Source: Arenibacter sp. F20364 (GTDB lineage Bacteria; Bacteroidota; Bacteroidia; Flavobacteriales; Flavobacteriaceae). From it: a DNA stretch of 64,000 nucleotides. Below are positions 1-64,000 of this stretch, piece after piece; within the stretch, counting starts at the first letter, position 1; each line of letters starts with the position of its first letter. The notes under the pieces are model-generated. The model saw only the letters and a program-made list of their open reading frames with translations. It was not told the origin of the DNA and ran no database searches. The position numbers were made by a program, and so were the translations under genes. Location: assembly GCF_023015905.1 (NCBI RefSeq), contig NZ_JALKBD010000018.1, forward strand, positions 1 to 64,000, read 5' to 3'.

Positions 1-269
1 GTAACACCATCACCGTCACAGTCTGCATTCTTCCATTCCGTGGACGGGCTACAGTTTTGATGTGCCAAGACAAAATCGCAGGGATCCAAAGGATCAGTAC
101 CGTCTTCTTTCTCTTTTTCGTTGGTTACACCGTCACCGTCACAATCAGCATTTTTCCAATTAGATGAAGGCGCGCAGTTTTGATGGGCCAAAATAAAATC
201 GCATGGATTATTTGGATCTGTACCGTCCTCATGTTCTTTATCATTGGTCACTCCGTCCCCATCACTATC
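1..269 (-). repeat. 123-bp tandem coding repeat (41-residue unit)
   Basis: The same motif recurs at 1, 124 and 247 with a period of exactly 123 bp, which is 41 codons. Two units are complete here and a third starts at the window edge. The units differ at many third-codon positions and at a few residues, so they are old coding duplications and not a recent expansion. Confidence 0.85.
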
Positions 270-566
270 CGTTGGAGGAACGGCCTTGGTGTATGTCTCA
301 AAAATTTCGGTCTTTAAAACTGTTGTATTTTTTGCATAAAGGAAATTAACAGAAAAAGGGCTCCAATAAAACATTTGCAAATGGCCTTCCACCTTCGAAG
401 ATATGTCCACATTATAACCAACAGTGAATATTCCATCCAATTTAGAAGAAACATTTTTGGGTACATCCGCATAAGAAGACATATTTCCAAAAAAACAAAA
501 GACAGCGATAAGCAAAATATTGGGAAACCATTTTTTCCTATATTTCACAAAAGTAATATTCTCCAT
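1..566 (-). CDS. Secreted protein with TSP3-like calcium-binding repeats (3' end cut by window)
   Basis: The gene reads leftward and runs off the window, so only the N-terminal 188 codons are seen. The first 35 residues form a signal peptide: a basic start, then a hydrophobic stretch ending near SSYADVP. A roughly 65-residue segment follows, and from about residue 98 repeats of 41 residues begin, each with an acidic DxDGDGVTN loop, an EDGTDP motif and a CDF...HQNC pair of cysteines. Such acidic loops resemble thrombospondin type 3 repeats, which bind calcium and often lead to a C-terminal OmpA or sorting domain in Bacteroidota; that C-terminus lies outside the window. The ATG at 566 was chosen because it directly precedes the signal peptide. 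A cell-surface or secreted location is inferred; the function is unknown. Confidence 0.8.
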   Translation of the reverse strand, partial: MENITFVKYRKKWFPNILLIAVFCFFGNMSSYADVPKNVSSKLDGIFTVGYNVDISSKVEGHLQMFYWSPFSVNFLYAKNTTVLKTEIFETYTKAVPPTDSDGDGVTNDKEHEDGTDPNNPCDFILAHQNCAPSSNWKNADCDGDGVTNEKEKEDGTDPLDPCDFVLAHQNCSPSTEWKNADCDGDGV

Positions 567-1158
567 AAATGATAGTTTTATATCAACTGATCACCATGGC
601 ACAATAGGTAAAAAATAAATGTAAGAAGTTGGGGCCAACTCCAATATTACATGCAAGATATATCTAAAAAATCAATACTCATAAGGTTTTTAAGCCATAA
701 ATTATATAAAATCTGCCAATAACCGTATTACTCGACAAAGTGTTAAAAAATCACAAAACCGACCTTGGACAAATTCAGTAAATCACGTAAAAATCGTTTG
801 TCAATTAGTATTTTATTGTAGGTTTTTTCGTAGGAAAAAAGTAAGCAAAAGGTGTGTTTTATTGCAATATCAAACGAATATTTTATAATTAACGACTAAA
901 ATTATCCTGCCTTAAAACCGGAAAAAAAGTTTACTTAAATTTTGGATCCTCCCAAAAAATCTAAATAACAATTTACCAACCACAAAAAGTATAATACAAC
1001 GAAGGCAAACCTAAACAAACCTCAAAAGAAAAATCCCAATAAGTCGACCAAAACCTAAGAAATAATATAATACCCCAATCAAATCTGAAATATCCATCAA
1101 TTAATATTTCTTTACAGTATTTACCGGCATATGCTGGTTAAAAAAAATTAATTTGACT
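567..1158. other. Long AT-rich intergenic region between divergent genes
   Basis: These 592 bases separate the leftward repeat protein from prfC. I see no ORF with a plausible start, no tRNA and no terminator hairpin. The stretch must hold the promoter of the leftward gene, but I find no good match to the Bacteroidota -7 element on that strand close to its start. Confidence 0.5.
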
Positions 1159-1166
1159 TATTTTTG
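1159..1166 (+). promoter_or_regulatory. Candidate -7 element for prfC
   Basis: TATTTTTG matches the Bacteroidota -7 consensus TAnnTTTG and lies 17 bases before the prfC ATG, so the transcript would have a leader of only about 10 bases. No clear TTG is seen at the -33 position; CTGG at 1134-1137 is the nearest candidate. Confidence 0.45.
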
Positions 1167-1183
1167 CCGAAATCAAATAATCA

Positions 1184-2773
1184 ATGAGTTTTAGGGAACA
1201 AATTGAAAGAAGAAGGACTTTCGGTATCATATCACATCCCGATGCGGGAAAAACAACACTAACAGAAAAACTACTGCTTTTCGGGGGTGCCATTCAGGAA
1301 GCGGGAGCCGTGAAAAACAATAAGATAAAGAAAACTGCTACCAGTGACTTTATGGAGATTGAAAAACAAAGGGGTATTTCTGTAGCTACCTCTGTTCTTG
1401 CCTTTATTTACAGAGACAAAAAAATAAATATCCTGGATACTCCTGGTCACAAGGATTTTGCGGAAGATACTTTTAGAACCTTGACCGCCGTTGACAGCGT
1501 TATAGTTGTTGTTGATGTTGCAAAAGGTGTGGAAGAGCAAACAGAAAAATTGGTAGAAGTTTGTAGAATGCGAAACATTCCAATGATTGTATTCATCAAC
1601 AAATTGGACCGGGAAGGTAAGGACGCTTTCGATTTGTTGGATGAGGTAGAACAGAAATTAGGTCTTTCTGTAACCCCTTTAAGTTTCCCCATAGGCATGG
1701 GTTATGATTTCAAAGGAATCTATAATATTTACGAAAAAAACATCAACCTTTTTAGTGGGGACAGCAAAAAGAATATTGAGGACACTATTGCTTTTGATGA
1801 TATAAACAACCCACAACTTGAAAAAATCATAGGCGCAAAAGCAGCTTCAGAACTTAGGGACAATTTAGAGTTGGTAAACGGAGTATACCCCCCATTTGAC
1901 AAGGAAAGCTACCTAAAGGGAACACAACAACCAGTATTTTTTGGTTCTGCCCTCAATAATTTTGGGGTAAGGGAATTATTAGATTGTTTTATAGATATTG
2001 CTCCCTCACCACGGCCCAAAATGGCTGAAGAACGCTTGGTACAAGCCAATGAAAAAGAGTTAACGGGATTTGTATTTAAGATACACGCCAATATGGATCC
2101 AAAGCACAGGGATCGTCTCGCATTCATAAAAATTGTTTCCGGAACTTTTGAAAGAAACAAACCGTATTTACACGTTAGGCAAAACAAAAAATTAAAATTC
2201 TCCAGTCCCAATGCATTTTTCGCCGAGAAGAAAGAAATTGTGGATATTTCCTATCCTGGGGATATAGTTGGTTTACATGACACCGGAAATTTTAAAATTG
2301 GAGATACCTTGACGGAAGGCGAAATTTTGCACTACAAAGGAATTCCTAGTTTTTCTCCAGAGCATTTTAGGTATATCAATAATGCCGATCCCATGAAGGC
2401 CAAACAGCTGAACAAAGGTATTGATCAATTGATGGATGAAGGGGTTGCCCAGTTATTCACCCTTGAAATGAACAATAGAAAGATTATAGGGACGGTAGGC
2501 GCCCTACAGTTTGAAGTAATACAATACCGTTTGGAGCATGAATATGGTGCAAAATGTACTTATGAAAATTTCCCGGTTTACAAAGCCTGTTGGGTAGATC
2601 CAAAAGACAAGAACAGCGAGGAGTTCAAAGAATTTAAGCGCGTAAAGCAGAAGTTTTTGGCCATGGACAAGAGAAAACAACTGGTTTTTCTTGCGGATTC
2701 CCAATTTTCATTGCAAATGACACAGCAAAAATACCCCAATGTAAAACTTCATTTTACTTCCGAATTCGACTAA
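1184..2773 (+). CDS. prfC: Peptide chain release factor 3
   Basis: This 529-residue GTPase recycles release factors 1 and 2 from the ribosome after peptide release. The GTP-binding motifs are all present: the P-loop SHPDAGKTT at residues 17-25, DTPGHKDF near 85-92 and NKLD near 139-142. Domains II and III follow, and the length matches bacterial RF3. The Ser-His-Pro-Asp form of the P-loop separates RF3 from EF-G and EF-Tu. It stands alone on the plus strand, with a candidate promoter just upstream and a strong terminator shared with the converging DUF3467 gene. Confidence 0.95.
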
Positions 2774-2800
2774 ATGAAAACTCGATACCCATAAAACTAA

Positions 2801-2828
2801 AAAACCTTCTGTATTCACAGAAGGTTTT
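2801..2828. terminator. Bidirectional terminator between prfC and the DUF3467 gene
   Basis: A perfect 12-bp stem with a 4-base loop (arms 2801-2812 and 2817-2828) is flanked by an A run on the left and a T run on the right. It can therefore end both converging transcripts. Confidence 0.9.
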
Positions 2829-2835
2829 TTAATTA

Positions 2836-3147
2836 TTAAGCCTCACCCGTTGGACCAAAATTCAATGGAATTGGGGGCTGCTCATAATCCTTTATGGTAC
2901 CATGGGCTTTTTCAAAGCGACTAACATTATCGCCTAGCGCCTTTAAGAATTTCTTGGCATGCTGTGGGGTAAGTACAATTCTACTTTTAACCTTTGCCTT
3001 GGGAGCCCCGGGCATCATACTAATAAAATCTACTACAAACTCCGAAACAGAATGATTGATTATTGCTAGGTTGGAATATATACCCTCAGCCGTCTTTTCA
3101 TCCAATTCTATATTGATCTGTTTTTGGTTTTGATCTTTATCACTCAT
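2836..3147 (-). CDS. DUF3467 family protein
   Basis: This small acidic protein of 103 residues belongs to the DUF3467 family, recognised from the NINHSVSEFVVDF-like core (residues 28-43) and the segment RIVLTPQHAKKFLKAL (57-72). The family is widespread in Bacteroidota and its function is unknown. It is the last gene of the rplK-to-rpoC block on this strand, but a terminator lies between it and rpoC, so it is probably transcribed partly by read-through or from its own promoter in 3148-3220. No signal peptide or membrane segment is seen, so it should be cytoplasmic. Confidence 0.8.
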   Translation of the reverse strand: MSDKDQNQKQINIELDEKTAEGIYSNLAIINHSVSEFVVDFISMMPGAPKAKVKSRIVLTPQHAKKFLKALGDNVSRFEKAHGTIKDYEQPPIPLNFGPTGEA

Positions 3148-3220
3148 TATAAAAAATGATTATCTATTACTATTTAACTAAACGGCAATGTACAAAGAAC
3201 AATTTAATTGCCAATTGTCC

Positions 3221-3254
3221 AAAAAAAAACCTCGGTGAATAACACCGAGGTTTT
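3221..3254 (-). terminator. Terminator after rpoC
   Basis: A 12-bp stem (3226-3237 with 3243-3254, 5-base loop) is followed, reading leftward, by nine T residues. It starts 6 bases after the rpoC stop codon. Confidence 0.9.
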
Positions 3255-3260
3255 GATTAT

Positions 3261-6200
3261 TTAGAATTTCAATTCCTCTTTTCGGGCCATGATTTCATCG
3301 TATTCCTCTTTGGAACCTACAATGATATTTTCATAATCCCTCATTCCCGTTCCTGCTGGTATTTTATGTCCAACAATTACGTTTTCTTTCAATCCTTCCA
3401 GAGTATCTACCTTACCGCTTACCGCAGCCTCGTTAAGTACTTTGGTCGTCTCTTGGAACGATGCGGCCGAGATAAATGATTTCGTCTGTAAGGAAGCACG
3501 TGTAATTCCTTGTAGGATAGGTGTGGCAGTTGCAGCCACAGCATCCCTGGCAGTAACCAAATTCTTATCATTTCTTTTAAGAATCGAGTTTTCATCCCTT
3601 AATTCACGAGCACTTACAATCTGGCCTGGTTTTAAGTTTTCGGATTCCCCGGCATCCTCTACTACTTTCTGTCCAAAAATCTCATCGTTCTCTTGGATGA
3701 AATCATCCTTGTGAACCAACTGATTTTCTAAGAAGATAGTATCTCCCGGATCCTCAATACGCACTTTACGCATCATTTGGCGAACCACTACCTCAAAGTG
3801 CTTATCATTGATCTTCACCCCTTGTAAACGATATACTTCCTGAACTTCGTTCACCAAGTACTGTTGTACAGCTGAAGGTCCTTTGATGGCCAAAATATCC
3901 TCAGGAGTAATAGATCCATCGGATAATGGCATCCCGGCACGTACGTAATCATTTTCTTGAACAAGAATTTGATTAGACAATTTAACCAAGTATTTCTTAA
4001 CCTCACCCAATTTGGATTCAATGATAATCTCGCGGTTACCTCTCTTTATCTTACCAAAGGAAACAACACCGTCAATCTCGGAAACAACAGCAGGGTTGGA
4101 TGGGTTACGCGCTTCGAACAATTCGGTAACTCTTGGAAGACCACCCGTAATATCCCCAGCCTTAGCTGATTTACGTGGTATCTTGACCAAGATCTTACCT
4201 TCACTGATCTTGTCACCATTATCCACCATAATGTGCGAACCAACCGGAAGGTTATAAGAACGCAACACCTCATCCTTATTGTTCTTGATCAATAAAGTCG
4301 GTATTAATTTCTTGTTCCTAGATTCAGAAATTACTTTTTCTTGGAATCCGGTCTGTTCATCAATTTCAACCTGATAGGTAACACCTTGTTCTATGTTCTC
4401 GTATGCGATCTGTCCCGGGAATTCTGAAACAATAACCCCGTTATATGGATCCCAAGAACAAATAACCTTACCTTTTTCGACTTTTTCGCCATTCTTAATG
4501 AACAACTGTGAACCGTAAGGAATGTTATTGGTACTTAGGGTTATTCCCGTCTTAGCATCAACAATCTTAATTTCTGATGTCCTAGAGATTACTATATCTG
4601 ATTTTTTACCTTCTCCATCTTGACTGGAAACTGTCCTTAAATCCTCAATTTCAGCAATTCCAGCAAATCTAGCCTCCAATTTGTTTTCTTCAGAGATGTT
4701 ACCGGCAATACCTCCCACGTGGAAAGTACGCAATGTCAACTGTGTACCTGGCTCACCGATCGACTGTGCAGCTACTACACCAACAGCCTCACCACGCTGA
4801 ACCATTTTATTGGTAGACAAGTTTCTTCCATAACATTTACCACAAATACCTTTCTGGGCTTCACATGTCAAGGCAGAACGTACCTCTACTTTTTCAACAG
4901 GGGATGCCTCTATCTTCTTGACATCGGATTCCATAATTTCTTGACCTGCCTTTAAAAGCAATTCTTCCGAAATAGGATCATAAACATCATGTAACGAAAC
5001 CCTACCAAGAATACGCTCCCCTAAAGTCTCGACAATCTCTTCATTTTTCTTGAGTGCCTCTACCTGAACCCCTCTCAGCGTTTCACAATCCTCAATATTG
5101 ATAATAACATCTTGGGAAACATCTACCAAACGACGCGTTAGATAACCCGCATCTGCAGTTTTCAAGGCCGTATCCGCAAGACCTTTACGTGCACCGTGAG
5201 TAGATATAAAGTATTCAAGAATGGATAGACCCTCTTTAAAGTTGGACAAAATAGGATTTTCAATAATTTCCCCACCACCAGCTGTAGATTTCTTAGGCTT
5301 CGCCATCAATCCACGCATACCGGTCAGCTGACGAATCTGCTCCTTGGAACCCCTTGCTCCAGAATCCAACATCATATACACAGAGTTAAATCCTTGCTGA
5401 TCTTCACGAATACGCTTCATTGCCAATTCTGTCAACATGGCATTGGTAGAGGTCCAAACGTCAATAACCTGATTGTAACGTTCGTTATTGGTAATAAGCC
5501 CCATGTTATAGTTGGCCATAATACCATCTACCTGCGTATTGGCATCGGCAATCATTTCATGCTTCTCTGGCGGAATAATAATATCTCCCAAGCTAAAGGA
5601 CAATCCACCTTTAAAAGCGAATTCATATCCCATAGTCTTAATCTTATCCAAGAACTCCGCTGTTGTTGGCACATCAGTAACACTTAAAATATTACCAATA
5701 ATATCCCTTAGCGATTTCTTGTTCAAAACCTCATTGATGTAACCGGCCTGTTCTGGAACTACCATGTTAAACAATACCCTACCGACTGTTGTTGGTATGA
5801 TCTGATTAACCAATTCACCAGCTTCATTAAAATCTTTTGCACGTACCTTAATACCCGCGTTAAGTTCCAGTTTACCTTCATTAAAGGCAATTACCACCTC
5901 TTCATAAGAATAGAAAGTAAGTCCTTCTCCTTTAACCACTAACTCTGGGGTAGACTTCTTTTCTTTGGTCATATAATATAGACCCAAGACCATATCCTGA
6001 GAAGGTACGGTAATAGGCGAACCATTTGCAGGGTTCAGGATATTATGTGATGCCAACATTAAAAGTTGTGCCTCCAAAATAGCCTCAGGTCCCAAAGGCA
6101 AATGAACTGCCATTTGATCCCCATCAAAATCCGCGTTAAATGCAGTACAAACCAGAGGGTGCAAACGTATAGCCTTACCTTCTATAAGTTTTGGCTGGAA

Positions 6201-7559
6201 TGCTTGAATACCTAGTCTGTGCAATGTAGGAGCACGGTTCAACAATACTGGATGTCCTTTTAAAACATTTTCAAGAATATCCCAAACTACCGGCTCTTTC
6301 TTATCTATAATCTTCTTAGCAGATTTCACCGTTTTTACAATACCCCTTTCAATCAACTTACGGATTACAAATGGCTTGTAAAGTTCGGCTGCCATATCTT
6401 TTGGCAGACCGCATTCAAACAACTGCATTTCCGGCCCAACGACGATTACGGAACGAGCGGAATAATCCACACGTTTACCCAAAAGGTTCTGACGGAAACG
6501 ACCTTGCTTTCCTTTCAATGAATCTGAAAGTGACTTAAGCGGCCTATTGGATTCAGTTTTAACTGCAGATGCCTTACGCGTGTTATCGAATAAAGAATCC
6601 ACTGCCTCTTGAAGCATACGCTTCTCATTTCTAAGAATAACTTCTGGCGCCTTGATCTCTACCAATCTCTTAAGACGGTTGTTTCTAATGATAACCCTTC
6701 TGTAAAGATCGTTCAGATCCGAAGTTGCAAAACGACCACCATCCAATGGTACCAATGGACGTAATTCAGGTGGAATAACAGGGATTACCTTCATGATCAT
6801 CCAATCCGGTCTGTTCTCCCTATTTTCCTGTGATTCCCTCAAAGCTTCAACTACTTGAAGTCTTTTTAAGGCCTCGGTCTTACGTTGTTTGGAAGTTTCG
6901 GTATTCGCCTTATGTCTTAATTCATAAGACAATTGGCTCAAGTCTATTCTAGCCAAAAGATCAATAAGACATTCCGCACCCATTTTAGCGATAAACTTAT
7001 TTGGGTCGGAATCTTCCAAGTATTGATTCTCTTGTGGAATGGACTCCAATATATTTAAATACTCCTCTTCGCTCAAGAAATCCATTTTTTGGATTTCCTC
7101 ACCGTCCGGTCCTTTGGCAATACCTGGCTGAATTACTACATAACGCTCGTAGTAAATTATCATATCCAATTTCTTGGAAGGTAAACCTAAAAGGTAACCA
7201 ATTTTATTGGGCAGGGAGCGGAAATACCAGATATGGGCAACAGGAACTACCAAATTAATGTGTCCTACCCTATCTCTACGTACCTTTTTCTCCGTTACTT
7301 CTACCCCACAACGATCACAAACAATCCCACGGTAACGGATTCTTTTATACTTTCCACAGGCACACTCGTAATCCTTTACAGGACCAAAAATACGCTCACA
7401 AAATAGACCATCCCGCTCAGGTTTGTGCGTTCTATAGTTAATAGTTTCAGGTTTTAAAACCTCACCTCTTGACTCTGCCAAAATAGCTTCTGGAGATGCC
7501 AAACCGATTGAAATTTTATCGAACCTTTTAATGGTATTATTATCTTTTAGTCTAGCCAT
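3261..7559 (-). CDS. rpoC: DNA-directed RNA polymerase subunit beta'
   Basis: This 1432-residue protein is the beta' subunit of RNA polymerase. The N-terminal zinc site has cysteines at 66, 68, 81 and 84. The catalytic magnesium loop [12 protein letters not shown] holds Asp477, Asp479 and Asp481. The second zinc cluster ([11 protein letters not shown]) and the trigger-loop region [13 protein letters not shown] follow in the C-terminal half. Its length is typical of Bacteroidota. It starts 62 bases downstream of rpoB and is almost certainly cotranscribed with it; a terminator follows directly. Confidence 0.98.
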
Positions 7560-7621
7560 AACTATATTCTGATACTAATTTAATTCTTGTTATTAGGAAT
7601 AGTGTTCAAAACCAATCCTTG

Positions 7622-10600
7622 TTATTCTTCCAATCTAATATCCAAACCTAATCCCTTAAGTTCGTGCATTAATACGTTGAAAGATTCTGGCAAACCAGGT
7701 TCTGGCATGGTCTCTCCTTTTACGATAGACTCATACGTTTTAGCCCTACCTATAACATCATCCGATTTAACGGTCAATATTTCACGTAGAGTAGCTGAGG
7801 CACCATATGCTTCCAGCGCCCAAACTTCCATCTCTCCAAAACGCTGTCCACCAAATTGTGCTTTACCGCCCAATGGCTGCTGCGTAATAAGTGAGTATGG
7901 TCCAATTGAACGAGCGTGCATCTTATCATCTACCATATGTCCTAATTTCAACATATAGATAACCCCAACTGTCGCCGGCTGATCAAAACGCTGACCCGTA
8001 CCACCATCGTGAAGATAGGTATGTCCAAATCTTGGGATTCCAGCTTCATCGGTATAGGCATTGATTTCTTCCAAGGTAGCACCGTCAAAAATTGGGGTCG
8101 CATATTTCTTCCCTAATTTTAAACCAGCCCATCCTAAAACAGTTTCATATATCTGTCCAATGTTCATACGGGAAGGTACCCCCAACGGATTCAATACGAT
8201 ATCCACAGGCGTTCCGTCCTCTAGGAACGGCATGTCCTCATGACGTACAATTCTGGAAACGATACCTTTGTTTCCGTGACGACCTGCCATTTTATCACCA
8301 ACCTTAAGTTTACGCTTTTTAGCAATATAAACTTTGGCCAATTTCATAATACCGGCAGGCAATTCATCTCCTACAGAAATAGTGAACTTATCTCTTCTTA
8401 GGTTACCTTGAAGATCGTTCAATTTTATCTTATAGTTGTGCAAAAGATCGGTTACCATGGTATTGCTTTCCTTATCCGTTGTCCAACTTCCTCCAACCAA
8501 ATGGGCGAAATCGTCAACTGCGTTCAACATTTTCATGGTATACTTCTTTCCTTTTGGCAGCACTTCTTCGCCAAGGTCGTTCAATACCCCTTGTGAAGTT
8601 TTACCGTTGACCAATGTAAATAGCTTTTCGACCAATACATCTTTCAATTGTTGGAATTTTACTTCGTATTCCAATTCCAATTTGGAAAGCTCTTCCTTGT
8701 CCTCGGAACGTTTACGCTTATCTTTTACAGATCTTGAGAACAATTTCTTATCAATAACAACCCCTCTAAGTGATGGGGATGCCTTTAGTGATGCATCTTT
8801 TACGTCACCAGCTTTGTCACCAAAAATAGCTCGTAATAATTTTTCTTCCGGAGTAGGATCTGACTCACCTTTGGGAGTGATCTTACCTATCAAAATATCT
8901 CCAGGCTTAACTTCCGCTCCAATACGGATCATTCCGTATTCATCCAAATCCTTGGTTGCTTCTTCAGAAACGTTGGGGATATCATTGGTCAACTCTTCAG
9001 CTCCCAATTTGGTATCCCTTACCTCCAAGGCGTACTCATCAACGTGGATAGACGTAAAGATGTCCTCACGAACCACTTTTTCAGAAATTACGATCGCATC
9101 CTCAAAGTTATAACCTTTCCATGGCATAAAAGCCACAACCAAGTTTCTACCTAAGGCCAGTTCACCACTTTCCGTTGCATAACCTTCACAAAGCACCTGA
9201 CCCTTTTTAACCTTGTAACCCTTTTTAACAATAGGCTTAAGGTTAATACTGGTCCCTTGGTTTGTTTTTCTAAATTTTACCAATTCATAAGTCTTGGAAT
9301 CTTCTTCGAAGCTCACCAATCTTTGCTCTTCGGTACGGTCGTATTTAATAGTGATTTTTTGGGAATCAACATATTCTATAACCCCATCTCCTTCAGCATT
9401 GATCAATACCCTTGAATCTGACGCCACTTGACGCTCCAAACCTGTACCTACAATAGGTGATTCCGGCTTCAATAATGGAACTGCCTGACGCATCATGTTA
9501 GATCCCATCAAGGCCCTGTTGGCATCATCATGTTCCAAAAATGGAATCAAAGATGCCGAAATAGACGCTATCTGGTTTGGCGCAACATCGGTATAATGAA
9601 TTTCCGCAGGATCTACTACAGGAAAATCACCTTCTTCCCTTGCAATTACCTTTTCAGCCGTAATTGATCCTTTTTCATCCATAGGAATGTTTGCCTGGGC
9701 AATTTTCATTCCTTCTTCCTCTTCTGCACTTAGATAGGTGAAATCTTCAATGTTCACCGCACCGTTCTCTACCTTGCGATATGGTGTTTCCAAGAAGCCC
9801 ATTGGGTTTACCTTGGCAAATACCGAAAGTGAGGATATTAGTCCAATGTTCGGTCCTTCTGGAGTTTCAATAGGACAAAGTCTACCGTAGTGCGTATAGT
9901 GGACGTCACGTACCTCAAACCCTGCTCTTTCCCTTGAAAGACCACCTGGTCCCAATGCTGACAATCTTCTCTTGTGCGTAATCTCGGCCAATGGATTTGT
10001 TTGATCCATGAACTGCGATAACTGGTTAGTACCAAAGAAAGAGTTGATTACCGAAGACAAAGTCTTGGCATTGATCAAATCTATCGGGGTAAACACCTCG
10101 TTATCACGTACGTTCATACGCTCGCGAATTGTTCTGGCCATACGGGCCAGACCAACACCGAATTGCTGGGATAATTGCTCACCAACAGTCCTTACCCTAC
10201 GGTTGGAAAGGTGGTCAATATCATCGATCTCAGCTTTTGAATTGATCAACTCGATCAAATATTTTATAATGGTAATGATATCTTCCTTGGTCAAGACCTG
10301 CTTGTCCATCCCAATATCCAATCCCAATTTTTTGTTCATTCTATAACGCCCAACCTCTCCAAGGTTATAACGCTGATCGGAGAAAAACAATTTGTCTATA
10401 ATTCCACGTGCCGTTTCCTCATCTGGCGGTTCAGCATTACGCAATTGACGATAAATATGTTCAACAGCTTCCTTTTCAGAGTTGGTAGGATCCTTTTGAA
10501 GGGTATTATGGATAATGGCATAATCGCTTTGTGCATTATTCTCTTTATGCAATAGAATAGTTTTCACATCTGCTTCCAATATCTCATTTATATGATCCTT

Positions 10601-11431
10601 TTCCAAAATAGTGTCACGGTCCAGGATAATCTCATTTCTCTCAATAGATACCACTTCACCGGTATCCTCATCCACAAAATCCTCATGCCATGTATTCAAT
10701 ACTCTTGCTGCCAATTTACGGCCCAAGACTTTTTTCAATCCGGCATTGGAAACTTTAACCTCTTCCGAAAGGTCGAATATCTCCAAAATATCCTTGTCCC
10801 TTTCAAAACCAATGGCTCTGAACAAAGTAGTAACCGGTAATTTTTTCTTTCTATCAATATAGGCGTACATTACACCATTGATATCTGTTGCAAATTCTAT
10901 CCAAGAACCTTTAAAAGGAATTACTCTGGCAGAATATAATTTAGTTCCGTTAGCATGGAAGGATTGACCAAAGAAAACCCCAGGTGAACGGTGCAATTGG
11001 GAAACAACAACACGTTCCGCGCCATTGATCACGAAGGTACCACTAGGAGTCATATAAGGAATAGTCCCTAAGTACACATCTTGTACAATAGTCTCAAAAT
11101 CCTCATGCTCTGGATCCGTACAATATAATTTTAATCTTGCTTTTAATGGAACACTATATGTAAGTCCACGCTCAATACATTCTTGAATGGAATATCTAGG
11201 TGGATCAATGAAATAATCTAAAAATTCTAATACGAACTGGTTCCTTGTGTCTGTAATGGGAAAGTTTTCCATGAAGGTGTTGTACAAGCCTTCATTGCCC
11301 CTTTCGTCAGATTTAGTTTCAAGTTGAAAAAAATCTTGAAATGATTTAATCTGAATGTCCAAGAAATCCGGATAATTCGGCGTGTTCTTAGCGGATGCGA
11401 AACTTATTCTTTCAGTCTGATTTGTGAACAT
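7622..11431 (-). CDS. rpoB: DNA-directed RNA polymerase subunit beta
   Basis: The 1269-residue beta subunit carries the expected conserved blocks, including the rifampicin region with [20 protein letters not shown] and LSALGPGG, where the residues usually changed in resistant mutants (Asp, His, Ser) have their sensitive form. The active-site segments [12 protein letters not shown] and [10 protein letters not shown] are also clear. The ATG at 11431 gives the usual N-terminus. It lies downstream of rplL, from which it is separated by 136 bases holding a partial terminator, so its expression is probably set by read-through from the ribosomal protein genes. Confidence 0.98.
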
Positions 11432-11471
11432 CTATGGACAAAATTTTGATCGTGAATACTATAATTGGGTT

Positions 11472-11489
11472 GTGTATGCCATTATACAC
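11472..11489. repeat. Inverted repeat in the rplL-rpoB spacer
   Basis: GTGTAT and ATACAC arms flank a 6-base loop. It lies between the rplL-rpoB hairpin and the rpoB start. It may be an RNA processing or folding element, but the stem is short. Confidence 0.35.
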
Positions 11490-11498
11490 GGTATGTAT

Positions 11499-11542
11499 AA
11501 AAAGGCTTAGGTCTAGCCACAAAAAGCGGAAAGACCTAAACC
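11499..11542 (-). terminator. Attenuator-like hairpin between rplL and rpoB
   Basis: Reading leftward, an 11-bp stem with one G-U pair (11542-11532 with 11514-11504) is followed by five T residues. The loop is 17 bases. The weak U tract suggests partial termination, so that ribosomal protein genes are transcribed more than rpoBC, as is known at the equivalent place in E. coli. Confidence 0.7.
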
Positions 11543-11567
11543 AAAATAATAATGGTTGTCGTTGCTA

Positions 11568-11948
11568 TTATTTAAGCTCAACTTCCGCTCCTGCTTCTTC
11601 CAAAGATTTTTTAATTCCTTCAGCTTCGTCTTTAGAAACACCTTCCTTAACGGCTTTTGGCGCGCTATCAACGATGTCCTTAGCATCTTTCAATCCTAAA
11701 CCAGTTAATTCCTTAACCAATTTAACTACTGCCAATTTAGAAGCACCAGCTGCTTTCAATACAACATCGAACTCTGATTTTTCTTCAGCAGCCTCACCAC
11801 CTTCAGCAGCACCGCCACCAGCAGCAACAGCAACTGCAGCAGCAGCAGGCTCTATACCATATTCTTCTTTTAATATATTAGCCAACTCATTTACTTCTTT
11901 TACTGTAAGGTTAACCAATTGTTCTGCGAAATCTTTTAAATCTGCCAT
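11568..11948 (-). CDS. rplL: 50S ribosomal protein L7/L12
   Basis: The 126-residue stalk protein recruits translation GTPases to the ribosome. The N-terminal dimerisation helices, an alanine- and glycine-rich hinge near residues 35-52 and the C-terminal factor-binding domain with the conserved segment [20 protein letters not shown] are all visible. It follows rplJ by 53 bases in the canonical order and is probably the most highly translated gene of the block. A partial terminator lies between it and rpoB. Confidence 0.97.
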
Positions 11949-12001
11949 TTTTCTATCGTTTAATAAAATTTTAAAATATAATTGTTTTTAGTGCGTACGT
12001 A

Positions 12002-12517
12002 TTATCTTTCTGATAATGTCTTAAGGATTCCAGCAAGTTTACCACCACCAGATTTAAGTCCAGATATAACATTTTTGGCTGGGGATTGTAACAATCCAAT
12101 AATTTCTCCAACCATTTCTTCTTTAGACTTAATGCTCTCTAAAGCATCCAATTGATCATCACCAACATAAATTGCTTCGGCAATATATGCTCCCTTCAAC
12201 AAAGGCTTGTTAGACTTTTTTCTAAAAGTCTTGATCAGCTTTGCAGGTGCATTTCCGGTTTCCGAAAACATTAAAGAAGTATTTCCCTTTAATACTGTTG
12301 GAAGTTCACCGAAATCCTTATCCGAAGCCTCCATTGCTTTTGCAAGCAAGGTATTTTTAACTACAGCAAGTTTTATATCAGCCTTGTAACAAGCCCTTCT
12401 TAAAGCTGAAGTCGTCTCAGCATTTAATCCAGAAATATCGGCTAAATATATAGTGGAGCTATCCCCTAACTGCGCAGTTAAATCTTGTATAACATTTAAT
12501 TTTTCTTCTCTTGTCAT
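12002..12517 (-). CDS. rplJ: 50S ribosomal protein L10
   Basis: This 171-residue protein forms the base of the L7/L12 stalk. It has the usual N-terminal MTREEKLNVIQDL segment that binds 23S rRNA and a long C-terminal helix (ALESIKSKEEMVGEIIGLLQSP onwards) that carries the L12 dimers. It starts only 22 bases after rplA, so no room exists here for a long L10 leader of the E. coli type; autoregulation, if present, must act elsewhere in the transcript. Confidence 0.96.
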   Translation of the reverse strand: MTREEKLNVIQDLTAQLGDSSTIYLADISGLNAETTSALRRACYKADIKLAVVKNTLLAKAMEASDKDFGELPTVLKGNTSLMFSETGNAPAKLIKTFRKKSNKPLLKGAYIAEAIYVGDDQLDALESIKSKEEMVGEIIGLLQSPAKNVISGLKSGGGKLAGILKTLSER

Positions 12518-12539
12518 AATAAAAATTTTTAACTACCAG

Positions 12540-13229
12540 TTAAACTACTTTTGGATCCAATGCAACACTAGGACTCATGGTACTGGACATGTAAACAGTT
12601 TTCACATATACCCCTTTGGCCGCAGTTGGCTTCAATTTCATCAATGTATCCAACAGTTCGTTGGCGTTATCTGCAATCTTATCAGCCGAGAAAGAAACTT
12701 TCCCTATTGCAGCGTGCACAATTCCTGTTTTATCCACTTTAAAATCAATCTTACCAGCTTTTACTTCTGCAACCGCCTTGGCCACATCCATAGTAACAGT
12801 ACCTGTCTTTGGATTTGGCATAAGACCTCTTGGCCCCAAGACCCTACCTAAAGGACCTAGCTTACCCATAACACTTGGCATTGTGATGATAACATCAACA
12901 TCTGTCCAACCGCCTTTAATTTTTTCCAAATATTCGTCCAACCCTACGAAATCAGCTCCAGCCTCTTTAGCCTCCGCTTCTTTGTCCGGTGTTACCAAAG
13001 CCAAAACCTTAACATCTTTACCGGTACCGTGGGGAAGTGTAACAACACCACGCACCATTTGATTGGCCTTTCTTGGGTCAACGCCCAAACGTACGGCCAA
13101 TTCAACCGATGAATCGAATTTTGTATTGGTTATTTCTTTTACTAAAGCAGATGCCTCTTCAACAGAATAGAGTTTGTTCTTATCTATTTTACCGTGGGCT
13201 TCTTTTTGCTTCTTTGTTAATTTTGCCAT
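12540..13229 (-). CDS. rplA: 50S ribosomal protein L1
   Basis: The 229-residue L1 protein binds the mobile L1 stalk of 23S rRNA and helps release tRNA from the E site. The signature [18 protein letters not shown] lies near residues 129-146 and the length is standard. It follows rplK by 20 bases. In many bacteria L1 represses its own rplK-rplA transcript; I did not identify the target site here. Confidence 0.97.
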
Positions 13230-13249
13230 TCTAAATTGCTTTTAAGATT

Positions 13250-13687
13250 TTAAAAAGGTCTATTGCCTGCAACTTTTAAACCCATAGATCTAGCTGTACC
13301 AGCAACCATACTCATTGCGGATTCTACCGTGAAGGCATTTAGATCTACCATTTTGTCTTCAGCGATCAACTTGATCTGATCCCAAGATACACTTGCAACC
13401 TTGTTTCTGTTAGGCTCGCCAGATCCTTTTTTAATCTTAGCCGCTTCCATTAATTGAACTGCCGCCGGCGGTGTCTTTACGACGAAGTCGAACGACTTGT
13501 CTTTATAAACCGTGATCGCAACTGGCAATACTTTGCCTGGCTTGTCCTGTGTACGCGCATTGAATTGCTTACAGAACTCCATAATGTTGACCCCGGCAGC
13601 ACCTAAAGCGGGTCCAACCGGTGGCGACGGATTCGCTGCACCTCCCCTAACTTGTAGTTTAACTACTTTACTTACTTCTTTTGCCAT
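13250..13687 (-). CDS. rplK: 50S ribosomal protein L11
   Basis: This 145-residue protein lies at the GTPase-associated centre of the large subunit. The proline-rich N-terminal segment [22 protein letters not shown] and the C-terminal rRNA-binding domain with [10 protein letters not shown] are typical. It is the first of the four ribosomal protein genes and follows nusG by 69 bases. Confidence 0.97.
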
Positions 13688-13756
13688 TGTTTAAAATTAA
13701 ATTTAAAAAGTGTTAATTTGGAAGCAACACTTCTTTTATCTATGTAACAGTTCTTA

Positions 13757-14308
13757 TTAAACTTTTTCTACTTGCATATAGCTGAGTTCCAATGGTGTTT
13801 TTCTTCCGAAAATTTTCACCATTACCTCCAGCTTGCGCTTTTCTTCATTAATCTTTTCAACGGTACCGTTAAAACCATTGAATGGCCCATCAATAACCTT
13901 CACGGTTTCACCAAACACAAATGGTATGGCCACACTATCAGTCTTAACAGCCAATTCATCCACTTTCCCAAGCATTCTATTTACTTCGGATTTTCTCAAA
14001 GGAACAGGATCCCCGCCTTTAGTCTCACCCAAAAATCCAATAACATTGGTAATAGAACGGATAATATGAATCATCTCACCTCCAAGGTTAGCTTTGATCA
14101 TAATATATCCAGGAAAATAAACACGTTCTTTATTTATTTTTTTTCCGTTTCTTATTTGGACTACTTTTTCTGTAGGAACAAGTACTTCTTCCAAATAATC
14201 CTCAAAACCCAGCCTAGCGACTTCCGCCTCTATATAGCCTTTAATTTTGTTTTCCTGACCACTTACAGCTCTTACAACATACCACTTCTTATCCAATACT
14301 TCTGACAT
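13757..14308 (-). CDS. nusG: Transcription termination/antitermination protein NusG
   Basis: The 183-residue protein has an N-terminal NGN domain (KKWYVVRAVSGQENKIKGYIE near the start and the RVYFPGYIMI strand) and a C-terminal KOW domain (GETVKVIDGPFNGFNGTVEKI). It binds RNA polymerase, promotes processivity and couples transcription to translation. It lies 10 bases downstream of secE, the order found in nearly all bacteria. Confidence 0.97.
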   Translation of the reverse strand: MSEVLDKKWYVVRAVSGQENKIKGYIEAEVARLGFEDYLEEVLVPTEKVVQIRNGKKINKERVYFPGYIMIKANLGGEMIHIIRSITNVIGFLGETKGGDPVPLRKSEVNRMLGKVDELAVKTDSVAIPFVFGETVKVIDGPFNGFNGTVEKINEEKRKLEVMVKIFGRKTPLELSYMQVEKV

Positions 14309-14318
14309 ACAGTGCTTC

Positions 14319-14507
14319 TTAATTGATTATGTTATTGAAATACAGTTGTATCAACTTACCAAACAAACTATCAACACCCCAAGTCGCAAGCGCAAAAATT
14401 ATGGAAAACACGGCTACGATTACCATCAAGTTGGAAGACTCCGCCCTCGTAGGTAAAGTAACGTTATTCCTAAGTTCGTCTATAGATTCTCTTATATATG
14501 TAATCAT
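14319..14507 (-). CDS. secE: Preprotein translocase subunit SecE
   Basis: This 62-residue single-pass membrane protein is the short form of SecE, with an amphipathic N-terminal helix (YIRESIDELRNNVTLPTRAES) and one transmembrane segment near residues 27-45. It stabilises SecY in the protein translocation channel. Identification rests on this pattern and on its place between tRNA-Trp and nusG. Confidence 0.95.
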   Translation of the reverse strand: MITYIRESIDELRNNVTLPTRAESSNLMVIVAVFSIIFALATWGVDSLFGKLIQLYFNNIIN

Positions 14508-14600
14508 GCTGCGAAATATTTATTTTCTTAACTATACAACAAGCCCTTAAAAATATACTGACGACATCATCCCTATCAGAAAGTAACCCATTATATCTTG

Positions 14601-14673
14601 CACGGGCGGAGAGGCTCGAACTCCCGACACCTGGTTTTGGAGACCAGTGCTCTACCAACTGAGCTACACCCGT
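14601..14673 (-). tRNA. tRNA-Trp (anticodon CCA)
   Basis: A 73-base cloverleaf with a 7-bp acceptor stem (one G-U pair), D-arm GCTCAGTTGGTAGAGC, anticodon loop CTCCAAA and T-arm GTTCGAGCC. The CCA tail is not encoded. It lies between tuf and secE, as in other Bacteroidota. Confidence 0.97.
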
Positions 14674-14743
14674 TTATATTTACATTGAAAGGTATCCCGC
14701 TTTAGCAAGACACCCTCAATATAAACAATACTATATTAAAATA

Positions 14744-15931
14744 TTAATCTAATATCTTGGTAACCTGACCTGCACCAACTGTTCTACCACCTTCACGGAT
14801 CGCAAAACGCAAACCTTCGCTAAGTGCAATTGGAGACAACAAGTCAACAATAATAGTAAGGTTATCACCAGGCATAACCATCTCAACTCCACTAGGAAGA
14901 TTAATAGTTCCGGTAACATCTGTAGTTCTTACATAGAACTGAGGACGGTAGTTATTATGGAATGGAGTGTGACGTCCACCTTCTTCTTTTTTAAGGATAT
15001 AAACCTCAGCTTCGAATTTAGCGTGTGGCTTAACAGAACCTGGCTTACAGATTACCATTCCTCTTTTTATTTGAGATTTTTCAATACCTCTCAAAAGGAT
15101 ACCAACGTTATCTCCAGCTTCACCTCTATCCAATATCTTACGGAACATCTCAACTCCAGTAATAGTAGAGTTCAATTTCTCAGCACCCATACCGATGATC
15201 TCAACAGGATCTCCTGTATTTGCAACTCCTGTTTCAATACGACCAGTAGCAACAGTACCACGACCTGTAATAGTGAAAACATCTTCAACAGGCATCAAGA
15301 AATCTTTATCAACATCTCTCTTAGGCAATTCGATCCAGTTATCAACAGCCTCCATTAATTCCATTACCGTATCAACCCATTTTTGCTCACCGTTAAGGGC
15401 TCCCAAAGCTGAACCAGAAATAACAGGACCATTGTCACCGTCATACTCGTAGAAAGAAAGTAATTCCCTTACTTCCATTTCAACCAATTCCAAAAGCTCC
15501 TCATCATCAACCATGTCCACTTTGTTCAAGAAAACAACGATTCTTGGAATACCCACCTGACGTCCCAAAAGGATATGCTCGCGAGTCTGTGGCATAGGAC
15601 CATCAGTAGCAGCAACAACCAATATAGCACCGTCCATTTGAGCAGCACCAGTAACCATGTTCTTTACGTAATCCGCGTGACCTGGACAATCCACGTGAGC
15701 ATAGTGACGGTTCGCGGTAGAATATTCTACGTGTGAAGTATTAATTGTAATACCTCTTTCCTTTTCTTCAGGAGCGTTATCGATAGAATCGAAACTTCTC
15801 ATTTCAGAAAGTCCTGCGTTTGCCAATACTGTAGTAATCGCAGCAGTCAATGTAGTTTTACCGTGATCCACGTGTCCAATAGTACCTATATTTAAATGCG
15901 GTTTGGAACGATCAAATGTTGCCTTTGCCAT
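14744..15931 (-). CDS. tuf: Elongation factor Tu
   Basis: This 395-residue GTPase brings aminoacyl-tRNA to the ribosomal A site. GTP-binding motifs are GHVDHGKTT (19-27), DCPGHADY near 81 and NKVD near 136, followed by the two beta-barrel domains ending in [13 protein letters not shown]. The gene is embedded among tRNA genes (Thr upstream, Trp downstream), so the primary transcript must be cut by tRNA processing enzymes on both sides, which will define the mature tuf mRNA ends. Confidence 0.98.
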
Positions 15932-15985
15932 GTTTGTTAATTTTAATTCTTAGTTTATATTAGTGTACAAATAATGCCTTAATTG

Positions 15986-16057
15986 AGCCAATGATGAGAT
16001 TTGAACTCATGACCTCTTCCTTACCAAGGAAACGCTCTACCCCTGAGCTACACCGGC
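15986..16057 (-). tRNA. tRNA-Thr (anticodon GGT)
   Basis: A 72-base cloverleaf with acceptor arms GCCGGTG and CATTGGC (two G-U pairs), anticodon loop TTGGTAA and T-arm GTTCAAATC. The CCA tail is not encoded. Confidence 0.95.
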
Positions 16058-16234
16058 ATCTTTAATTTTAACCATTGGGCCAGGCCCAATCTAAAACTAT
16101 ACCCTATACCCAAAGTCTAAGAGCGTCGACGAAGTTTACCCCCGGCCTCGCTCTGGACAGAATACCAAAATCATGTCCATTTAATTCTAATTGCGCAAAG
16201 CCCCATCAAAGGAGCTTTTGCTATTAAAATTTAG
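16058..16234 (-). other. Spacer between tRNA-Gly and tRNA-Thr(GGT)
   Basis: This 177-base spacer has no ORF. It holds a GC-rich palindrome, ATTGGGCC-A-GGCCCAAT at 16074-16090, with no T run on either side, so it is not a standard terminator. A stretch near 16118-16134 (GAGCGTCGACGAAG) resembles a worn copy of a flavobacterial dispersed repeat. Confidence 0.4.
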
Positions 16235-16307
16235 AGCGGGAGACCGGGTTCGAACCGGCGACATTCAGCTTGGAAGGCTGACGCTCTACCAACTGAGCTA
16301 CTCCCGC
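16235..16307 (-). tRNA. tRNA-Gly (anticodon TCC)
   Basis: A 73-base cloverleaf with a perfect acceptor stem (GCGGGAG with CTCCCGC), anticodon loop CTTCCAA and T-arm GGTTCGAACCC. The CCA tail is not encoded. Confidence 0.97.
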
Positions 16308-16312
16308 TTTTA

Positions 16313-16338
16313 TAATTTTTAGGCAAACCTAAAAATTA
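16313..16338. repeat. Perfect AT-rich hairpin between tRNA-Tyr and tRNA-Gly
   Basis: Arms of 11 bp (TAATTTTTAGG and its complement) flank a CAAA loop. It could be a weak terminator or a processing signal in the tRNA transcript. It lies 6 bases upstream of the tRNA-Gly 5' end. Confidence 0.5.
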
Positions 16339-16399
16339 ATTTCATCATTTCAAAAAAAACTTTTTGTATTTTCATACAAAGACCGTTTAAAGCCTTTTG

Positions 16400-16481
<82 letters not shown>

Positions 16482-16516
16482 AAACCATATTTTAAAGAAC
16501 CTAAGAAAATATAAAT

Positions 16517-16548
16517 TTTCTCGTTTTTTTGAGCTGATAGAGGGACTC
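16517..16548 (-). pseudogene. Remnant of a tRNA-Thr 3' end with its flank
   Basis: This stretch repeats 16629-16660 almost exactly: the T run, then GAGCTGATAGAGGGACTC against GAGCCGATAGAGGGACTC. The match covers the last 17 bases of tRNA-Thr(TGT) plus its 3' flank and stops abruptly inside the T-arm. It looks like a leftover of a tRNA duplication. Confidence 0.6.
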
Positions 16549-16575
16549 CCCTCAACTACGCTCAGGATAAACTTC
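16547..16575. repeat. Fragment of a dispersed flavobacterial repeat
   Basis: The core CTCAACTACGCTCAGGATAA resembles an intergenic repeat family common in Bacteroidota genomes, whose minus-strand translation typically reads LSVVEG, as it does here. Membership is from recall, not from a search. Confidence 0.4.
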
Positions 16576-16643
16576 TCGTCCCGTACGCTTTTCAACCTCT
16601 TTCAAAATTTCAAACAAAAATAATACTATTTCTGTTTTTTTTG

Positions 16644-16717
16644 AGCCGATAGAGGGACTCGAACCCACGACCTGCTGATTACAAATCAGCTGCTCTAGCC
16701 AGCTGAGCTACATCGGC
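16644..16717 (-). tRNA. tRNA-Thr (anticodon TGT)
   Basis: A 74-base cloverleaf with acceptor arms GCCGATG and TATCGGC (one G-U pair), D-arm GCTCAGCTGGCTAGAGC, anticodon loop TTTGTAA and T-arm GGGTTCGAGTCCC. The CCA tail is not encoded. It is the first gene of the tRNA-tuf run. Confidence 0.97.
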
Positions 16718-16736
16718 TTTTACTTCTTTTTTCCTC

Positions 16737-16765
16737 AAAAAAAAGTCCGCTATTTCTAACGGACT
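16737..16765 (-). terminator. Terminator after hpf
   Basis: Reading leftward, an AGTCCG...CGGACT stem of about 8 bp (16765-16758 with 16751-16744, including one G-U) is followed by eight T residues. It ends the xerC-hpf transcript ahead of the tRNA genes. Confidence 0.85.
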
Positions 16766-16766
16766 G

Positions 16767-16795
16767 CAAATGTAGATATTTATTTATTTAATCAA
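16767..16795 (-). promoter_or_regulatory. Candidate promoter of the tRNA-tuf operon
   Basis: On the minus strand TTG (16795-16793), an 18-base spacer and TACATTTG (16774-16767) fit the Bacteroidota promoter consensus. The start point would fall near 16760, inside the right arm of the hpf terminator, so a transcript begun here could not form that hairpin. Confidence 0.55.
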
Positions 16796-16815
16796 AACAT
16801 TTTTTGATAATTTTT

Positions 16816-17118
16816 TTAAGCATTTAGCCTTATTTTTTCTTTTCGCTTAACCAACTTCCTTTCCAAGGAACTACAAGCCGTATCCACAGCCTCCTCAAAA
16901 GACTTACATTGCTTTTTTACCACAAACTTATCTTTAGGTACCAACACCTTGATTTCCACAATTTTATTCTCCTTGGCACTTGTGTTTTCAACCTTGAGAT
17001 ATACATCAGAACTAATTACTTTGTCATAAAACAGTTCCATTTTATTCAATCTTGCCTGAATAAAATCAATAAGCTTTCCGTCTGCAGTGAAATTCACCGA
17101 TTGTGCATTTACTTTCAT
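16816..17118 (-). CDS. hpf: Ribosome hibernation promoting factor, short form
   Basis: This 100-residue protein belongs to the HPF/RaiA family, which binds the decoding centre of idle ribosomes in stationary phase. The KVNAQSVNFTADGKLIDFIQ start and the basic C-terminal helix (SSLERKLVKRKEKIRLN) fit the short, single-domain form. The gene lies 48 bases downstream of xerC and ends at a terminator. Its place beside tRNA, tuf and rpsU genes is conserved in Bacteroidota. Confidence 0.92.
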   Translation of the reverse strand: MKVNAQSVNFTADGKLIDFIQARLNKMELFYDKVISSDVYLKVENTSAKENKIVEIKVLVPKDKFVVKKQCKSFEEAVDTACSSLERKLVKRKEKIRLNA

Positions 17119-17166
17119 AGAATGAAGTTTTAATAGAGTTAAACAATAAAATAGATAACAGTGGTA

Positions 17167-18057
17167 CTATTTCTTATTTCTAGGATGAGCCGAGAAATGT
17201 ACCTTCTTTAGCTCCGCAATACTGTTATGGGTATAAACTTGCGTTGATGCCAAACTGGAATGACCCAATAATTCCTTTACAGAATTTAAATCCGCACCCT
17301 TAATTAGCAAATGTGTGGCAAAGGTATGTCGTAAAATATGCGGACTCTTTTTTACCTTGGCCGACACCAAACTAAAATACTTATTTATAATTCTATAAAC
17401 AAGTGTTTCATACATTTTATTGCCTTTGGCCGATAGAAAAATATACGCTTCATTCTCTATTACTTTCAACGCATTGCGTTCAAGATTATATTGCAGAAAC
17501 AATTCCTTGGTAACCTCCAAAAGCGGAATGATCCTTTCCTTGTTTCTCTTCCCCAAAACCTTAATGGTCATAGCTTGATAATCAACATCCTTAACCTTCA
17601 GACCTATCAACTCTGCACGTCTCATCCCGGTAGTATACAGTAACTCGATAATTAATTTGTCGCGCTTACCTTCAAAATTATCCTCGAACGGAATTTGGGA
17701 AAGCACATCCTCCATCTCTAGCTCTGAAAAAGGAATCTCAATTTTCTTCGACGTTTTAAGGGCTTTGTGTTTTGCCAAGGGATTAACATTAAGGATTCCA
17801 ACTCCCATGAGAAACTTGTAATATGCCTTTAAGGATGCTATCTTGCGATTTACCGACCTGTTGGAGACCCCAGAATCCACTAGGGCAACGATCCAACTCC
17901 TAATCAAACTATAGGACACCTGAACAATATCATCAAGGGCAAACTGCTGTTTGCAAAAATTTTCAAATTCGATTATATCGTTCTGATATGCTTTCGTGGT
18001 ATGCGGAGAATAGTTCTTCTCCAACGACAGATATGATATAAATGAGGCTATGGACAT
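17167..18057 (-). CDS. xerC: Tyrosine recombinase XerC
   Basis: The 296-residue recombinase has an N-terminal SAM-like core-binding domain (residues 1-85) and a C-terminal catalytic domain. All catalytic residues are present: Arg146 in TTGMRRAEL, Lys170, His240 and Arg243 in HILRHTFATHL, His266 in LGHSSLASTQVY and the nucleophile Tyr275. Xer recombinases resolve chromosome dimers at dif together with a partner. Its place between housekeeping genes argues that it is the chromosomal Xer protein and not an integrase of a mobile element. XerC versus XerD cannot be settled from the sequence alone. Confidence 0.9.
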   Translation of the reverse strand: MSIASFISYLSLEKNYSPHTTKAYQNDIIEFENFCKQQFALDDIVQVSYSLIRSWIVALVDSGVSNRSVNRKIASLKAYYKFLMGVGILNVNPLAKHKALKTSKKIEIPFSELEMEDVLSQIPFEDNFEGKRDKLIIELLYTTGMRRAELIGLKVKDVDYQAMTIKVLGKRNKERIIPLLEVTKELFLQYNLERNALKVIENEAYIFLSAKGNKMYETLVYRIINKYFSLVSAKVKKSPHILRHTFATHLLIKGADLNSVKELLGHSSLASTQVYTHNSIAELKKVHFSAHPRNKK

Positions 18058-18100
18058 ATTCCAAAGTTACAAAAGATAATACCCACTAAGAATAGGGCAC

Positions 18101-18133
18101 AAAAAAAAGTCCCACAATAAGTGGAACTTTTTA
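18101..18133 (-). terminator. Terminator after rpsU
   Basis: Reading leftward, a hairpin with arms near AAGTTCCAC and GTGGGACTT (one G-U pair) is followed by a run of eight T residues. It separates rpsU from xerC. Confidence 0.8.
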
Positions 18134-18156
18134 AACTATTATGAATTCAAGTAGAT

Positions 18157-18351
18157 CTAAATTTCTTCTTTATCTCTTAAACCTTGAATATACTGAGCTT
18201 TTTGAATCTTAGCTCTGTTCTCAACAGATGGCTTTGTAAACTGCTGACGTTTTCTCAACTGTCGCATTGTACCTGTCTTGTCGAACTTTCGCTTGAAACG
18301 CTTTAAAGCTCTATCGATGTTTTCTCCTTCTTTTATTGGTATTATTAACAT
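18157..18351 (-). CDS. rpsU: 30S ribosomal protein S21
   Basis: This 64-residue basic protein (MLIIPIKEGENIDRALKRFK at its start) is S21. The reading frame is open further upstream into the preceding gene, but the ATG at 18351 gives the family's usual N-terminus and is preceded, after 9 bases, by a perfect AGGAGG. In Flavobacteriia S21 helps hide the anti-Shine-Dalgarno end of 16S rRNA, and the S21 gene itself is known to keep a strong Shine-Dalgarno, consistent with autoregulation. A clear promoter lies upstream and a terminator downstream, so it is a single-gene unit. Confidence 0.96.
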   Translation of the reverse strand: MLIIPIKEGENIDRALKRFKRKFDKTGTMRQLRKRQQFTKPSVENRAKIQKAQYIQGLRDKEEI

Positions 18352-18360
18352 GGGCAATAA

Positions 18361-18366
18361 CCTCCT
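18361..18366 (-). promoter_or_regulatory. Perfect Shine-Dalgarno of rpsU
   Basis: AGGAGG reads on the minus strand 9 bases before the rpsU ATG. Nearly all other genes of this window lack such a site. Confidence 0.9.
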
Positions 18367-18386
18367 CTCTTTTGTGATTAAGGCTG

Positions 18387-18415
18387 CAAATATATACCTT
18401 AAAAACGAATTACAA
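18387..18415 (-). promoter_or_regulatory. Candidate promoter of rpsU
   Basis: On the minus strand TTG (18415-18413), an 18-base spacer and TATATTTG (18394-18387) match the Bacteroidota consensus. The leader would be about 29 bases and would contain the Shine-Dalgarno. Confidence 0.65.
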
Positions 18416-18419
18416 ATAA

Positions 18420-19559
18420 TTATTTTAAAATTTTTCTTGCAATGACTACTTTCTGTATCTCGGTAGTACCTTCTCCAATGGTACACAACTTGGAATCCCT
18501 GTAGAATTTTTCAACGGGAAAATCCTTGGTAAACCCATACCCACCATGTATTTGCACTGCCTCATTGGCTGCCCTAACACATACTTCCGAAGCATACATT
18601 TTGGCCATAGCTCCCAATTTGGTAACGTTGCGACCTTCATTTTTTAGGAAAGCCGCTTTGTGCAAAAGCAACTCCGATGCTTCAATTTCGGTGGCCATAT
18701 CAGCAAGTTTAAAGGAAATACCTTGAAACTGACTAATGGGCTTTCCAAACTGCACCCTTTCTTTGGAATATTTCAATGCCGCCTCGTAAGCTCCCTTGGC
18801 AAGTCCCAAGGATAGGGCACCTATAGATATCCTACCCCCGTCCAAGATTTTCATAGACTGTACAAATCCTTCCCCTACTCCTCCCAATCTGTTTAAATCC
18901 GGAATTTTACAGTTATCAAAGATTAACTCGGCCGTTTCACTGGCCCTCATACCCAGTTTGTTTTCCTTTTTTCCACTGCTAAATCCAGGTGTCCCCTTTT
19001 CGACCACAAAGGCAGTCATGCCGTGACTATCCCCTTTCTCACCAGTCCTAACCACGACCACCGCAATATCCCCACTTTTTCCGTGGGTAATGAAATTCTT
19101 AGCTCCGTTCAAAATCCAGGAATCACCTTCCTTGATCGCAGTAGTATTCATACCACCGGCATCGGAACCCGTGTTGTGCTCTGTAAGGCCCCAAGCACCG
19201 ATCCATTCGGCAGTGGCTAATTTAGGAATCCATTTTTTCTTTTGCTCCTCATTCCCGAAACTTAATATATGATTGGTACACAGTGAATTATGTGCTGCAA
19301 CCGACAGGCCTATAGAGGGGTCTACTTTGGAAATCTCCTCGATAATAGCCACATATTCATGATAACCCAAGCCGGAACCTCCAAGTTCCACAGGCACCAA
19401 AACCCCCATAAAACCCATTTCCCCAGCTCTCTTAAAAACCTCCAAAGGAAAGGTTTGGGCCTCATCCCATTCCATTACATAGGGCCTAATATATTGTTCA
19501 GCAAACTCCTTGGCAGAGGCAGCCACCATTTGTTGAGTTTCAGAGAAATCAAAACTCAT
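18420..19559 (-). CDS. Acyl-CoA dehydrogenase
   Basis: This FAD enzyme oxidises acyl-CoA to enoyl-CoA. The start at 19559 gives 379 residues beginning MSFDFSETQQMV, which fits the family better than in-frame starts up to 19592. The three domains of the family are visible: the N-terminal helices, the middle strand domain (WGLTEHNTGSDAGG), and the C-terminal helices with QIHGGYGFTKDFPVEKFYRDSK and the catalytic glutamate in IGEGTTEIQ. The substrate is not determined; a short-chain or branched-chain acyl-CoA is likely. It starts 38 bases after the ComEA-like gene and may be cotranscribed with it. Confidence 0.93.
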   Translation of the reverse strand: MSFDFSETQQMVAASAKEFAEQYIRPYVMEWDEAQTFPLEVFKRAGEMGFMGVLVPVELGGSGLGYHEYVAIIEEISKVDPSIGLSVAAHNSLCTNHILSFGNEEQKKKWIPKLATAEWIGAWGLTEHNTGSDAGGMNTTAIKEGDSWILNGAKNFITHGKSGDIAVVVVRTGEKGDSHGMTAFVVEKGTPGFSSGKKENKLGMRASETAELIFDNCKIPDLNRLGGVGEGFVQSMKILDGGRISIGALSLGLAKGAYEAALKYSKERVQFGKPISQFQGISFKLADMATEIEASELLLHKAAFLKNEGRNVTKLGAMAKMYASEVCVRAANEAVQIHGGYGFTKDFPVEKFYRDSKLCTIGEGTTEIQKVVIARKILK

Positions 19560-19597
19560 AGTTGAAGGGGTATCAATAACCATTATTAGCAATTTTT

Positions 19598-20509
19598 TTA
19601 TAATTGCAAATATAACTCAATTATATCTAATTTTTCGGAAGGGAAATCTTCGATTTCTAATAATTCGTCAAATGAAGATATTCCTCCGTTCGCTTCCCTC
19701 AAGGCAACTATTCGTGCTGCCACTTCATATTTTATGTAGACTAGCTTTGAGATACCCCTTGCAGACGCTTGGTTAATATTAATTTTAGACATAGCCGGAC
19801 TTTCCAAAATTTTGAAGTCTTTCAGAACTCTCGCCACCACCTTAGGCTCCAGGCCATAAACGTGGCCCAATTGCTCTTCTACCAAAAAACCTCCCAATAG
19901 GTCCCTAAACTTTACTATGCGGTGGGACAACTTATCCCCTATTCCGTTAACAGCACGTAATTCTTCTGCCGTGGCAGTATTAAGGTCTTTTAACTTGCCC
20001 AAATTGAAGGTGTCTGTAGCAGGAATATACCTTACACTACCGGAAGAAGCCGGCTTGTCGCGAACCGCAGAATCCTCCCCTATTTTATGTGTCCACTCGG
20101 GAAACTTAAAATAAGGCTGCAGACTTTCCAACAGGGAATCCGATATCAATGTTACCTTTTGAAATTCCTTGGCGGAATTAACATACTGATTTTTAGCCCT
20201 AAAAAAATGCAAACGATCTATCTCCTCTGTGGACATTCCCAAAACGTAGCCTTTGTAATCCGATATAAAATTGGGATTAAATGGGTAGACCTGGATTGTA
20301 TCCTTCTTCAGGGCAAGACTTCTCAGTTCATCAATTTTGGCTTGGTATTCCTCATCTACCCTTAGAGAGTTGACCCTTTCCATTACAGGATACGACTTGA
20401 CAACAAAAAAAACTATTTGAAAAATAACTATTAGAAGCAGTAAAAAGAAAATCCCACTTCGCTCTTGTTTATTAAACTTAAAGTGGGATTTAAACGATTT
20501 TTTGTTCAC
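19598..20509 (-). CDS. ComEA-like helix-hairpin-helix protein
   Basis: The 303-residue protein has one N-terminal membrane segment (residues 19-38) and then helix-hairpin-helix DNA-binding motifs: LNTATAEELRAVNGIGDKLSHRIVKFR near 180-205 and INQASARGISKLVYIKYEVAARIVALR near 245-270. In ComEA such motifs bind incoming DNA during natural transformation. In Bacteroidota this family is common, often without other competence genes nearby, as here, so a role in competence is only inferred. Translation appears to start at GTG (20509); no ATG gives the conserved FNKQERSGIFF start region. Confidence 0.8.
   Translation of the reverse strand: MNKKSFKSHFKFNKQERSGIFFLLLLIVIFQIVFFVVKSYPVMERVNSLRVDEEYQAKIDELRSLALKKDTIQVYPFNPNFISDYKGYVLGMSTEEIDRLHFFRAKNQYVNSAKEFQKVTLISDSLLESLQPYFKFPEWTHKIGEDSAVRDKPASSGSVRYIPATDTFNLGKLKDLNTATAEELRAVNGIGDKLSHRIVKFRDLLGGFLVEEQLGHVYGLEPKVVARVLKDFKILESPAMSKININQASARGISKLVYIKYEVAARIVALREANGGISSFDELLEIEDFPSEKLDIIELYLQL
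20448..20491. repeat. Palindrome inside the 5' end of the ComEA-like gene
   Basis: AAATCCCACTT and its complement form an 11-bp stem in the first codons of the gene. A related, imperfect copy lies at 20808-20850. Confidence 0.6.
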
Positions 20510-20807
20510 AACTCAAACTTTTTGCCTTAATAACACCTATACCTTATTCTTATGATGCACCAAGATATGTTGCAATTCCCTACTTCACAAGCAACGCTAT
20601 AAAAGTGGCCGAATTCAAAATATCACCCTTTCCCCAAGTCTGGGTAAGTTATAATCTAAATATACTAAAAATGTGGCAAACATAAATAGAAGCCCCATCA
20701 TCTACAACCCAGCAACACCTAGGCTCCCCCTATTTAGTTTCTTTAAGTATTATAGAAAGCGAAATATTGTAAAATAAGGGAGTATTCCGTTATGGGAACA
20801 AACAAGA
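20510..20807. other. Intergenic region upstream of the ComEA-like gene
   Basis: No ORF or RNA gene is recognised in these bases. The region holds a candidate minus-strand promoter at 20677-20707, which would give the ComEA-like gene a leader of about 160 bases, or a short RNA of unknown role. Confidence 0.4.
20677..20707 (-). promoter_or_regulatory. Candidate promoter of the ComEA-like gene
   Basis: On the minus strand TTG (20707-20705), a 20-base spacer and TATGTTTG (20684-20677) fit the consensus. The same -7 sequence and spacing occur before pyruvate carboxylase. Confidence 0.5.
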
Positions 20808-20850
20808 AAATCCCACCTCATTCCTGTTTATGGAATATAAGGTAGGATTT
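20808..20850 (-). terminator. Hairpin after the symporter, related to the ComEA 5' end
   Basis: An imperfect 11-bp stem (AAATCC-ACCT with AGGT-GGATTT) encloses a second short stem. It begins 24 bases after the symporter stop. The T run is broken, so termination may be partial. About 40 of 50 bases match the 5' coding region of the ComEA-like gene. Confidence 0.55.
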
Positions 20851-20873
20851 GTGTTTGTTGTCCTAATATTTAT

Positions 20874-22940
20874 TTACGCCTTTCCCTGTTTTCTAAAAAG
20901 CGTATTTGCCTTGAGTTTTACCAGATAGTCATCAAGATCTCTTTTCACCTCACCAGACATAAGATAAAGCCCAATAATATTCGGGAAGGACATGGCCAAA
21001 ATCATCATATCCGAAAAATCCAATACGGCCCCCAAACTCACAGATGCACCAACCACCACAAAAACAAGGAATAACATCTTATATACAAATTCTACTTTTT
21101 TACTTTTTCCAAAAAGATAGGTCCAAGCCCGCATCCCATAATAGGACCATGAAATCATAGTTGAAAATGCAAACAGGAACACTGCCAGGGCCAAAACATA
21201 TGGGAACCAGGAAAGCACACTTCCAAATGCATCCGATGTTAATTGGGCACCGGCCATCCCCTCTACTTCATGCATTCCAGTGAATATTAAAACCAAGGCT
21301 GTCAGGGTACAAACCACTACCGTATCTATAAAGGGCTCCAAAAGCGCCACAAAACCTTCTGATGGCGGATGATTTGTCTTCGCCGTACTATGAGCAATTG
21401 CAGCGGAACCCACTCCCGCCTCATTGGAAAATGCGGCCCGTTGGAAACCAACGATCAAAACCCCAACAATGCCACCTTTGAGTGCACTGGGACTAAAAGC
21501 ACCTTCCACTATGGCTGCAAATGCCGGTCCTATATTTTCTATATTGATTATGATTACCGTTAAGGCGGCAAGGATATAAATAGAAGCCATAATAGGAACT
21601 ACCCTCCCGGTAACATTGGCAATACTGTTTATTCCACCGATAATTACCACACCAACGAGAATTGCCGTAATAATTCCAAACCAAAATCCATTACCCTGTA
21701 AGGCTGGGAACTGTCCGGAAAGCTGTTCAAAAGATTGATTGGCCTGAAACATATTTCCTCCTCCAAAAGAGGCCCCCACTGCCAATATGGCAAATAGACT
21801 GGCAAGCACTTTTCCAATGCCTTTATAGTTTCTTTTCTCCAGACCGTAGCGCAAATAATTCATTGGTCCTCCAAAAACCCGGCCATCAGGAAGTATATTT
21901 CGGTACTTAACCCCTAATGTACACTCCACAAATTTGGAAGACATTCCAAGCAAACCACAAACAATCATCCAAAATGTTGCACCGGCACCTCCCAAGGAAA
22001 CAGCTACCCCAACACCTGCAATATTCCCAAGTCCGACCGTACCGGAAACGGCTGTAGCCAAGGCTTGAAAATGGGTTACTTGACCAGGAGCATCCGGATC
22101 ATCATATTTTCCCTTGGCGAGATCAATGGAATGCCTAAAGCCCCTAATATTGATAAAGCCCATTCGCAACGTAAAGAAAACGGCACCCACCACTAACCAG
22201 ATTACGATAAACGGGATTGCCTTTTGCTGTGGGTCCCCATTGGGATGGGTTATAACCACAGGTTCGTCATATTTCACCTCTGCCAAAATATGCGCTCCTT
22301 GTTCTATGACGTGCTCTGAGTTTTCCGAGTTATATATTACTCCACCTTCCTTCGCCAAATACCTTAATTCTCCGTTAACCGATGAAGTTATGGTTACGGT
22401 AGTTCCATCATTCTTGGAAATAATTGCAATCTCATCTCCTGCTTTTACTTTTTGCCCTTCAGGCTTCAACCATTCTTTTAAAATAAATTTATCCTGTACA
22501 TCAGGAGACCATCCGGGAATAGCAATGCGTTTTACATCCGCGTACACCACAGGGTCATAAATCCCGATTGCAGCAAACGGATCCCAAAAAAGAACAGATC
22601 CCAAGGCGCTCACGGCAGGGGTCATAACTCCGTTAAAAAATTCGGTAATTGCCTCGGCAGGAACCTTGACTTCCTTGATAACCTGAAGTCCATTTGAATC
22701 GGTTATGGCAACCGTGTAAGGCAAACCTTCAACCAGATTAGTTGCTTGATTGGCCGTCAATGGAGTGTTTTGATTACTCCATTTATACCGGTAAGGCGGG
22801 GTACCACCGTCAACCTCCAACTTTACAACACCATCATTGATGTTCTTTGAAGGATTGTAAATAGACTCCTTAACAACGAGTTCTTGGGAAAATAAAGCAA
22901 ACGAAAACAGTAAAAAAATGGAAGATATATATTTCTTCAT
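20874..22940 (-). CDS. Sodium:alanine symporter (AGCS) with periplasmic insertion
   Basis: The C-terminal 440 residues are a typical AGCS sodium/amino-acid symporter with the signature [19 protein letters not shown] and about ten membrane segments. The 688-residue length exceeds the usual 450-550. The extra part is N-terminal: a signal peptide (1-18), a beta-rich segment like SprB/PKD repeats ([13 protein letters not shown], near 45-57), the first membrane-helix region ([19 protein letters not shown]), and then about 110 residues containing a biotinyl/lipoyl-like fold ([22 protein letters not shown]). The lipoyl lysine motif is absent, so the fold is probably structural. Alanine or glycine is the likely substrate. 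The gene stands alone. Confidence 0.88.
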
Positions 22941-23017
22941 ATGCAGCTTGAAAAGTTTAATTTTTGTTGGTTTAGCTTAAAATATCCCGGCAATATCCTA
23001 AAAATAATTAACGGAAT

Positions 23018-23025
23018 CAAATATA
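23018..23025 (-). promoter_or_regulatory. Candidate -7 element for the symporter
   Basis: TATATTTG on the minus strand lies 78 bases before the symporter ATG. No TTG is seen at the proper distance, so this is a weak call. Confidence 0.3.
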
Positions 23026-23038
23026 ATTGTTATTATAC

Positions 23039-24046
23039 TCAATCTATATGGAACATCTCATTTAATTTTTTTATCTGTTCAGGTCTACCCAAGACTATTA
23101 CTTTCCCCTGTGGCTCCAACTTTAAATCGGCCTCGGGATTAATAATATAATTGCCATTTGGTTCAATGTAACCTATTATAGTACAACCTGTCTTCTTTCT
23201 TAAATCCAGATCTCGCAAGGAATGATTATCGATCTGTGCCATAAAATTCTCTATGGTCACCTCTTCCAAATTGGTAGTATGCTCACCCTCAGTTGATAGT
23301 TTGTCCATAAAGGTTATTAGGTCGGGTATAACCACTAAGGACGCCATATGGTCTCCTCCTATCTTATCCGGCATAATTACCTTGTCCGCGCCCGCAAGTC
23401 TTAATTTCTTTTGGGAAGTTACCTGGGAAGCCCTGCTAATTATAAAGAGATCTTTATTTAACTGTCTGGCCGAGAGGACCACAAATAAGTTTGCGGCATC
23501 ATCCGGCATAGCGGTAATTAGGAATTGCGCCCTATCTATTCCAGCTTCTATCAAGGTTTCATCTTCATTAGCATCACCTTCAACAAACAGAATCTCCTCT
23601 TCAAACTTCTCAATGACTTCCTTATTTTTTTCAATGACTACAAAGGGCCGGTTATAAGCTTTTAATCTTTCCGCTGCCTGATTTCCATTTCGTCCAAAAC
23701 CACAAATAATTACATGACTGCTTAAACTACTGATTTTGTTTTTCACCTTTTTTTTCTTTAGAATTTGAAGCGCATTACGACTTAAGATATATTCGGTTAT
23801 TACCGAAATTGCGAATGCAAATATAAATACACTTGTAATAATTAATAGGACAGTAAATATTTTTGCCTCGGCATCCAACGGACGAACCTCTGAAAAACCA
23901 ACGGTAGTTACCGTAATAATGGTCATATAAAAGGCATCTATCCAAGTATAGTCTGACAAGAACCTATATCCAAATACTCCGAACAACAGGACCATGACCA
24001 ATAAAGCCAGTGCCAAATACATTCGGGAGCGAAAAAGTCTTATCAT
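23039..24046 (-). CDS. Potassium channel with RCK (TrkA) domain
   Basis: The 335-residue protein has two membrane segments (about 9-29 and 63-85) around a pore loop with the filter TTVGFSE at residues 47-53, then an RCK domain with the nucleotide-binding motif GFGRNG (116-121) and a C-terminal TrkA-C domain ending near 330. It forms a ligand-gated ion channel of the MthK/Kch type in the inner membrane. The filter reads GFSE where classical potassium channels have GYGD, so selectivity should not be assumed. It is the last gene of the DUF2851-pspC-channel operon, 2 bases after pspC. Confidence 0.88.
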   Translation of the reverse strand: MIRLFRSRMYLALALLVMVLLFGVFGYRFLSDYTWIDAFYMTIITVTTVGFSEVRPLDAEAKIFTVLLIITSVFIFAFAISVITEYILSRNALQILKKKKVKNKISSLSSHVIICGFGRNGNQAAERLKAYNRPFVVIEKNKEVIEKFEEEILFVEGDANEDETLIEAGIDRAQFLITAMPDDAANLFVVLSARQLNKDLFIISRASQVTSQKKLRLAGADKVIMPDKIGGDHMASLVVIPDLITFMDKLSTEGEHTTNLEEVTIENFMAQIDNHSLRDLDLRKKTGCTIIGYIEPNGNYIINPEADLKLEPQGKVIVLGRPEQIKKLNEMFHID

Positions 24047-24048
24047 AT

Positions 24049-24276
24049 TTAAAGATCAAAAACAGAGGTTCTTTTGGTGTACAACAAGTCTTTTATCCTT
24101 AACCAAAAGGCCATAAACAAATAAAGGGCAAATCCAAAGCCCAAGGTAACGAAAGTAAGATATATAAAAGACGTACGGACTACTCTGGTTCGTATGCCCA
24201 AACGCTCAGCTATTCGCCTACAAACCTCAAATCCTCTTTTCTGAAAATAATAAAGTACTTTGTAGAAAATGTTCAT
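24049..24276 (-). CDS. PspC domain protein
   Basis: This 75-residue protein has a PspC-type core: a basic helix (CRRIAERLGIRTRVVRTSFIYL) followed by a transmembrane segment (about 38-61). PspC proteins sit in the inner membrane and are linked to envelope stress. It is the middle gene of a tight operon, 9 bases after the DUF2851 gene and 2 bases before the channel gene. Confidence 0.8.
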   Translation of the reverse strand: MNIFYKVLYYFQKRGFEVCRRIAERLGIRTRVVRTSFIYLTFVTLGFGFALYLFMAFWLRIKDLLYTKRTSVFDL

Positions 24277-24285
24277 GCCTTAAAA

Positions 24286-25569
24286 TTAAGGTTTTCTATT
24301 TAATAATTGATGGCCCACAGCACATTGTAAACATTTATTTTTTGTACAGTATTCATTGTACAACTGCAATGCGGCCTGACTTTCTTTGGCTGAGGGTAAT
24401 TGTAATTTAAGCGTTCTAAATTTTGAAATAACCGTATTGCTTTCTGATGTTATCCCGGAAATGATATTAATTAATTCTTCATTTACATCCCTTCCCATAT
24501 GTTTTGCATAGCTTGATTTTATTGGAAGAACGGTATTGATAATCAATAAATCTACAAACTTCCGAGTAAGCTTCTTGACATATTTTTTGGAGATTTTTCC
24601 AAAGGTATAGTGGTTGTCCCAGTATTCGCTTGCAGTAACGTTAAAAACCAAATAAATTTCCTCAACACTCTTGGCATTGATAACCTTGCTAAATAAACTT
24701 TGGTGTACTGTATACAAATTGGCCAATTGGGACAGCCTGATAGTAGGAAAATTAGAGGGACGCAATTTAAAAAACTCTGGTTTTTGAATTGGCACGTCCG
24801 AGAAATCGTACTTGGCCTTTAAAAAAGCATATTCTCTTTTTAAAGTATCATAATAATTACCCCCAATAGTATCGTCATCCAAAAATCCAGCAAAGCCGTA
24901 TAGAAGACTTTCCATTTGAAGTGCATTGCCCTGAATTTTACGTACCACTGGGAAAGGCAGCCGATTGGCAATTTCATAAAAGGGCTCCCCATTTATTTTA
25001 AGTCCAAAATTTTTGGACAACAGTATAAAGAACACCCTTTCCCAATCATTATTGAATGTGGTTAAAAGTTGGGCCACCAAATCGGTTTTCCTCTCCAAAC
25101 GCTCAAAATAGAGTACTTCCAACCAATTCTGCACAACAAAATCGCTTATGTTGCTTATCTCACTTCCGCAATTGATAAATGAGCGCTCCTTGTGATAAAA
25201 CAATTTTTGATACTCCTTTAATATTGTGGATGAAATATAATCCTTCAGCACCAAGGTTGGAATAACAGTATTGTCGGCCCTGAACACCTCACAATCATCC
25301 TCCCAAACTACATGGAGTATTACATTTTGGTAATTGGGATCCAGTTCATGATTATGGGCATACCAATCGGAAGAATTAATATGCATTTCCACCGTACCGG
25401 CCCACAACTGTCCGTCTATTTGAATCTTAGCATTAAAAAAATCTGGCCCGGATAAAAGATTGTGCGATCCAATATCCAATATTTGAATGTCTTCATTTTT
25501 GGAGCCTGTAAGATTCCCCAATTGAAGTTTTTTATACTTCCAAATGAAATGCAAAAGATCTTCCCGCAT
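24286..25569 (-). CDS. DUF2851 family protein
   Basis: This 427-residue protein matches the DUF2851 family of Bacteroidota, recognised from its N-terminal MREDLLHFIWKYKKL start, the segment GSHNLLSGPDFFNAKIQIDGQLWAGTVE with its acidic residues, and a C-terminal CxxCAVG cysteine pair. The GPDF...GTVE pattern resembles restriction-endonuclease-like folds, but I cannot establish activity. No signal peptide is seen. It is the first gene of an operon with pspC and a potassium channel. Confidence 0.82.
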   Translation of the reverse strand: MREDLLHFIWKYKKLQLGNLTGSKNEDIQILDIGSHNLLSGPDFFNAKIQIDGQLWAGTVEMHINSSDWYAHNHELDPNYQNVILHVVWEDDCEVFRADNTVIPTLVLKDYISSTILKEYQKLFYHKERSFINCGSEISNISDFVVQNWLEVLYFERLERKTDLVAQLLTTFNNDWERVFFILLSKNFGLKINGEPFYEIANRLPFPVVRKIQGNALQMESLLYGFAGFLDDDTIGGNYYDTLKREYAFLKAKYDFSDVPIQKPEFFKLRPSNFPTIRLSQLANLYTVHQSLFSKVINAKSVEEIYLVFNVTASEYWDNHYTFGKISKKYVKKLTRKFVDLLIINTVLPIKSSYAKHMGRDVNEELINIISGITSESNTVISKFRTLKLQLPSAKESQAALQLYNEYCTKNKCLQCAVGHQLLNRKP

Positions 25570-25680
25570 AATCCAATGTAAAGAAAAAAAGAATACTCCA
25601 CAAGGTTAACCACAAAGTAAGGAACTTTCTACCAAGAAGTCTTTTTAGCGACAAAGAATAGGTATGGGCCAGCAACTAGA

Positions 25681-25992
25681 TTATTCCGCTACTTCACCCT
25701 CCCAGTTCATAAACCCCCCTACTAGGTTGTAGGCGTTTTCAAAGCCCAACTTGTTCATAATGGCGCAAGCTTGACCACTGCGTTGGCCAGACCTACAATA
25801 GACATAATAGTTTTTTGTTTTATCCAACTTTTCCAGTTCGTCAACAAATTCTTGCCCTAAGTAAATGTCGATATTGGTCGCGTTGGGGATATAACCTTCC
25901 GCAACCTCTTCCGGAGTCCTAACATCCAACAAGAATGCATTCTCGTCGCTTTCAAATTGTTCACTCCACTCCTCTTGTGATAAATCTGCCAT
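25681..25992 (-). CDS. Rhodanese-like protein
   Basis: The 103-residue protein is a single rhodanese domain. The motif LLDVRTPEEVAEGYIPNATNID (21-42) and the active-site loop YCRSGQRS with Cys66 are intact, so sulfur transfer is possible. No signal peptide is seen, so it should be cytoplasmic. A candidate promoter lies just upstream. The physiological sulfur acceptor is unknown. Confidence 0.9.
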   Translation of the reverse strand: MADLSQEEWSEQFESDENAFLLDVRTPEEVAEGYIPNATNIDIYLGQEFVDELEKLDKTKNYYVYCRSGQRSGQACAIMNKLGFENAYNLVGGFMNWEGEVAE

Positions 25993-26012
25993 TTGTTCAA
26001 TTCTTTAAACCT

Positions 26013-26044
26013 CAAAAATAATGTTTTTAAAAAAATTCCTTCAA
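26013..26044 (-). promoter_or_regulatory. Candidate promoter of the rhodanese gene
   Basis: On the minus strand TTG (26044-26042), a 21-base spacer and TATTTTTG (26020-26013) fit the consensus loosely. The leader would be about 14 bases. Confidence 0.4.
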
Positions 26045-26151
26045 CATTTAGTACAGAAATATAAGGAAGGTTATAACAGGAACATACCAAATCAATTTTC
26101 GCTATTGGTTTAGGCACAAGACTATTTAACAAATTTTTATCATCCACAATG

Positions 26152-26181
26152 TTGGAACAATGAATTAAATGCATACATTTG
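26152..26181 (+). promoter_or_regulatory. Promoter of the MarR operon
   Basis: TTG (26152-26154), exactly 19 bases and TACATTTG (26174-26181) form a full Bacteroidota promoter. The start point would lie near 26188, about 16 bases before the MarR ATG. Confidence 0.75.
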
Positions 26182-26190
26182 TATATACAA
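26179..26190 (+). promoter_or_regulatory. Candidate MarR operator
   Basis: TTGTATATACAA is a perfect 12-bp palindrome that covers the end of the -7 element and the expected start point. This is where a MarR-type autorepressor would block its own operon. Confidence 0.6.
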
Positions 26191-26203
26191 TTGTTGTAAC
26201 GAC

Positions 26204-26650
26204 ATGAATGTAGAGAAAATTATTAAAACCGATAAACAAATACCTATAACAAGTAGGACCATTATTCATATAAGCCTTGTTGAGACAAAGATTAATGAGA
26301 TGATGACTGCAGCATTAAAACCACAGGGGGTATCACTACAGCAATTCAATGTGCTGAGAATTTTAAGGGGTCAAAAAGGAAAACCCGCGAATCTTTCTAC
26401 ATTGAATGAAAGAATGGTCACCAAGATGAGCAACACTACAAGGTTGGTAGACAAGTTGATCCTAAAGGGTTATGTAGATCGCATGGTATGCCCCAGTAAC
26501 CGAAGGAAAGTAGAAATAAACATTACTCCTAATGGCGAAAGTGCATTGCAAAAAATGGATAAGGCCATAAAAATAGCCGAGGAAAAATTATTGGAAAATT
26601 TTACTGGAGATGATTTGGCAGCTTTGAATAACCTATTGGATAAATTTTAA
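26204..26650 (+). CDS. MarR family transcriptional regulator
   Basis: The 148-residue protein has the MarR winged-helix fold: a dimerising N-terminal helix, the helix-turn-helix region LSTLNERMVTKMSNTTRLVDKLILKGYV (residues 66-93) and the wing VCPSNRRKVEINITPNGE (96-113), with Cys near 97. It heads a putative operon with a nitroreductase and a YceI protein, 39 bases upstream of the former. By analogy with similar loci it probably senses a reactive compound or oxidant and represses these genes, but the ligand is unknown. Confidence 0.92.
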   Translation: MNVEKIIKTDKQIPITSRTIIHISLVETKINEMMTAALKPQGVSLQQFNVLRILRGQKGKPANLSTLNERMVTKMSNTTRLVDKLILKGYVDRMVCPSNRRKVEINITPNGESALQKMDKAIKIAEEKLLENFTGDDLAALNNLLDKF

Positions 26651-26689
26651 ACAAAAAAAACAACAATAAATAATTCTTAATTTCAAAAC

Positions 26690-27322
26690 ATGAATACTTA
26701 TATAGAAAATTTAAATTGGCGTTACGCCACCAAAAAATTTGACACCACCAAAAAAGTGTCCGAAAAGGATTTGGAAAATTTATTGGAAGCCACTTCCTTA
26801 AGTGCATCCTCTTATGGCTTGCAGCCTTATGAAATATTGGTGGTAAAAGATTCCGAAGTGCGAGCTAAATTACAGCCAGCGGCTTGGGGTCAGTCTCAAA
26901 TAACGGAAGCCTCCCACTTAATTGTATTGGCCAATCAATCTACATTTGGGGAAGAATTGGTAGATGATTACCTAAATAATGTAAGTGAAACCCGCGGAAT
27001 CCCGGAAAATGACCTACAAGGGTATGCAGATTTCATGAAGTCCAAATTAATGCCGTTATCCGAATCGGCCAAAGCAACATGGACGGCCAGACAAACCTAT
27101 ATTGCCCTCGGCAATCTATTGTCCGCCGCTGCAGATCTAAAAATAGATACCTGCCCTATGGAAGGTTTTGACAGCGCTCAATTTAACGAAATACTTGGAC
27201 TAACCGAAAAAGGGCTTAACGCAGCTGTTCTGGTTGCCGTAGGTTACCGGTCCAAAGAGGATAAAACACAACATTATAAAAAAGTGCGTAAAAACAAAGA
27301 GAATTTAATTACACATATATAA
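26690..27322 (+). CDS. NAD(P)H-dependent oxidoreductase, nitroreductase family
   Basis: This 210-residue FMN enzyme belongs to the NfsB-like nitroreductases. The N-terminal RYATKKFD motif (residues 11-18) binds FMN phosphate, and ASSYGLQPYEILVV (39-52) and the C-terminal AVLVAVGYRSKEDK are typical. It may reduce nitroaromatics or quinones. Its place behind a MarR gene suggests inducible detoxification. Confidence 0.92.
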   Translation: MNTYIENLNWRYATKKFDTTKKVSEKDLENLLEATSLSASSYGLQPYEILVVKDSEVRAKLQPAAWGQSQITEASHLIVLANQSTFGEELVDDYLNNVSETRGIPENDLQGYADFMKSKLMPLSESAKATWTARQTYIALGNLLSAAADLKIDTCPMEGFDSAQFNEILGLTEKGLNAAVLVAVGYRSKEDKTQHYKKVRKNKENLITHI

Positions 27323-27360
27323 ATAGGAACATTAACAAACATTATCTTAAAATTGAAATT

Positions 27361-27939
27361 ATGAAAAAAAATGCATTAAGTTTAGTATTGGCAGTATTTA
27401 CAGGTTTAACCGCAATGGCATCCACACCGGTGGACAACGAAATTAAACAGGTTAAAACCTCTGAAAGCACAGTAACCTGGAAGGGTTATAAAGTTACCGG
27501 TTCCCATCACGGAACCATAGCTATTGAATCAGGCTCCTTAATTTTTGACGGGGATAAATTAACCGGTGGAGAATTTGTAGTAGATATGCCTACCTTGGTT
27601 TCCAACGACTTGGAAGGTGAATACAAAGGCAAGTTGGAAGGCCATTTAAAATCCGATGATTTCTTTGGAGTTGAGGCACATCCCACTTCCAAATTGGTTT
27701 TTACCCAAGTAAAATCCACAGGGAAAAATTCATACGAAGTAACTGGAGATCTTACCGTTAAAGGAAAAACGAATCCGGTAACTTTTGACATCTCTATCTA
27801 TGGAAACAAGGCTACTGCTACAATGAAGGTAGACCGTTCCTTATATGATGTTAGATATGGATCAGGTAGTTTTTTCGACAATTTAGGGGATAAAACCATT
27901 TATGACGAATTTGATTTAGTAGTGGATCTGGTATTCTAA
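27361..27939 (+). CDS. YceI-like periplasmic protein
   Basis: The 192-residue protein starts with a signal peptide (1-20, cleavage near AMA-STP) and continues as a lipocalin-like YceI domain: STVTWKGYKVTGSHHGTIAIESG, then the FDISIYGNKATATMKVDRSLYDVRYGS strands. YceI proteins bind isoprenoid lipids in the periplasm. It follows the nitroreductase by 38 bases and a terminator follows it, closing the MarR operon. Confidence 0.92.
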   Translation: MKKNALSLVLAVFTGLTAMASTPVDNEIKQVKTSESTVTWKGYKVTGSHHGTIAIESGSLIFDGDKLTGGEFVVDMPTLVSNDLEGEYKGKLEGHLKSDDFFGVEAHPTSKLVFTQVKSTGKNSYEVTGDLTVKGKTNPVTFDISIYGNKATATMKVDRSLYDVRYGSGSFFDNLGDKTIYDEFDLVVDLVF

Positions 27940-27961
27940 ACCATCACAAATATCGATGTTT

Positions 27962-27987
27962 AAAACCTCACAATTGTGGGGTTTTTT
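27962..27987 (+). terminator. Terminator after the YceI gene
   Basis: AAAACCTCAC and GTGGGGTTTT (one G-U pair) form a 10-bp stem with a 4-base loop and a T run. It insulates the trp promoter, which begins 20 bases later. Confidence 0.9.
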
Positions 27988-28007
27988 ATTTTTTACGTAA
28001 CACAGGT

Positions 28008-28037
28008 TTGTAAATTTGAAATTCCTTCTTATATTTG
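28008..28037 (+). promoter_or_regulatory. Promoter of the trp operon
   Basis: TTG (28008-28010, preceded by T), exactly 19 bases and TATATTTG (28030-28037) make one of the best promoters of the window. The start point would lie near 28043, at or just before the leader peptide ATG, so the leader mRNA may be leaderless. Confidence 0.8.
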
Positions 28038-28044
28038 GCCTGCA

Positions 28045-28101
28045 ATGAGAAACATGGTATCAAATACTTGGTGGTGGAGCAACTTACGAAAAACATCGTG
28101 A
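28045..28101 (+). CDS. trpL: trp operon leader peptide
   Basis: An 18-codon ORF encodes MRNMVSNTWWWSNLRKTS. Three adjacent TGG codons lie at 28069-28077, an extreme bias for the rarest amino acid, directly ahead of a trp biosynthesis operon. The stop codon TGA (28099-28101) lies inside RNA segment 2 of the attenuator, as in enteric trp leaders. A second ATG at 28054 is a possible alternative start. The peptide itself probably has no function; its translation measures charged tRNA-Trp. Confidence 0.85.
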   Translation: MRNMVSNTWWWSNLRKTS

Positions 28102-28161
28102 GCAAAGCATCATTGTAGTATAACTATATAAAAGGCTTGTCATCACGACAAGCCTTTTTTT
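28083..28161 (+). promoter_or_regulatory. trp attenuator with competing hairpins
   Basis: Four segments are visible. Segment 1 (28083-28089) pairs with segment 2 (28096-28102) in 7 bp. Segment 2, extended to 28097-28108, can instead pair with segment 3 (28135-28147) in about 10 bp with small loops. Segment 3 (28131-28141) pairs with segment 4 (28147-28157) in a perfect 11-bp stem followed by a T run, which is the terminator. A ribosome stalled at the Trp codons would cover segment 1, free segment 2 and prevent termination. Confidence 0.82.
28131..28161 (+). terminator. Terminator of the trp leader (segments 3 and 4)
   Basis: AAAGGCTTGTC, loop ATCAC and GACAAGCCTTT followed by seven T residues form a strong intrinsic terminator 58 bases before trpE. 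Confidence 0.92.
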
Positions 28162-28218
28162 CGTTTATCATACAAATCAAAAACCTATTGGCACAGAGTA
28201 GCAATTAAAAGAACAATC

Positions 28219-29616
28219 ATGAAATACCAGTTAGTATCACATCATAAAAAAATACTTGCGGACACTATTACCCCTGTAAGTGTTTATTTAAAAATTAGAG
28301 ATCGTTTTCCCAACAGTATATTGCTGGAAAGTAGTGACTACCATGCCAACGACAACAGTTTCTCCTATATATGCTGTAATCCCATAGCTTCCATAAAAGT
28401 AGAAAACGAGGTCGTTACAAAGCAATTCCCGGACGGTTCCATTGTGGAAATCAGCATTGATGAACAAACGGACATCCCCAATATTTTGCATGATTTTAGT
28501 CAAAAATTTGAATCCCAGAACAACAACTTTAAGTTTATAAACAATGGTTTGTTCGGGTATATGGCCTATGATGCAGTGCGGTATTTTGAAGACATAGACA
28601 TCTCCAAAAAAAGCAATAGTATCTCCATTCCGGATATCTATTACGCCATTTATCAAAATATAGTGGCCATAAACCATTTCAAAAACGAAGCCTATATTTT
28701 TGCGCACTGTTATGAAACGGAAAATAACATTGGGGAAATAGAACAGATTCTCAACGCCAAAAACTTTGCCTCCTACAATTTTTCCAAAGAAGGAAATCCA
28801 GTCTCCAACTTAAAGGACGAGGAATATAAAGAGCAGGTAGAACTGGCCAAAAAACATTGTAACAGAGGCGATGTTTTTCAGTTGGTTTTGTCCAGAAGGT
28901 TCTCTCAAGAATTTAAGGGGGACGAATTCAACGTTTACAGGGCCCTAAGATCCATAAATCCTTCTCCCTATTTATTTTATTTTGATTATGGGGATTTCAA
29001 AATTTTTGGCAGTTCTCCTGAAGCTCAATTGATAGTAAAAGAGGGCAAGGCAGAAATTCATCCTATTGCAGGAACGTTTAAAAGAACGGGGAACGATGAA
29101 CAGGATGCAGAATTGGCCAAGAAATTAAAAATAGACGACAAAGAGAATAGCGAGCATGTTATGTTGGTAGATCTTGCCAGAAACGATCTAAGCCGAAACG
29201 GCACTATGGTAAAAGTGGAGAACTATAGGGAAGTACAATTCTTTTCCCATGTAATCCATTTGGTTTCCAAGGTAACCGGACAAAAGAAAAAAGACATCCC
29301 TACCATGAAAGTGGTTGCGGATACCTTTCCTGCCGGTACCTTAAGCGGTGCCCCCAAACATATGGCCATGCAACTCATTGAAAGATATGAAAAAACCACT
29401 AGGGGCTATTACGGGGGAGCCATAGGCTTTATGGACTTCCACGGGAATTTTAACCATGCCATAATGATCCGGACCTTTTTAAGTAAGAACCATCAATTGC
29501 ATTACCAGGCCGGTGCAGGTTTGGTAGCCGCTTCCAATCCTGAAAATGAACTTCAGGAAACTTACAACAAACTGGGGGCTTTGACCAAAGCACTTGAAAT
29601 AGCGGAAACCATATAA
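28219..29616 (+). CDS. trpE: Anthranilate synthase component I
   Basis: The 465-residue protein converts chorismate to anthranilate with ammonia supplied by TrpG. The tryptophan feedback motif LLES (residues 34-37) is present in the N-terminal region. The chorismate-binding domain carries GDVFQLVLSRRFSQEF, the segment HPIAGTFKR and the C-terminal GGAIGFMDFHGN and YQAGAGLVAASNPENE. It is the first gene of trpEGDCFBA, downstream of the attenuator, so both its activity and its transcription appear tryptophan-controlled. Confidence 0.97.
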   Translation: MKYQLVSHHKKILADTITPVSVYLKIRDRFPNSILLESSDYHANDNSFSYICCNPIASIKVENEVVTKQFPDGSIVEISIDEQTDIPNILHDFSQKFESQNNNFKFINNGLFGYMAYDAVRYFEDIDISKKSNSISIPDIYYAIYQNIVAINHFKNEAYIFAHCYETENNIGEIEQILNAKNFASYNFSKEGNPVSNLKDEEYKEQVELAKKHCNRGDVFQLVLSRRFSQEFKGDEFNVYRALRSINPSPYLFYFDYGDFKIFGSSPEAQLIVKEGKAEIHPIAGTFKRTGNDEQDAELAKKLKIDDKENSEHVMLVDLARNDLSRNGTMVKVENYREVQFFSHVIHLVSKVTGQKKKDIPTMKVVADTFPAGTLSGAPKHMAMQLIERYEKTTRGYYGGAIGFMDFHGNFNHAIMIRTFLSKNHQLHYQAGAGLVAASNPENELQETYNKLGALTKALEIAETI

Positions 29617-29705
29617 AATTAACTCCAATCAATTTTGCCTTGAACTTAATTGGCAAGGGATACGGCAAGAACAATATAAGATGTTCCAAAGAGGACAACA
29701 ACAGT

Positions 29706-30329
29706 ATGAAAGAAAAGACAGATAATACAGCGAATACCATCCCCCAGGGAACCTCCGTATTGGTTATAGACAATTACGATAGTTTTACGTATAACCTGGT
29801 CCACTATCTGGAGGATCTGGATTGCACCGTAACCGTTAAGAGAAATGACCAAATACATCTCGAGGAAATCGAGGCCTTTGATAAGATCGTTCTTTCCCCT
29901 GGACCAGGTATACCCGATGAGGCAGGTTTGTTGAAAGAGATCATTGAGATGTACGCACCTTCAAAAAGTATATTTGGGGTATGTTTGGGACAGCAGGCCA
30001 TAGCCGAAGTTTTTGGAGGTTCTTTGGTAAATATTGACCAGGTCTACCACGGTATAGCTACCAAAATTGATGTTGTGAAAGACGATATCCTTTTTGAAGG
30101 ATTGCCAAAAGAAATTGAGGTGGGCCGATATCACTCTTGGGTAGTTGATCCAGTACTTCCAGAAATTTTGGAAGCCACCTCGTATGACGAAAATGGACAA
30201 GTAATGTCCTTGCGCCACAAAGTATATGATGTAAGTGCGGTACAGTTTCACCCAGAATCGGTGTTGACTCCACATGGCAAGAAAATATTGGAAAATTGGG
30301 TAACCACCCCTGCTCCTAGCAAAGGATAG
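29706..30329 (+). CDS. trpG: Anthranilate synthase component II (glutamine amidotransferase)
   Basis: This class I amidotransferase supplies ammonia to TrpE. The motif VLVIDNYDSFTYNLVHYLE begins near residue 19; the nucleophile lies in GVCLGQQAIAE, and the catalytic His and Glu in VQFHPESVLTPHG. The start at 29706 (207 residues) leaves an N-terminal tail of about 17 residues that the family usually lacks; an in-frame start at 29640 would make it longer still. The true start is uncertain. Confidence 0.93.
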   Translation: MKEKTDNTANTIPQGTSVLVIDNYDSFTYNLVHYLEDLDCTVTVKRNDQIHLEEIEAFDKIVLSPGPGIPDEAGLLKEIIEMYAPSKSIFGVCLGQQAIAEVFGGSLVNIDQVYHGIATKIDVVKDDILFEGLPKEIEVGRYHSWVVDPVLPEILEATSYDENGQVMSLRHKVYDVSAVQFHPESVLTPHGKKILENWVTTPAPSKG

Positions 30330-30386
30330 AGCCTAATAAAACGAATTTGAGAATTTGTACAAAAATTAAATTTTAACCAAAACAAA

Positions 30387-30419
30387 CCTTTTCCTAAAGA
30401 GAGGGATGGAGAGAGACTT
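30387..30419. repeat. Possible dispersed-repeat fragment in the trpG-trpD gap
   Basis: The purine-rich TTTTCCTAAAGAGAGGGATG resembles a repeat family common between Bacteroidota genes; its minus-strand translation reads SLSLGKG, close to the usual SLGEG form. It also places a GGAG near the trpD start, which may act as a chance ribosome binding site. The family assignment is from recall. Confidence 0.35.
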
Positions 30420-31412
30420 ATGAAAGATATTCTAAACAAACTGATCAATCACGATGTACTTCCAAAAGAGGATGCCAAACAGGTATTGGTCAATATTGCC
30501 AAAGGCGATTACAATACCAGTCAGATTGCCGCCTTTTTAACTGTTTATATGATGCGCAGTGTCACCATAGAGGAGTTGGAAGGTTTTAGAGATGCCTTGT
30601 TAGAGCTATGTTTGGCGGTGGATCTATCCCAGTACAACCCCATTGACCTGTGCGGCACTGGTGGTGACGGCAAGGACACCTTCAATATTTCTACATTGGC
30701 AAGCTTTGTAACGGCGGGGGCCGATGTTAAGGTAACCAAACATGGTAACTACGGAGTTTCGTCCAAATGTGGCAGCAGTAATGTCATGGAATTTTTGGGA
30801 ATTAAATTTAGTAATGATGCCGAATTTCTTGAAAAATGTATCGACGAGGCAGGTATCTGTGTATTGCACGCCCCCTTATTTCACCCGGCTATGAAAAATG
30901 TGGCCCCTATACGTAGGGAATTGGGGGTAAAGACTTTCTTTAATATGTTGGGCCCAATGGTAAATCCGGCCTTCCCAAAGAACCAAATGGTTGGGGTATT
31001 TAATTTGGAATTGGCAAGAATGTATGGCTACCTATACCAAAAGACCGATAAGAATTTTACGGTATTGCACGCCCTGGACGGTTACGATGAAATATCGTTG
31101 ACAGGAAATACAAAAACCATCACCAATCGTTCAGAGGGAATGTTAAAACCTTCAGATTTTGGAGTTGAAACAATCTCCGCATCGGACATCGTTGGTGGAG
31201 ATAGTATTGAAGAATCTGCACAGGTTTTCCTTAATGTTTTACAGGGAAAGGGAAGCACACCCCAGAACAATGTGGTCTGTGCCAATGCAGGTATCGCAAT
31301 AGCCACCGTAAAGGGACTTAGCCCCATGGAAGGTTTTGAAGAAGCCAAGGAATCGTTGCTAAGCGGGCGTGGATTGGCAGCACTTAAAAAATTACAGGCG
31401 TTAAGTAAATAA
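30420..31412 (+). CDS. trpD: Anthranilate phosphoribosyltransferase
   Basis: The 330-residue enzyme joins anthranilate to PRPP. The PRPP and anthranilate sites are clear: CGTGGDGKDTFNIST (residues 78-92), KHGNYGVSSKCGSSNVMEFLG (107-127) and KTFFNMLGPMVNP (near 173). It is not fused to TrpG. It is the third gene of the operon, 90 bases after trpG. Confidence 0.97.
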   Translation: MKDILNKLINHDVLPKEDAKQVLVNIAKGDYNTSQIAAFLTVYMMRSVTIEELEGFRDALLELCLAVDLSQYNPIDLCGTGGDGKDTFNISTLASFVTAGADVKVTKHGNYGVSSKCGSSNVMEFLGIKFSNDAEFLEKCIDEAGICVLHAPLFHPAMKNVAPIRRELGVKTFFNMLGPMVNPAFPKNQMVGVFNLELARMYGYLYQKTDKNFTVLHALDGYDEISLTGNTKTITNRSEGMLKPSDFGVETISASDIVGGDSIEESAQVFLNVLQGKGSTPQNNVVCANAGIAIATVKGLSPMEGFEEAKESLLSGRGLAALKKLQALSK

Positions 31413-31456
31413 ATTAATAATAAAATGGCTTGGAGTAAGCCAGCTTAATAGTTGCG

Positions 31457-32239
31457 ATGAATATACTGGACAAAATAGTTTTGGATAAGAGAAAGGAAGT
31501 CGATTTAAAAAAATCGATTATCCCGGTTTCCCAGTTGGAAGCCTCCGTATTGTTTCACAGGCCCACGGTTTCCTTGGCAAATGCCTTAAAAAACAGTCAA
31601 AGTGGGATTATCGCAGAACACAAACGCAGGTCTCCGTCCAAATCTGTCATCAATCAAAACAACAGCGTTGCAGATGTAGCTGTGGGTTACGAAAAAGCAG
31701 GAGCCTGTGGCATGTCCGTTTTAACCGACGGAAAATATTTTGGAGGTTCCCTAGACGATCTATTGTTGGCCAGGGCATCGGTACAAATGCCCTTGCTCCG
31801 CAAGGAATTTATCATTGACGAGTATCAATTATTGGAGGCAAAGGCATTTGGTGCGGACGTTATATTATTGATTGCTGCCATTTTGACCCGAGATGAGATA
31901 AAAGCGTTTTCAGAATTTGCCAAAAAATTGCATTTGGATGTATTGTTGGAAGTCCATGACGAACGGGAATTACAGAAATCCATTATGCCCAGCTTGGATA
32001 TGCTGGGCGTTAACAATCGCAATTTAAAGACTTTCGAAGTAAGTCTGGATACTAGCAAAACGCTATCGAAATTAATTCCTGACGATTTTGTGAAGGTTTC
32101 CGAAAGCGGAATAAGCTCCACCGCAGCCATTCAAGAATTAAGACCCTTTGGATATAAAGGATTTTTAATTGGTGAAAATTTTATGAAAACGGACAATCCT
32201 GGAGAGAGTGCCCTTCAGTTTATTAAATCGATTAACTAA
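31457..32239 (+). CDS. trpC: Indole-3-glycerol phosphate synthase
   Basis: The 260-residue TIM-barrel enzyme closes the indole ring. The catalytic loop AEHKRRSPSKS (residues 53-63), the LRKEFIIDEYQ strand and LGVNNRNLKTFEVS, SESGI are diagnostic. It follows trpD by 44 bases and is separate from TrpF, unlike the fused enzyme of E. coli. Confidence 0.97.
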   Translation: MNILDKIVLDKRKEVDLKKSIIPVSQLEASVLFHRPTVSLANALKNSQSGIIAEHKRRSPSKSVINQNNSVADVAVGYEKAGACGMSVLTDGKYFGGSLDDLLLARASVQMPLLRKEFIIDEYQLLEAKAFGADVILLIAAILTRDEIKAFSEFAKKLHLDVLLEVHDERELQKSIMPSLDMLGVNNRNLKTFEVSLDTSKTLSKLIPDDFVKVSESGISSTAAIQELRPFGYKGFLIGENFMKTDNPGESALQFIKSIN

Positions 32240-32253
32240 AGAACAAAATAGCC

Positions 32254-32907
32254 ATGAAACTGAAAGTGTGTGGAATGAAAATGAATACCTTGGAGGTGGC
32301 CACCCTTAATCCAGATTATCTTGGCTTTATATTTTGGGAACCCTCCAAAAGATTTTTTAAGGGAACTATGCCCGAATTACCAACTTCCATTAAAAAAGTA
32401 GGTGTCTTTGTAGATGCTTCCTTGGAAGAAATTATGGAACAGATCTTCACCCATGGTCTGAAGGCAGTGCAATTGCACGGCAATGAAAGCCCGGAATACT
32501 GTGGCACCCTGAAAAAATCAACAAACGACAGTTCTAAAGCTTTAGGGGTGACCAACTTAGAAATCATCAAAGTATTCTCTATAAAAGATGATTTTGATTT
32601 TAGTATTTTGACTCCCTATGAAGCTGTATGCGATTTTTATCTTTTTGATACCAAAGGAAAATTACCCGGAGGCAATGGATTCACCTTTTGTTGGGAAGTC
32701 CTAAAAAACTATCCATCCACCAAGCCTTATTTTTTAAGTGGGGGAATAGGTTTGGATGAAATCAAAAAAATAAAGGAATTTCAACAAAGACCGGAATCCA
32801 AATATTGTTACGCCATTGATGTCAATAGTAAATTTGAAACGGAACCGGGTTTAAAGGATGTTGAGCAATTGAAAAAGTTTAAAAAAGAAGTAGTGAAAAG
32901 TGAGTAG
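32254..32907 (+). CDS. trpF: Phosphoribosylanthranilate isomerase
   Basis: The 217-residue TIM-barrel enzyme performs the Amadori rearrangement before TrpC. The catalytic cysteine lies in KVCGMK (residues 3-8) and the general acid in YLFDTKGKLPGGNG; LSGGI and DVNSKFETEPGLKD bind phosphate near the C-terminus. GLKD carries a Ser-to-Glu-Pro variation typical of Bacteroidota. It starts 14 bases after trpC. Confidence 0.95.
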   Translation: MKLKVCGMKMNTLEVATLNPDYLGFIFWEPSKRFFKGTMPELPTSIKKVGVFVDASLEEIMEQIFTHGLKAVQLHGNESPEYCGTLKKSTNDSSKALGVTNLEIIKVFSIKDDFDFSILTPYEAVCDFYLFDTKGKLPGGNGFTFCWEVLKNYPSTKPYFLSGGIGLDEIKKIKEFQQRPESKYCYAIDVNSKFETEPGLKDVEQLKKFKKEVVKSE

Positions 32908-32923
32908 TGAATATTGGGGCGGT

Positions 32924-32957
32924 ATGTTATAGTAGGCAGTGACAGTTGGCGGTAGAC
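32924..32957 (+). repeat. Degenerate GGCAGT-type repeat in the trpF-trpB gap
   Basis: GTAGGCAGTGACAGTTGGCG contains two to three imperfect GGCAGT/GACAGT units. Similar short arrays occur between genes of flavobacteria. It is too short and worn to be a functional array. Confidence 0.35.
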
Positions 32958-33001
32958 TATAAAACATTAATATCCCAACACTGATATCTAAATAAAGAAC
33001 A

Positions 33002-34183
33002 ATGAATTACAACGTAGACGAAAAAGGATATTATGGAGAATTCGGCGGAGCTTATATTCCCGAAATGCTCTACCCTAATGTTGAAAACCTTAGACAGCAG
33101 TATCTGGAAATAATGGCGGAACCTTCCTTTAAAAAGGAATTCGATCAATTATTGAAAGATTACGTAGGCAGGCCTTCTCCCCTGTATTTTGCCAAACGTT
33201 TATCCGAAAAGTATAACACCAAGGTATATTTGAAGCGGGAAGACCTTAATCATACCGGTGCACATAAGGTAAATAACACCATTGGTCAGATATTAATGGC
33301 CAAGCGCTTGGGCAAGACTAGGGTCATTGCCGAAACTGGTGCCGGTCAGCACGGCGTGGCCACTGCTACGGTATGTGCCCTTATGGGCATGGAGTGCATC
33401 GTTTATATGGGTGAAATAGATATTGCCAGGCAAGCACCCAATGTTGCCCGTATGAAAATGCTGGGAGCAGAGGTAAGACCTGCATTATCCGGTAGCAGGA
33501 CCCTAAAGGATGCTACCAATGAGGCCATTAGGGACTGGATCAATAACCCCGTGGATACCCATTATATTATTGGATCTGCCATAGGGCCACATCCCTACCC
33601 GGATATGGTGACCAGATTTCAGTCCATTATTTCCGAAGAGATAAAATGGCAATTGAAGGAAAAAGAAGGCAGGGAAAATCCTGATTATGTAGTTGCTTGT
33701 ATAGGTGGCGGTAGTAATGCTGCTGGCACCTTCTATCATTTTCTACACGAAAAGGAAGTGGGCATTATAGCTGTGGAAGCTGCCGGACATGGCGTGGACA
33801 GCGGTGAAAGTGCCGCAACCTCTGTTCTTGGAAAAATGGGGATTATACACGGCTGCAAAACCTTATTGATGCAAACTGCCGATGGACAGATTACAGAGCC
33901 CTATTCCATTTCTGCAGGACTGGATTATCCTGGGGTCGGTCCCATGCATGCGCATCTGTACAAAACGGGCAGGGCCGAGTTTATTGCCGTAACGGACGAC
34001 GAAGCTATGCATGCCGGGATGGTATTGTCCAAATTGGAAGGGATTATTCCCGCCATTGAATCCTCACATGCGTTTGCCATTTTGGAAACCAGAAAATTCC
34101 GACCAGACGATGTAGTAGTCTTTAACCTATCGGGCCGTGGGGATAAGGATTTGGATACGTATATAAAATATTTTAAACTGTAA
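33002..34183 (+). CDS. trpB: Tryptophan synthase beta chain
   Basis: The 393-residue PLP enzyme makes tryptophan from indole and serine. The PLP lysine is Lys89 in [14 protein letters not shown], the phosphate-binding loop is [10 protein letters not shown], and GETGAGQHG-type residues ([13 protein letters not shown]) lie near 115-125. It is the canonical TrpB1 type that pairs with TrpA, whose gene follows after 48 bases. Confidence 0.98.
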
Positions 34184-34193
34184 ACTTCTTTGG

Positions 34194-34214
34194 CATTCCC
34201 GCAAAATGGGAATG
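34194..34214 (+). repeat. Hairpin with ATTCCC/GGGAAT arms in the trpB-trpA gap
   Basis: CATTCCC and GGGAATG flank a 7-base loop just before the trpA start. It resembles the palindrome at 35239-35258 and may be a worn copy of the same dispersed repeat. Confidence 0.4.
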
Positions 34215-34231
34215 AAAAAAATATAACTGGA

Positions 34232-34996
34232 ATGAACAGAATTCATCAAAAATTACAAGAGGACCAAAAATTATTATCCATATATTTTACCGCTGGTTAC
34301 CCTTCTTTAAACGATACGGCAAAAATTATCCAAGACCTCGAAAAAAACGGCGTGGATATGATCGAGATCGGATTGCCTTTTAGTGATCCGTTGGCAGATG
34401 GCCCCACCATACAGGCAAGCTCTACCCACGCCCTGAAGAATGGGATGACTACCGAAATATTATTTCAGCAGTTAAAGGATATTAGAAAAACTGTTTCCAT
34501 GCCCTTGATCCTTATGGGTTATTTCAACCCCGTTCTGCAATATGGGGTAGCCGAATTTTGCAAAAAATGTCAGGAAACTGGAATAGACGGACTTATTTTA
34601 CCCGATTTGCCATTAGACGTTTACCAGAAAGAGTATGAAGCTATTTTTAAGAAATATGGCCTTGTCAATATTTTCTTGATTACCCCACAAACAAGTGATG
34701 CCCGTATCCAACAAATCGATGCTGCTTCAGACGGATTTATTTATATGGTAAGTTCCGCAAGCGTAACGGGTTCCCAAGATGGTTTCGGCAATAGCCAGGA
34801 ATCGTACTTTAAACGAATCGCCGGTATGAAATTAAAAAACCCACAGGTAGTAGGGTTTGGAATAAGCAATTCTGAAACCTTCCGGCAAGCTACCAAACAG
34901 GCAAAGGGAGCCATTATAGGCTCGGCCTTTATTAAATTTCTGACACAAAATGGTGTAGATAAAATTGGGGATTTTGTGAAGGGAATTCGAAAATAG
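34232..34996 (+). CDS. trpA: Tryptophan synthase alpha chain
   Basis: The 254-residue TIM-barrel enzyme cleaves indole-3-glycerol phosphate and passes indole to TrpB. The catalytic Glu45 lies in VDMIEIGLPFSDP and Asp56 in PLADGP; SSASVTGSQ and GFGIS bind phosphate. The ATG at 34232 fits the family start; an in-frame TTG at 34190 would lie inside a hairpin and is rejected. It is the last enzyme gene of the trp operon. Confidence 0.96.
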   Translation: MNRIHQKLQEDQKLLSIYFTAGYPSLNDTAKIIQDLEKNGVDMIEIGLPFSDPLADGPTIQASSTHALKNGMTTEILFQQLKDIRKTVSMPLILMGYFNPVLQYGVAEFCKKCQETGIDGLILPDLPLDVYQKEYEAIFKKYGLVNIFLITPQTSDARIQQIDAASDGFIYMVSSASVTGSQDGFGNSQESYFKRIAGMKLKNPQVVGFGISNSETFRQATKQAKGAIIGSAFIKFLTQNGVDKIGDFVKGIRK

Positions 34997-35005
34997 AACA
35001 AGGCA

Positions 35006-35221
35006 ATGGAGATAATCAATAATTGGAAAATAGTATTGCTTTTGTGCCTGACCCTAGGTCTAGCGCCTTATTTTCCGGAACCACATATTCTAGGGAAACT
35101 AAAATGGATAATGGGCGGTGCTAACGGAATGAAACCCATGGATTGGTTTGATGTAGTACTACATGGCTTTCCTTTTGTTTTGTTGATCAGGTTACTGGTC
35201 ATCAAGGTAATTAAAAAATAA
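35006..35221 (+). CDS. Small two-helix membrane protein
   Basis: This 71-residue protein has two hydrophobic segments, at about 8-22 and 51-68, around a conserved-looking loop (FPEPHILGKLKWIMGG and MKPMDWFDVVLHGFP). I recall the same pattern in many Bacteroidota proteins of unknown function, sometimes labelled as transporter-related without evidence. It begins 9 bases after trpA and may be cotranscribed with the trp operon; no role in tryptophan metabolism can be inferred. Confidence 0.7.
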   Translation: MEIINNWKIVLLLCLTLGLAPYFPEPHILGKLKWIMGGANGMKPMDWFDVVLHGFPFVLLIRLLVIKVIKK

Positions 35222-35238
35222 ACACTAAACATTTATGG

Positions 35239-35258
35239 ATTCCTGCCTGCGCAGGAAT
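35239..35258. repeat. Palindromic dispersed-repeat fragment
   Basis: ATTCCTGC, a 4-base loop and GCAGGAAT form a perfect 8-bp stem. The surrounding GGATTCCTGC...GCAGGAATGACA form is a common intergenic palindrome in bacterial genomes. It could also serve as a weak terminator after the trp operon, but there is no T run. Confidence 0.5.
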
Positions 35259-35377
35259 GACATACTATGTAAAAGGATGGCCGCCTTAACATTCCCTAAC
35301 AAAGGTTTACAAGTCTCTTAACGGAAATTCCCGGAACATTTTATTAAGTTGGAAATGAACCTTAAAACTTAATAAGA

Positions 35378-35521
35378 ATGGGAATTATGAATGATAAGAG
35401 AAAGTTTAAAAGAAAAGTGGAACAATCCAATCCCACCAATCCTACAGGGAATACCAAGGTGGATACAAACACCTTCGATATTGAAAAGGATACTATAAAA
35501 GAGCAACAGAATAAGCATTAA
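35378..35521 (+). CDS. Small hydrophilic protein, 47 residues
   Basis: The ORF encodes a highly charged peptide (MGIMNDKRKFKRKVEQSN at its start, ending TIKEQQNKH). It is preceded by an AT-rich stretch and followed, 68 bases later, by a strong plus-strand terminator that has no other obvious gene to serve. That context supports a real gene. No family is recognised. Confidence 0.5.
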   Translation: MGIMNDKRKFKRKVEQSNPTNPTGNTKVDTNTFDIEKDTIKEQQNKH

Positions 35522-35564
35522 AAATAATAAGCCGTTCCACTAGATGAACATGGGTGGGATAATG

Positions 35565-36272
35565 CTAAAAGAATTCTTTATACTGCATAACCCTGAAATC
35601 GATCGTATTGATTTCAGGGTTTTTTCTTTTCATGTTTTTATAGGCCTCCAAACTCCCAACAGCCCTATTGGCTGCTCCGGATGGCGCGGTCAGGGATACA
35701 GTTTTTATGAACCTCCTGTTTCCTGGCAAAGGCAGCTCGTTGGAGAATAATTTATGCTCCTTTTCGGAACTTTGTAATTCGAATTGATGAACCCGTGGAA
35801 CCTCATTGGAAACCAATTCCAGGGCAGCTCCATGTTCCTTAAGATATTTTCTAAAAAAATACTCTGGACCATTTTTACTATTGCCCCCTGTGAACAGCAA
35901 AGTGTCCACCTTGGAATAGGCTTTCAGATAACCGAACATATCCCTCAATACAATATTTTCCATCCCTAGGTCCGAAGCATCTATTTTGGAACGTTCTGCA
36001 CTCTGCACTATATCACATATACCTATTTTTCGCTCCTTTAGAAAATCCATTCGCTGCTGTATGGCCTGTTCCGTAGTTTCAAAATCCAAATTCAATCCAA
36101 AAATTCGATCTAAAATTGGCCACAATTGGCCATCCCGGCTACCATAGCAAAAATTAACATCCCCTTCCTTTAAATCACCCATAGTAAATCTGGGAGGTGG
36201 CAGGGTTCCTACAATCAACTTTGTGGCGTCCTCGAATAAAAAGGGCTCGAACGGATGGGAATGAAGAAACAT
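35565..36272 (-). CDS. Uracil-DNA glycosylase-like protein
   Basis: This 235-residue protein has features of the uracil-DNA glycosylase superfamily: an N-terminal strand with LIVGTLPPPRF (residues 19-29), a central GICDIVQSAERSKIDASD segment, and TVSLTAPSGAANRA near 190. The GTLPPP motif differs from the GxDPY of classical family 1 enzymes, so DNA repair activity is plausible but unproven. Its last codons overlap a plus-strand terminator hairpin. Confidence 0.7.
   Translation of the reverse strand: MFLHSHPFEPFLFEDATKLIVGTLPPPRFTMGDLKEGDVNFCYGSRDGQLWPILDRIFGLNLDFETTEQAIQQRMDFLKERKIGICDIVQSAERSKIDASDLGMENIVLRDMFGYLKAYSKVDTLLFTGGNSKNGPEYFFRKYLKEHGAALELVSNEVPRVHQFELQSSEKEHKLFSNELPLPGNRRFIKTVSLTAPSGAANRAVGSLEAYKNMKRKNPEINTIDFRVMQYKEFF
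35589..35626 (+). terminator. Terminator embedded in the 3' end of the converging gene
   Basis: CCCTGAAATC and GATTTCAGGG form a perfect 10-bp stem with a 9-base loop followed by six T residues on the plus strand. It probably ends the transcript of the small ORF at 35378-35521, and lies inside the C-terminal codons of the leftward gene. Confidence 0.8.
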
Positions 36273-36327
36273 ATTGGAAAATTGTATGAATAATGGACTT
36301 GGACTTACAAAGGTAAACGGACAAACT

Positions 36328-36374
36328 AAAAAAGTTGCAGGGAACTCCCAAAAATTGGGTTTATCCCTGCAACT
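36328..36374 (-). terminator. Terminator after pyruvate carboxylase
   Basis: Reading leftward, an 11-bp stem (AGTTGCAGGGA with TCCCTGCAACT) encloses a second CCCA/TGGG stem and is followed by six T residues. It starts 25 bases after the pyc stop. Confidence 0.85.
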
Positions 36375-36398
36375 GTAATGTTTAAAATGACCTGCTAT

Positions 36399-39300
36399 TT
36401 ATTTTAATACCAGCACCAAATCCTCGGAATTTACCAAGGAACCGCCATTTAATTGTACCCGATCAACAATACCCTCTTCCGTAGCAGTAACCGTTGTTTC
36501 CATTTTCATTGCTTCAATAACAAATAAGGGCTGGTTCTTTTTCACTTCTTGGTTCTTCTTCACCAAAACACTGGACAACAAGCCCTGCAAAGGAGCACCT
36601 ATCTCATTGGGGTTGGAAGTATCGGCTTTAACATTTTCAACCTTATCTACCTTAACAGAATTGTCCTTAATGATTACATTTCGCAATTGTCCGTTTACCT
36701 TAAAGTATATGCTAACGTTACCAGCCTCATCCGGCTCCCCTTTTAGCATAAGGGAAACAAGTATATTTTTACCCCTGTCCAACTCTACAATAATCTCTTC
36801 CCCTATTTCCATTCCATAAAAGAAATTCTTGGTCGGTATATTCACTACATTGCCATACTTGACATGGTGGTTATAGGCATCCGTAAAAACCTTTGGATAT
36901 AGTTTATAGGAAAGAAAATCGGTAATAAGTAGCTCGCGCCCCATTCCCGAACTAAATTTTCTTTTGAAGGCATTAAATTCCTTATCAAAATCTATAGGTT
37001 CCAAATGGGCATTGGGTCTATCCGTAAACGGTTTATCTCCCTTCAGAACAATTTGCTGTAGCTTAGCGGGGAAGCCACCAACAGGTTGTCCCAAATCCCC
37101 TTTAAAGAATCCTATTACCGATTGGGGAAATGAAATGCTGTCACCTCTTTCAAGAACATCCTCTGCCGTAAGTCCGTTACTGATCATATATTGCGCCATA
37201 TCCCCTACTACTTTGGAACTAGGGGTTACTTTTACAATATCGCCGAACAGTTTATTTACTTCACCGTACATTTTGGTAACCTCGGGAAATTTATCCTCCA
37301 ATCCAAGGGCTATGGCCTGCCCTTTTAAATTAGAATACTGCCCGCCCGGTATTTCATGTTTATACACCTCTCCCGTACCAGACTTTAATCCGGACTCAAA
37401 GGTATAATAGTAATTACGGACCGTTTCCCAATAATTGGAATACTCGGCCAATTTATCGGAATTCAAACTATTCTCCCGCTCATTAAAACGCAACATCTCC
37501 ACCACCGAATTAAAATTAGGTTGGGAAGTAAGCCCTGACAATCCTCCCAAGGCAACATCCACGACGTCCACGCCGGCCTCAATAGCCTTTAGATACATAG
37601 CCGATTGCGTAGAAGATGTATCGTGGGTATGCAAATGAATTGGGATATTTATTTCCGATTTTAAAGCGGAAATCAATTCGTAGGCAGCATAGGGTTTTAA
37701 CAAACCGGCCATATCCTTAACCCCTAAAATATGGGCGCCTGCATTTTCTATATCCTTGGCCAACTGCACATAATATTTTAGGTCGTACTTGGTTTTTGAG
37801 GGATCCAAAATATCCCCGGTATAACAAATGGAGCCTTCGGCCAGACCAGCTGTTTTGGTACGGACATATTCAATACAAGGAGCTAAGGATTTCATCCAGT
37901 TCAGGGAATCGAATATTCGAAAGACATCTACTCCGGACTTAAAGGACTCCTCTACAAACCGCTCAATCAAATTATCGGGATAAGCAGTATAACCAACACC
38001 GTTGGACCCCCTTAACAACATCTGCAATAGAACATTTGGCATCGCTTTGCGCAATAGTTCCAAACGCTCCCATGGATTTTCCTGTAAAAATCGAAGGCAG
38101 ACATCAAAGGTGGCCCCTCCCCAAACTTCCATACTAAAAATTTCTGGATGGTTCTTGGCATAACCCTCGGCCACTTTCAACATATCCACTGTTCGCATAC
38201 GTGTAGCCAACAAACTCTGATGGGCGTCGCGCATTGTGGTATCTGTAAAATGGACCTTTTTTTCATTCTTCAACCACTGAGCAAACTGATCCGGACCCAA
38301 TTCTGTCAGCAGGTCCTTGGTGCCTTTGGGGTAGCCTTCAAACTTCGCAAATGAAGGGACTTTTGGTTTGGAAAAAATATGATCCTTATCCAACTTCTTT
38401 ACATCGGGATTTCCGTTCACAATAGTTTCTCCCAAAAACTCGACCAATTTATTAGCACGGTTCCTTGGCTCCACAAACTTGAACAGTTCTGGTTCGTTCT
38501 TAATAAAATTAACGGTAACCTTGCCTTCCCTGAAAGTAGGATGCTTCAGGATGTTGTCCAAAAAGGCCATATTGGTCTTAACACCCCGGATACGGAACTC
38601 CGCCAAAGCCCTGCGCATTTTTCTGCAAGATCCGTCCAAAGTTCTACTGATAGCGGATACCTTGACCAACATAGAATCGAAAAATGGCGAAATGGCCACA
38701 CCTTGATATATACTACCTGCATCCAGCCTAATCCCCAATCCAGAGGCACTCCTATAAGTGGTAACCACCCCATAATCAGGTTTGAAATCGTTGCCTGGAT
38801 CCTCCGTGGTTATCCTACATTGCAATGCATAACCAGTAACTACTACAGAGGCCTGATCCTGAATTTTAATTTGTGTATCGGAAAGTTTATACCCTCCAGC
38901 TATAAATAGTTGGGCTTTGACCAGGTCTATATTGGTGATCATTTCGGTCACCGTGTGCTCTACCTGTATCCTTGGATTTACTTCTATGAAATAGATGCTA
39001 CCATCATCATCTACCAAAAATTCGACCGTTCCAATATTGTTATAGTTAACGGCACGGCAAATGTCGATAGCGTACTTGTATAAGTTATCCTTAGTTTTCT
39101 GTGGCAGTCCAATGGATGGGGCAAACTCGATAACCTTCTGGTAGCGGCGTTGAACCGAACAATCGCGCTCAAATAAGTGCACAATATTTCCATGGGTATC
39201 CGCTACGATCTGAATTTCTATATGCTTGGGATTTTCTACAAATTTTTCCAGGAAAACCGTATCATCACCAAAGGCGTTGAGAGATTCCCTTCTTGCCTCT

Positions 39301-39851
39301 GGGAATCCTTTTTTAAGTTCATCCTCGGTACGGATCACCCTCATTCCACGTCCGCCACCACCTGAAGCAGCCTTTAACATTAAGGGATAACCTATCTCTT
39401 TAGCTTCGGTCAGGGCGATATCTATATCGGTCAAGTCCTTATCACTACTTCGTATGATCGGTATATTATTGGCTACAGCAACCTCCTTGGCAGTAATCTT
39501 ATCCCCCAAAGCTTTGAGGACCGCTACCTTCGGGCCAACGAAAATAATTCCGTTATCCTCACATTTTTGGGCGAATTTGGCATTTTCGGACAAGAAGCCA
39601 TATCCTGGATGGATGGCATCCACATTATTGTCCTTGGCAACCTTGATTAGGGCATCCATGTCCAAATAGGGTTTTAAGGGCTCATTGTCCTCCCCTATCT
39701 GATAACTTTCATCGGCCTTGTAACGGTGCAGTGAATAGCGGTCTTCATAAGTATACACCCCCACTGTTTTAATTCCTATCTCTACACATGCCCTAAAGAT
39801 ACGTATGGCTATTTCTCCCCTATTTGCTACTAATACCTTCTTTATTTTCAC
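36399..39851 (-). CDS. pyc: Pyruvate carboxylase
   Basis: This 1150-residue biotin enzyme makes oxaloacetate from pyruvate and bicarbonate. In order it has the biotin carboxylase domain (KVLVANRGEIAIRIF, the ATP loop KAASGGGGRGMR near 160 and EVNPRIQVEHTVTE near 290), the carboxyltransferase domain (FTDTTMRDAHQSLLATR near 535) and the biotin carrier domain with Lys1116 in EAMKME. This is the single-chain form. Translation starts at GTG (39851), which gives the normal N-terminus. The biotin ligase gene birA lies 11 kb away. The gene stands alone between its own promoter and terminator. Confidence 0.97.
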   Translation of the reverse strand: MKIKKVLVANRGEIAIRIFRACVEIGIKTVGVYTYEDRYSLHRYKADESYQIGEDNEPLKPYLDMDALIKVAKDNNVDAIHPGYGFLSENAKFAQKCEDNGIIFVGPKVAVLKALGDKITAKEVAVANNIPIIRSSDKDLTDIDIALTEAKEIGYPLMLKAASGGGGRGMRVIRTEDELKKGFPEARRESLNAFGDDTVFLEKFVENPKHIEIQIVADTHGNIVHLFERDCSVQRRYQKVIEFAPSIGLPQKTKDNLYKYAIDICRAVNYNNIGTVEFLVDDDGSIYFIEVNPRIQVEHTVTEMITNIDLVKAQLFIAGGYKLSDTQIKIQDQASVVVTGYALQCRITTEDPGNDFKPDYGVVTTYRSASGLGIRLDAGSIYQGVAISPFFDSMLVKVSAISRTLDGSCRKMRRALAEFRIRGVKTNMAFLDNILKHPTFREGKVTVNFIKNEPELFKFVEPRNRANKLVEFLGETIVNGNPDVKKLDKDHIFSKPKVPSFAKFEGYPKGTKDLLTELGPDQFAQWLKNEKKVHFTDTTMRDAHQSLLATRMRTVDMLKVAEGYAKNHPEIFSMEVWGGATFDVCLRFLQENPWERLELLRKAMPNVLLQMLLRGSNGVGYTAYPDNLIERFVEESFKSGVDVFRIFDSLNWMKSLAPCIEYVRTKTAGLAEGSICYTGDILDPSKTKYDLKYYVQLAKDIENAGAHILGVKDMAGLLKPYAAYELISALKSEINIPIHLHTHDTSSTQSAMYLKAIEAGVDVVDVALGGLSGLTSQPNFNSVVEMLRFNERENSLNSDKLAEYSNYWETVRNYYYTFESGLKSGTGEVYKHEIPGGQYSNLKGQAIALGLEDKFPEVTKMYGEVNKLFGDIVKVTPSSKVVGDMAQYMISNGLTAEDVLERGDSISFPQSVIGFFKGDLGQPVGGFPAKLQQIVLKGDKPFTDRPNAHLEPIDFDKEFNAFKRKFSSGMGRELLITDFLSYKLYPKVFTDAYNHHVKYGNVVNIPTKNFFYGMEIGEEIIVELDRGKNILVSLMLKGEPDEAGNVSIYFKVNGQLRNVIIKDNSVKVDKVENVKADTSNPNEIGAPLQGLLSSVLVKKNQEVKKNQPLFVIEAMKMETTVTATEEGIVDRVQLNGGSLVNSEDLVLVLK

Positions 39852-39900
39852 CTTTTTAGTGTTTTAGATTTGCTTGGTTCACCCTTATACTACATTTCTA

Positions 39901-39931
39901 CAAACATAGTATTTTAGGGCTAGGTCGCCAA
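39901..39931 (-). promoter_or_regulatory. Candidate promoter of pyc
   Basis: On the minus strand TTG (39931-39929), a 20-base spacer and TATGTTTG (39908-39901) fit the consensus. The leader would be about 43 bases. Confidence 0.6.
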
Positions 39932-40060
39932 TATGTTAAAAGTATATCTTTTGGAAAATTTGTTACAAATTGGAACTATAGGAAAAAAAGTAGTTCCACA
40001 GGAAACTTGACAATATTGTTTTTATAGTTTAACTTTAAGCAAGCTTAAAATTAGAAACAT

Positions 40061-40189
40061 ATGGGAAAAGGAGACAAAAAATCGAAAAGGGGAAAAATTA
40101 TTAACGGTACTTACGGCACAAGGCGTAAACGAAAAATTAAGAAAAGACCCAATATAGAAGAGAAGATCAGTCCCAGCAAGAAAAAATAA
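40061..40189 (+). CDS. 30S ribosomal protein Thx
   Basis: This 42-residue, very basic peptide starts MGKGDKKSKRGKIINGTYG and continues GTRRKRKIKKRPNI, the pattern of the Thx ribosomal proteins of Bacteroidota and Thermus. Thx fills a cavity in the 30S head and stabilises it. The C-terminal dozen residues extend beyond the shortest family members. The gene is alone on the plus strand between pyc and a lipoprotein gene and is easy to miss because of its size. Confidence 0.9.
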   Translation: MGKGDKKSKRGKIINGTYGTRRKRKIKKRPNIEEKISPSKKK

Positions 40190-40212
40190 AGGACAATTTT
40201 TTTGATTAAAGT

Positions 40213-40575
40213 TTAATCCACAACAAAATTCAATATAACATCACCTTCCTCGGAGATACTTAGCCCATAGGTGTAAAATCCATTTTCCAATGGTGTTTCA
40301 CCAACAAAATCTATAGGCTGAAAAACGTAATTCTCCCCACCTACCTCTATGTTTATGTAAGCATAGGAATAGGCAGTTTCGTATTCCAGATACCCCGAAT
40401 ATCCATCGGGTCCTATATTCTCATGAACGGTTTCTTCACTACCCACCTGCACGGTATCAAAAGTAAGACTGCTTTCGTTTTTAATCCTGATGTTTGCTCC
40501 TTCCAGGTCGTCATCCCTATCGGAACAACCAATAAATAAAGTAACAATCAAAAACAAAAAAGCGAATCGTTTCAT
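40213..40575 (-). CDS. Small lipoprotein
   Basis: The 120-residue protein has a lipoprotein signal peptide with the lipobox FIGC (Cys17) followed by an acidic SDRDDD stretch, which in Bacteroidota can mark surface export. The remainder is predicted beta-rich (NIRIKNESSLTFDTVQVG, YSGYLEYETAYSYAYI). No family is recognised. It is flanked by Thx and yaaA with no sign of cotranscription with either. Confidence 0.75.
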   Translation of the reverse strand: MKRFAFLFLIVTLFIGCSDRDDDLEGANIRIKNESSLTFDTVQVGSEETVHENIGPDGYSGYLEYETAYSYAYINIEVGGENYVFQPIDFVGETPLENGFYTYGLSISEEGDVILNFVVD

Positions 40576-40635
40576 ATTAATCTCAATTAAGTAGTAGGAC
40601 TTATTTGAAAATAACGCTTTTTTTTTGGAATTATT

Positions 40636-41397
40636 CTATCGGATAAACACTGGCTGATTTTCCTTTAAGGTGTGCTCCTTACTAAACAGATAACCATCCC
40701 TATCAAACCCCTTGACGTCCTCAATAGTTTTGGCGTCCGTATCCAGAATATAGCGCACCATGTTCCCCCTAGCTTTTTTGGCGAAAAAACTTATTATTTT
40801 TAAATTGTCATTCTTCCAATCCTTAAAAATTGGGGTAATTACCGGCACTTTAAGATCTTTTTCGTCTACCGCGCTAAAATATTCATTACTGGCTAGGTTA
40901 ATGAAAAGCTCCTTGTCCTGCAATTCCGAATTTAGATGATCTGTAATCCGTTTTTTCCAAAACTCGTATAGATTCTTTTTGCGTCCTATCTTTAATTGTG
41001 TTCCCATTTCCAAGCGATAGGGCTGCATTAGATCCAAAGGTTTTAAAACACCGTATAAACCGGACAATATTCTAAGCTTCTGTTGAAGACTTTCCAATTT
41101 ATCCTTTTCTAGGGTATAGGCGTCAAGACCTTGGTAAACATCTCCACTAAAAGCATAAATTGCCGGTCTTGCATTGTCTTTGGTAAAGGGGACCGAAAAT
41201 TCCTGGTTCCTTTCCCAATTCAGTTCTGCAAGATTGGCCGAAATACCCATTAATTCGGATAAGGCCTTCGGTTTTTTCTTGGCCAAAACCTTGTTCAACT
41301 GTTCCGCCTCCTTTAAAAAATAGGGTTGGGAAAATTCCTTGGTAGGCAACTTACTTTCAAAATCCAAAGATTTTGCAGGTGATATTACTATTTTCAT
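40636..41397 (-). CDS. yaaA: Peroxide stress protein YaaA
   Basis: The 253-residue protein is a YaaA (DUF328/UPF0246) member, with the start [18 protein letters not shown], the segment [17 protein letters not shown] (about 92-108) and the C-terminal [12 protein letters not shown]. In E. coli YaaA lowers free iron during peroxide stress and binds DNA. It appears monocistronic here, with a possible -7 element (TATTTTTG) at 41423-41430. Confidence 0.93.
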
Positions 41398-41494
41398 ACT
41401 AGGGTATTATTAAGAATTAGGTCAAAAATAATGGCTGAACATTAAATTACCTAAGCCTTTAAAATCTTGTTATCAATATCGGTATAAACGAAAC

Positions 41495-42526
41495 CTATTC
41501 CGCTTGACTGTGCTTGGCGTATTGTTTCCATTTTTCAATGCAATTGGCCATATCCTCTGGAATTTCAGAGTCGAACCTCATAAATTTGCCGGAAACAGGG
41601 TGCACAAACCCCAAGGTCTTTGCATGTAGTGCTTGTCTAGGTAGAATTTTAAAGGCATTATCCACAAATTGCTTGTATTTTGTAAAAGTGGTCCCCTTTA
41701 GCACCTTTTCACCCCCATACCGCTCATCGTTGAACAGGGTATGGCCTATATGTTTTAAATGTACCCTTATCTGATGTGTTCTTCCTGTTTCCAAAGTACA
41801 GGAAAGCAAAGTTACATATCCATAGCGCTCCAGAACCTTGAAGTGGGTAACAGCCTCCTTACCGTGGTCTCCCTCAGGAAAAACGTGCATCTGCAATCTA
41901 TTTTTAGGATTGCGACCAATATGCCCCTCTATAGTTCCCGAATCCTCTTCCACATTTCCCCAGACCAATGCTATATACTCCCGCTCACTAGTTTTTTCAA
42001 AAAACTGCTTGGCCAGATGCGTCATTGCAGCTTCCGTTTTTGCCACAACCAAGAGGCCCGAGGTATCCTTATCAATTCTATGTACAAGTCCCGGACGTTC
42101 ATCACTGTTCTTTGGCAAATTGTCAAAATGATAGATCAGGGCATTGATCAAGGTACCTGAATAATTTCCATGCCCGGGATGGACCACCATCCCAGCCGGT
42201 TTGTTCACGACCAAAAGAACATCATCCTCATAGACAATATCCAAAGGTATATTCTCTGGTGTCAGTAAATTTTCATGGGGTGGATGCGCAAACATGACAC
42301 GTATATGGTCACCTGCCTTTACCTTGTAATTTTGTTTTACAGCAGCACCGTTGACCCAGACATTTCCATCCTTTGCAGCCTGCTGAATTTTGTTTCGAGT
42401 TGCGTTTTCAATGAAATTCATTAAAAACTTATCGATCCTTAACGGATCTTGACCCTTGGAAGCCTTAAAACTATGATGCTCAAAAAGTTCCTCCTCATTT
42501 AATTCAAACTCATCCTGTGCTTCCAT
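41495..42526 (-). CDS. rluD: Ribosomal large subunit pseudouridine synthase RluD family
   Basis: The 343-residue enzyme has an N-terminal S4 RNA-binding domain (RIDKFLMNFIENATRNKIQQ) and a catalytic pseudouridine synthase domain with the motif HRIDKDTSGLLVVAKT, whose Asp is the catalytic residue. RluD modifies helix 69 of 23S rRNA; assignment within the RluA/C/D group rests on length and the S4 domain. It lies 2 bases after the PASTA gene and is cotranscribed with it. Confidence 0.9.
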   Translation of the reverse strand: MEAQDEFELNEEELFEHHSFKASKGQDPLRIDKFLMNFIENATRNKIQQAAKDGNVWVNGAAVKQNYKVKAGDHIRVMFAHPPHENLLTPENIPLDIVYEDDVLLVVNKPAGMVVHPGHGNYSGTLINALIYHFDNLPKNSDERPGLVHRIDKDTSGLLVVAKTEAAMTHLAKQFFEKTSEREYIALVWGNVEEDSGTIEGHIGRNPKNRLQMHVFPEGDHGKEAVTHFKVLERYGYVTLLSCTLETGRTHQIRVHLKHIGHTLFNDERYGGEKVLKGTTFTKYKQFVDNAFKILPRQALHAKTLGFVHPVSGKFMRFDSEIPEDMANCIEKWKQYAKHSQAE

Positions 42527-42528
42527 AA

Positions 42529-43116
42529 TTATTCGGACTCTGCCTTAACTTCTGCTCTTGGGGTAATATTACCGTTGCCACATATCAACTCTATCTTGGA
42601 GGTTTTTGGCAGCTTGTCTCCTGGGACAATATATTTTCCCTTATACTTAATATTGTAGACCATGTCCTTTCCCAATTCATCCACATAGGTAACCCTTTCC
42701 ACTTCCAAACCCACTGCCTTCAGCATAGAGCTTGCATTTCGCTGGGTAACCTGAATAATATTTGGAATAGTAACCTTTTTATATCCGGATGGATTAACGG
42801 TAATGTATATTTTCCTGTTCTCCTTAACCTTGCTGCCGGCACGGGGAGTTTGATCTATGATGGAGAACCTTGGGTATGTTGGATTATAGTTGGCCGAATC
42901 CAACACCTCATATCTCAATTTGGATTCATCGATTATCGATCTCATATCGGTCACTGATAATTTGGATAAATCGGGAACCTCAACAAACTTACCGTGATTG
43001 GTAGTGGTCTTCAGATACTGCATTGCCCCAACTACCAACAAAACAGAAACCACCAATGCCAATACCAACTGAATCAAAAAAGATTTACTCGTTAAAAAAT
43101 TAAAAAAATTTCGCAT
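42529..43116 (-). CDS. PASTA domain membrane protein
   Basis: With the start at 43116 the protein has 195 residues: a short cytoplasmic tail, one membrane segment (about 13-33), and periplasmic PASTA repeats (VEVPDLSKLSVTDMRSIIDES, VTIPNIIQVTQRNASSMLKAVG). PASTA domains bind peptidoglycan precursors or act as spacers. The reading frame is open upstream to 43203, but that N-terminus is not membrane-protein-like, and a -7 element lies between. Neighbours rluD and ddl are a usual Bacteroidota arrangement. Confidence 0.88.
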   Translation of the reverse strand: MRNFFNFLTSKSFLIQLVLALVVSVLLVVGAMQYLKTTTNHGKFVEVPDLSKLSVTDMRSIIDESKLRYEVLDSANYNPTYPRFSIIDQTPRAGSKVKENRKIYITVNPSGYKKVTIPNIIQVTQRNASSMLKAVGLEVERVTYVDELGKDMVYNIKYKGKYIVPGDKLPKTSKIELICGNGNITPRAEVKAESE

Positions 43117-43135
43117 AGTATATTTTCTTGTGTCG

Positions 43136-43143
43136 CAAAGATA
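43136..43143 (-). promoter_or_regulatory. Candidate -7 element for the PASTA-rluD operon
   Basis: TATCTTTG on the minus strand lies 19 bases before the chosen ATG at 43116 and supports that start. No TTG is present at -33. Confidence 0.4.
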
Positions 43144-43315
43144 GAAAACCGGACGCTTTTTCTTTACTTTGAATGCATGATATTTGATTATTGATTTTAG
43201 CAAGCAAATTGCTTTAAAACAAGCCTAGAGAATTAGGGCGGTTCAGGAGCATATCCGCATGCATTGACTCTCTTTGATAATCTGTATCACCAATTTTAAA
43301 AATTAGTTTTATCAA

Positions 43316-44299
43316 ATGAAAAAAAATATTGCAATTATAATGGGCGGCTACTCTAGCGAGTACAAGATTTCCTTAATAAGTGGAGGAGTAGTTTACGATT
43401 ATTTGGACAAGGAAAAATTTAATGCCTACAGAATCCATATATTTAAAGACAAATGGGTCTATGTAGACAAGGATCAGAAGGAATACAATATCAATAGGCA
43501 CGACTTCACAATTAGCTTAGCCAACGAAATTATAAAATTCGATTGCGTATTTAATGCAATACACGGTTCACCTGGGGAGGATGGACTTATGCAGGCGTAT
43601 TTTGAACTTATTGGAATACCGCAAACTGCCTGCGATTACTACCAAGCCTCTTTAACCTTCAACAAACGCGATTTATTAAGTGTTTTAAAGCCATATGGAA
43701 TAAAATCGGCACCTTCCTATTATATTAATTTGGGAGACCCTATTGATGAAGATGGGATAATTGCAAAAGTAGGATTGCCCTGTTTTGTAAAGGCCAATAG
43801 GGCGGGAAGTAGTTTTGGCATTTCCAAGGTCTACAAAAAGGAAGAATTACTCAAGGCTATTGACAATGCTTTTCAGGAGGACAATGAAATACTTATAGAA
43901 TCTTTTTTAAACGGAACGGAGGTTTCGGTCGGAGTTATCAAATACAAAGGGGAGACCAAAGTATTGCCCATCACTGAAATTGTAACGGAGAACGACTTTT
44001 TTGATTACGAAGCCAAATACGAAGGTAAATCTCAAGAAATAACACCAGCAAGAATAACGAAGGAACAAGAGGAGAAGGTAAGCCATATTGCACGAAAAGC
44101 ATATGAAGTACTGAAAATGAAGGGTTTTTCAAGAAGTGAATTCATTTTTGTAAACGATGAGCCGTTTATGCTGGAAATGAATACCACCCCCGGACTTACT
44201 ACAGAAAGTATTCTGCCCCAACAGGCAAAAATAGCCGGTATTTCCCTTTCTGAACTCTTTGAAAGTGCCATCTGGGAAGCTTTGGGAGAAATTAAGTAA
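43316..44299 (+). CDS. ddl: D-alanine--D-alanine ligase
   Basis: This 327-residue ATP-grasp enzyme makes the D-Ala-D-Ala end of peptidoglycan precursors. The N-terminal IAIIMGGYSSEYKISLISG, the substrate region HGSPGEDGLMQ (about 82-92), the ATP-grasp lid and the C-terminal FMLEMNTTPGLTTESILPQQA are typical. It is divergent from the PASTA gene, with which it shares the 199-base upstream region, and is followed by coaD. Confidence 0.95.
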   Translation: MKKNIAIIMGGYSSEYKISLISGGVVYDYLDKEKFNAYRIHIFKDKWVYVDKDQKEYNINRHDFTISLANEIIKFDCVFNAIHGSPGEDGLMQAYFELIGIPQTACDYYQASLTFNKRDLLSVLKPYGIKSAPSYYINLGDPIDEDGIIAKVGLPCFVKANRAGSSFGISKVYKKEELLKAIDNAFQEDNEILIESFLNGTEVSVGVIKYKGETKVLPITEIVTENDFFDYEAKYEGKSQEITPARITKEQEEKVSHIARKAYEVLKMKGFSRSEFIFVNDEPFMLEMNTTPGLTTESILPQQAKIAGISLSELFESAIWEALGEIK

Positions 44300-44391
44300 A
44301 TTTAAACCTATACCTAAGAACTAGAGCAGGGGTATTATTATTTAACGACGTATTTTAGGCCCGATATAAAGCCATAAAAGATTGACAACTA

Positions 44392-44399
44392 TAATTTTG
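44392..44399 (+). promoter_or_regulatory. Candidate -7 element for coaD
   Basis: TAATTTTG ends 5 bases before the coaD ATG, so a transcript started here would be leaderless or nearly so. The -33 element is not evident. Confidence 0.3.
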
Positions 44400-44404
44400 C
44401 AATA

Positions 44405-44866
44405 ATGAAAAAAAGACGTGCCATCTTTCCGGGTTCATTTGATCCATTGACCTTAGGACATTATGACATTATAAAAAGAGGAATAACCCTTTTTGATGAA
44501 CTTATCATTGCCATAGGGGTGAATACCGACAAAAATTACATGTTCAGTCTTGAGGAGCGCAAAAGGTTTATTTCCGAGGCATTTAAAGACGAGCCTCAAA
44601 TAACCGTTCTGACCTACCAGGGACTAACGGTGGACTTTTGTAAAAAGGTTAATGCAGGCTTTATTTTAAGAGGGCTTAGGAATCCAGGGGATTTCGAATT
44701 TGAAAAGGCAATTGCACATACCAATCGTAAGCTTTCCGAAATAGAAACGGTATTCTTGCTTACCTCATCCGGTAAATCCTACATTAGTTCCTCCATTGTA
44801 AGGGATGTCATTAGAAATGGTGGCGATTACTCCGGTTTGGTACCTGATTCGGTCAGGACAAAATAA
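44405..44866 (+). CDS. coaD: Phosphopantetheine adenylyltransferase
   Basis: The 153-residue enzyme makes dephospho-CoA in coenzyme A synthesis. The nucleotidyltransferase motif FPGSFDPLTLGHYDII (residues 8-23) includes the TxGH-like signature, and RGLRNPGDFEFE and the ISSS(I/L)VR motif near 129-136 are conserved. It follows ddl by 105 bases and may have its own promoter. Confidence 0.96.
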   Translation: MKKRRAIFPGSFDPLTLGHYDIIKRGITLFDELIIAIGVNTDKNYMFSLEERKRFISEAFKDEPQITVLTYQGLTVDFCKKVNAGFILRGLRNPGDFEFEKAIAHTNRKLSEIETVFLLTSSGKSYISSSIVRDVIRNGGDYSGLVPDSVRTK

Positions 44867-44889
44867 CATTAAAACGACTACATAAATCT

Positions 44890-44936
44890 CCCTAGGAATT
44901 ATCTTCTTATATGGCATTCCCAGATAATTCCTTGGG
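44890..44936. repeat. Long-stem hairpin between coaD and the histidine kinase gene
   Basis: CCCTAGGAATTATC and GATAATTCCTTGGG pair over 13 of 14 positions around a 19-base loop. No T run follows on either strand, so it is not a standard terminator. It may be a dispersed-repeat copy or a structured RNA end. Confidence 0.45.
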
Positions 44937-45087
44937 TAAAACGATTACATTTTTCGAGCTTACCACAGCACCAAATACAAAGAAAAATGGTCAAAAATTC
45001 CTTCATATTACCGTTACACAACTAATTTGGTCAGATTCACAACAATCTATTCGCTGTATTAAATAATCGGACTACTATTGTAGGAAA

Positions 45088-46947
45088 ATGCGACAGATGA
45101 TTATGAATACCCCCATCGTATCAAACCAATTCCTGATAAAGCAGTTGCCCAAACCCACTGCATTTATCAATAAGGAATTTAAGGTTGTTCTGGCGTCGGA
45201 TAAATGGGCCGAAGATTTTAATTTCAAGGGTAAGGACTATATCGGAAAATCCATTTATGAATTGTTCGACGAAGTGAGCACTAAATGCACCAACACTTTG
45301 TTGGCATGCTTCGATGGGAAATTCCCCGAATCAAAAATTGATGTTTACCGCGACAACAGCTCAAAAGAGAAATGGTTAGAGTGGACAAACACCCCTTGGT
45401 ACGATGAGCAGGAAAACATTATTGGTGCCATTATTCAAACAGCGGACGTTACAGAAAGGATAAAAAATGAGTTAAAAACCGAAAAACTCGAATTTCAACT
45501 AAATGAAACTGGGGAACACGGTAAAATTGGTCATTGGGAATATCAAAAACTTAACGAAAAGTTTAGCTGCTGTCATATGATCCGCCGTATTCTTGAAGTG
45601 GACGATGACTTTGAAATCAATATAGACAATTCCGTAGATTTCTATAAGGCCGGCTATAGTAGGAATACCATCTCCATGGCAATTTATGCCGCTATGGAGA
45701 AAAAAACTACTTGGAACGAAAAACTACAGATCGTTACGGCAAAAGGAAATGAAAAATGGGTAAATGTTTCCGGCAAGCCCTTATATACAAATGGCGAATA
45801 TGTAGGACTCATTGGAATTGTTCAGGATATAACAGATTATGTACAAAAAGAACAAAAGACCAAAGACAACGAACACCTTTTAAAAACTTTGATCAACAAC
45901 CTGCCTTTGCAGATTTATATCAAGGATACCCAATCCAAAAAATTATTGGCCAACAAATCTGAACTGCAATTTTTAGGGATAGAAAATGAGAACGATATAA
46001 TTGGCAAGGATGATTTTGACGTATACGACAAGGCCACTGCGCAAAAATTCAGGGATGAGGATGTTGAAGTTATGATTTCCCAAAATCCAATGTTGAACAA
46101 GGAGTTAACACGCAACAACGCAGATGGCTCCGTTATTACATTTCTAACCTCAAAAATCCCTTTGATAGGGGACAATGGCGAAGTTACCGGACTTGTAGGA
46201 ATTAGCATGGATATTTCAGAACAAAAACAAAAGGAAAAAGAACTTAAAAACCTTATTTCCGTAACCTCCTCCCAAAATAAAAAGCTTATTAATTTTGCCC
46301 ATATTGTTTCACATAATTTGAGGTCACATTCTGCCAATTTTGCCATGTTATTGGATTTCTTGGGCAACGAGGAAGACGAAAAGGAAAAGTTAAGAATTAT
46401 GGATATGCTTACGGACTCTTCCAAAAACTTAATGGAAACACTTCATAATCTAAATGACATTGTTGCCATTAATACAGAGTCCAACATAATCAAGAAAGAG
46501 GTCAATTTCAATAAAAAACTGAATACTGTTCTCAAACAACTTAAAACACCGCTAAACAAGGCCAAAGCCACTGTAATATGCGAAATATCAGACGACGTTA
46601 ACATAAGCGTAGTTCCTGATTACCTAAAGAACATTTTAACAAACATAATTACCAACGCCCTTAAATATAAAAAACCCAATGTTGACCCAATAATTAAGCT
46701 AAGTGTTAATTATGTTCAAAATTATACGGTCATAAGTATTGTGGATAACGGACTTGGGCTGGATATAAAAAAATACGGAGCCAAGTTATTTGGAATGTAC
46801 AAAACCTTCCATGGCAATTCGGACGCCAAGGGTCTAGGACTATATATTACAAAGAATCAAATAGAAGCCATGAACGGTAAAATTGATGCTAATAGCCAAG
46901 TTGGTATTGGAAGCACTTTTAACTTATACTTTAATGAAAAAAATTAA
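45088..46947 (+). CDS. PAS-domain sensor histidine kinase
   Basis: This 619-residue protein has no membrane segment and begins with several PAS-type sensor regions (about 15-135, 140-260 with a PAC-like motif GLIGIVQDITDYV, and 265-385 with TGLVGISMDISEQK). The phosphoacceptor helix carries FAHIVSHNLRSHSAN near residue 409, and the C-terminal ATPase domain has NALKY, DNGLGLD and KGLGLYITKN. It is a soluble sensor of unknown signal. Its gene overlaps the following response regulator gene by 14 bases, so the two form a pair. Confidence 0.92.
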   Translation: MRQMIMNTPIVSNQFLIKQLPKPTAFINKEFKVVLASDKWAEDFNFKGKDYIGKSIYELFDEVSTKCTNTLLACFDGKFPESKIDVYRDNSSKEKWLEWTNTPWYDEQENIIGAIIQTADVTERIKNELKTEKLEFQLNETGEHGKIGHWEYQKLNEKFSCCHMIRRILEVDDDFEINIDNSVDFYKAGYSRNTISMAIYAAMEKKTTWNEKLQIVTAKGNEKWVNVSGKPLYTNGEYVGLIGIVQDITDYVQKEQKTKDNEHLLKTLINNLPLQIYIKDTQSKKLLANKSELQFLGIENENDIIGKDDFDVYDKATAQKFRDEDVEVMISQNPMLNKELTRNNADGSVITFLTSKIPLIGDNGEVTGLVGISMDISEQKQKEKELKNLISVTSSQNKKLINFAHIVSHNLRSHSANFAMLLDFLGNEEDEKEKLRIMDMLTDSSKNLMETLHNLNDIVAINTESNIIKKEVNFNKKLNTVLKQLKTPLNKAKATVICEISDDVNISVVPDYLKNILTNIITNALKYKKPNVDPIIKLSVNYVQNYTVISIVDNGLGLDIKKYGAKLFGMYKTFHGNSDAKGLGLYITKNQIEAMNGKIDANSQVGIGSTFNLYFNEKN

Positions 46948-47344
46948 TTCAATATTCATTGTCGATGATGACCCGATAACCGTTTACGGAATTAAAAAAA
47001 TATTGACTTCCGTTGCCAGTTGCGATGCCATTTTCGAATTCAAAAATGGTCAAATGGCAATTGATCGAATTAAGAAAATGATTATCGAAAAAGCGGAACT
47101 TCCCTCATTAATATTTTTGGACATCAACATGCCCATTATGGATGGATGGGAATTTTTGGAAGAGTTTATTAAATTACCTCTAAAAAATAGCGTCAACATA
47201 AATATTGTCACCTCCTCTATAGACCAATACGACAAGGATAAAGCGGAGAATTTCAAATCCTTGACACACCACAGCATTCTTTTTAACAGTAAACCTATCC
47301 GAAGGACTGAAATAGAAGAAATTACCGCTGCCATTTCTGTTTAA
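46934..47344 (+). CDS. Single-domain response regulator
   Basis: The 136-residue protein is a receiver domain only. The acidic pocket IVDDDP (near 9-14), the phosphoacceptor Asp near 62 in FLDINMPIMDGWEF, and the switch residues Thr/Ser in VTSSID and Lys in SKPIR are present. No output domain exists, so it should act by protein contact, as in other flavobacterial pairs with HNLR-type kinases. The ATG at 46934 overlaps the kinase stop and gives the normal receiver start. Confidence 0.9.
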   Translation: MKKINSIFIVDDDPITVYGIKKILTSVASCDAIFEFKNGQMAIDRIKKMIIEKAELPSLIFLDINMPIMDGWEFLEEFIKLPLKNSVNINIVTSSIDQYDKDKAENFKSLTHHSILFNSKPIRRTEIEEITAAISV

Positions 47345-47487
47345 TACCCAAGTTTTAGCTAACTTTGAATTCTTGAAGATTATTTTTGGCCCCCTTTAGT
47401 TAAAGAATAAAATCCATATACAACCTAATCTTCCGACTGAACATCAAAGTCCGTTTTTTTTGAGTTTTAAACAATCTATAACGTAGC

Positions 47488-49233
47488 ATGAAACTTCTGG
47501 TAAGACTTTTTTTACTGCTTTGTCTTATTTCTTGCGAGACCAAAAAAGAAAGAAAAATTGAAAACATTAGAACTGTTTTTGAGCGCAGCAATGGAGAAGA
47601 AACTGCAACATACCTTCAAATAATAGACTTCTACATTCAACTTGCCAAGGAATTTCCCGAAATAAACATACAGATCATAGGCAATACCGATAGTGGCAAT
47701 CCCCTCCATGTGGTGACTTACAATCCGGATGCCGATTTTAATTTTCAAAAAATTGGAAGGGACAAGAGCATCCTATTCATAAATAACGGCATACATCCCG
47801 GGGAAAGCGATGGCATAGATGCAACCATGCTTTTATTCAGGGATTTAGTATTAAAAAATATAGATGCTCCCATGAATACAGTTGTAGTCACCATCCCAAT
47901 TTACAATGTTGGCGGAGCATTAAATAGAAATTCTACATCCAGGGTAAATCAAAATGGCCCTAAATCATATGGTTTTAGAGGCAACGCAAAAAATTATGAC
48001 CTTAATCGCGATTTTATAAAAGTAGATACCAAAAACGCCCATACTTTTGCCAAAATTTTTCATTTAATAAAACCGGATATATTTATAGACAACCATGTAA
48101 GCAATGGGGCGGACTATCAATACACACTTACCCACCTATTTACCCAGCATAATAAACTAGGAGGTGAATTAGGCGATTACCTTCACAATGAGATGATGCC
48201 CACGCTTGAGAATTCGTTGAAAGAGGCGAATTGGGACATTACCCCCTATGTAAATGTTTTTAATCAAGTACCCGAAAAAGGTTTTTCCCAATTTATGGAC
48301 TATCCAAGATATTCTACAGGATATACCACCCTTTGGAACACCTTGGGACTTATGATCGAAACCCATATGCTTAAACCCTACAAACAAAGGGTAGAAGGGG
48401 TCTACGCCCTCATGACAAAAATCCTGGAAATATCGGAGAGGGACTACGAAAAAATTAAAGATCTAAGGGAAGATACTTTTGAAGTATATCTAGAAAGACA
48501 AAACTACCCATTACAATGGGCCATTGACACCACCAAAAGAACCATCTTGGAATTCAAGGGTTATGAAGCTGATGAATTTAATAGCGAAATAACAGGCTTC
48601 CCAAGGCTAAAATACAATAGAAACAGACCCTTTGTAAAAGAAGTTGAATATCAAAACTTTTACAAACCCGTACATGAGGTAGAAATTCCCAAGGCATATG
48701 TTATAAAGAAAGGATGGGACAAAATAATAGATTTACTAACAGTGAACCAGATAAGCTTTAAGACCTTAAAGCAAGATACTTCCTTGGCCGTAGAATCTTA
48801 TAAAATTGATAGTTTTAGTACCGCTGAGAATGCATACGAAGGGCATTACCCACATTACAATACCAAGGTACAGCGCACAAACGAAAAAGTTAATTTTACG
48901 GCTGGGGACATCTGGGTCCCTACCAACCAAAAAGGCCTGCGCTATTTGTTGGAGACCTTGGAGCCCGAGGCTACGGACTCTTTCTTTAATTGGAATTTCT
49001 TTGATGCTATTTTACAACAAAAAGAAGGTTTCTCCCCATATGTTTTCGAAGATGTTGCATTAGAGATCCTTCAGGAGAACGAAGAAATGAAAAGTCAGTT
49101 TGTTCTAAAAAAAGAAATCGACAGTACTTTTGCCAGAGATTGGTACGCTCAACTGGATTGGATATACAAACGGTCCAAATACTATGAACCGGAACATATG
49201 CAATATCCTGTGTATCGAATCCTAAAGGAATAA
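47488..49233 (+). CDS. M14 family zinc carboxypeptidase-like lipoprotein
   Basis: The 581-residue protein starts with a lipoprotein signal (LLCLISC, Cys at about 14). The peptidase domain shows HPGESDG, whose His and Glu bind zinc, then LNRDFIKVDTKNAHTF and the third ligand in DIFIDNHVSNG; a catalytic-type Glu lies in LMIETHM. A C-terminal extension of about 250 residues follows. It probably trims peptides at the outer membrane or in the periplasm; the substrate is unknown. It ends 4 bases before the converging Nudix gene. Confidence 0.85.
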   Translation: MKLLVRLFLLLCLISCETKKERKIENIRTVFERSNGEETATYLQIIDFYIQLAKEFPEINIQIIGNTDSGNPLHVVTYNPDADFNFQKIGRDKSILFINNGIHPGESDGIDATMLLFRDLVLKNIDAPMNTVVVTIPIYNVGGALNRNSTSRVNQNGPKSYGFRGNAKNYDLNRDFIKVDTKNAHTFAKIFHLIKPDIFIDNHVSNGADYQYTLTHLFTQHNKLGGELGDYLHNEMMPTLENSLKEANWDITPYVNVFNQVPEKGFSQFMDYPRYSTGYTTLWNTLGLMIETHMLKPYKQRVEGVYALMTKILEISERDYEKIKDLREDTFEVYLERQNYPLQWAIDTTKRTILEFKGYEADEFNSEITGFPRLKYNRNRPFVKEVEYQNFYKPVHEVEIPKAYVIKKGWDKIIDLLTVNQISFKTLKQDTSLAVESYKIDSFSTAENAYEGHYPHYNTKVQRTNEKVNFTAGDIWVPTNQKGLRYLLETLEPEATDSFFNWNFFDAILQQKEGFSPYVFEDVALEILQENEEMKSQFVLKKEIDSTFARDWYAQLDWIYKRSKYYEPEHMQYPVYRILKE

Positions 49234-49237
49234 TCCT

Positions 49238-49825
49238 TTAATCCTCAAATAGAATTTTAATATTGGCATAAGAATTTTCCAACGCCTTTTTAATTTTTTC
49301 AGGGCCTTTCCATTTTACTTTTTCTATTCCCTCCGAGCTCTCGCCTACCAAAACCCCTTTATAATTGGTTTTCATAGCAAACCAATGCACTTCCTTTAAT
49401 TTATAACCTCCATTCCTCTTAAAAAGGTGATAGGTGGTCCTTAGAAAATTTTCTATAACCAAACCCTTTACCCCTGTTTCCTCTTCAACCTCGCGCAAGG
49501 CACATTCCTCAATAGTTTCACCCTTGTCCAGCTTCCCTTTCGGCAGATCCCATTTATCGTTACGATAAATGAAGAGCACTTTCCCCTCCTTGTTGGTCAC
49601 CACTCCTCCAGCGGCGACCACCAAAGGTATTCTTTTGGAAAATTTCTTTAAAATCTCCTCATTATTTGGATGATAAATAAAAGCTTGACTAAGCTTTTTG
49701 CTGGCCAAGGAGTCGATTGCTTCATTAATAGCAGACCCGTTCAACAAAAAATATTTATTATTTGCCGTATCCGATAATTTATTTGTTAAAATCAGAGGTG
49801 ACTCATTAACAAAAACTTTATACAT
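49238..49825 (-). CDS. Nudix hydrolase
   Basis: With the start at 49825 the protein has 195 residues. The Nudix box GKLDKGETIEECALREVEEETG is complete in the middle of the protein, preceded by a flavobacterial N-terminal region of about 80 residues (MYKVFVNESPLILT). It hydrolyses a nucleoside diphosphate linked to some moiety; the substrate cannot be read from the sequence. The start lies only 7 bases from the start of the divergent pyrE, so the promoters must overlap each other's coding sequence. Confidence 0.88.
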   Translation of the reverse strand: MYKVFVNESPLILTNKLSDTANNKYFLLNGSAINEAIDSLASKKLSQAFIYHPNNEEILKKFSKRIPLVVAAGGVVTNKEGKVLFIYRNDKWDLPKGKLDKGETIEECALREVEEETGVKGLVIENFLRTTYHLFKRNGGYKLKEVHWFAMKTNYKGVLVGESSEGIEKVKWKGPEKIKKALENSYANIKILFED

Positions 49826-49828
49826 TTG
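49821..49828 (+). promoter_or_regulatory. Candidate -7 element for pyrE
   Basis: TACATTTG ends 4 bases before the pyrE ATG and includes the Nudix start codon on the other strand. The pyrE mRNA would be leaderless or nearly so. The -33 element is weak. Confidence 0.45.
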
Positions 49829-49832
49829 CGTC

Positions 49833-50474
49833 ATGGTTTTAGATAAAGACACTGCCAAAAAAACAGCAGAGCTTCTGCTACAAATTAATGCAATAAAGTT
49901 GAAACCTGAAAATCCATTTACATGGGCATCAGGATGGAAATCTCCAATTTATTGTGATAATAGGATAATTCTCTCATACCCAAGCATTAGAAATTATGTC
50001 AGGGAAGAAATGGCAAAGCAAGTAGAAAGCCTGTACGGCAAGCCAGATGTGATTGCCGGAGTGGCCACAGGAGCCATAGGTATCGGGATGCTGGTTGCCG
50101 AATATTTAGGGCTACCTTTTATATATGTTAGGCCTGAAGCCAAGTCCCACGGACGTCAAAACCAAATAGAAGGTCGTTTGGAGGCCAATCAGAGTGTTGT
50201 GGTCATTGAAGACTTGATCAGTACAGGAAAAAGCAGTCTAAATGCCGTAGAAGCCCTTAAAACAAGTGGGGCAAATGTAAAAGGAATGCTCGCCATTTTT
50301 ACTTATGGATTTGATCTGGCCAATGACAACTTTAAGAAATACGGCTTGGACCTACATACTTTGAGCAATTACGACTATTTAATTCAACAAGCTTCGGATA
50401 CAAACTATATTCAAGAAAATCAATTAAAAACATTATTAGAGTGGAAAAGTAGCCCCTCTACCTGGCAATCTTAA
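49833..50474 (+). CDS. pyrE: Orotate phosphoribosyltransferase
   Basis: The 213-residue enzyme makes orotidine monophosphate from orotate and PRPP. The PRPP motif VVVIEDLISTGKSS, the loop YVRPEAKSHGRQNQIEG and the N-terminal FTWASGWKSPIYCDNR are typical. The ATG at 49833 was preferred over in-frame codons upstream, which lie inside the Nudix gene. It is followed after 3 bases by the SRPBCC gene. Confidence 0.95.
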   Translation: MVLDKDTAKKTAELLLQINAIKLKPENPFTWASGWKSPIYCDNRIILSYPSIRNYVREEMAKQVESLYGKPDVIAGVATGAIGIGMLVAEYLGLPFIYVRPEAKSHGRQNQIEGRLEANQSVVVIEDLISTGKSSLNAVEALKTSGANVKGMLAIFTYGFDLANDNFKKYGLDLHTLSNYDYLIQQASDTNYIQENQLKTLLEWKSSPSTWQS

Positions 50475-50477
50475 AAT

Positions 50478-50870
50478 ATGTATTTAGAAACACCCAAGAA
50501 AAAAGTTAATAAAAGCGGTAAGGAAGTTTTTGAATTTCTAAACGATGTAAAGAATTTTGAGACCTTAATGCCCGAAAACATTGATAAGTTTCAAGTTATC
50601 AATGAAAATAGATTTTTGTTTGCACTAAAGGGAATGCCCGAAATTGTACTTCAAAAGAAACAGCAAACACCTCATACGCAACTGATATTGGGAGCTGCCA
50701 GTGAAAAATTACCCTTTACCCTAACCGCCGATATTACAGCAATAAATGAGCATGAAAGTGAGGTGACCCTAAGTTTTGAAGGGGAATTCAATGCTATGAT
50801 GGCCATGATGATAAAATCGCCAATCAACAATTTTATAGGGACACTGTCCGAGAATCTCGCCAAAATATAA
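50478..50870 (+). CDS. SRPBCC family protein
   Basis: The 130-residue protein has the START/SRPBCC pattern: YLETPKKKVNKSGKEVFEFLNDVKNFETLMPENIDKF at its start, a beta-sheet middle, and the long C-terminal helix PINNFIGTLSENLAKI. Such folds bind hydrophobic ligands. It lies 3 bases after pyrE, an arrangement I recall from other flavobacteria, but its role is unknown. Confidence 0.8.
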   Translation: MYLETPKKKVNKSGKEVFEFLNDVKNFETLMPENIDKFQVINENRFLFALKGMPEIVLQKKQQTPHTQLILGAASEKLPFTLTADITAINEHESEVTLSFEGEFNAMMAMMIKSPINNFIGTLSENLAKI

Positions 50871-50896
50871 GCTTGGTTTTCTTTTGGACACAACGA

Positions 50897-51628
50897 TCAA
50901 TAAAGAAGTTTTACTTCCTTGAGATTAAATTCCTCTAGTACGTTGTCTTCCAGTAAAATCTTTAATTTCCCTGTACTGGAAACGCCTTTTATAAAGCCCA
51001 TAAAAATTTGATCATCCTGATTTTTAAAGGTGGACGGCTTATCCTTTCTAAAAAGTCTACTCTCATAACGTTCAACAAGATCTTTCCTATCCCCTGCCCC
51101 GCTGTTCCCGAGCAAGTCTTTTAAATTTTCCACAATTTTGGAGAGTAGTTCATCCAGATCCAACGATCTTCCCAATAACAATTTTAAGGATGACACATTG
51201 GGGAGATTATTGAAGGTCAATTGATTTACATTTAAACCTATTCCAACAATAGACGCCTGAATATGCTGTCCAGATAAAATATTTTCAATTAGAATTCCAC
51301 AAATTTTGCAATGTCCTGACATAATGTCGTTAGGCCATTTAATCTTTAAATCAGGTACTTGCAGTAGGCTTAATGCTTCATAAATTGCCAGTGAAACATA
51401 AATGTTCAATAGAAATTGCTCTGAGACCAATCTGTCAATTGACTTTACTAAAACACTAAAAGTCAGGTTCTTACCGGGTTCTGAAAGCCAATTTGTCCCC
51501 ATTTGCCCACGCCCCTTTAATTGGGTATGTGCCATAACCACCGTGAAATCCCCAATTTTATTATTGAACATCAAATCCTTTAAATAGGCATTTGTGGAGT
51601 CCGTGGCACTAAGTTTGATTAATTGCAT
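50897..51628 (-). CDS. birA: Biotin--[acetyl-CoA-carboxylase] ligase
   Basis: This 243-residue enzyme attaches biotin to carrier proteins such as acetyl-CoA carboxylase and pyruvate carboxylase. The biotin-binding motif KGRGQMGTNWLSEPGKNLTFS (about 39-58), KWPNDI (about 98-103) and GIGLNVN are clear. It lacks the N-terminal DNA-binding domain of E. coli BirA, so it is not expected to act as a repressor. It is divergent from rsfS. Confidence 0.94.
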   Translation of the reverse strand: MQLIKLSATDSTNAYLKDLMFNNKIGDFTVVMAHTQLKGRGQMGTNWLSEPGKNLTFSVLVKSIDRLVSEQFLLNIYVSLAIYEALSLLQVPDLKIKWPNDIMSGHCKICGILIENILSGQHIQASIVGIGLNVNQLTFNNLPNVSSLKLLLGRSLDLDELLSKIVENLKDLLGNSGAGDRKDLVERYESRLFRKDKPSTFKNQDDQIFMGFIKGVSSTGKLKILLEDNVLEEFNLKEVKLLY

Positions 51629-51693
51629 TTACAATCTTATGATTATTATATAATGTATTGTTAAAAACAATAGTTAAAAAAACAAAAAAATAA

Positions 51694-51701
51694 TAACTTT
51701 G
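51694..51701 (+). promoter_or_regulatory. Candidate -7 element for rsfS
   Basis: TAACTTTG lies 20 bases before the rsfS ATG in a very AT-rich divergent promoter region. The -33 element is not clear. Confidence 0.4.
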
Positions 51702-51721
51702 TAAAAATTTAAAATTTTTGA

Positions 51722-52099
51722 ATGCAAAAAAGGAAAAGTAGCGCAGATGAGTTAATTGCCTTAATTTTAAGTGGAATAGAAGAGGTTAAAGGAAATGACA
51801 TTAATTTACTTGATCTTAGAGATATTGAGAATACCGTTTGTGACTACTTTATTATTTGTAATGGTACTTCCAACACACATGTAAACGCCATTGTAGGCTC
51901 CATCCAAAAAACCGTAAGTAAAGCAATTCAAGACAAACCTTGGCATGTAGAAGGTTCGGATAATGCTGAATGGATTTTGATGGACTACGTAAACGTAGTA
52001 GTACATGTATTTCAAAAACAAGTTAGAGAATATTATGATATCGAAGGACTTTGGGGAGATGCCAAAGTAACCTCAGTTGAAAGTAGCTTCAATAAGTAA
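51722..52099 (+). CDS. rsfS: Ribosome silencing factor
   Basis: The 125-residue protein binds ribosomal protein L14 and blocks subunit joining under nutrient limitation. The family core is visible: DINLLDLRDIENTVCDYFIICNGTSNTHVNAI and WHVEGSDNAEWILMDYVNVVVHVFQKQVREYYDIEGLWGDA. It is the first gene of a run that continues with ftsH after 9 bases. Confidence 0.95.
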   Translation: MQKRKSSADELIALILSGIEEVKGNDINLLDLRDIENTVCDYFIICNGTSNTHVNAIVGSIQKTVSKAIQDKPWHVEGSDNAEWILMDYVNVVVHVFQKQVREYYDIEGLWGDAKVTSVESSFNK

Positions 52100-52108
52100 A
52101 AAAAAATA

Positions 52109-54106
52109 ATGGCAAAAGAAAATAATACAGGTCCCAAAAAACCCAAATTCAATACTTGGTGGATATATGGCGTAATAGCGATATTATTAATTGGTTTTCA
52201 ATTCTTTGGTAGCGGAAACTTCGCGAATACCAAAAAAGCTAGTACCTCCGAGCTTCAAGAGTACCTAAGAAATGGGGATATTAGAAAAATATTGGTAATC
52301 ACCAATACTAGACAAGCCAAAATCTTCCTTACCGAAGAGGCTTTAAATAAGGAGGTTCACAAGGATGTCTCCGATCAGCCCTTTTCATTGACGGCCACCG
52401 CCACACCACAGTATGTTGTAAACTACGGTGACCAACAGAACTTTGAAAATGAGATCAATGACATTAAAAAAGAAAACAATTTAGACACGGAGCTTACGTA
52501 CGACCAAGAATCGAATGTACTGACAGAACTCCTTTTAACCTTGTTGCCATTTGTACTGATCATAGGTATATGGATCTATTTAATGCGCCGTATGTCCGGT
52601 GGAGCCGGTGGTGGTGCTGGTGGTCAGATTTTCAATATCGGAAAGTCCAAAGCCAAATTATTTGACGAAAAAACAGATACAAGAACTTCATTCAAGGACG
52701 TTGCCGGGTTGGAAGGTGCCAAGGAAGAAGTAGAGGAAATTGTCGAATTCCTAAGAAATCCGGATAAATATACCTCCTTAGGGGGGAAAATTCCCAAAGG
52801 CGCCTTATTGGTAGGACCTCCAGGAACTGGTAAAACCTTATTGGCAAAAGCCGTTGCAGGGGAAGCAAAAGTTCCTTTCTTTTCGCTTTCAGGTTCAGAT
52901 TTCGTGGAAATGTTCGTGGGAGTAGGAGCCTCTAGGGTAAGGGACCTATTTAAACAAGCCAAAGATAAATCACCCGCCATTATTTTTATCGATGAGATCG
53001 ACGCCATTGGTAGAGCCAGAGGCAAGAACAATTTCACCGGTTCCAATGACGAAAGGGAAAACACCTTGAACCAATTACTAACGGAAATGGATGGTTTTGG
53101 TACCAATACCAACGTTATCGTTTTGGCTGCAACCAACCGTGCAGATGTTTTGGACAAAGCATTAATGAGAGCAGGCCGATTTGATAGACAGATATACGTT
53201 GATCTACCGGACATCAGGGAGAGGAAAGAAATTTTCGAAGTTCACCTTAGACCTATAAAAACAGCAGAAACTTTGGATTTGGATTTTCTGGCCAAACAAA
53301 CTCCAGGTTTTTCTGGTGCGGATATTGCCAATGTTTGTAATGAGGCGGCATTGATCGCAGCACGTAAAGAGAAAAAGGCTGTTACCAAACAAGATTTCTT
53401 GGATGCCGTGGACAGAATTGTTGGCGGTCTTGAAAAAAAGAACAAAATAATTACTCCCGGAGAAAAGGAAACAATTGCGTATCATGAAGCCGGACATGCC
53501 ACGGTAAGCTGGATGTTGGAACATGCAGCACCACTGGTAAAAGTAACAATAGTACCTAGAGGGCAATCTTTAGGGGCCGCTTGGTATTTGCCTGAAGAAC
53601 GCCTAATTGTTCGCCCGGAACAAATGAAAGATGAAATGTGCGCTACCTTGGGCGGAAGGGCTGCCGAAAAAGTAATCTTCAACAAAATATCAACGGGCGC
53701 TCTCAGCGATTTGGAGAAGGTAACCAAACAGGCCAGGGCCATGGTAACTATCTATGGTTTAAATGATGAAATCGGCAATCTCACCTATTACGACTCATCA
53801 GGTCAAAATGAATATGGTTTCTCCAAACCGTATAGCGAACAAACAGCATTGACCATTGACAAGGAGATTTCAAAGCTTATTGAGGAGCAGTACAAAAGGG
53901 CGGTTGAATTATTGTCGAAAAACAAAGATAAACTTACGGAATTAGCGCAACGTTTATTGGAAAAAGAAGTTATATTTAAAGACGATTTGGAAAAGATATT
54001 TGGTAAGCGTCCTTTTGAAAAAGACAAAAGAATGGAAGCTGAGGAAGCAGCCGAAAAAGAGGAAAAAGCCAATAAGGATCTTCCTAAATCGGAAACAGAA
54101 AAATAA
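52109..54106 (+). CDS. ftsH: ATP-dependent zinc metalloprotease FtsH
   Basis: The 665-residue membrane protease degrades misfolded membrane proteins and short-lived regulators. It has an N-terminal membrane helix (about 16-34), a periplasmic domain, a second helix (about 139-159), the AAA module with Walker A GPPGTGKT (236-243), Walker B IIFIDEIDAI (291-300) and the arginine fingers in MRAGRFDRQ, and the zinc site HEAGH (459-463). The C-terminus is lysine- and glutamate-rich. Confidence 0.98.
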   Translation: MAKENNTGPKKPKFNTWWIYGVIAILLIGFQFFGSGNFANTKKASTSELQEYLRNGDIRKILVITNTRQAKIFLTEEALNKEVHKDVSDQPFSLTATATPQYVVNYGDQQNFENEINDIKKENNLDTELTYDQESNVLTELLLTLLPFVLIIGIWIYLMRRMSGGAGGGAGGQIFNIGKSKAKLFDEKTDTRTSFKDVAGLEGAKEEVEEIVEFLRNPDKYTSLGGKIPKGALLVGPPGTGKTLLAKAVAGEAKVPFFSLSGSDFVEMFVGVGASRVRDLFKQAKDKSPAIIFIDEIDAIGRARGKNNFTGSNDERENTLNQLLTEMDGFGTNTNVIVLAATNRADVLDKALMRAGRFDRQIYVDLPDIRERKEIFEVHLRPIKTAETLDLDFLAKQTPGFSGADIANVCNEAALIAARKEKKAVTKQDFLDAVDRIVGGLEKKNKIITPGEKETIAYHEAGHATVSWMLEHAAPLVKVTIVPRGQSLGAAWYLPEERLIVRPEQMKDEMCATLGGRAAEKVIFNKISTGALSDLEKVTKQARAMVTIYGLNDEIGNLTYYDSSGQNEYGFSKPYSEQTALTIDKEISKLIEEQYKRAVELLSKNKDKLTELAQRLLEKEVIFKDDLEKIFGKRPFEKDKRMEAEEAAEKEEKANKDLPKSETEK

Positions 54107-54166
54107 AACAATAAATAATTCGTTGTTTCTAAATATCTAGGAACTTAAGGAACCATTTAAATATTA

Positions 54167-54778
54167 ATGGGATTATTTGATAAACTTTTCGGGGGAGGAA
54201 AAAAAAGGGTTTCCAAAGAAACCGTGGAAACGAGAGGGCAGCATATGCCCGACTTAAACATTCCTGTTGACGAAAAGTTTACCATTAATTTTAAACACAA
54301 CGGGGGAAAGTTCTTGTATTGCGATTCCATCAATGAAGTGTTCAGTAATTTGGACAATATTATCATTGAAAATAAATGGCAGGACCAAACTTTTTTTTCA
54401 ATGGATAAAAGATTGGAAGAAAAGTTTTCCAAACAGGAAATAAATTTCACCAACCTGCCTAATAAAAGTGAAATATTTTTCACCACCTGCGAGCATCTGA
54501 TTGCCCAAAATGGCTCCATTTTAGTTTGTTCCAATCAATTGAAAGAAAGAAAACTTCACGAATTACCTTCAAATGTTATTGTTTTTGCCACTACCAGCCA
54601 AATGGTCGAATCTATTGGAGAGGGACTAAAAACGATAAAGAAAAAGTATCAAAATGTAATTCCCGCCAACATTACCACCATTAAACATTTTCAACCTACG
54701 GCTGAAAATTCGCACGATTTCTTAACTTACGGAAGTAGTTCTAAAAATCTTTATCTTTTACTTCTGGAAGACTTATAA
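54167..54778 (+). CDS. LUD domain protein
   Basis: This 203-residue protein fits the LUD (lactate utilisation, LutB/LutC, DUF162) fold, with SEIFFTTCEHLIAQNGSILVCSNQLKERKLHELPSNVIVFATTSQMV as its core. It lacks the iron-sulfur domain of LutB and no lut operon is present. In Bacteroidota this gene regularly lies between ftsH and cdsA, so the role is probably unrelated to lactate. It is followed by cdsA after 1 base. Confidence 0.78.
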   Translation: MGLFDKLFGGGKKRVSKETVETRGQHMPDLNIPVDEKFTINFKHNGGKFLYCDSINEVFSNLDNIIIENKWQDQTFFSMDKRLEEKFSKQEINFTNLPNKSEIFFTTCEHLIAQNGSILVCSNQLKERKLHELPSNVIVFATTSQMVESIGEGLKTIKKKYQNVIPANITTIKHFQPTAENSHDFLTYGSSSKNLYLLLLEDL

Positions 54779-54779
54779 C

Positions 54780-55583
54780 ATGAGAGAAATTTTAAGGCGC
54801 TTACTTACAGGTGCGGTCTATGTAATTTTACTACTTTCCGCCGTATTCCTCAGTTCTGATGCGTTCGATTTTTTATTTATGACCTTTGGACTCGCTTGTC
54901 TCTACGAGTACAAACGCATGATAAAGCTTCCAGGTTATCATATTTTTATAGCTTATTTGGCTCTTTGGTGGGCATTTATTTACCTGATTGATGATAAGAA
55001 TCTCATTAATATTTTGATGTTCATCACAATATCCATTAATTTTATATTGTTGTACTACCTCTTTTCAGGAAAGGAAAAACTGTTCAACAATTTGCAAAAA
55101 TTTATTATCGGGCTATTTTATATAGGGGGAGGCTGTATTTTTCTTACTATGATACCTTATAAAGACAATGAGTTCGCACAGTTTCTGATCATGGGTGTAT
55201 TTATACTTATTTGGGTAAACGATACTTTTGCCTATTTGGTAGGGAAAAGTATAGGCCGCAATAAATTGTTCCCATCTATTTCCCCTAAAAAAACCATTGA
55301 GGGAGCACTGGGAGGCTTTATTTTTGCCTTGGCCGCCTCGTATTTTTTATCGAAATATGAGACCAATATTTCATTGGTCCAATGGTTGATACTAGCCTCT
55401 GTAATTGTACTGACCGGAAGTTTGGGCGATCTTATAGAATCTAAATTCAAAAGGGCTGCTGGCGTTAAGGATAGTGGCGCTATTTTACCGGGACATGGTG
55501 GCATGCTGGACCGATTGGACAGTCTGGTTTTTGCCGCACCTTTCGCATATTTAACTTTAATTATTTTTTCACATGTTTCATAA
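54780..55583 (+). CDS. cdsA: Phosphatidate cytidylyltransferase
   Basis: The 267-residue membrane enzyme makes CDP-diacylglycerol, the precursor of all phospholipids. About seven membrane segments are visible, and the signature SLGDLIESKFKRAAGVKDSGAILPGHGGMLDRLDS near residues 214-248 is complete. Its 3' end overlaps psd by 11 bases. Confidence 0.96.
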   Translation: MREILRRLLTGAVYVILLLSAVFLSSDAFDFLFMTFGLACLYEYKRMIKLPGYHIFIAYLALWWAFIYLIDDKNLINILMFITISINFILLYYLFSGKEKLFNNLQKFIIGLFYIGGGCIFLTMIPYKDNEFAQFLIMGVFILIWVNDTFAYLVGKSIGRNKLFPSISPKKTIEGALGGFIFALAASYFLSKYETNISLVQWLILASVIVLTGSLGDLIESKFKRAAGVKDSGAILPGHGGMLDRLDSLVFAAPFAYLTLIIFSHVS

Positions 55584-56247
55584 AGAAGGACAAAAGATCA
55601 TTATAACGACCTTTATTATAGTTGTTTCCATTATAGTGTTGGCCAACTATTTTATAGGAATAACTTGGCTAAAATTTGGACTTCAAATAATTTCCTTGGT
55701 TCTCCTCGTTTTAGTGCTACAGTTTTTTAGAAATCCCAAAAGGAACGTTTCCAAGAATTTTGATGAAATATTGGCGCCTGCAGATGGTAAGGTAGTTGCC
55801 ATAGAAGAAGTGGAAGAAACGGAATATTTTAAGGCAAAGCGCATCCAAGTTTCTATTTTTATGTCTCCTGTAAATGTGCACGTAACAAGATATCCTTCAA
55901 GTGGACTCATTAAATTGTCAAAATACCATCCCGGTAAATTTCTGGTTGCCTGGCATCCCAAATCCAGCGAAGAAAATGAAAGAACTACTGTTGTTATAAA
56001 TACGCCCAAGTTCGGGGACATCCTTTACCGCCAAATTGCTGGTGCCGTGGCACGTCGTATCGTTAACTATGCAGAAGTGGGCGAAAGCGTTCAACAGGGA
56101 GATGATGCAGGATTTATTAAATTTGGCTCTAGAGTAGATTTGTTCTTACCTTTGGATAGTGCGATTACCGTAAAATTGCACCAAAAAGTAACCGGGGCAA
56201 AAACATGTATTGCAACTACTAGGGTTAAAAAAGAAAATGAAGACTGA
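55573..56247 (+). CDS. psd: Phosphatidylserine decarboxylase
   Basis: The 224-residue enzyme is the short type of decarboxylase that makes phosphatidylethanolamine. Two N-terminal membrane segments precede APADGKVVAIEEVEE and MSPVNVHVTRYPSSG, and the self-cleavage site is FGS in FIKFGSRVDLFLP, whose Ser becomes the pyruvoyl group. It overlaps cdsA upstream and the acyl-CoA-binding protein gene downstream, so translation is probably coupled. Confidence 0.95.
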   Translation: MFHKEGQKIIITTFIIVVSIIVLANYFIGITWLKFGLQIISLVLLVLVLQFFRNPKRNVSKNFDEILAPADGKVVAIEEVEETEYFKAKRIQVSIFMSPVNVHVTRYPSSGLIKLSKYHPGKFLVAWHPKSSEENERTTVVINTPKFGDILYRQIAGAVARRIVNYAEVGESVQQGDDAGFIKFGSRVDLFLPLDSAITVKLHQKVTGAKTCIATTRVKKENED

Positions 56248-56506
56248 TAAACTAAATAAAGATTTTATAGCGGCGGTCGATTTCGTTAATGACTACACAG
56301 ACCCCTTGCCTGCCGATCTTTTATTAAAACTTTATGCCTATTTTAAAATTGCCAACCGCAATTTTAGCCATCCGGGAAGCAGAACGCCCTTAATAAACGC
56401 CTTTAAGGCCAACGCCCTGATCCAAGCAAAAAACGTAAGCATTCAAGAAGCTATGGAGCGTTATATAGAATTGGTGGACAAAGAAGTAAGGAATACCAAA
56501 AAATAA
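56237..56506 (+). CDS. Acyl-CoA-binding protein
   Basis: The 89-residue protein is an ACBP, a four-helix protein that binds long-chain acyl-CoA. The family pattern is present: FIAAVDFVNDYTDPLPADLLLKLYAYFKIA, then a segment PGSRTPLINAFKANALIQAKNVSIQEAMERYIELV in place of the KWDAW core of animal ACBPs. ACBP is common in eukaryotes and rare in bacteria outside a few groups such as flavobacteria. The ATG at 56237 overlaps psd by 11 bases. Confidence 0.88.
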   Translation: MKTDKLNKDFIAAVDFVNDYTDPLPADLLLKLYAYFKIANRNFSHPGSRTPLINAFKANALIQAKNVSIQEAMERYIELVDKEVRNTKK

Positions 56507-56651
56507 AACAAAAGTCTTTATTAGATTACTTTTTGAAGTCTATCTCCTCCTGAATAAAATGAATTGCGTAACCAACGAATTATCTGGTCAAATCTGGATT
56601 TTCGTTTTTCCAAAGATACAAATTCACCAAATTACGGTTTTAATAGTGTCC

Positions 56652-57920
56652 TTAAGAAGCTATTTTCAATTCGGTTTCCTTATTCTCAAAATAGCTGAAA
56701 TAAATACCTGCAAAAATCGTGATTAAAAAATAGGTCCCAACCCACATATTGGCCATGGGAAGATAAGCGTTTAGGCCAAACCAATCGCCAAAATATACTA
56801 CCCATAAAATTCCTGCCACCCCTCTAAAAACTTCAATCCCAACAGCATATTTTTTTCTATCCATCAGCGTAGTATACCCATAGATTCCGACAAATATAAA
56901 ACCGCTAAACGTAAGTAGTCCCTCAAAACCAATATCTGTGTAGTTATAGAACATGAACATCATTAGCCCCAAACTGACCAGCATCTGAAAAATGGCATAT
57001 AGCTTAAGCCCATTGCTGGCGTTTGATCCATATCTTCTAAAATTATATACATCGCCTATAATAGCAATGGGATACTTTTCCTTGACATCATCCGGCCTCC
57101 AGCCCGTAGGCATAAACCATATACGCAATTTGTCCCGTAAGCTCTTGGTTCGCCATGCATCCTTTAATATCCTCCACAAATGTTGAAAATTGATAATTAT
57201 AGGATTCCAAGTCCCCGCGGGTTTCAATACACCAAATTGGGGCGGAACCTCATCCATCTCCTCCTGAAAAGTACCGAACATACGATCCCAAACGCATAAA
57301 ATCTGCCCTAAGTTCTTATCTATGTATTCCGGATTAATGGCATGGTGCACCCTGTGTTGGGAAGGGGTAACCAAAATATACTCCAACCAACCCATCTTTC
57401 CAATATGCCTGGTATGGTACCAGAACTGGGCAAACAAATGTATGGGAGCCAAAATAGCTATCACCATTTGCGGCACGCCCAAAACCGCCGCTGGAATAAG
57501 GAACAACGAAAAATAACCCACCAGGTTGCTTATCGGTTGTCTCAGGGCACAAGCTAAATTAAACTCTTCACTACTGTGGTGAATTACATGTTGATTCCAA
57601 AAAATATTTATTTTATGGCTTAACCTATGGTTCCAGTAACCGGCGAAATCAAGAACAACAAAGGCAATCGTCCAAACCAACCAAGTGGCCTTTATTTCGG
57701 TAATGGCCAAATGCTCCAACAAAAAAGGATAGGAAACTATAATTACTGCCAGCCCCAAAGTATCCTTGATGATATTGGTCAGCCCAGAACTAATACTGGA
57801 AACCGTATCCATAACCTTGTGCATTTGTTTTTTCACAAAATAGCCATAGGTTATTTCTATTGTCAAGAGGATCACAAAAAACGGGATGGCATATAAAAGT
57901 GCCGTTGCGTAGGTTTCCAT
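56652..57920 (-). CDS. Sterol desaturase / fatty acid hydroxylase family protein
   Basis: With the start at 57920 the protein has 422 residues and about eight membrane segments. The di-iron histidine motifs of the fatty acid hydroxylase superfamily are present: HRLSH, HVIHHSSE and HRVHHAINPEYIDKN. A C-terminal membrane region of about 150 residues is added after the catalytic part. The substrate could be a fatty acid, sterol-like lipid or carotenoid; the sequence does not decide. It converges on the ACBP gene. A possible -7 element (TATATTTG) lies at 57948-57955. Confidence 0.88.
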   Translation of the reverse strand: METYATALLYAIPFFVILLTIEITYGYFVKKQMHKVMDTVSSISSGLTNIIKDTLGLAVIIVSYPFLLEHLAITEIKATWLVWTIAFVVLDFAGYWNHRLSHKINIFWNQHVIHHSSEEFNLACALRQPISNLVGYFSLFLIPAAVLGVPQMVIAILAPIHLFAQFWYHTRHIGKMGWLEYILVTPSQHRVHHAINPEYIDKNLGQILCVWDRMFGTFQEEMDEVPPQFGVLKPAGTWNPIIINFQHLWRILKDAWRTKSLRDKLRIWFMPTGWRPDDVKEKYPIAIIGDVYNFRRYGSNASNGLKLYAIFQMLVSLGLMMFMFYNYTDIGFEGLLTFSGFIFVGIYGYTTLMDRKKYAVGIEVFRGVAGILWVVYFGDWFGLNAYLPMANMWVGTYFLITIFAGIYFSYFENKETELKIAS

Positions 57921-57997
57921 AAAGCAGGATAAAATTGCTGTCTCTAACAAATATAGTCAAAATCGTTATTTTTTACCTTGCATTTTATATTGACTAC

Positions 57998-58117
57998 ATG
58001 AACAAATCCCTCATATGGAAGGTCATAGGCAAAAAAATCACCCTTGAACAAAACTACTGGACCTACTTAAAAAAAGTGTCAGTACTAGAACACCAAAAGC
58101 TTTTGTTTACAATTTAA
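57998..58117 (+). CDS. Possible small protein, 39 residues
   Basis: An ORF from 57998 encodes a mixed hydrophobic and basic peptide that starts MNKSLIWKVIGKKITLEQNY. It fills most of the gap before the hybrid kinase gene. No family is recognised and no clear promoter precedes it, so it may be a chance ORF. Confidence 0.3.
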   Translation: MNKSLIWKVIGKKITLEQNYWTYLKKVSVLEHQKLLFTI

Positions 58118-58160
58118 ATAAAGTATAAATTAGTTGCATATACCTTATATTCGCCTTTAC

Positions 58161-60803
58161 ATGAATTTAAGACATTCCATAGTTACCCGATTTGCCCTAT
58201 TCTTCACTGGCCTTATCATTTTCTCCATTCTATTATCCGGGTATTTGGTCTTTAGAAAAGCCTCGCAAGTAATTATGGCACATTCGAAGGAACGTATTAT
58301 GCACGGTTCAGAATTGGCCGAACAATCTTTTTATGCCTTATTGAACGAAGTAACCAATGACATTGCCGTCATTGCATTGAGTCCCACCATACAACAGCAT
58401 ATATTCTATCCTTCTGAAAAAACCAACAAAGAAATAGACCAACTGTTCCGTATAATTCTCGAAAACAAGGAAACCTATTTTCAAATCCGACTGCTCGATG
58501 CTGATAAGGACGGTAAAGAGATTATACGTTTCGACAAATTGGATGGCCAAGTACTTAAGTCGACCAACTTACAGCAAAAAGGAGACCGTGAATATTTTAA
58601 AGAGGCCATTCAAGTAAATAAGGGTGAACATTATTTTTCCAATATCAATTTAAATGAGGAATACGGAGTAATCAGTACTCCTCACACCCCTACTCTACGT
58701 GTCGCCAGCCCCATTTTTGACAATGAGAACAAAAAAGTTGGTATCTTAATCATTAATATAAACCTAAATCCGCTATATCTCAATCTTGATCAAATTGCTG
58801 GCAACGACAGTAAGTTTTATTTAATAGATTCACAGGGCCAGTATCTATATTCCCATGACAGGGCCCAACAGTTTGGCCAACAGACCCAAAAATTTCAGAA
58901 CTTTTATTCCGAATTCAATATTGACAGGAGTTCCCAAGAACCTCTTAAAGATGGTTTCCATCAGCTTACGGGGCTCAATGAGGCTAGTTATTTAAGTTAT
59001 TTTAAAGAGTTGCCCTATTTTGACGGAAAACGAAAAATCTATCTGATTTCGAATATGGAGCAAAATATTTTGCTTAAAAACGCCCTCACCGTACGCGCAG
59101 AGAGTATTCAAACATTGCTATGGGTGTGCCTATGTTCCATACTATTGTCATGGTTCTTTACCAATTTGTTTTCAAAAAAAATCACCAAAATCACCAAGGC
59201 CATTAGCAACTATGACCAAGGAATCCCCGATGAACATACACTACCCACCAATAGAAAGGACGAAATCGGGATCCTGGCCAACACCTTTTCCAAAATGAAG
59301 GTCAAAATAGATCAAAATGTGCTTCAATTGAACACCGCCCTGGAAAAGGAACAAATGGCCAGAAAACAAAGGGATGAATTTTTACAAAATATGAGCCATG
59401 AAATGCGGACCCCCCTCAACGCTATTTTAGGCCTCACAAAACTTTTGTACAAAAATGCTCCAGAGCCACAATTACCAATTATCAACGCACTCGAAAGAAG
59501 CTCCAATAGTTTGGCCGGCTTGGTATACGACGTTCTGGACCACCAAAAATTAGTCGAGGGCAAGCTGCAAATCCAATTGGAACCGACCAATATTGCAGAA
59601 CTTCTGAAGGATATCCACTCTACCTATTTATACGAAGCAGTTCAAAAGGGTCTTACCTTCAACTTAAGTATAGATGAGAAGCTCGAATCTGGCCTGTTTC
59701 AGACAGATGCCTTACGACTGACACAGATAGTAACAAATCTCGTGGTAAACGCCATAAAGTACACCAAAAAGGGCATCATAAGCCTCTCCGCCACTATCGA
59801 CGGCCCTGGGAATCAATTGTTACATATAAAGGTCAGTGATACCGGTGTAGGCGTACTCCCCAAAAACCTGAATAGGATAAACGACCGTTTTTTTATGGAA
59901 AAAAATGATCTGTCCGGAAGGTATGGCAGTTATGGGCTAGGCCTATCCATTGTTAAACAGTTGACAACACTATTTGGAGGTACTTTGAAGGCTTCTTCAC
60001 AAAAAGGCAAAGGTTCGGAATTTTTGATCAGCATCCCCACCATTTCCATATCTTCCCAAAAATTGGCAAAACCTGTTCCAACTTCAAAGTTGCCTCTTCC
60101 ACACCTGACCGGAAATTACAATATCCTGCACATTGAAGACGATGCATCGACCACCGAATTGGTAAAGCACATTTTAAATTCCGACAATATTACCTTGCGT
60201 CAGACCAAGTCTATGGACGAGGCTTTGAAAAGTATCATTGAAGATTCACCAGACTTGATCATAAGTGATTTAATGCTGGAAAATGAAAAAATCAACATGA
60301 CATTGGACCAATGGATCAAAACCAAAAAAATTAACAGTCCACTTATTATTGTTTCCGCCCTTGATTCCACGGAAGCCAAAACCTCGTTCAACGAGTATTT
60401 TCAAAAACCCTTCCAATTAGAGCATTTTAAAGATACGGTATATAAAATTTTAGGCAGTAAAGAATTTAAAGCCCCTGATTTTTCAAATATCTATAACAAT
60501 TATGACCACGACACCCTCAAAATAAATAAAGTCCTCAAATTATTGGAAAAAGAGTTTGAAAACTACCTAAAGGGAATAAACAAAATTAGCGGAAGTAACG
60601 ATCAAACCCAATGGGAATCCATACTTCACAAGCTAATAGCCCACATCAACAATCTTAAATTAACCGATCTTAAAGAGGTACTACCGGACAAAATATCAAC
60701 CATGAATATTGATTATCTAAACAAGATAAATAATGTATTTGCTTATTATCTATGCTGCATTAGAGCGGAAAGAAACTTTAATTTAAGAGTTGGATCTTCC
60801 TAA
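58161..60803 (+). CDS. Hybrid sensor histidine kinase
   Basis: With the start at 58161 the protein has 880 residues. It has two membrane segments (about 10-30 and 315-335) around a periplasmic dCache-type sensor, a HAMP segment, the phosphoacceptor motif MSHEMRTPLNAIL (His413), an ATPase domain with NAIKY, DTGVGV and GLGLSIV, a receiver domain from about 653 with the acceptor in LIISDLML, and a C-terminal helical part with LHKLIAHINNLK that looks like an HPt domain. A phosphorelay is therefore possible within one protein. The gene converges on a LytTR regulator and overlaps it by 26 bases. Confidence 0.92.
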   Translation: MNLRHSIVTRFALFFTGLIIFSILLSGYLVFRKASQVIMAHSKERIMHGSELAEQSFYALLNEVTNDIAVIALSPTIQQHIFYPSEKTNKEIDQLFRIILENKETYFQIRLLDADKDGKEIIRFDKLDGQVLKSTNLQQKGDREYFKEAIQVNKGEHYFSNINLNEEYGVISTPHTPTLRVASPIFDNENKKVGILIININLNPLYLNLDQIAGNDSKFYLIDSQGQYLYSHDRAQQFGQQTQKFQNFYSEFNIDRSSQEPLKDGFHQLTGLNEASYLSYFKELPYFDGKRKIYLISNMEQNILLKNALTVRAESIQTLLWVCLCSILLSWFFTNLFSKKITKITKAISNYDQGIPDEHTLPTNRKDEIGILANTFSKMKVKIDQNVLQLNTALEKEQMARKQRDEFLQNMSHEMRTPLNAILGLTKLLYKNAPEPQLPIINALERSSNSLAGLVYDVLDHQKLVEGKLQIQLEPTNIAELLKDIHSTYLYEAVQKGLTFNLSIDEKLESGLFQTDALRLTQIVTNLVVNAIKYTKKGIISLSATIDGPGNQLLHIKVSDTGVGVLPKNLNRINDRFFMEKNDLSGRYGSYGLGLSIVKQLTTLFGGTLKASSQKGKGSEFLISIPTISISSQKLAKPVPTSKLPLPHLTGNYNILHIEDDASTTELVKHILNSDNITLRQTKSMDEALKSIIEDSPDLIISDLMLENEKINMTLDQWIKTKKINSPLIIVSALDSTEAKTSFNEYFQKPFQLEHFKDTVYKILGSKEFKAPDFSNIYNNYDHDTLKINKVLKLLEKEFENYLKGINKISGSNDQTQWESILHKLIAHINNLKLTDLKEVLPDKISTMNIDYLNKINNVFAYYLCCIRAERNFNLRVGSS

Positions 60804-61464
60804 GCAATTCTGGGGAATAGCGCTGACTAACTGGCACATGGTCTTTGTTTATTTCCACAGCGCCCGTATGTATCACGTCTATCATATTAAGATTAATGAT
60901 GTATGAGCGATGTACACGTTGAAAAAAATCGGGAAGTTTAGGTTCAAGATCTTTGAGGGCCATTAGCGTCAATATTTTCTTGTTCCTAAAAACGATGGCT
61001 ATGTAATTCGCCTCCGACTTAAAATAGGCTACCTCCTTTAATTTTATTTTTACCAGTTTCCCTCCTTCCTTAATAAACAGCCTGGCATCTTTTTCAGTCA
61101 CTTTTTTACTGGCGGAAATAAATTCCTTCGCCTTTAAAAAACCCTTATAGAATCGTGGAAAGTCGATAGGTTTTGCCAAAAAATCAACAATTTTGGGATA
61201 GTTGTAGGAATCCAAGGCAAAGTCCTTGTTGGAGGTTACCATAATAACAGCGGAATTGGGATTTAGATCCAAAATATCCCTACCTGTAATATCCGGTAAA
61301 TTGTAGTCCAAAAAAATTAGGTCAAAGGATGAATTATTAATAAGGTTAACAGATTCAAAACCGGATACCGTCGTCGTTACACTGTCAATTTCACTGATCT
61401 TACTACAAAAATGCTCAAGTAAGTCACAAATCAACGGATCATCATCAACAATTAAACACTTCAT
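60778..61464 (-). CDS. LytTR family response regulator
   Basis: The 228-residue protein has a receiver domain with the pocket IVDDDP, the phosphoacceptor Asp53 in LIFLDYNLPD and the switch Lys in LAKPIDF, then a LytTR DNA-binding domain from about residue 125 (IKLKEVAYFKSEANYIAIVF, FQRVHRSYIINLNMIDVI). The start at 61464 gives the normal receiver start; the frame is open to 61536. It is probably the partner of the hybrid kinase encoded opposite, although tail-to-tail placement does not prove that. Confidence 0.9.
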   Translation of the reverse strand: MKCLIVDDDPLICDLLEHFCSKISEIDSVTTTVSGFESVNLINNSSFDLIFLDYNLPDITGRDILDLNPNSAVIMVTSNKDFALDSYNYPKIVDFLAKPIDFPRFYKGFLKAKEFISASKKVTEKDARLFIKEGGKLVKIKLKEVAYFKSEANYIAIVFRNKKILTLMALKDLEPKLPDFFQRVHRSYIINLNMIDVIHTGAVEINKDHVPVSQRYSPELLRKIQLLN

Positions 61465-61575
61465 GAGCTTATCCAATAAATTACCATTTTCGTCAAGCAA
61501 TATAATCATTTCGTATAAAAAATAATTTTCCCGCAATCTAAAATTCTACTATTGTTGGTAACAAAACCAACAAAC

Positions 61576-63087
61576 ATGAACTCTAAAAGACTTTTATTAC
61601 CCATACTTTCCATTTTATTTTTTGGATTGATGGGCTGTAAGGAGAAATCCAAACCTTCCGAAAATATGGCCGAAAATCTTATGGCCATGGCCGATGAACC
61701 GCGGGGGAAAGACAATGTGGCCTACCAATGGGCCTATATGGCCTTGGAAGGAACTGCTTTGGACACAGATCGTTTCAAACCGAGACCTACGATAACATCC
61801 AGATATCTTGGTCTAATATTTACTGCCATGTTTGATGCTTGGACACGCTTTGATGAAAAGGCACAACCCTTATTCCTGAAAAATGTAGAGCGTTTTCCCG
61901 AAAACAAACAAACCTTAAAGAACAAGGAAATAGCGGTGAGCTATGCGGCCTATAGGGCGTTAAAGGAGTATTATTATTCGGATAGCACCATGTACAAAGA
62001 AAAAATGATTGCCTTGGGCCTTGATCCGGATAACCAATCAACGGATGCCAATACTCCTGAAGGAGTTGGAAACCTTGCAGCTGCCATGGTGATAAATGCC
62101 CGCAAAAATGATGGTTCCAACCAGTACGGGGAAGTTGAAGGTTCCAATGGCCAACCCTATTTTGATTATACCAATTATGCACCTGTAAATGACATTGATA
62201 AAAATATTGACCTCAACAGATGGCAACCAAAGTATTTCATCGATGAAGACGGAAATAAATATAATCCAGGTTGCCTAACCCCATATTGGCAGAAGGTAAA
62301 ACCTTTATTATTGGAGACTGCAGATCAATTTAGACCGGGACCCCCTCCTATGGTCGGTTCCGAACAATTGGCATTGGAAGTTAAGGAAGTAATTGACCTT
62401 CAGGCTAATTTAACTCCAGAAAATAAAGCCTTGGTAGAGTTTATGCGAGATGGACCCAAATCTGTACAACAGGCAGGACATTGGTTAAAATTTGCGCAAG
62501 ACGTTTCTGCACGGGACAACAACAACTTGGACGAAGATGTTAAGATGTATTTCTTGGTAGAATCCGTGGCCATGGATGCCTTTATCTCCTGTTGGGATTC
62601 CAAAATGTATTATGATTATACCCGCCCATATGCCTTAGTGCACGATTACTATCAAGACCAGGTAATTAAGGCTTGGGGAGGTCCCGATAAAGGTATGGTT
62701 GAAATGAAAGGAAAAGATTGGAGGCCTTACTCCCCGGACGCTTTTCTTTGTCCACCTTTCCCAAGCTACGTTTCGGGCCATAGCACCATCAGCGGTGGAT
62801 GTGCAGAGGCATTGCGATTATTTACTGGGGACGACAATTTTGGTGTAGAAGTTGAACTGGTTCCAGGAGCGCTTACAGAGCCCAATAATCTTGACGATCC
62901 GGTTATCATAAAATTTCCAACCTTTACCGAAACAGCCGAAATGGCAGGAATGTCCAGAGTAATGGGCGGATATCATATTCAGGCAGATAATGTTGCCGGA
63001 TTGGAATTGGGTAGGCAGGTAGCACGCTACCATTACAAGAAATACCTAGAACTTATAGGTGAAAATGACAAAGAGGCTACTAAGTAA
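61576..63087 (+). CDS. Vanadium-dependent haloperoxidase-like PAP2 lipoprotein
   Basis: The 503-residue protein begins with a lipoprotein signal (FGLMGC, Cys21). Its C-terminal half has every vanadate ligand of fungal chloroperoxidase with matching spacing: Lys343 and Arg350 in DSKMYYDYTRPY, Ser400, Gly401 and His402 in PSYVSGHST, and Arg461 and His467 in SRVMGGYH. Phe395 takes the place of the Phe near the metal in chloroperoxidase. Vanadium haloperoxidases oxidise halides with peroxide; related proteins can be acid phosphatases, so activity is not proven. A DoxX-like gene and a secreted protein gene follow on the same strand. Confidence 0.88.
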   Translation: MNSKRLLLPILSILFFGLMGCKEKSKPSENMAENLMAMADEPRGKDNVAYQWAYMALEGTALDTDRFKPRPTITSRYLGLIFTAMFDAWTRFDEKAQPLFLKNVERFPENKQTLKNKEIAVSYAAYRALKEYYYSDSTMYKEKMIALGLDPDNQSTDANTPEGVGNLAAAMVINARKNDGSNQYGEVEGSNGQPYFDYTNYAPVNDIDKNIDLNRWQPKYFIDEDGNKYNPGCLTPYWQKVKPLLLETADQFRPGPPPMVGSEQLALEVKEVIDLQANLTPENKALVEFMRDGPKSVQQAGHWLKFAQDVSARDNNNLDEDVKMYFLVESVAMDAFISCWDSKMYYDYTRPYALVHDYYQDQVIKAWGGPDKGMVEMKGKDWRPYSPDAFLCPPFPSYVSGHSTISGGCAEALRLFTGDDNFGVEVELVPGALTEPNNLDDPVIIKFPTFTETAEMAGMSRVMGGYHIQADNVAGLELGRQVARYHYKKYLELIGENDKEATK

Positions 63088-63184
63088 AATAGTAATATCT
63101 CCCTTTAAAATTTCCACTTCCACTTGGTAAGGAAATACAATATCTATCTTAAAAAATAAACCCAATACAAAAAAACTGCAATAA

Positions 63185-63601
63185 ATGGTTCGTTTATCCC
63201 AAAATGGCAGGATACTAAGTATAAGTATCGGTATAGTTTACCTTTGGTTTGGATTGCTTAAATTTTTCCCCGGGCTTAGTCCGGCGGATATACTGGCCAA
63301 ACAAACCATTTCTTTATTGACCTTTCATCTCATTCCGGAGAATGTAGGAATCTTAATGTTGGCCGTAATTGAAGTTGCCATTGGATTGTGCTTAATTTTT
63401 AATTTTCAGCTCAAAAAAGTTATTGTTGCAGCAGTGATCCATCTGGCCCTAACTTTTATTCCGGTTGTATTTTTTCCTGAAATTTCCTTTTCCGAAGCAC
63501 CATTTTCCCTGACCCTGGTAGGGCAGTACATAATCAAAAATATTGTAATCATCAGTGCCTTACTTATGATTTATCAACGGCCATACAGCAAAGTCTCTTA
63601 A
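63185..63601 (+). CDS. DoxX-like membrane protein
   Basis: The 138-residue protein has four membrane segments (about 10-27, 43-60, 60-95 and 110-130) and the pattern ISIGIVYLWFGLLKFFPGLSP of DoxX/DoxD-related proteins. Such proteins are linked to redox reactions of quinones or thiosulfate, but most have no known function. It follows the haloperoxidase-like gene by 97 bases on the same strand. Confidence 0.75.
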   Translation: MVRLSQNGRILSISIGIVYLWFGLLKFFPGLSPADILAKQTISLLTFHLIPENVGILMLAVIEVAIGLCLIFNFQLKKVIVAAVIHLALTFIPVVFFPEISFSEAPFSLTLVGQYIIKNIVIISALLMIYQRPYSKVS

Positions 63602-63642
63602 ACCCGTATTCCAAAAATATTTGAGCTATTTGAAACTCCTGC

Positions 63643-63676
63643 AATTCCCGGACTTGTGTTATCATATTCCGGGATT
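63643..63676. repeat. Hairpin after the DoxX-like gene
   Basis: AATTCCCGGA and TCCGGGATT form a 9-bp stem with one bulged base. No T run follows, so it may be a weak terminator only. Confidence 0.4.
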
Positions 63677-63769
63677 AGGGAAATAAATAGATACCCCCTT
63701 ATTTACTAGAGTCAATCCTAAACTAGACTTTAGGTTTATTTAAACATACCTGAAACTGAATTTCAAACT

Positions 63770-64000
63770 ATGAAAACAAAACGTATTCACTTTATATTGG
63801 GCATATCCATGCTGGTACTTACTTGTAATCCTACAACCTTAAACGCCCAGGGATGTGTGGCCATTAGGCACTTTTCCTCTTGTGTGGGAAACAGCCTGGA
63901 AAACAATCTTCTGGGCAAGGGAGATCTACAAGTTGGAATGAATTATAGATATTTTAAATCATTTCGGCATTTTCGGGGAACGGAGGAAGAGCCCGATCGA
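63770..64000 (+). CDS. Secreted, probably outer-membrane protein (3' end cut by window)
   Basis: Only the first 77 codons are seen. A signal peptide (1-26, ending LNAQ) is followed by two cysteines and a GDLQVGMNYRYFKSFRHFRG segment that looks like the first strand of an outer-membrane beta-barrel. Its position after the haloperoxidase-like and DoxX-like genes suggests a functional link, but the gap of 168 bases leaves cotranscription open. Confidence 0.7.
   Translation, partial: MKTKRIHFILGISMLVLTCNPTTLNAQGCVAIRHFSSCVGNSLENNLLGKGDLQVGMNYRYFKSFRHFRGTEEEPDR

Follow-up and report, generated by a model that had tools for sequence, protein, structure and literature searches.

The window, by which we mean the whole 64,000-nt stretch of DNA that was analysed, carries a tryptophan operon on its + strand (28219-34996), in which seven ORFs match the profile models of trpE, trpG, trpD, trpC, trpF, trpB and trpA. 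The matches of trpE (9e-130) and trpF (2e-34) fall under the curated cut-offs of single models, and the nearest named TrpE proteins are those of Arenibacter (five records, 95-96% identity), which makes Arenibacter or a close relative the most probable source of the window. Direct reading of the region upstream of trpE bore out the promoter, the 18-codon ORF with three TGG codons and the hairpins that a preliminary description of this DNA had reported there, all on the + strand. The promoter comprises a -33 TTTG (28007-28010), 19 nt before the -7 element TATATTTG (28030-28037). Transcription is predicted to start at 28042-28043, following the distance of 4-5 nt from TAHHTTTG to the start point that the accessible text of PMC6847099 gives for probable promoters of F. 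johnsoniae. The leader ORF, MRNMVSNTWWWSNLRKTS (28045-28101, ATG at 28045 and TGA at 28099-28101), has 18 codons and a stop, and contains the Trp codons TGG TGG TGG at 28069-28077. This ATG-started frame was taken as the leader ORF and a longer, GTG-started frame was set aside.

Downstream of the Trp codons, segment 1 (CTTACGA, 28083-28089) and segment 2 (TCGTGAG, 28096-28102) form a 1:2 hairpin of 7 bp (28083-28102), with the leader stop codon inside segment 2, both as initially described. An outer stem (28064-28076 with 28108-28121), which is the stem drawn by Rfam, buries the Trp codons when the RNA is ribosome-free. The intrinsic terminator (28130-28161) consists of an ascending arm (28130-28141), a loop with the sequence ATCAC (28142-28146), a descending arm (28147-28158) and a T run (28155-28161). 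This 3:4 hairpin and its T run had been recognized before, with a stem counted as 11 bp; we find 12 bp. The ATG of trpE at 28219 lies 57 nt beyond the T run, and not 58. The 123-nt leader has a folding energy of -37.2 kcal/mol, as opposed to a mean of -20.4 for shuffled sequences (z = -5.47), and is more stable than 200 of 200 shuffles. We also observed that the terminator sequence at 28134-28154 (GGCTTGTC-loop-GACARGCC) occurs at one place in its own genome and is nearly invariant over the family. Pairing alone is insufficient to explain the near-invariance of the outer terminator arm.

The element matches the covariance model of RF01692 (Bacteroid-trp) at 28025-28141, with 53.9 bits against a cut-off of 49, upstream of the trp genes, and this match is the single one in its own genome. 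The attenuator class is therefore not new, and the earlier suspicion that it had perhaps been predicted already was correct. RF01692 is present in 109 of the 149 genera of the family (95 of them above the cut-off). Within the phylum, 30 of 296 genomes have it, and 28 of these, the window's own included, belong to the window's family. The Rfam alignment starts at the promoter edge, takes in the leader and one long stem, and ends in the ascending arm of the terminator. In the accessible part of Weinberg et al. 2010 (PMC2864571), a table gives the motif as cis-regulatory in Bacteroidetes. The available passages of a 2019 paper (PMC6414381) compare the trp motif of F. psychrophilum to E. coli attenuation and propose a Trp-rich leader, and those of a 2021 transcriptome of the same species (PMC9723704) speak of strong clues for leader-peptide attenuation before amino-acid operons. 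The main text of a 2010 screen for premature terminators (PMC2965389), in the portion accessible, has no words starting with 'bacteroid' or 'flavobact'. Searches of open-licence papers, within the text these made available, turned up no experiment that tested a trp attenuator from Bacteroidota. Attenuation is a textbook mechanism whose experimental support comes, to our knowledge, from few phyla.

Conservation was assessed on a sample independent of Rfam, with TrpE as the probe. TrpE was found in 136 of the 149 genera, and 132 upstream regions, together with the window, gave 133 loci; the partial TrpE matches of G066, G079 and G147 were omitted. A short ORF with at least two tandem Trp codons lies upstream of trpE in 131 of the 133 loci (128 when only ATG starts are allowed), compared with a mean of 1.4 over 20 rounds of shuffling, none of which gave more than 4, and with 3 when the opposite strand was read. 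At least three consecutive Trp codons occur in 116 of the loci and in none of the shuffles. The two loci without a leader are L181, where the contig starts at the TGG run, and L278, which has a coding stretch upstream. This degree of conservation of the tandem-Trp leader, established in silico, appears to be new here. A WWW leader is also present in 80 of 80 named relatives, which are near kin because they were taken as the best 80 of 574; it is within 450 nt of trpE in 73 of them and farther away in 7. In seven named loci (L067, L084, L098, L100, L120, L123 and L134) an insert separates the attenuator from trpE. The inserts contain an ORF of 94 aa in five loci, one of 71 aa in L067 and none above 60 aa in L134; the insert ORF of L084 matches Pfam GIY-YIG (9e-15), and short palindromes are visible by eye at both sides of the inserts.

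Base pairing was followed in a sequence-only alignment of 129 loci, from which L181 and L278 were left out for lack of a leader, and L264 and L272 because the script found no hairpin, imperfect ones being visible. In this set the terminator is paired in 96% of cells, with 47 both-sided changes against a shuffled mean of 5, and none of 500 shuffles reaches this number. UCGUGA in segment 2 (28096-28101) can pair with its predicted target UCACGA (28143-28148), made up of four bases of the loop followed by the two that begin the descending arm. Each of these six core pairs is formed in about 90-98% of the 129 loci, and with one flanking pair per end 83% of the cells are paired. The antiterminator has 17 both-sided changes (shuffled mean 4.5; reached by 0 of 500 shuffles); versions of it slid along the alignment are 20-58% paired, one of them (42% paired) with 25 both-sided cells, more than the 17. 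Of the checks in relatives that the preliminary description had proposed, conservation was found for the TGG runs, and covariation for the terminator and the antiterminator; the 1:2 stem is paired in 55% of cells with 71 both-sided changes, compared to 54% and 77 in one slid version.

In the window itself, the 1:2 hairpin forms with a computed probability of 0.92. The competing fold has 6 bp plus 4 bp and an energy of -15.5 kcal/mol. A pairing of about 10 bp had been noted earlier as '2:3'; the pairing exists, but its 6-bp core engages the loop and descending arm at 28143-28148 rather than segment 3. It shares 28147-28148 with the terminator stem, and the two structures exclude each other. Taken alone, the 6-bp antiterminator of the window does not stand out from shuffles (p = 0.22); equally good pairing is given by 48 of 60 foreign leaders. 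Both this pairing and the promoter spacing discussed below are unremarkable in one sequence; it is the conservation that carries both.

The site contacted by segment 2 was also sought without an alignment. In 117 of the 129 loci the best leader complement within the terminator falls mostly on the loop; the descending arm accounts for 10 loci and the ascending arm for 2. With the eight bases before the stem added, the counts become 114, 10 and 4, with one before the stem. A single-locus shuffle test gave p≤0.05 in 41 of the 129 loci. More weight attaches to the 21 loci that lack UCACGA, in which we compared each locus' own leader with permuted leaders. As a set, the own leaders were the better match to loop and descending arm, equalled in 0 of 5000 permutations within the 21 and in 1 of 5000 drawn from all loci. 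Two of the loci, L253 (11 bp) and L280 (7 bp), are each fitted solely by their own leader among the 129. Part of the 8-bp match of L270 falls in the ascending arm; scored on loop and descending arm only, this leader ranks 10th. Several divergent genera depart from the loop contact, and in L254, L260, L263, L275 and L276 the own-loop fit ranks 114-127 of 129, below most foreign leaders.

An alternative is the classical enteric geometry, assumed in the preliminary description, in which antitermination depends on segment 2 pairing with the ascending arm, the match to the loop being secondary. The best competing fold of the window does gain 4 bp in the ascending arm (AAGC with GCUU), and contacts of this type exist elsewhere. 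The same method, applied to E. coli trp, returns the ascending arm (CGGGC with GCCCG), and it does so for 28 of 29 his leaders of the window's own family; the method can therefore detect the classical geometry. An ascending-arm type is also found in L056, from another family of the same order (-12.8 kcal/mol vs -5.4 for loop and descending arm), so the geometry varies between lineages. For the trp leaders of the family, however, this alternative seems unlikely, given that the ascending arm holds the best complement in so few loci, and that own leaders show no preference for their own ascending arm (permuted leaders are as good in 4978 and 4999 of 5000 rounds). In the window, contact with the ascending arm is worth -4.7 kcal/mol, against -7.8 for loop and descending arm. 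Loop and descending arm are likewise preferred (-11.8 vs -6.3 kcal/mol) in L036, which belongs to another family within the class and is very different in sequence. The RF01692 element of L036, which has a WW leader and a different terminator, precedes by eye a TrpB-like start and not trpE.

Folding with a ribosome placed on the leader gave outcomes that depend on its position. In our model the RNA is kept single-stranded as far as 15 nt beyond the P site and ends 4 bases into the descending arm. In free RNA the antiterminator of the window has a probability of 0.06. When the A site is occupied by Trp codon 1, 2 or 3 this becomes 0.45, 0.95 or 0.97, and with the ribosome at the stop codon 0.00; nowhere ahead of the second Trp codon does it exceed 0.47. 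The corresponding means over 126 loci (L192, L212 and L237, without a promoter followed by an ATG, were left out) are 0.26 in free RNA, 0.91, 0.94 and 0.95 at the three Trp codons and 0.02 at the stop. Ahead of the first Trp codon the family mean is 0.42 at six codons, 0.77 at two and 0.82 at one; it is about 0.9 for the first Trp codon and the next five codons, then drops to 0.30 at the sixth codon after it and to 0.00 at the seventh. The open zone thus has a sharp edge downstream but none upstream. When the sequence between the Trp codons and the hairpin is shuffled, the mean of 0.94 for the second Trp codon (126 loci) falls to 0.17. In the complete RNA the terminator always wins, with the antiterminator at 0.00-0.02, and the switch must therefore be kinetic, decided during transcription.

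The best reading of these data, as the preliminary description had also proposed and as the relatives and the folding suggest, is a ribosome-mediated transcription attenuator that senses tryptophan and belongs to the Rfam class Bacteroid-trp; we assign this reading a probability of roughly 0.85. According to this model, polymerase would start 2-3 nt before the leader AUG, at the start point predicted above, so that the ribosome would load near the 5' end and trail the polymerase. When charged tRNA-Trp is ample, the ribosome would reach the stop codon and mask segment 2, and the terminator would form before trpE. When it is scarce, the ribosome would halt at the Trp codons (in the window, the second or third) and mask segment 1, leaving UCGUGA of segment 2 free to capture UCACGA as it emerges while the polymerase nears the U tract. 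We infer that UCACGA, which ends at 28148, leaves the polymerase at about the time when the latter is on the U tract. Because of this capture the hairpin would fail to nucleate, and trpEGDCFBA would be transcribed. If the leader is not translated, the 1:2 hairpin is expected to form and the operon to be off. The loop contact would also account for the near-invariant loop and leader stop region.

One may further consider that the leader RNA and its peptide act also, or mainly, in trans, as in S. meliloti, where the available text of PMC7298713 reports trans roles for rnTrpL and its peptide, made from a leaderless trpL. Such action would account for the near-invariant leader sequence, and it is in its favour that the terminator GGCUUGUC...GACARGCC, at a single place in its own genome, is yet near-invariant in the family beyond what pairing demands. 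However, the position of the leader directly before trpE and its stall-dependent folding suit control in cis, and we regard a trans role as improbable. It is very improbable that tryptophan is sensed without translation, through a T-box, a TRAP-like protein or a riboswitch, with the Trp codons being incidental, and these readings were rejected in view of the tandem Trp codons conserved in 131 of 133 loci, the gathering-threshold Rfam matches of the window, which are five tRNAs and RF01692 with no T-box or riboswitch among them, and the lack of a NAG-repeat array in the window by eye.

A perfect TAHHTTTG precedes 124 of the 131 leaders of the family sample, and the gap between it and the ATG is 4-5 nt in 31 loci, 6-8 nt in 13, 9-12 nt in 21, 13-22 nt in 54 and of other lengths in 5. 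In the named loci the gap is 4-8 nt in 71 of 73. The window has a gap of 7 nt between TATATTTG and the ATG, so that under the F. johnsoniae rule (PMC6847099, text available in part) its 5' UTR is predicted to be of 2-3 nt. In one genome alone a 7-nt spacing is meaningless, since TAHHTTTG-N7-ATG occurs at 63 places in the window's own genome, as opposed to 57 for the reversed pattern. On a TrpE tree, short spacing (≤8 nt) requires 8 changes, compared with a shuffled mean of 35.5; this was a quick tree of 135 of 138 loci, with 51 of 132 inner branches open and a support of 83 for the window's clade, and the label of L035 (1 nt) on it may reflect a wrong promoter. Within the window's clade the leader AUG is at most 8 nt after TAnnTTTG in 84 of 86 rows, a trait in keeping with the earlier suggestion of a possible translation start without a 5' leader. 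The leader mRNA is thus predicted to be almost leaderless in this clade. By comparison, 87% of predicted F. johnsoniae transcripts have leaders above 10 nt in the accessible text of PMC6847099, and leaderless mRNAs make up 5.5% in that of PMC9723704 on F. psychrophilum. If the sensing ribosome starts at a near-leaderless RNA end, initiation and transcription-translation coupling in Bacteroidota would become testable with one reporter. We know of no Shine-Dalgarno leaders in Bacteroidota.

Other amino-acid leaders in the family were surveyed in the same way. The window's own genome contains another amino-acid attenuator of like build, also near-leaderless by its promoter spacing (L282, G000:C76), in which a His leader before hisG, MKNNRTHHHHFFTCSQAS (HHHH), lies 7 nt after TAATTTTG and is followed by a terminator; its presence speaks in favour of the attenuator reading. 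His-rich leaders precede hisG in 30 of 31 loci, from a sample of 49 hisG genomes of which 30 loci were used in addition to the own genome. The short locus L311 has no leader in reach and L285 no hairpin, which left 29 for the analysis of pairing. Because the his attenuators of the family keep the ascending-arm contact, two switch geometries would be found in one cell. A stretch about 22-27 nt before hisG is complementary, over up to 13-16 bp, to the his terminator in its loop and ascending arm (L284, L286, L293, L295, L298, L304, L306 and others). These downstream matches have p≤0.05 in 17 of 29 loci, as an extra predicted helix, with changed pairs in L284, L286 and L301. In the same genome, a Phe/Tyr-rich ORF, MTKQYFWNGFYFYFFFKGGKGLF, precedes the prephenate dehydratase gene and is followed by a hairpin that resembles a terminator by eye (L314, G000:C138). 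In front of three of the four aspartate-kinase matches (L315-L317), a search for a Thr leader gave no convincing candidate.

Taken together, we lean towards a view in which flavobacterial trp leaders use a '2:loop/4' switch and not a '2:3' one, are near-leaderless and without a Shine-Dalgarno sequence in the clade of Arenibacter, Maribacter and Muricauda, and coexist with his leaders that keep the classical contact. As far as literature searches go, neither the loop-directed antiterminator nor the clade-wide near-leaderless start, both of them predictions made by computation, appears to have been described; a search for antiterminators directed at terminator loops in combination with leader peptides surfaced, in the text accessible, a Listeria review only. 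The loop-directed contact would be a second way of building an attenuation switch.

Comparison with known systems places the window's leader in a recognized class and sets it apart in two respects. RF01692 is the same element in the same position before trp genes, but its Rfam structure draws the outer stem only, and the terminator, the 1:2 switch stem and the antiterminator are absent from that drawing. The proposals for F. psychrophilum (PMC6414381, PMC9723704), a member of the same family, likewise invoke attenuation, through a Trp-rich leader for the trp operon and through leader peptides for amino-acid operons; the antiterminator geometry and the promoter-to-AUG spacing, given here for the window's leader, are absent from the accessible text of these reports. 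In S. meliloti, a member of another phylum, the trpL RNA is leaderless and starts at the leader AUG according to the available text of PMC7298713, whereas the near-leaderless start in the window is predicted from promoter spacing. With E. coli trpL (L319) the window shares tandem Trp codons, mutually exclusive hairpins and a terminator before trpE. In E. coli trpL the 5' UTR is longer and includes a Shine-Dalgarno sequence, and segment 2 pairs with the ascending arm of the terminator, whereas segment 2 of the window is predicted to reach for the loop and the descending arm.
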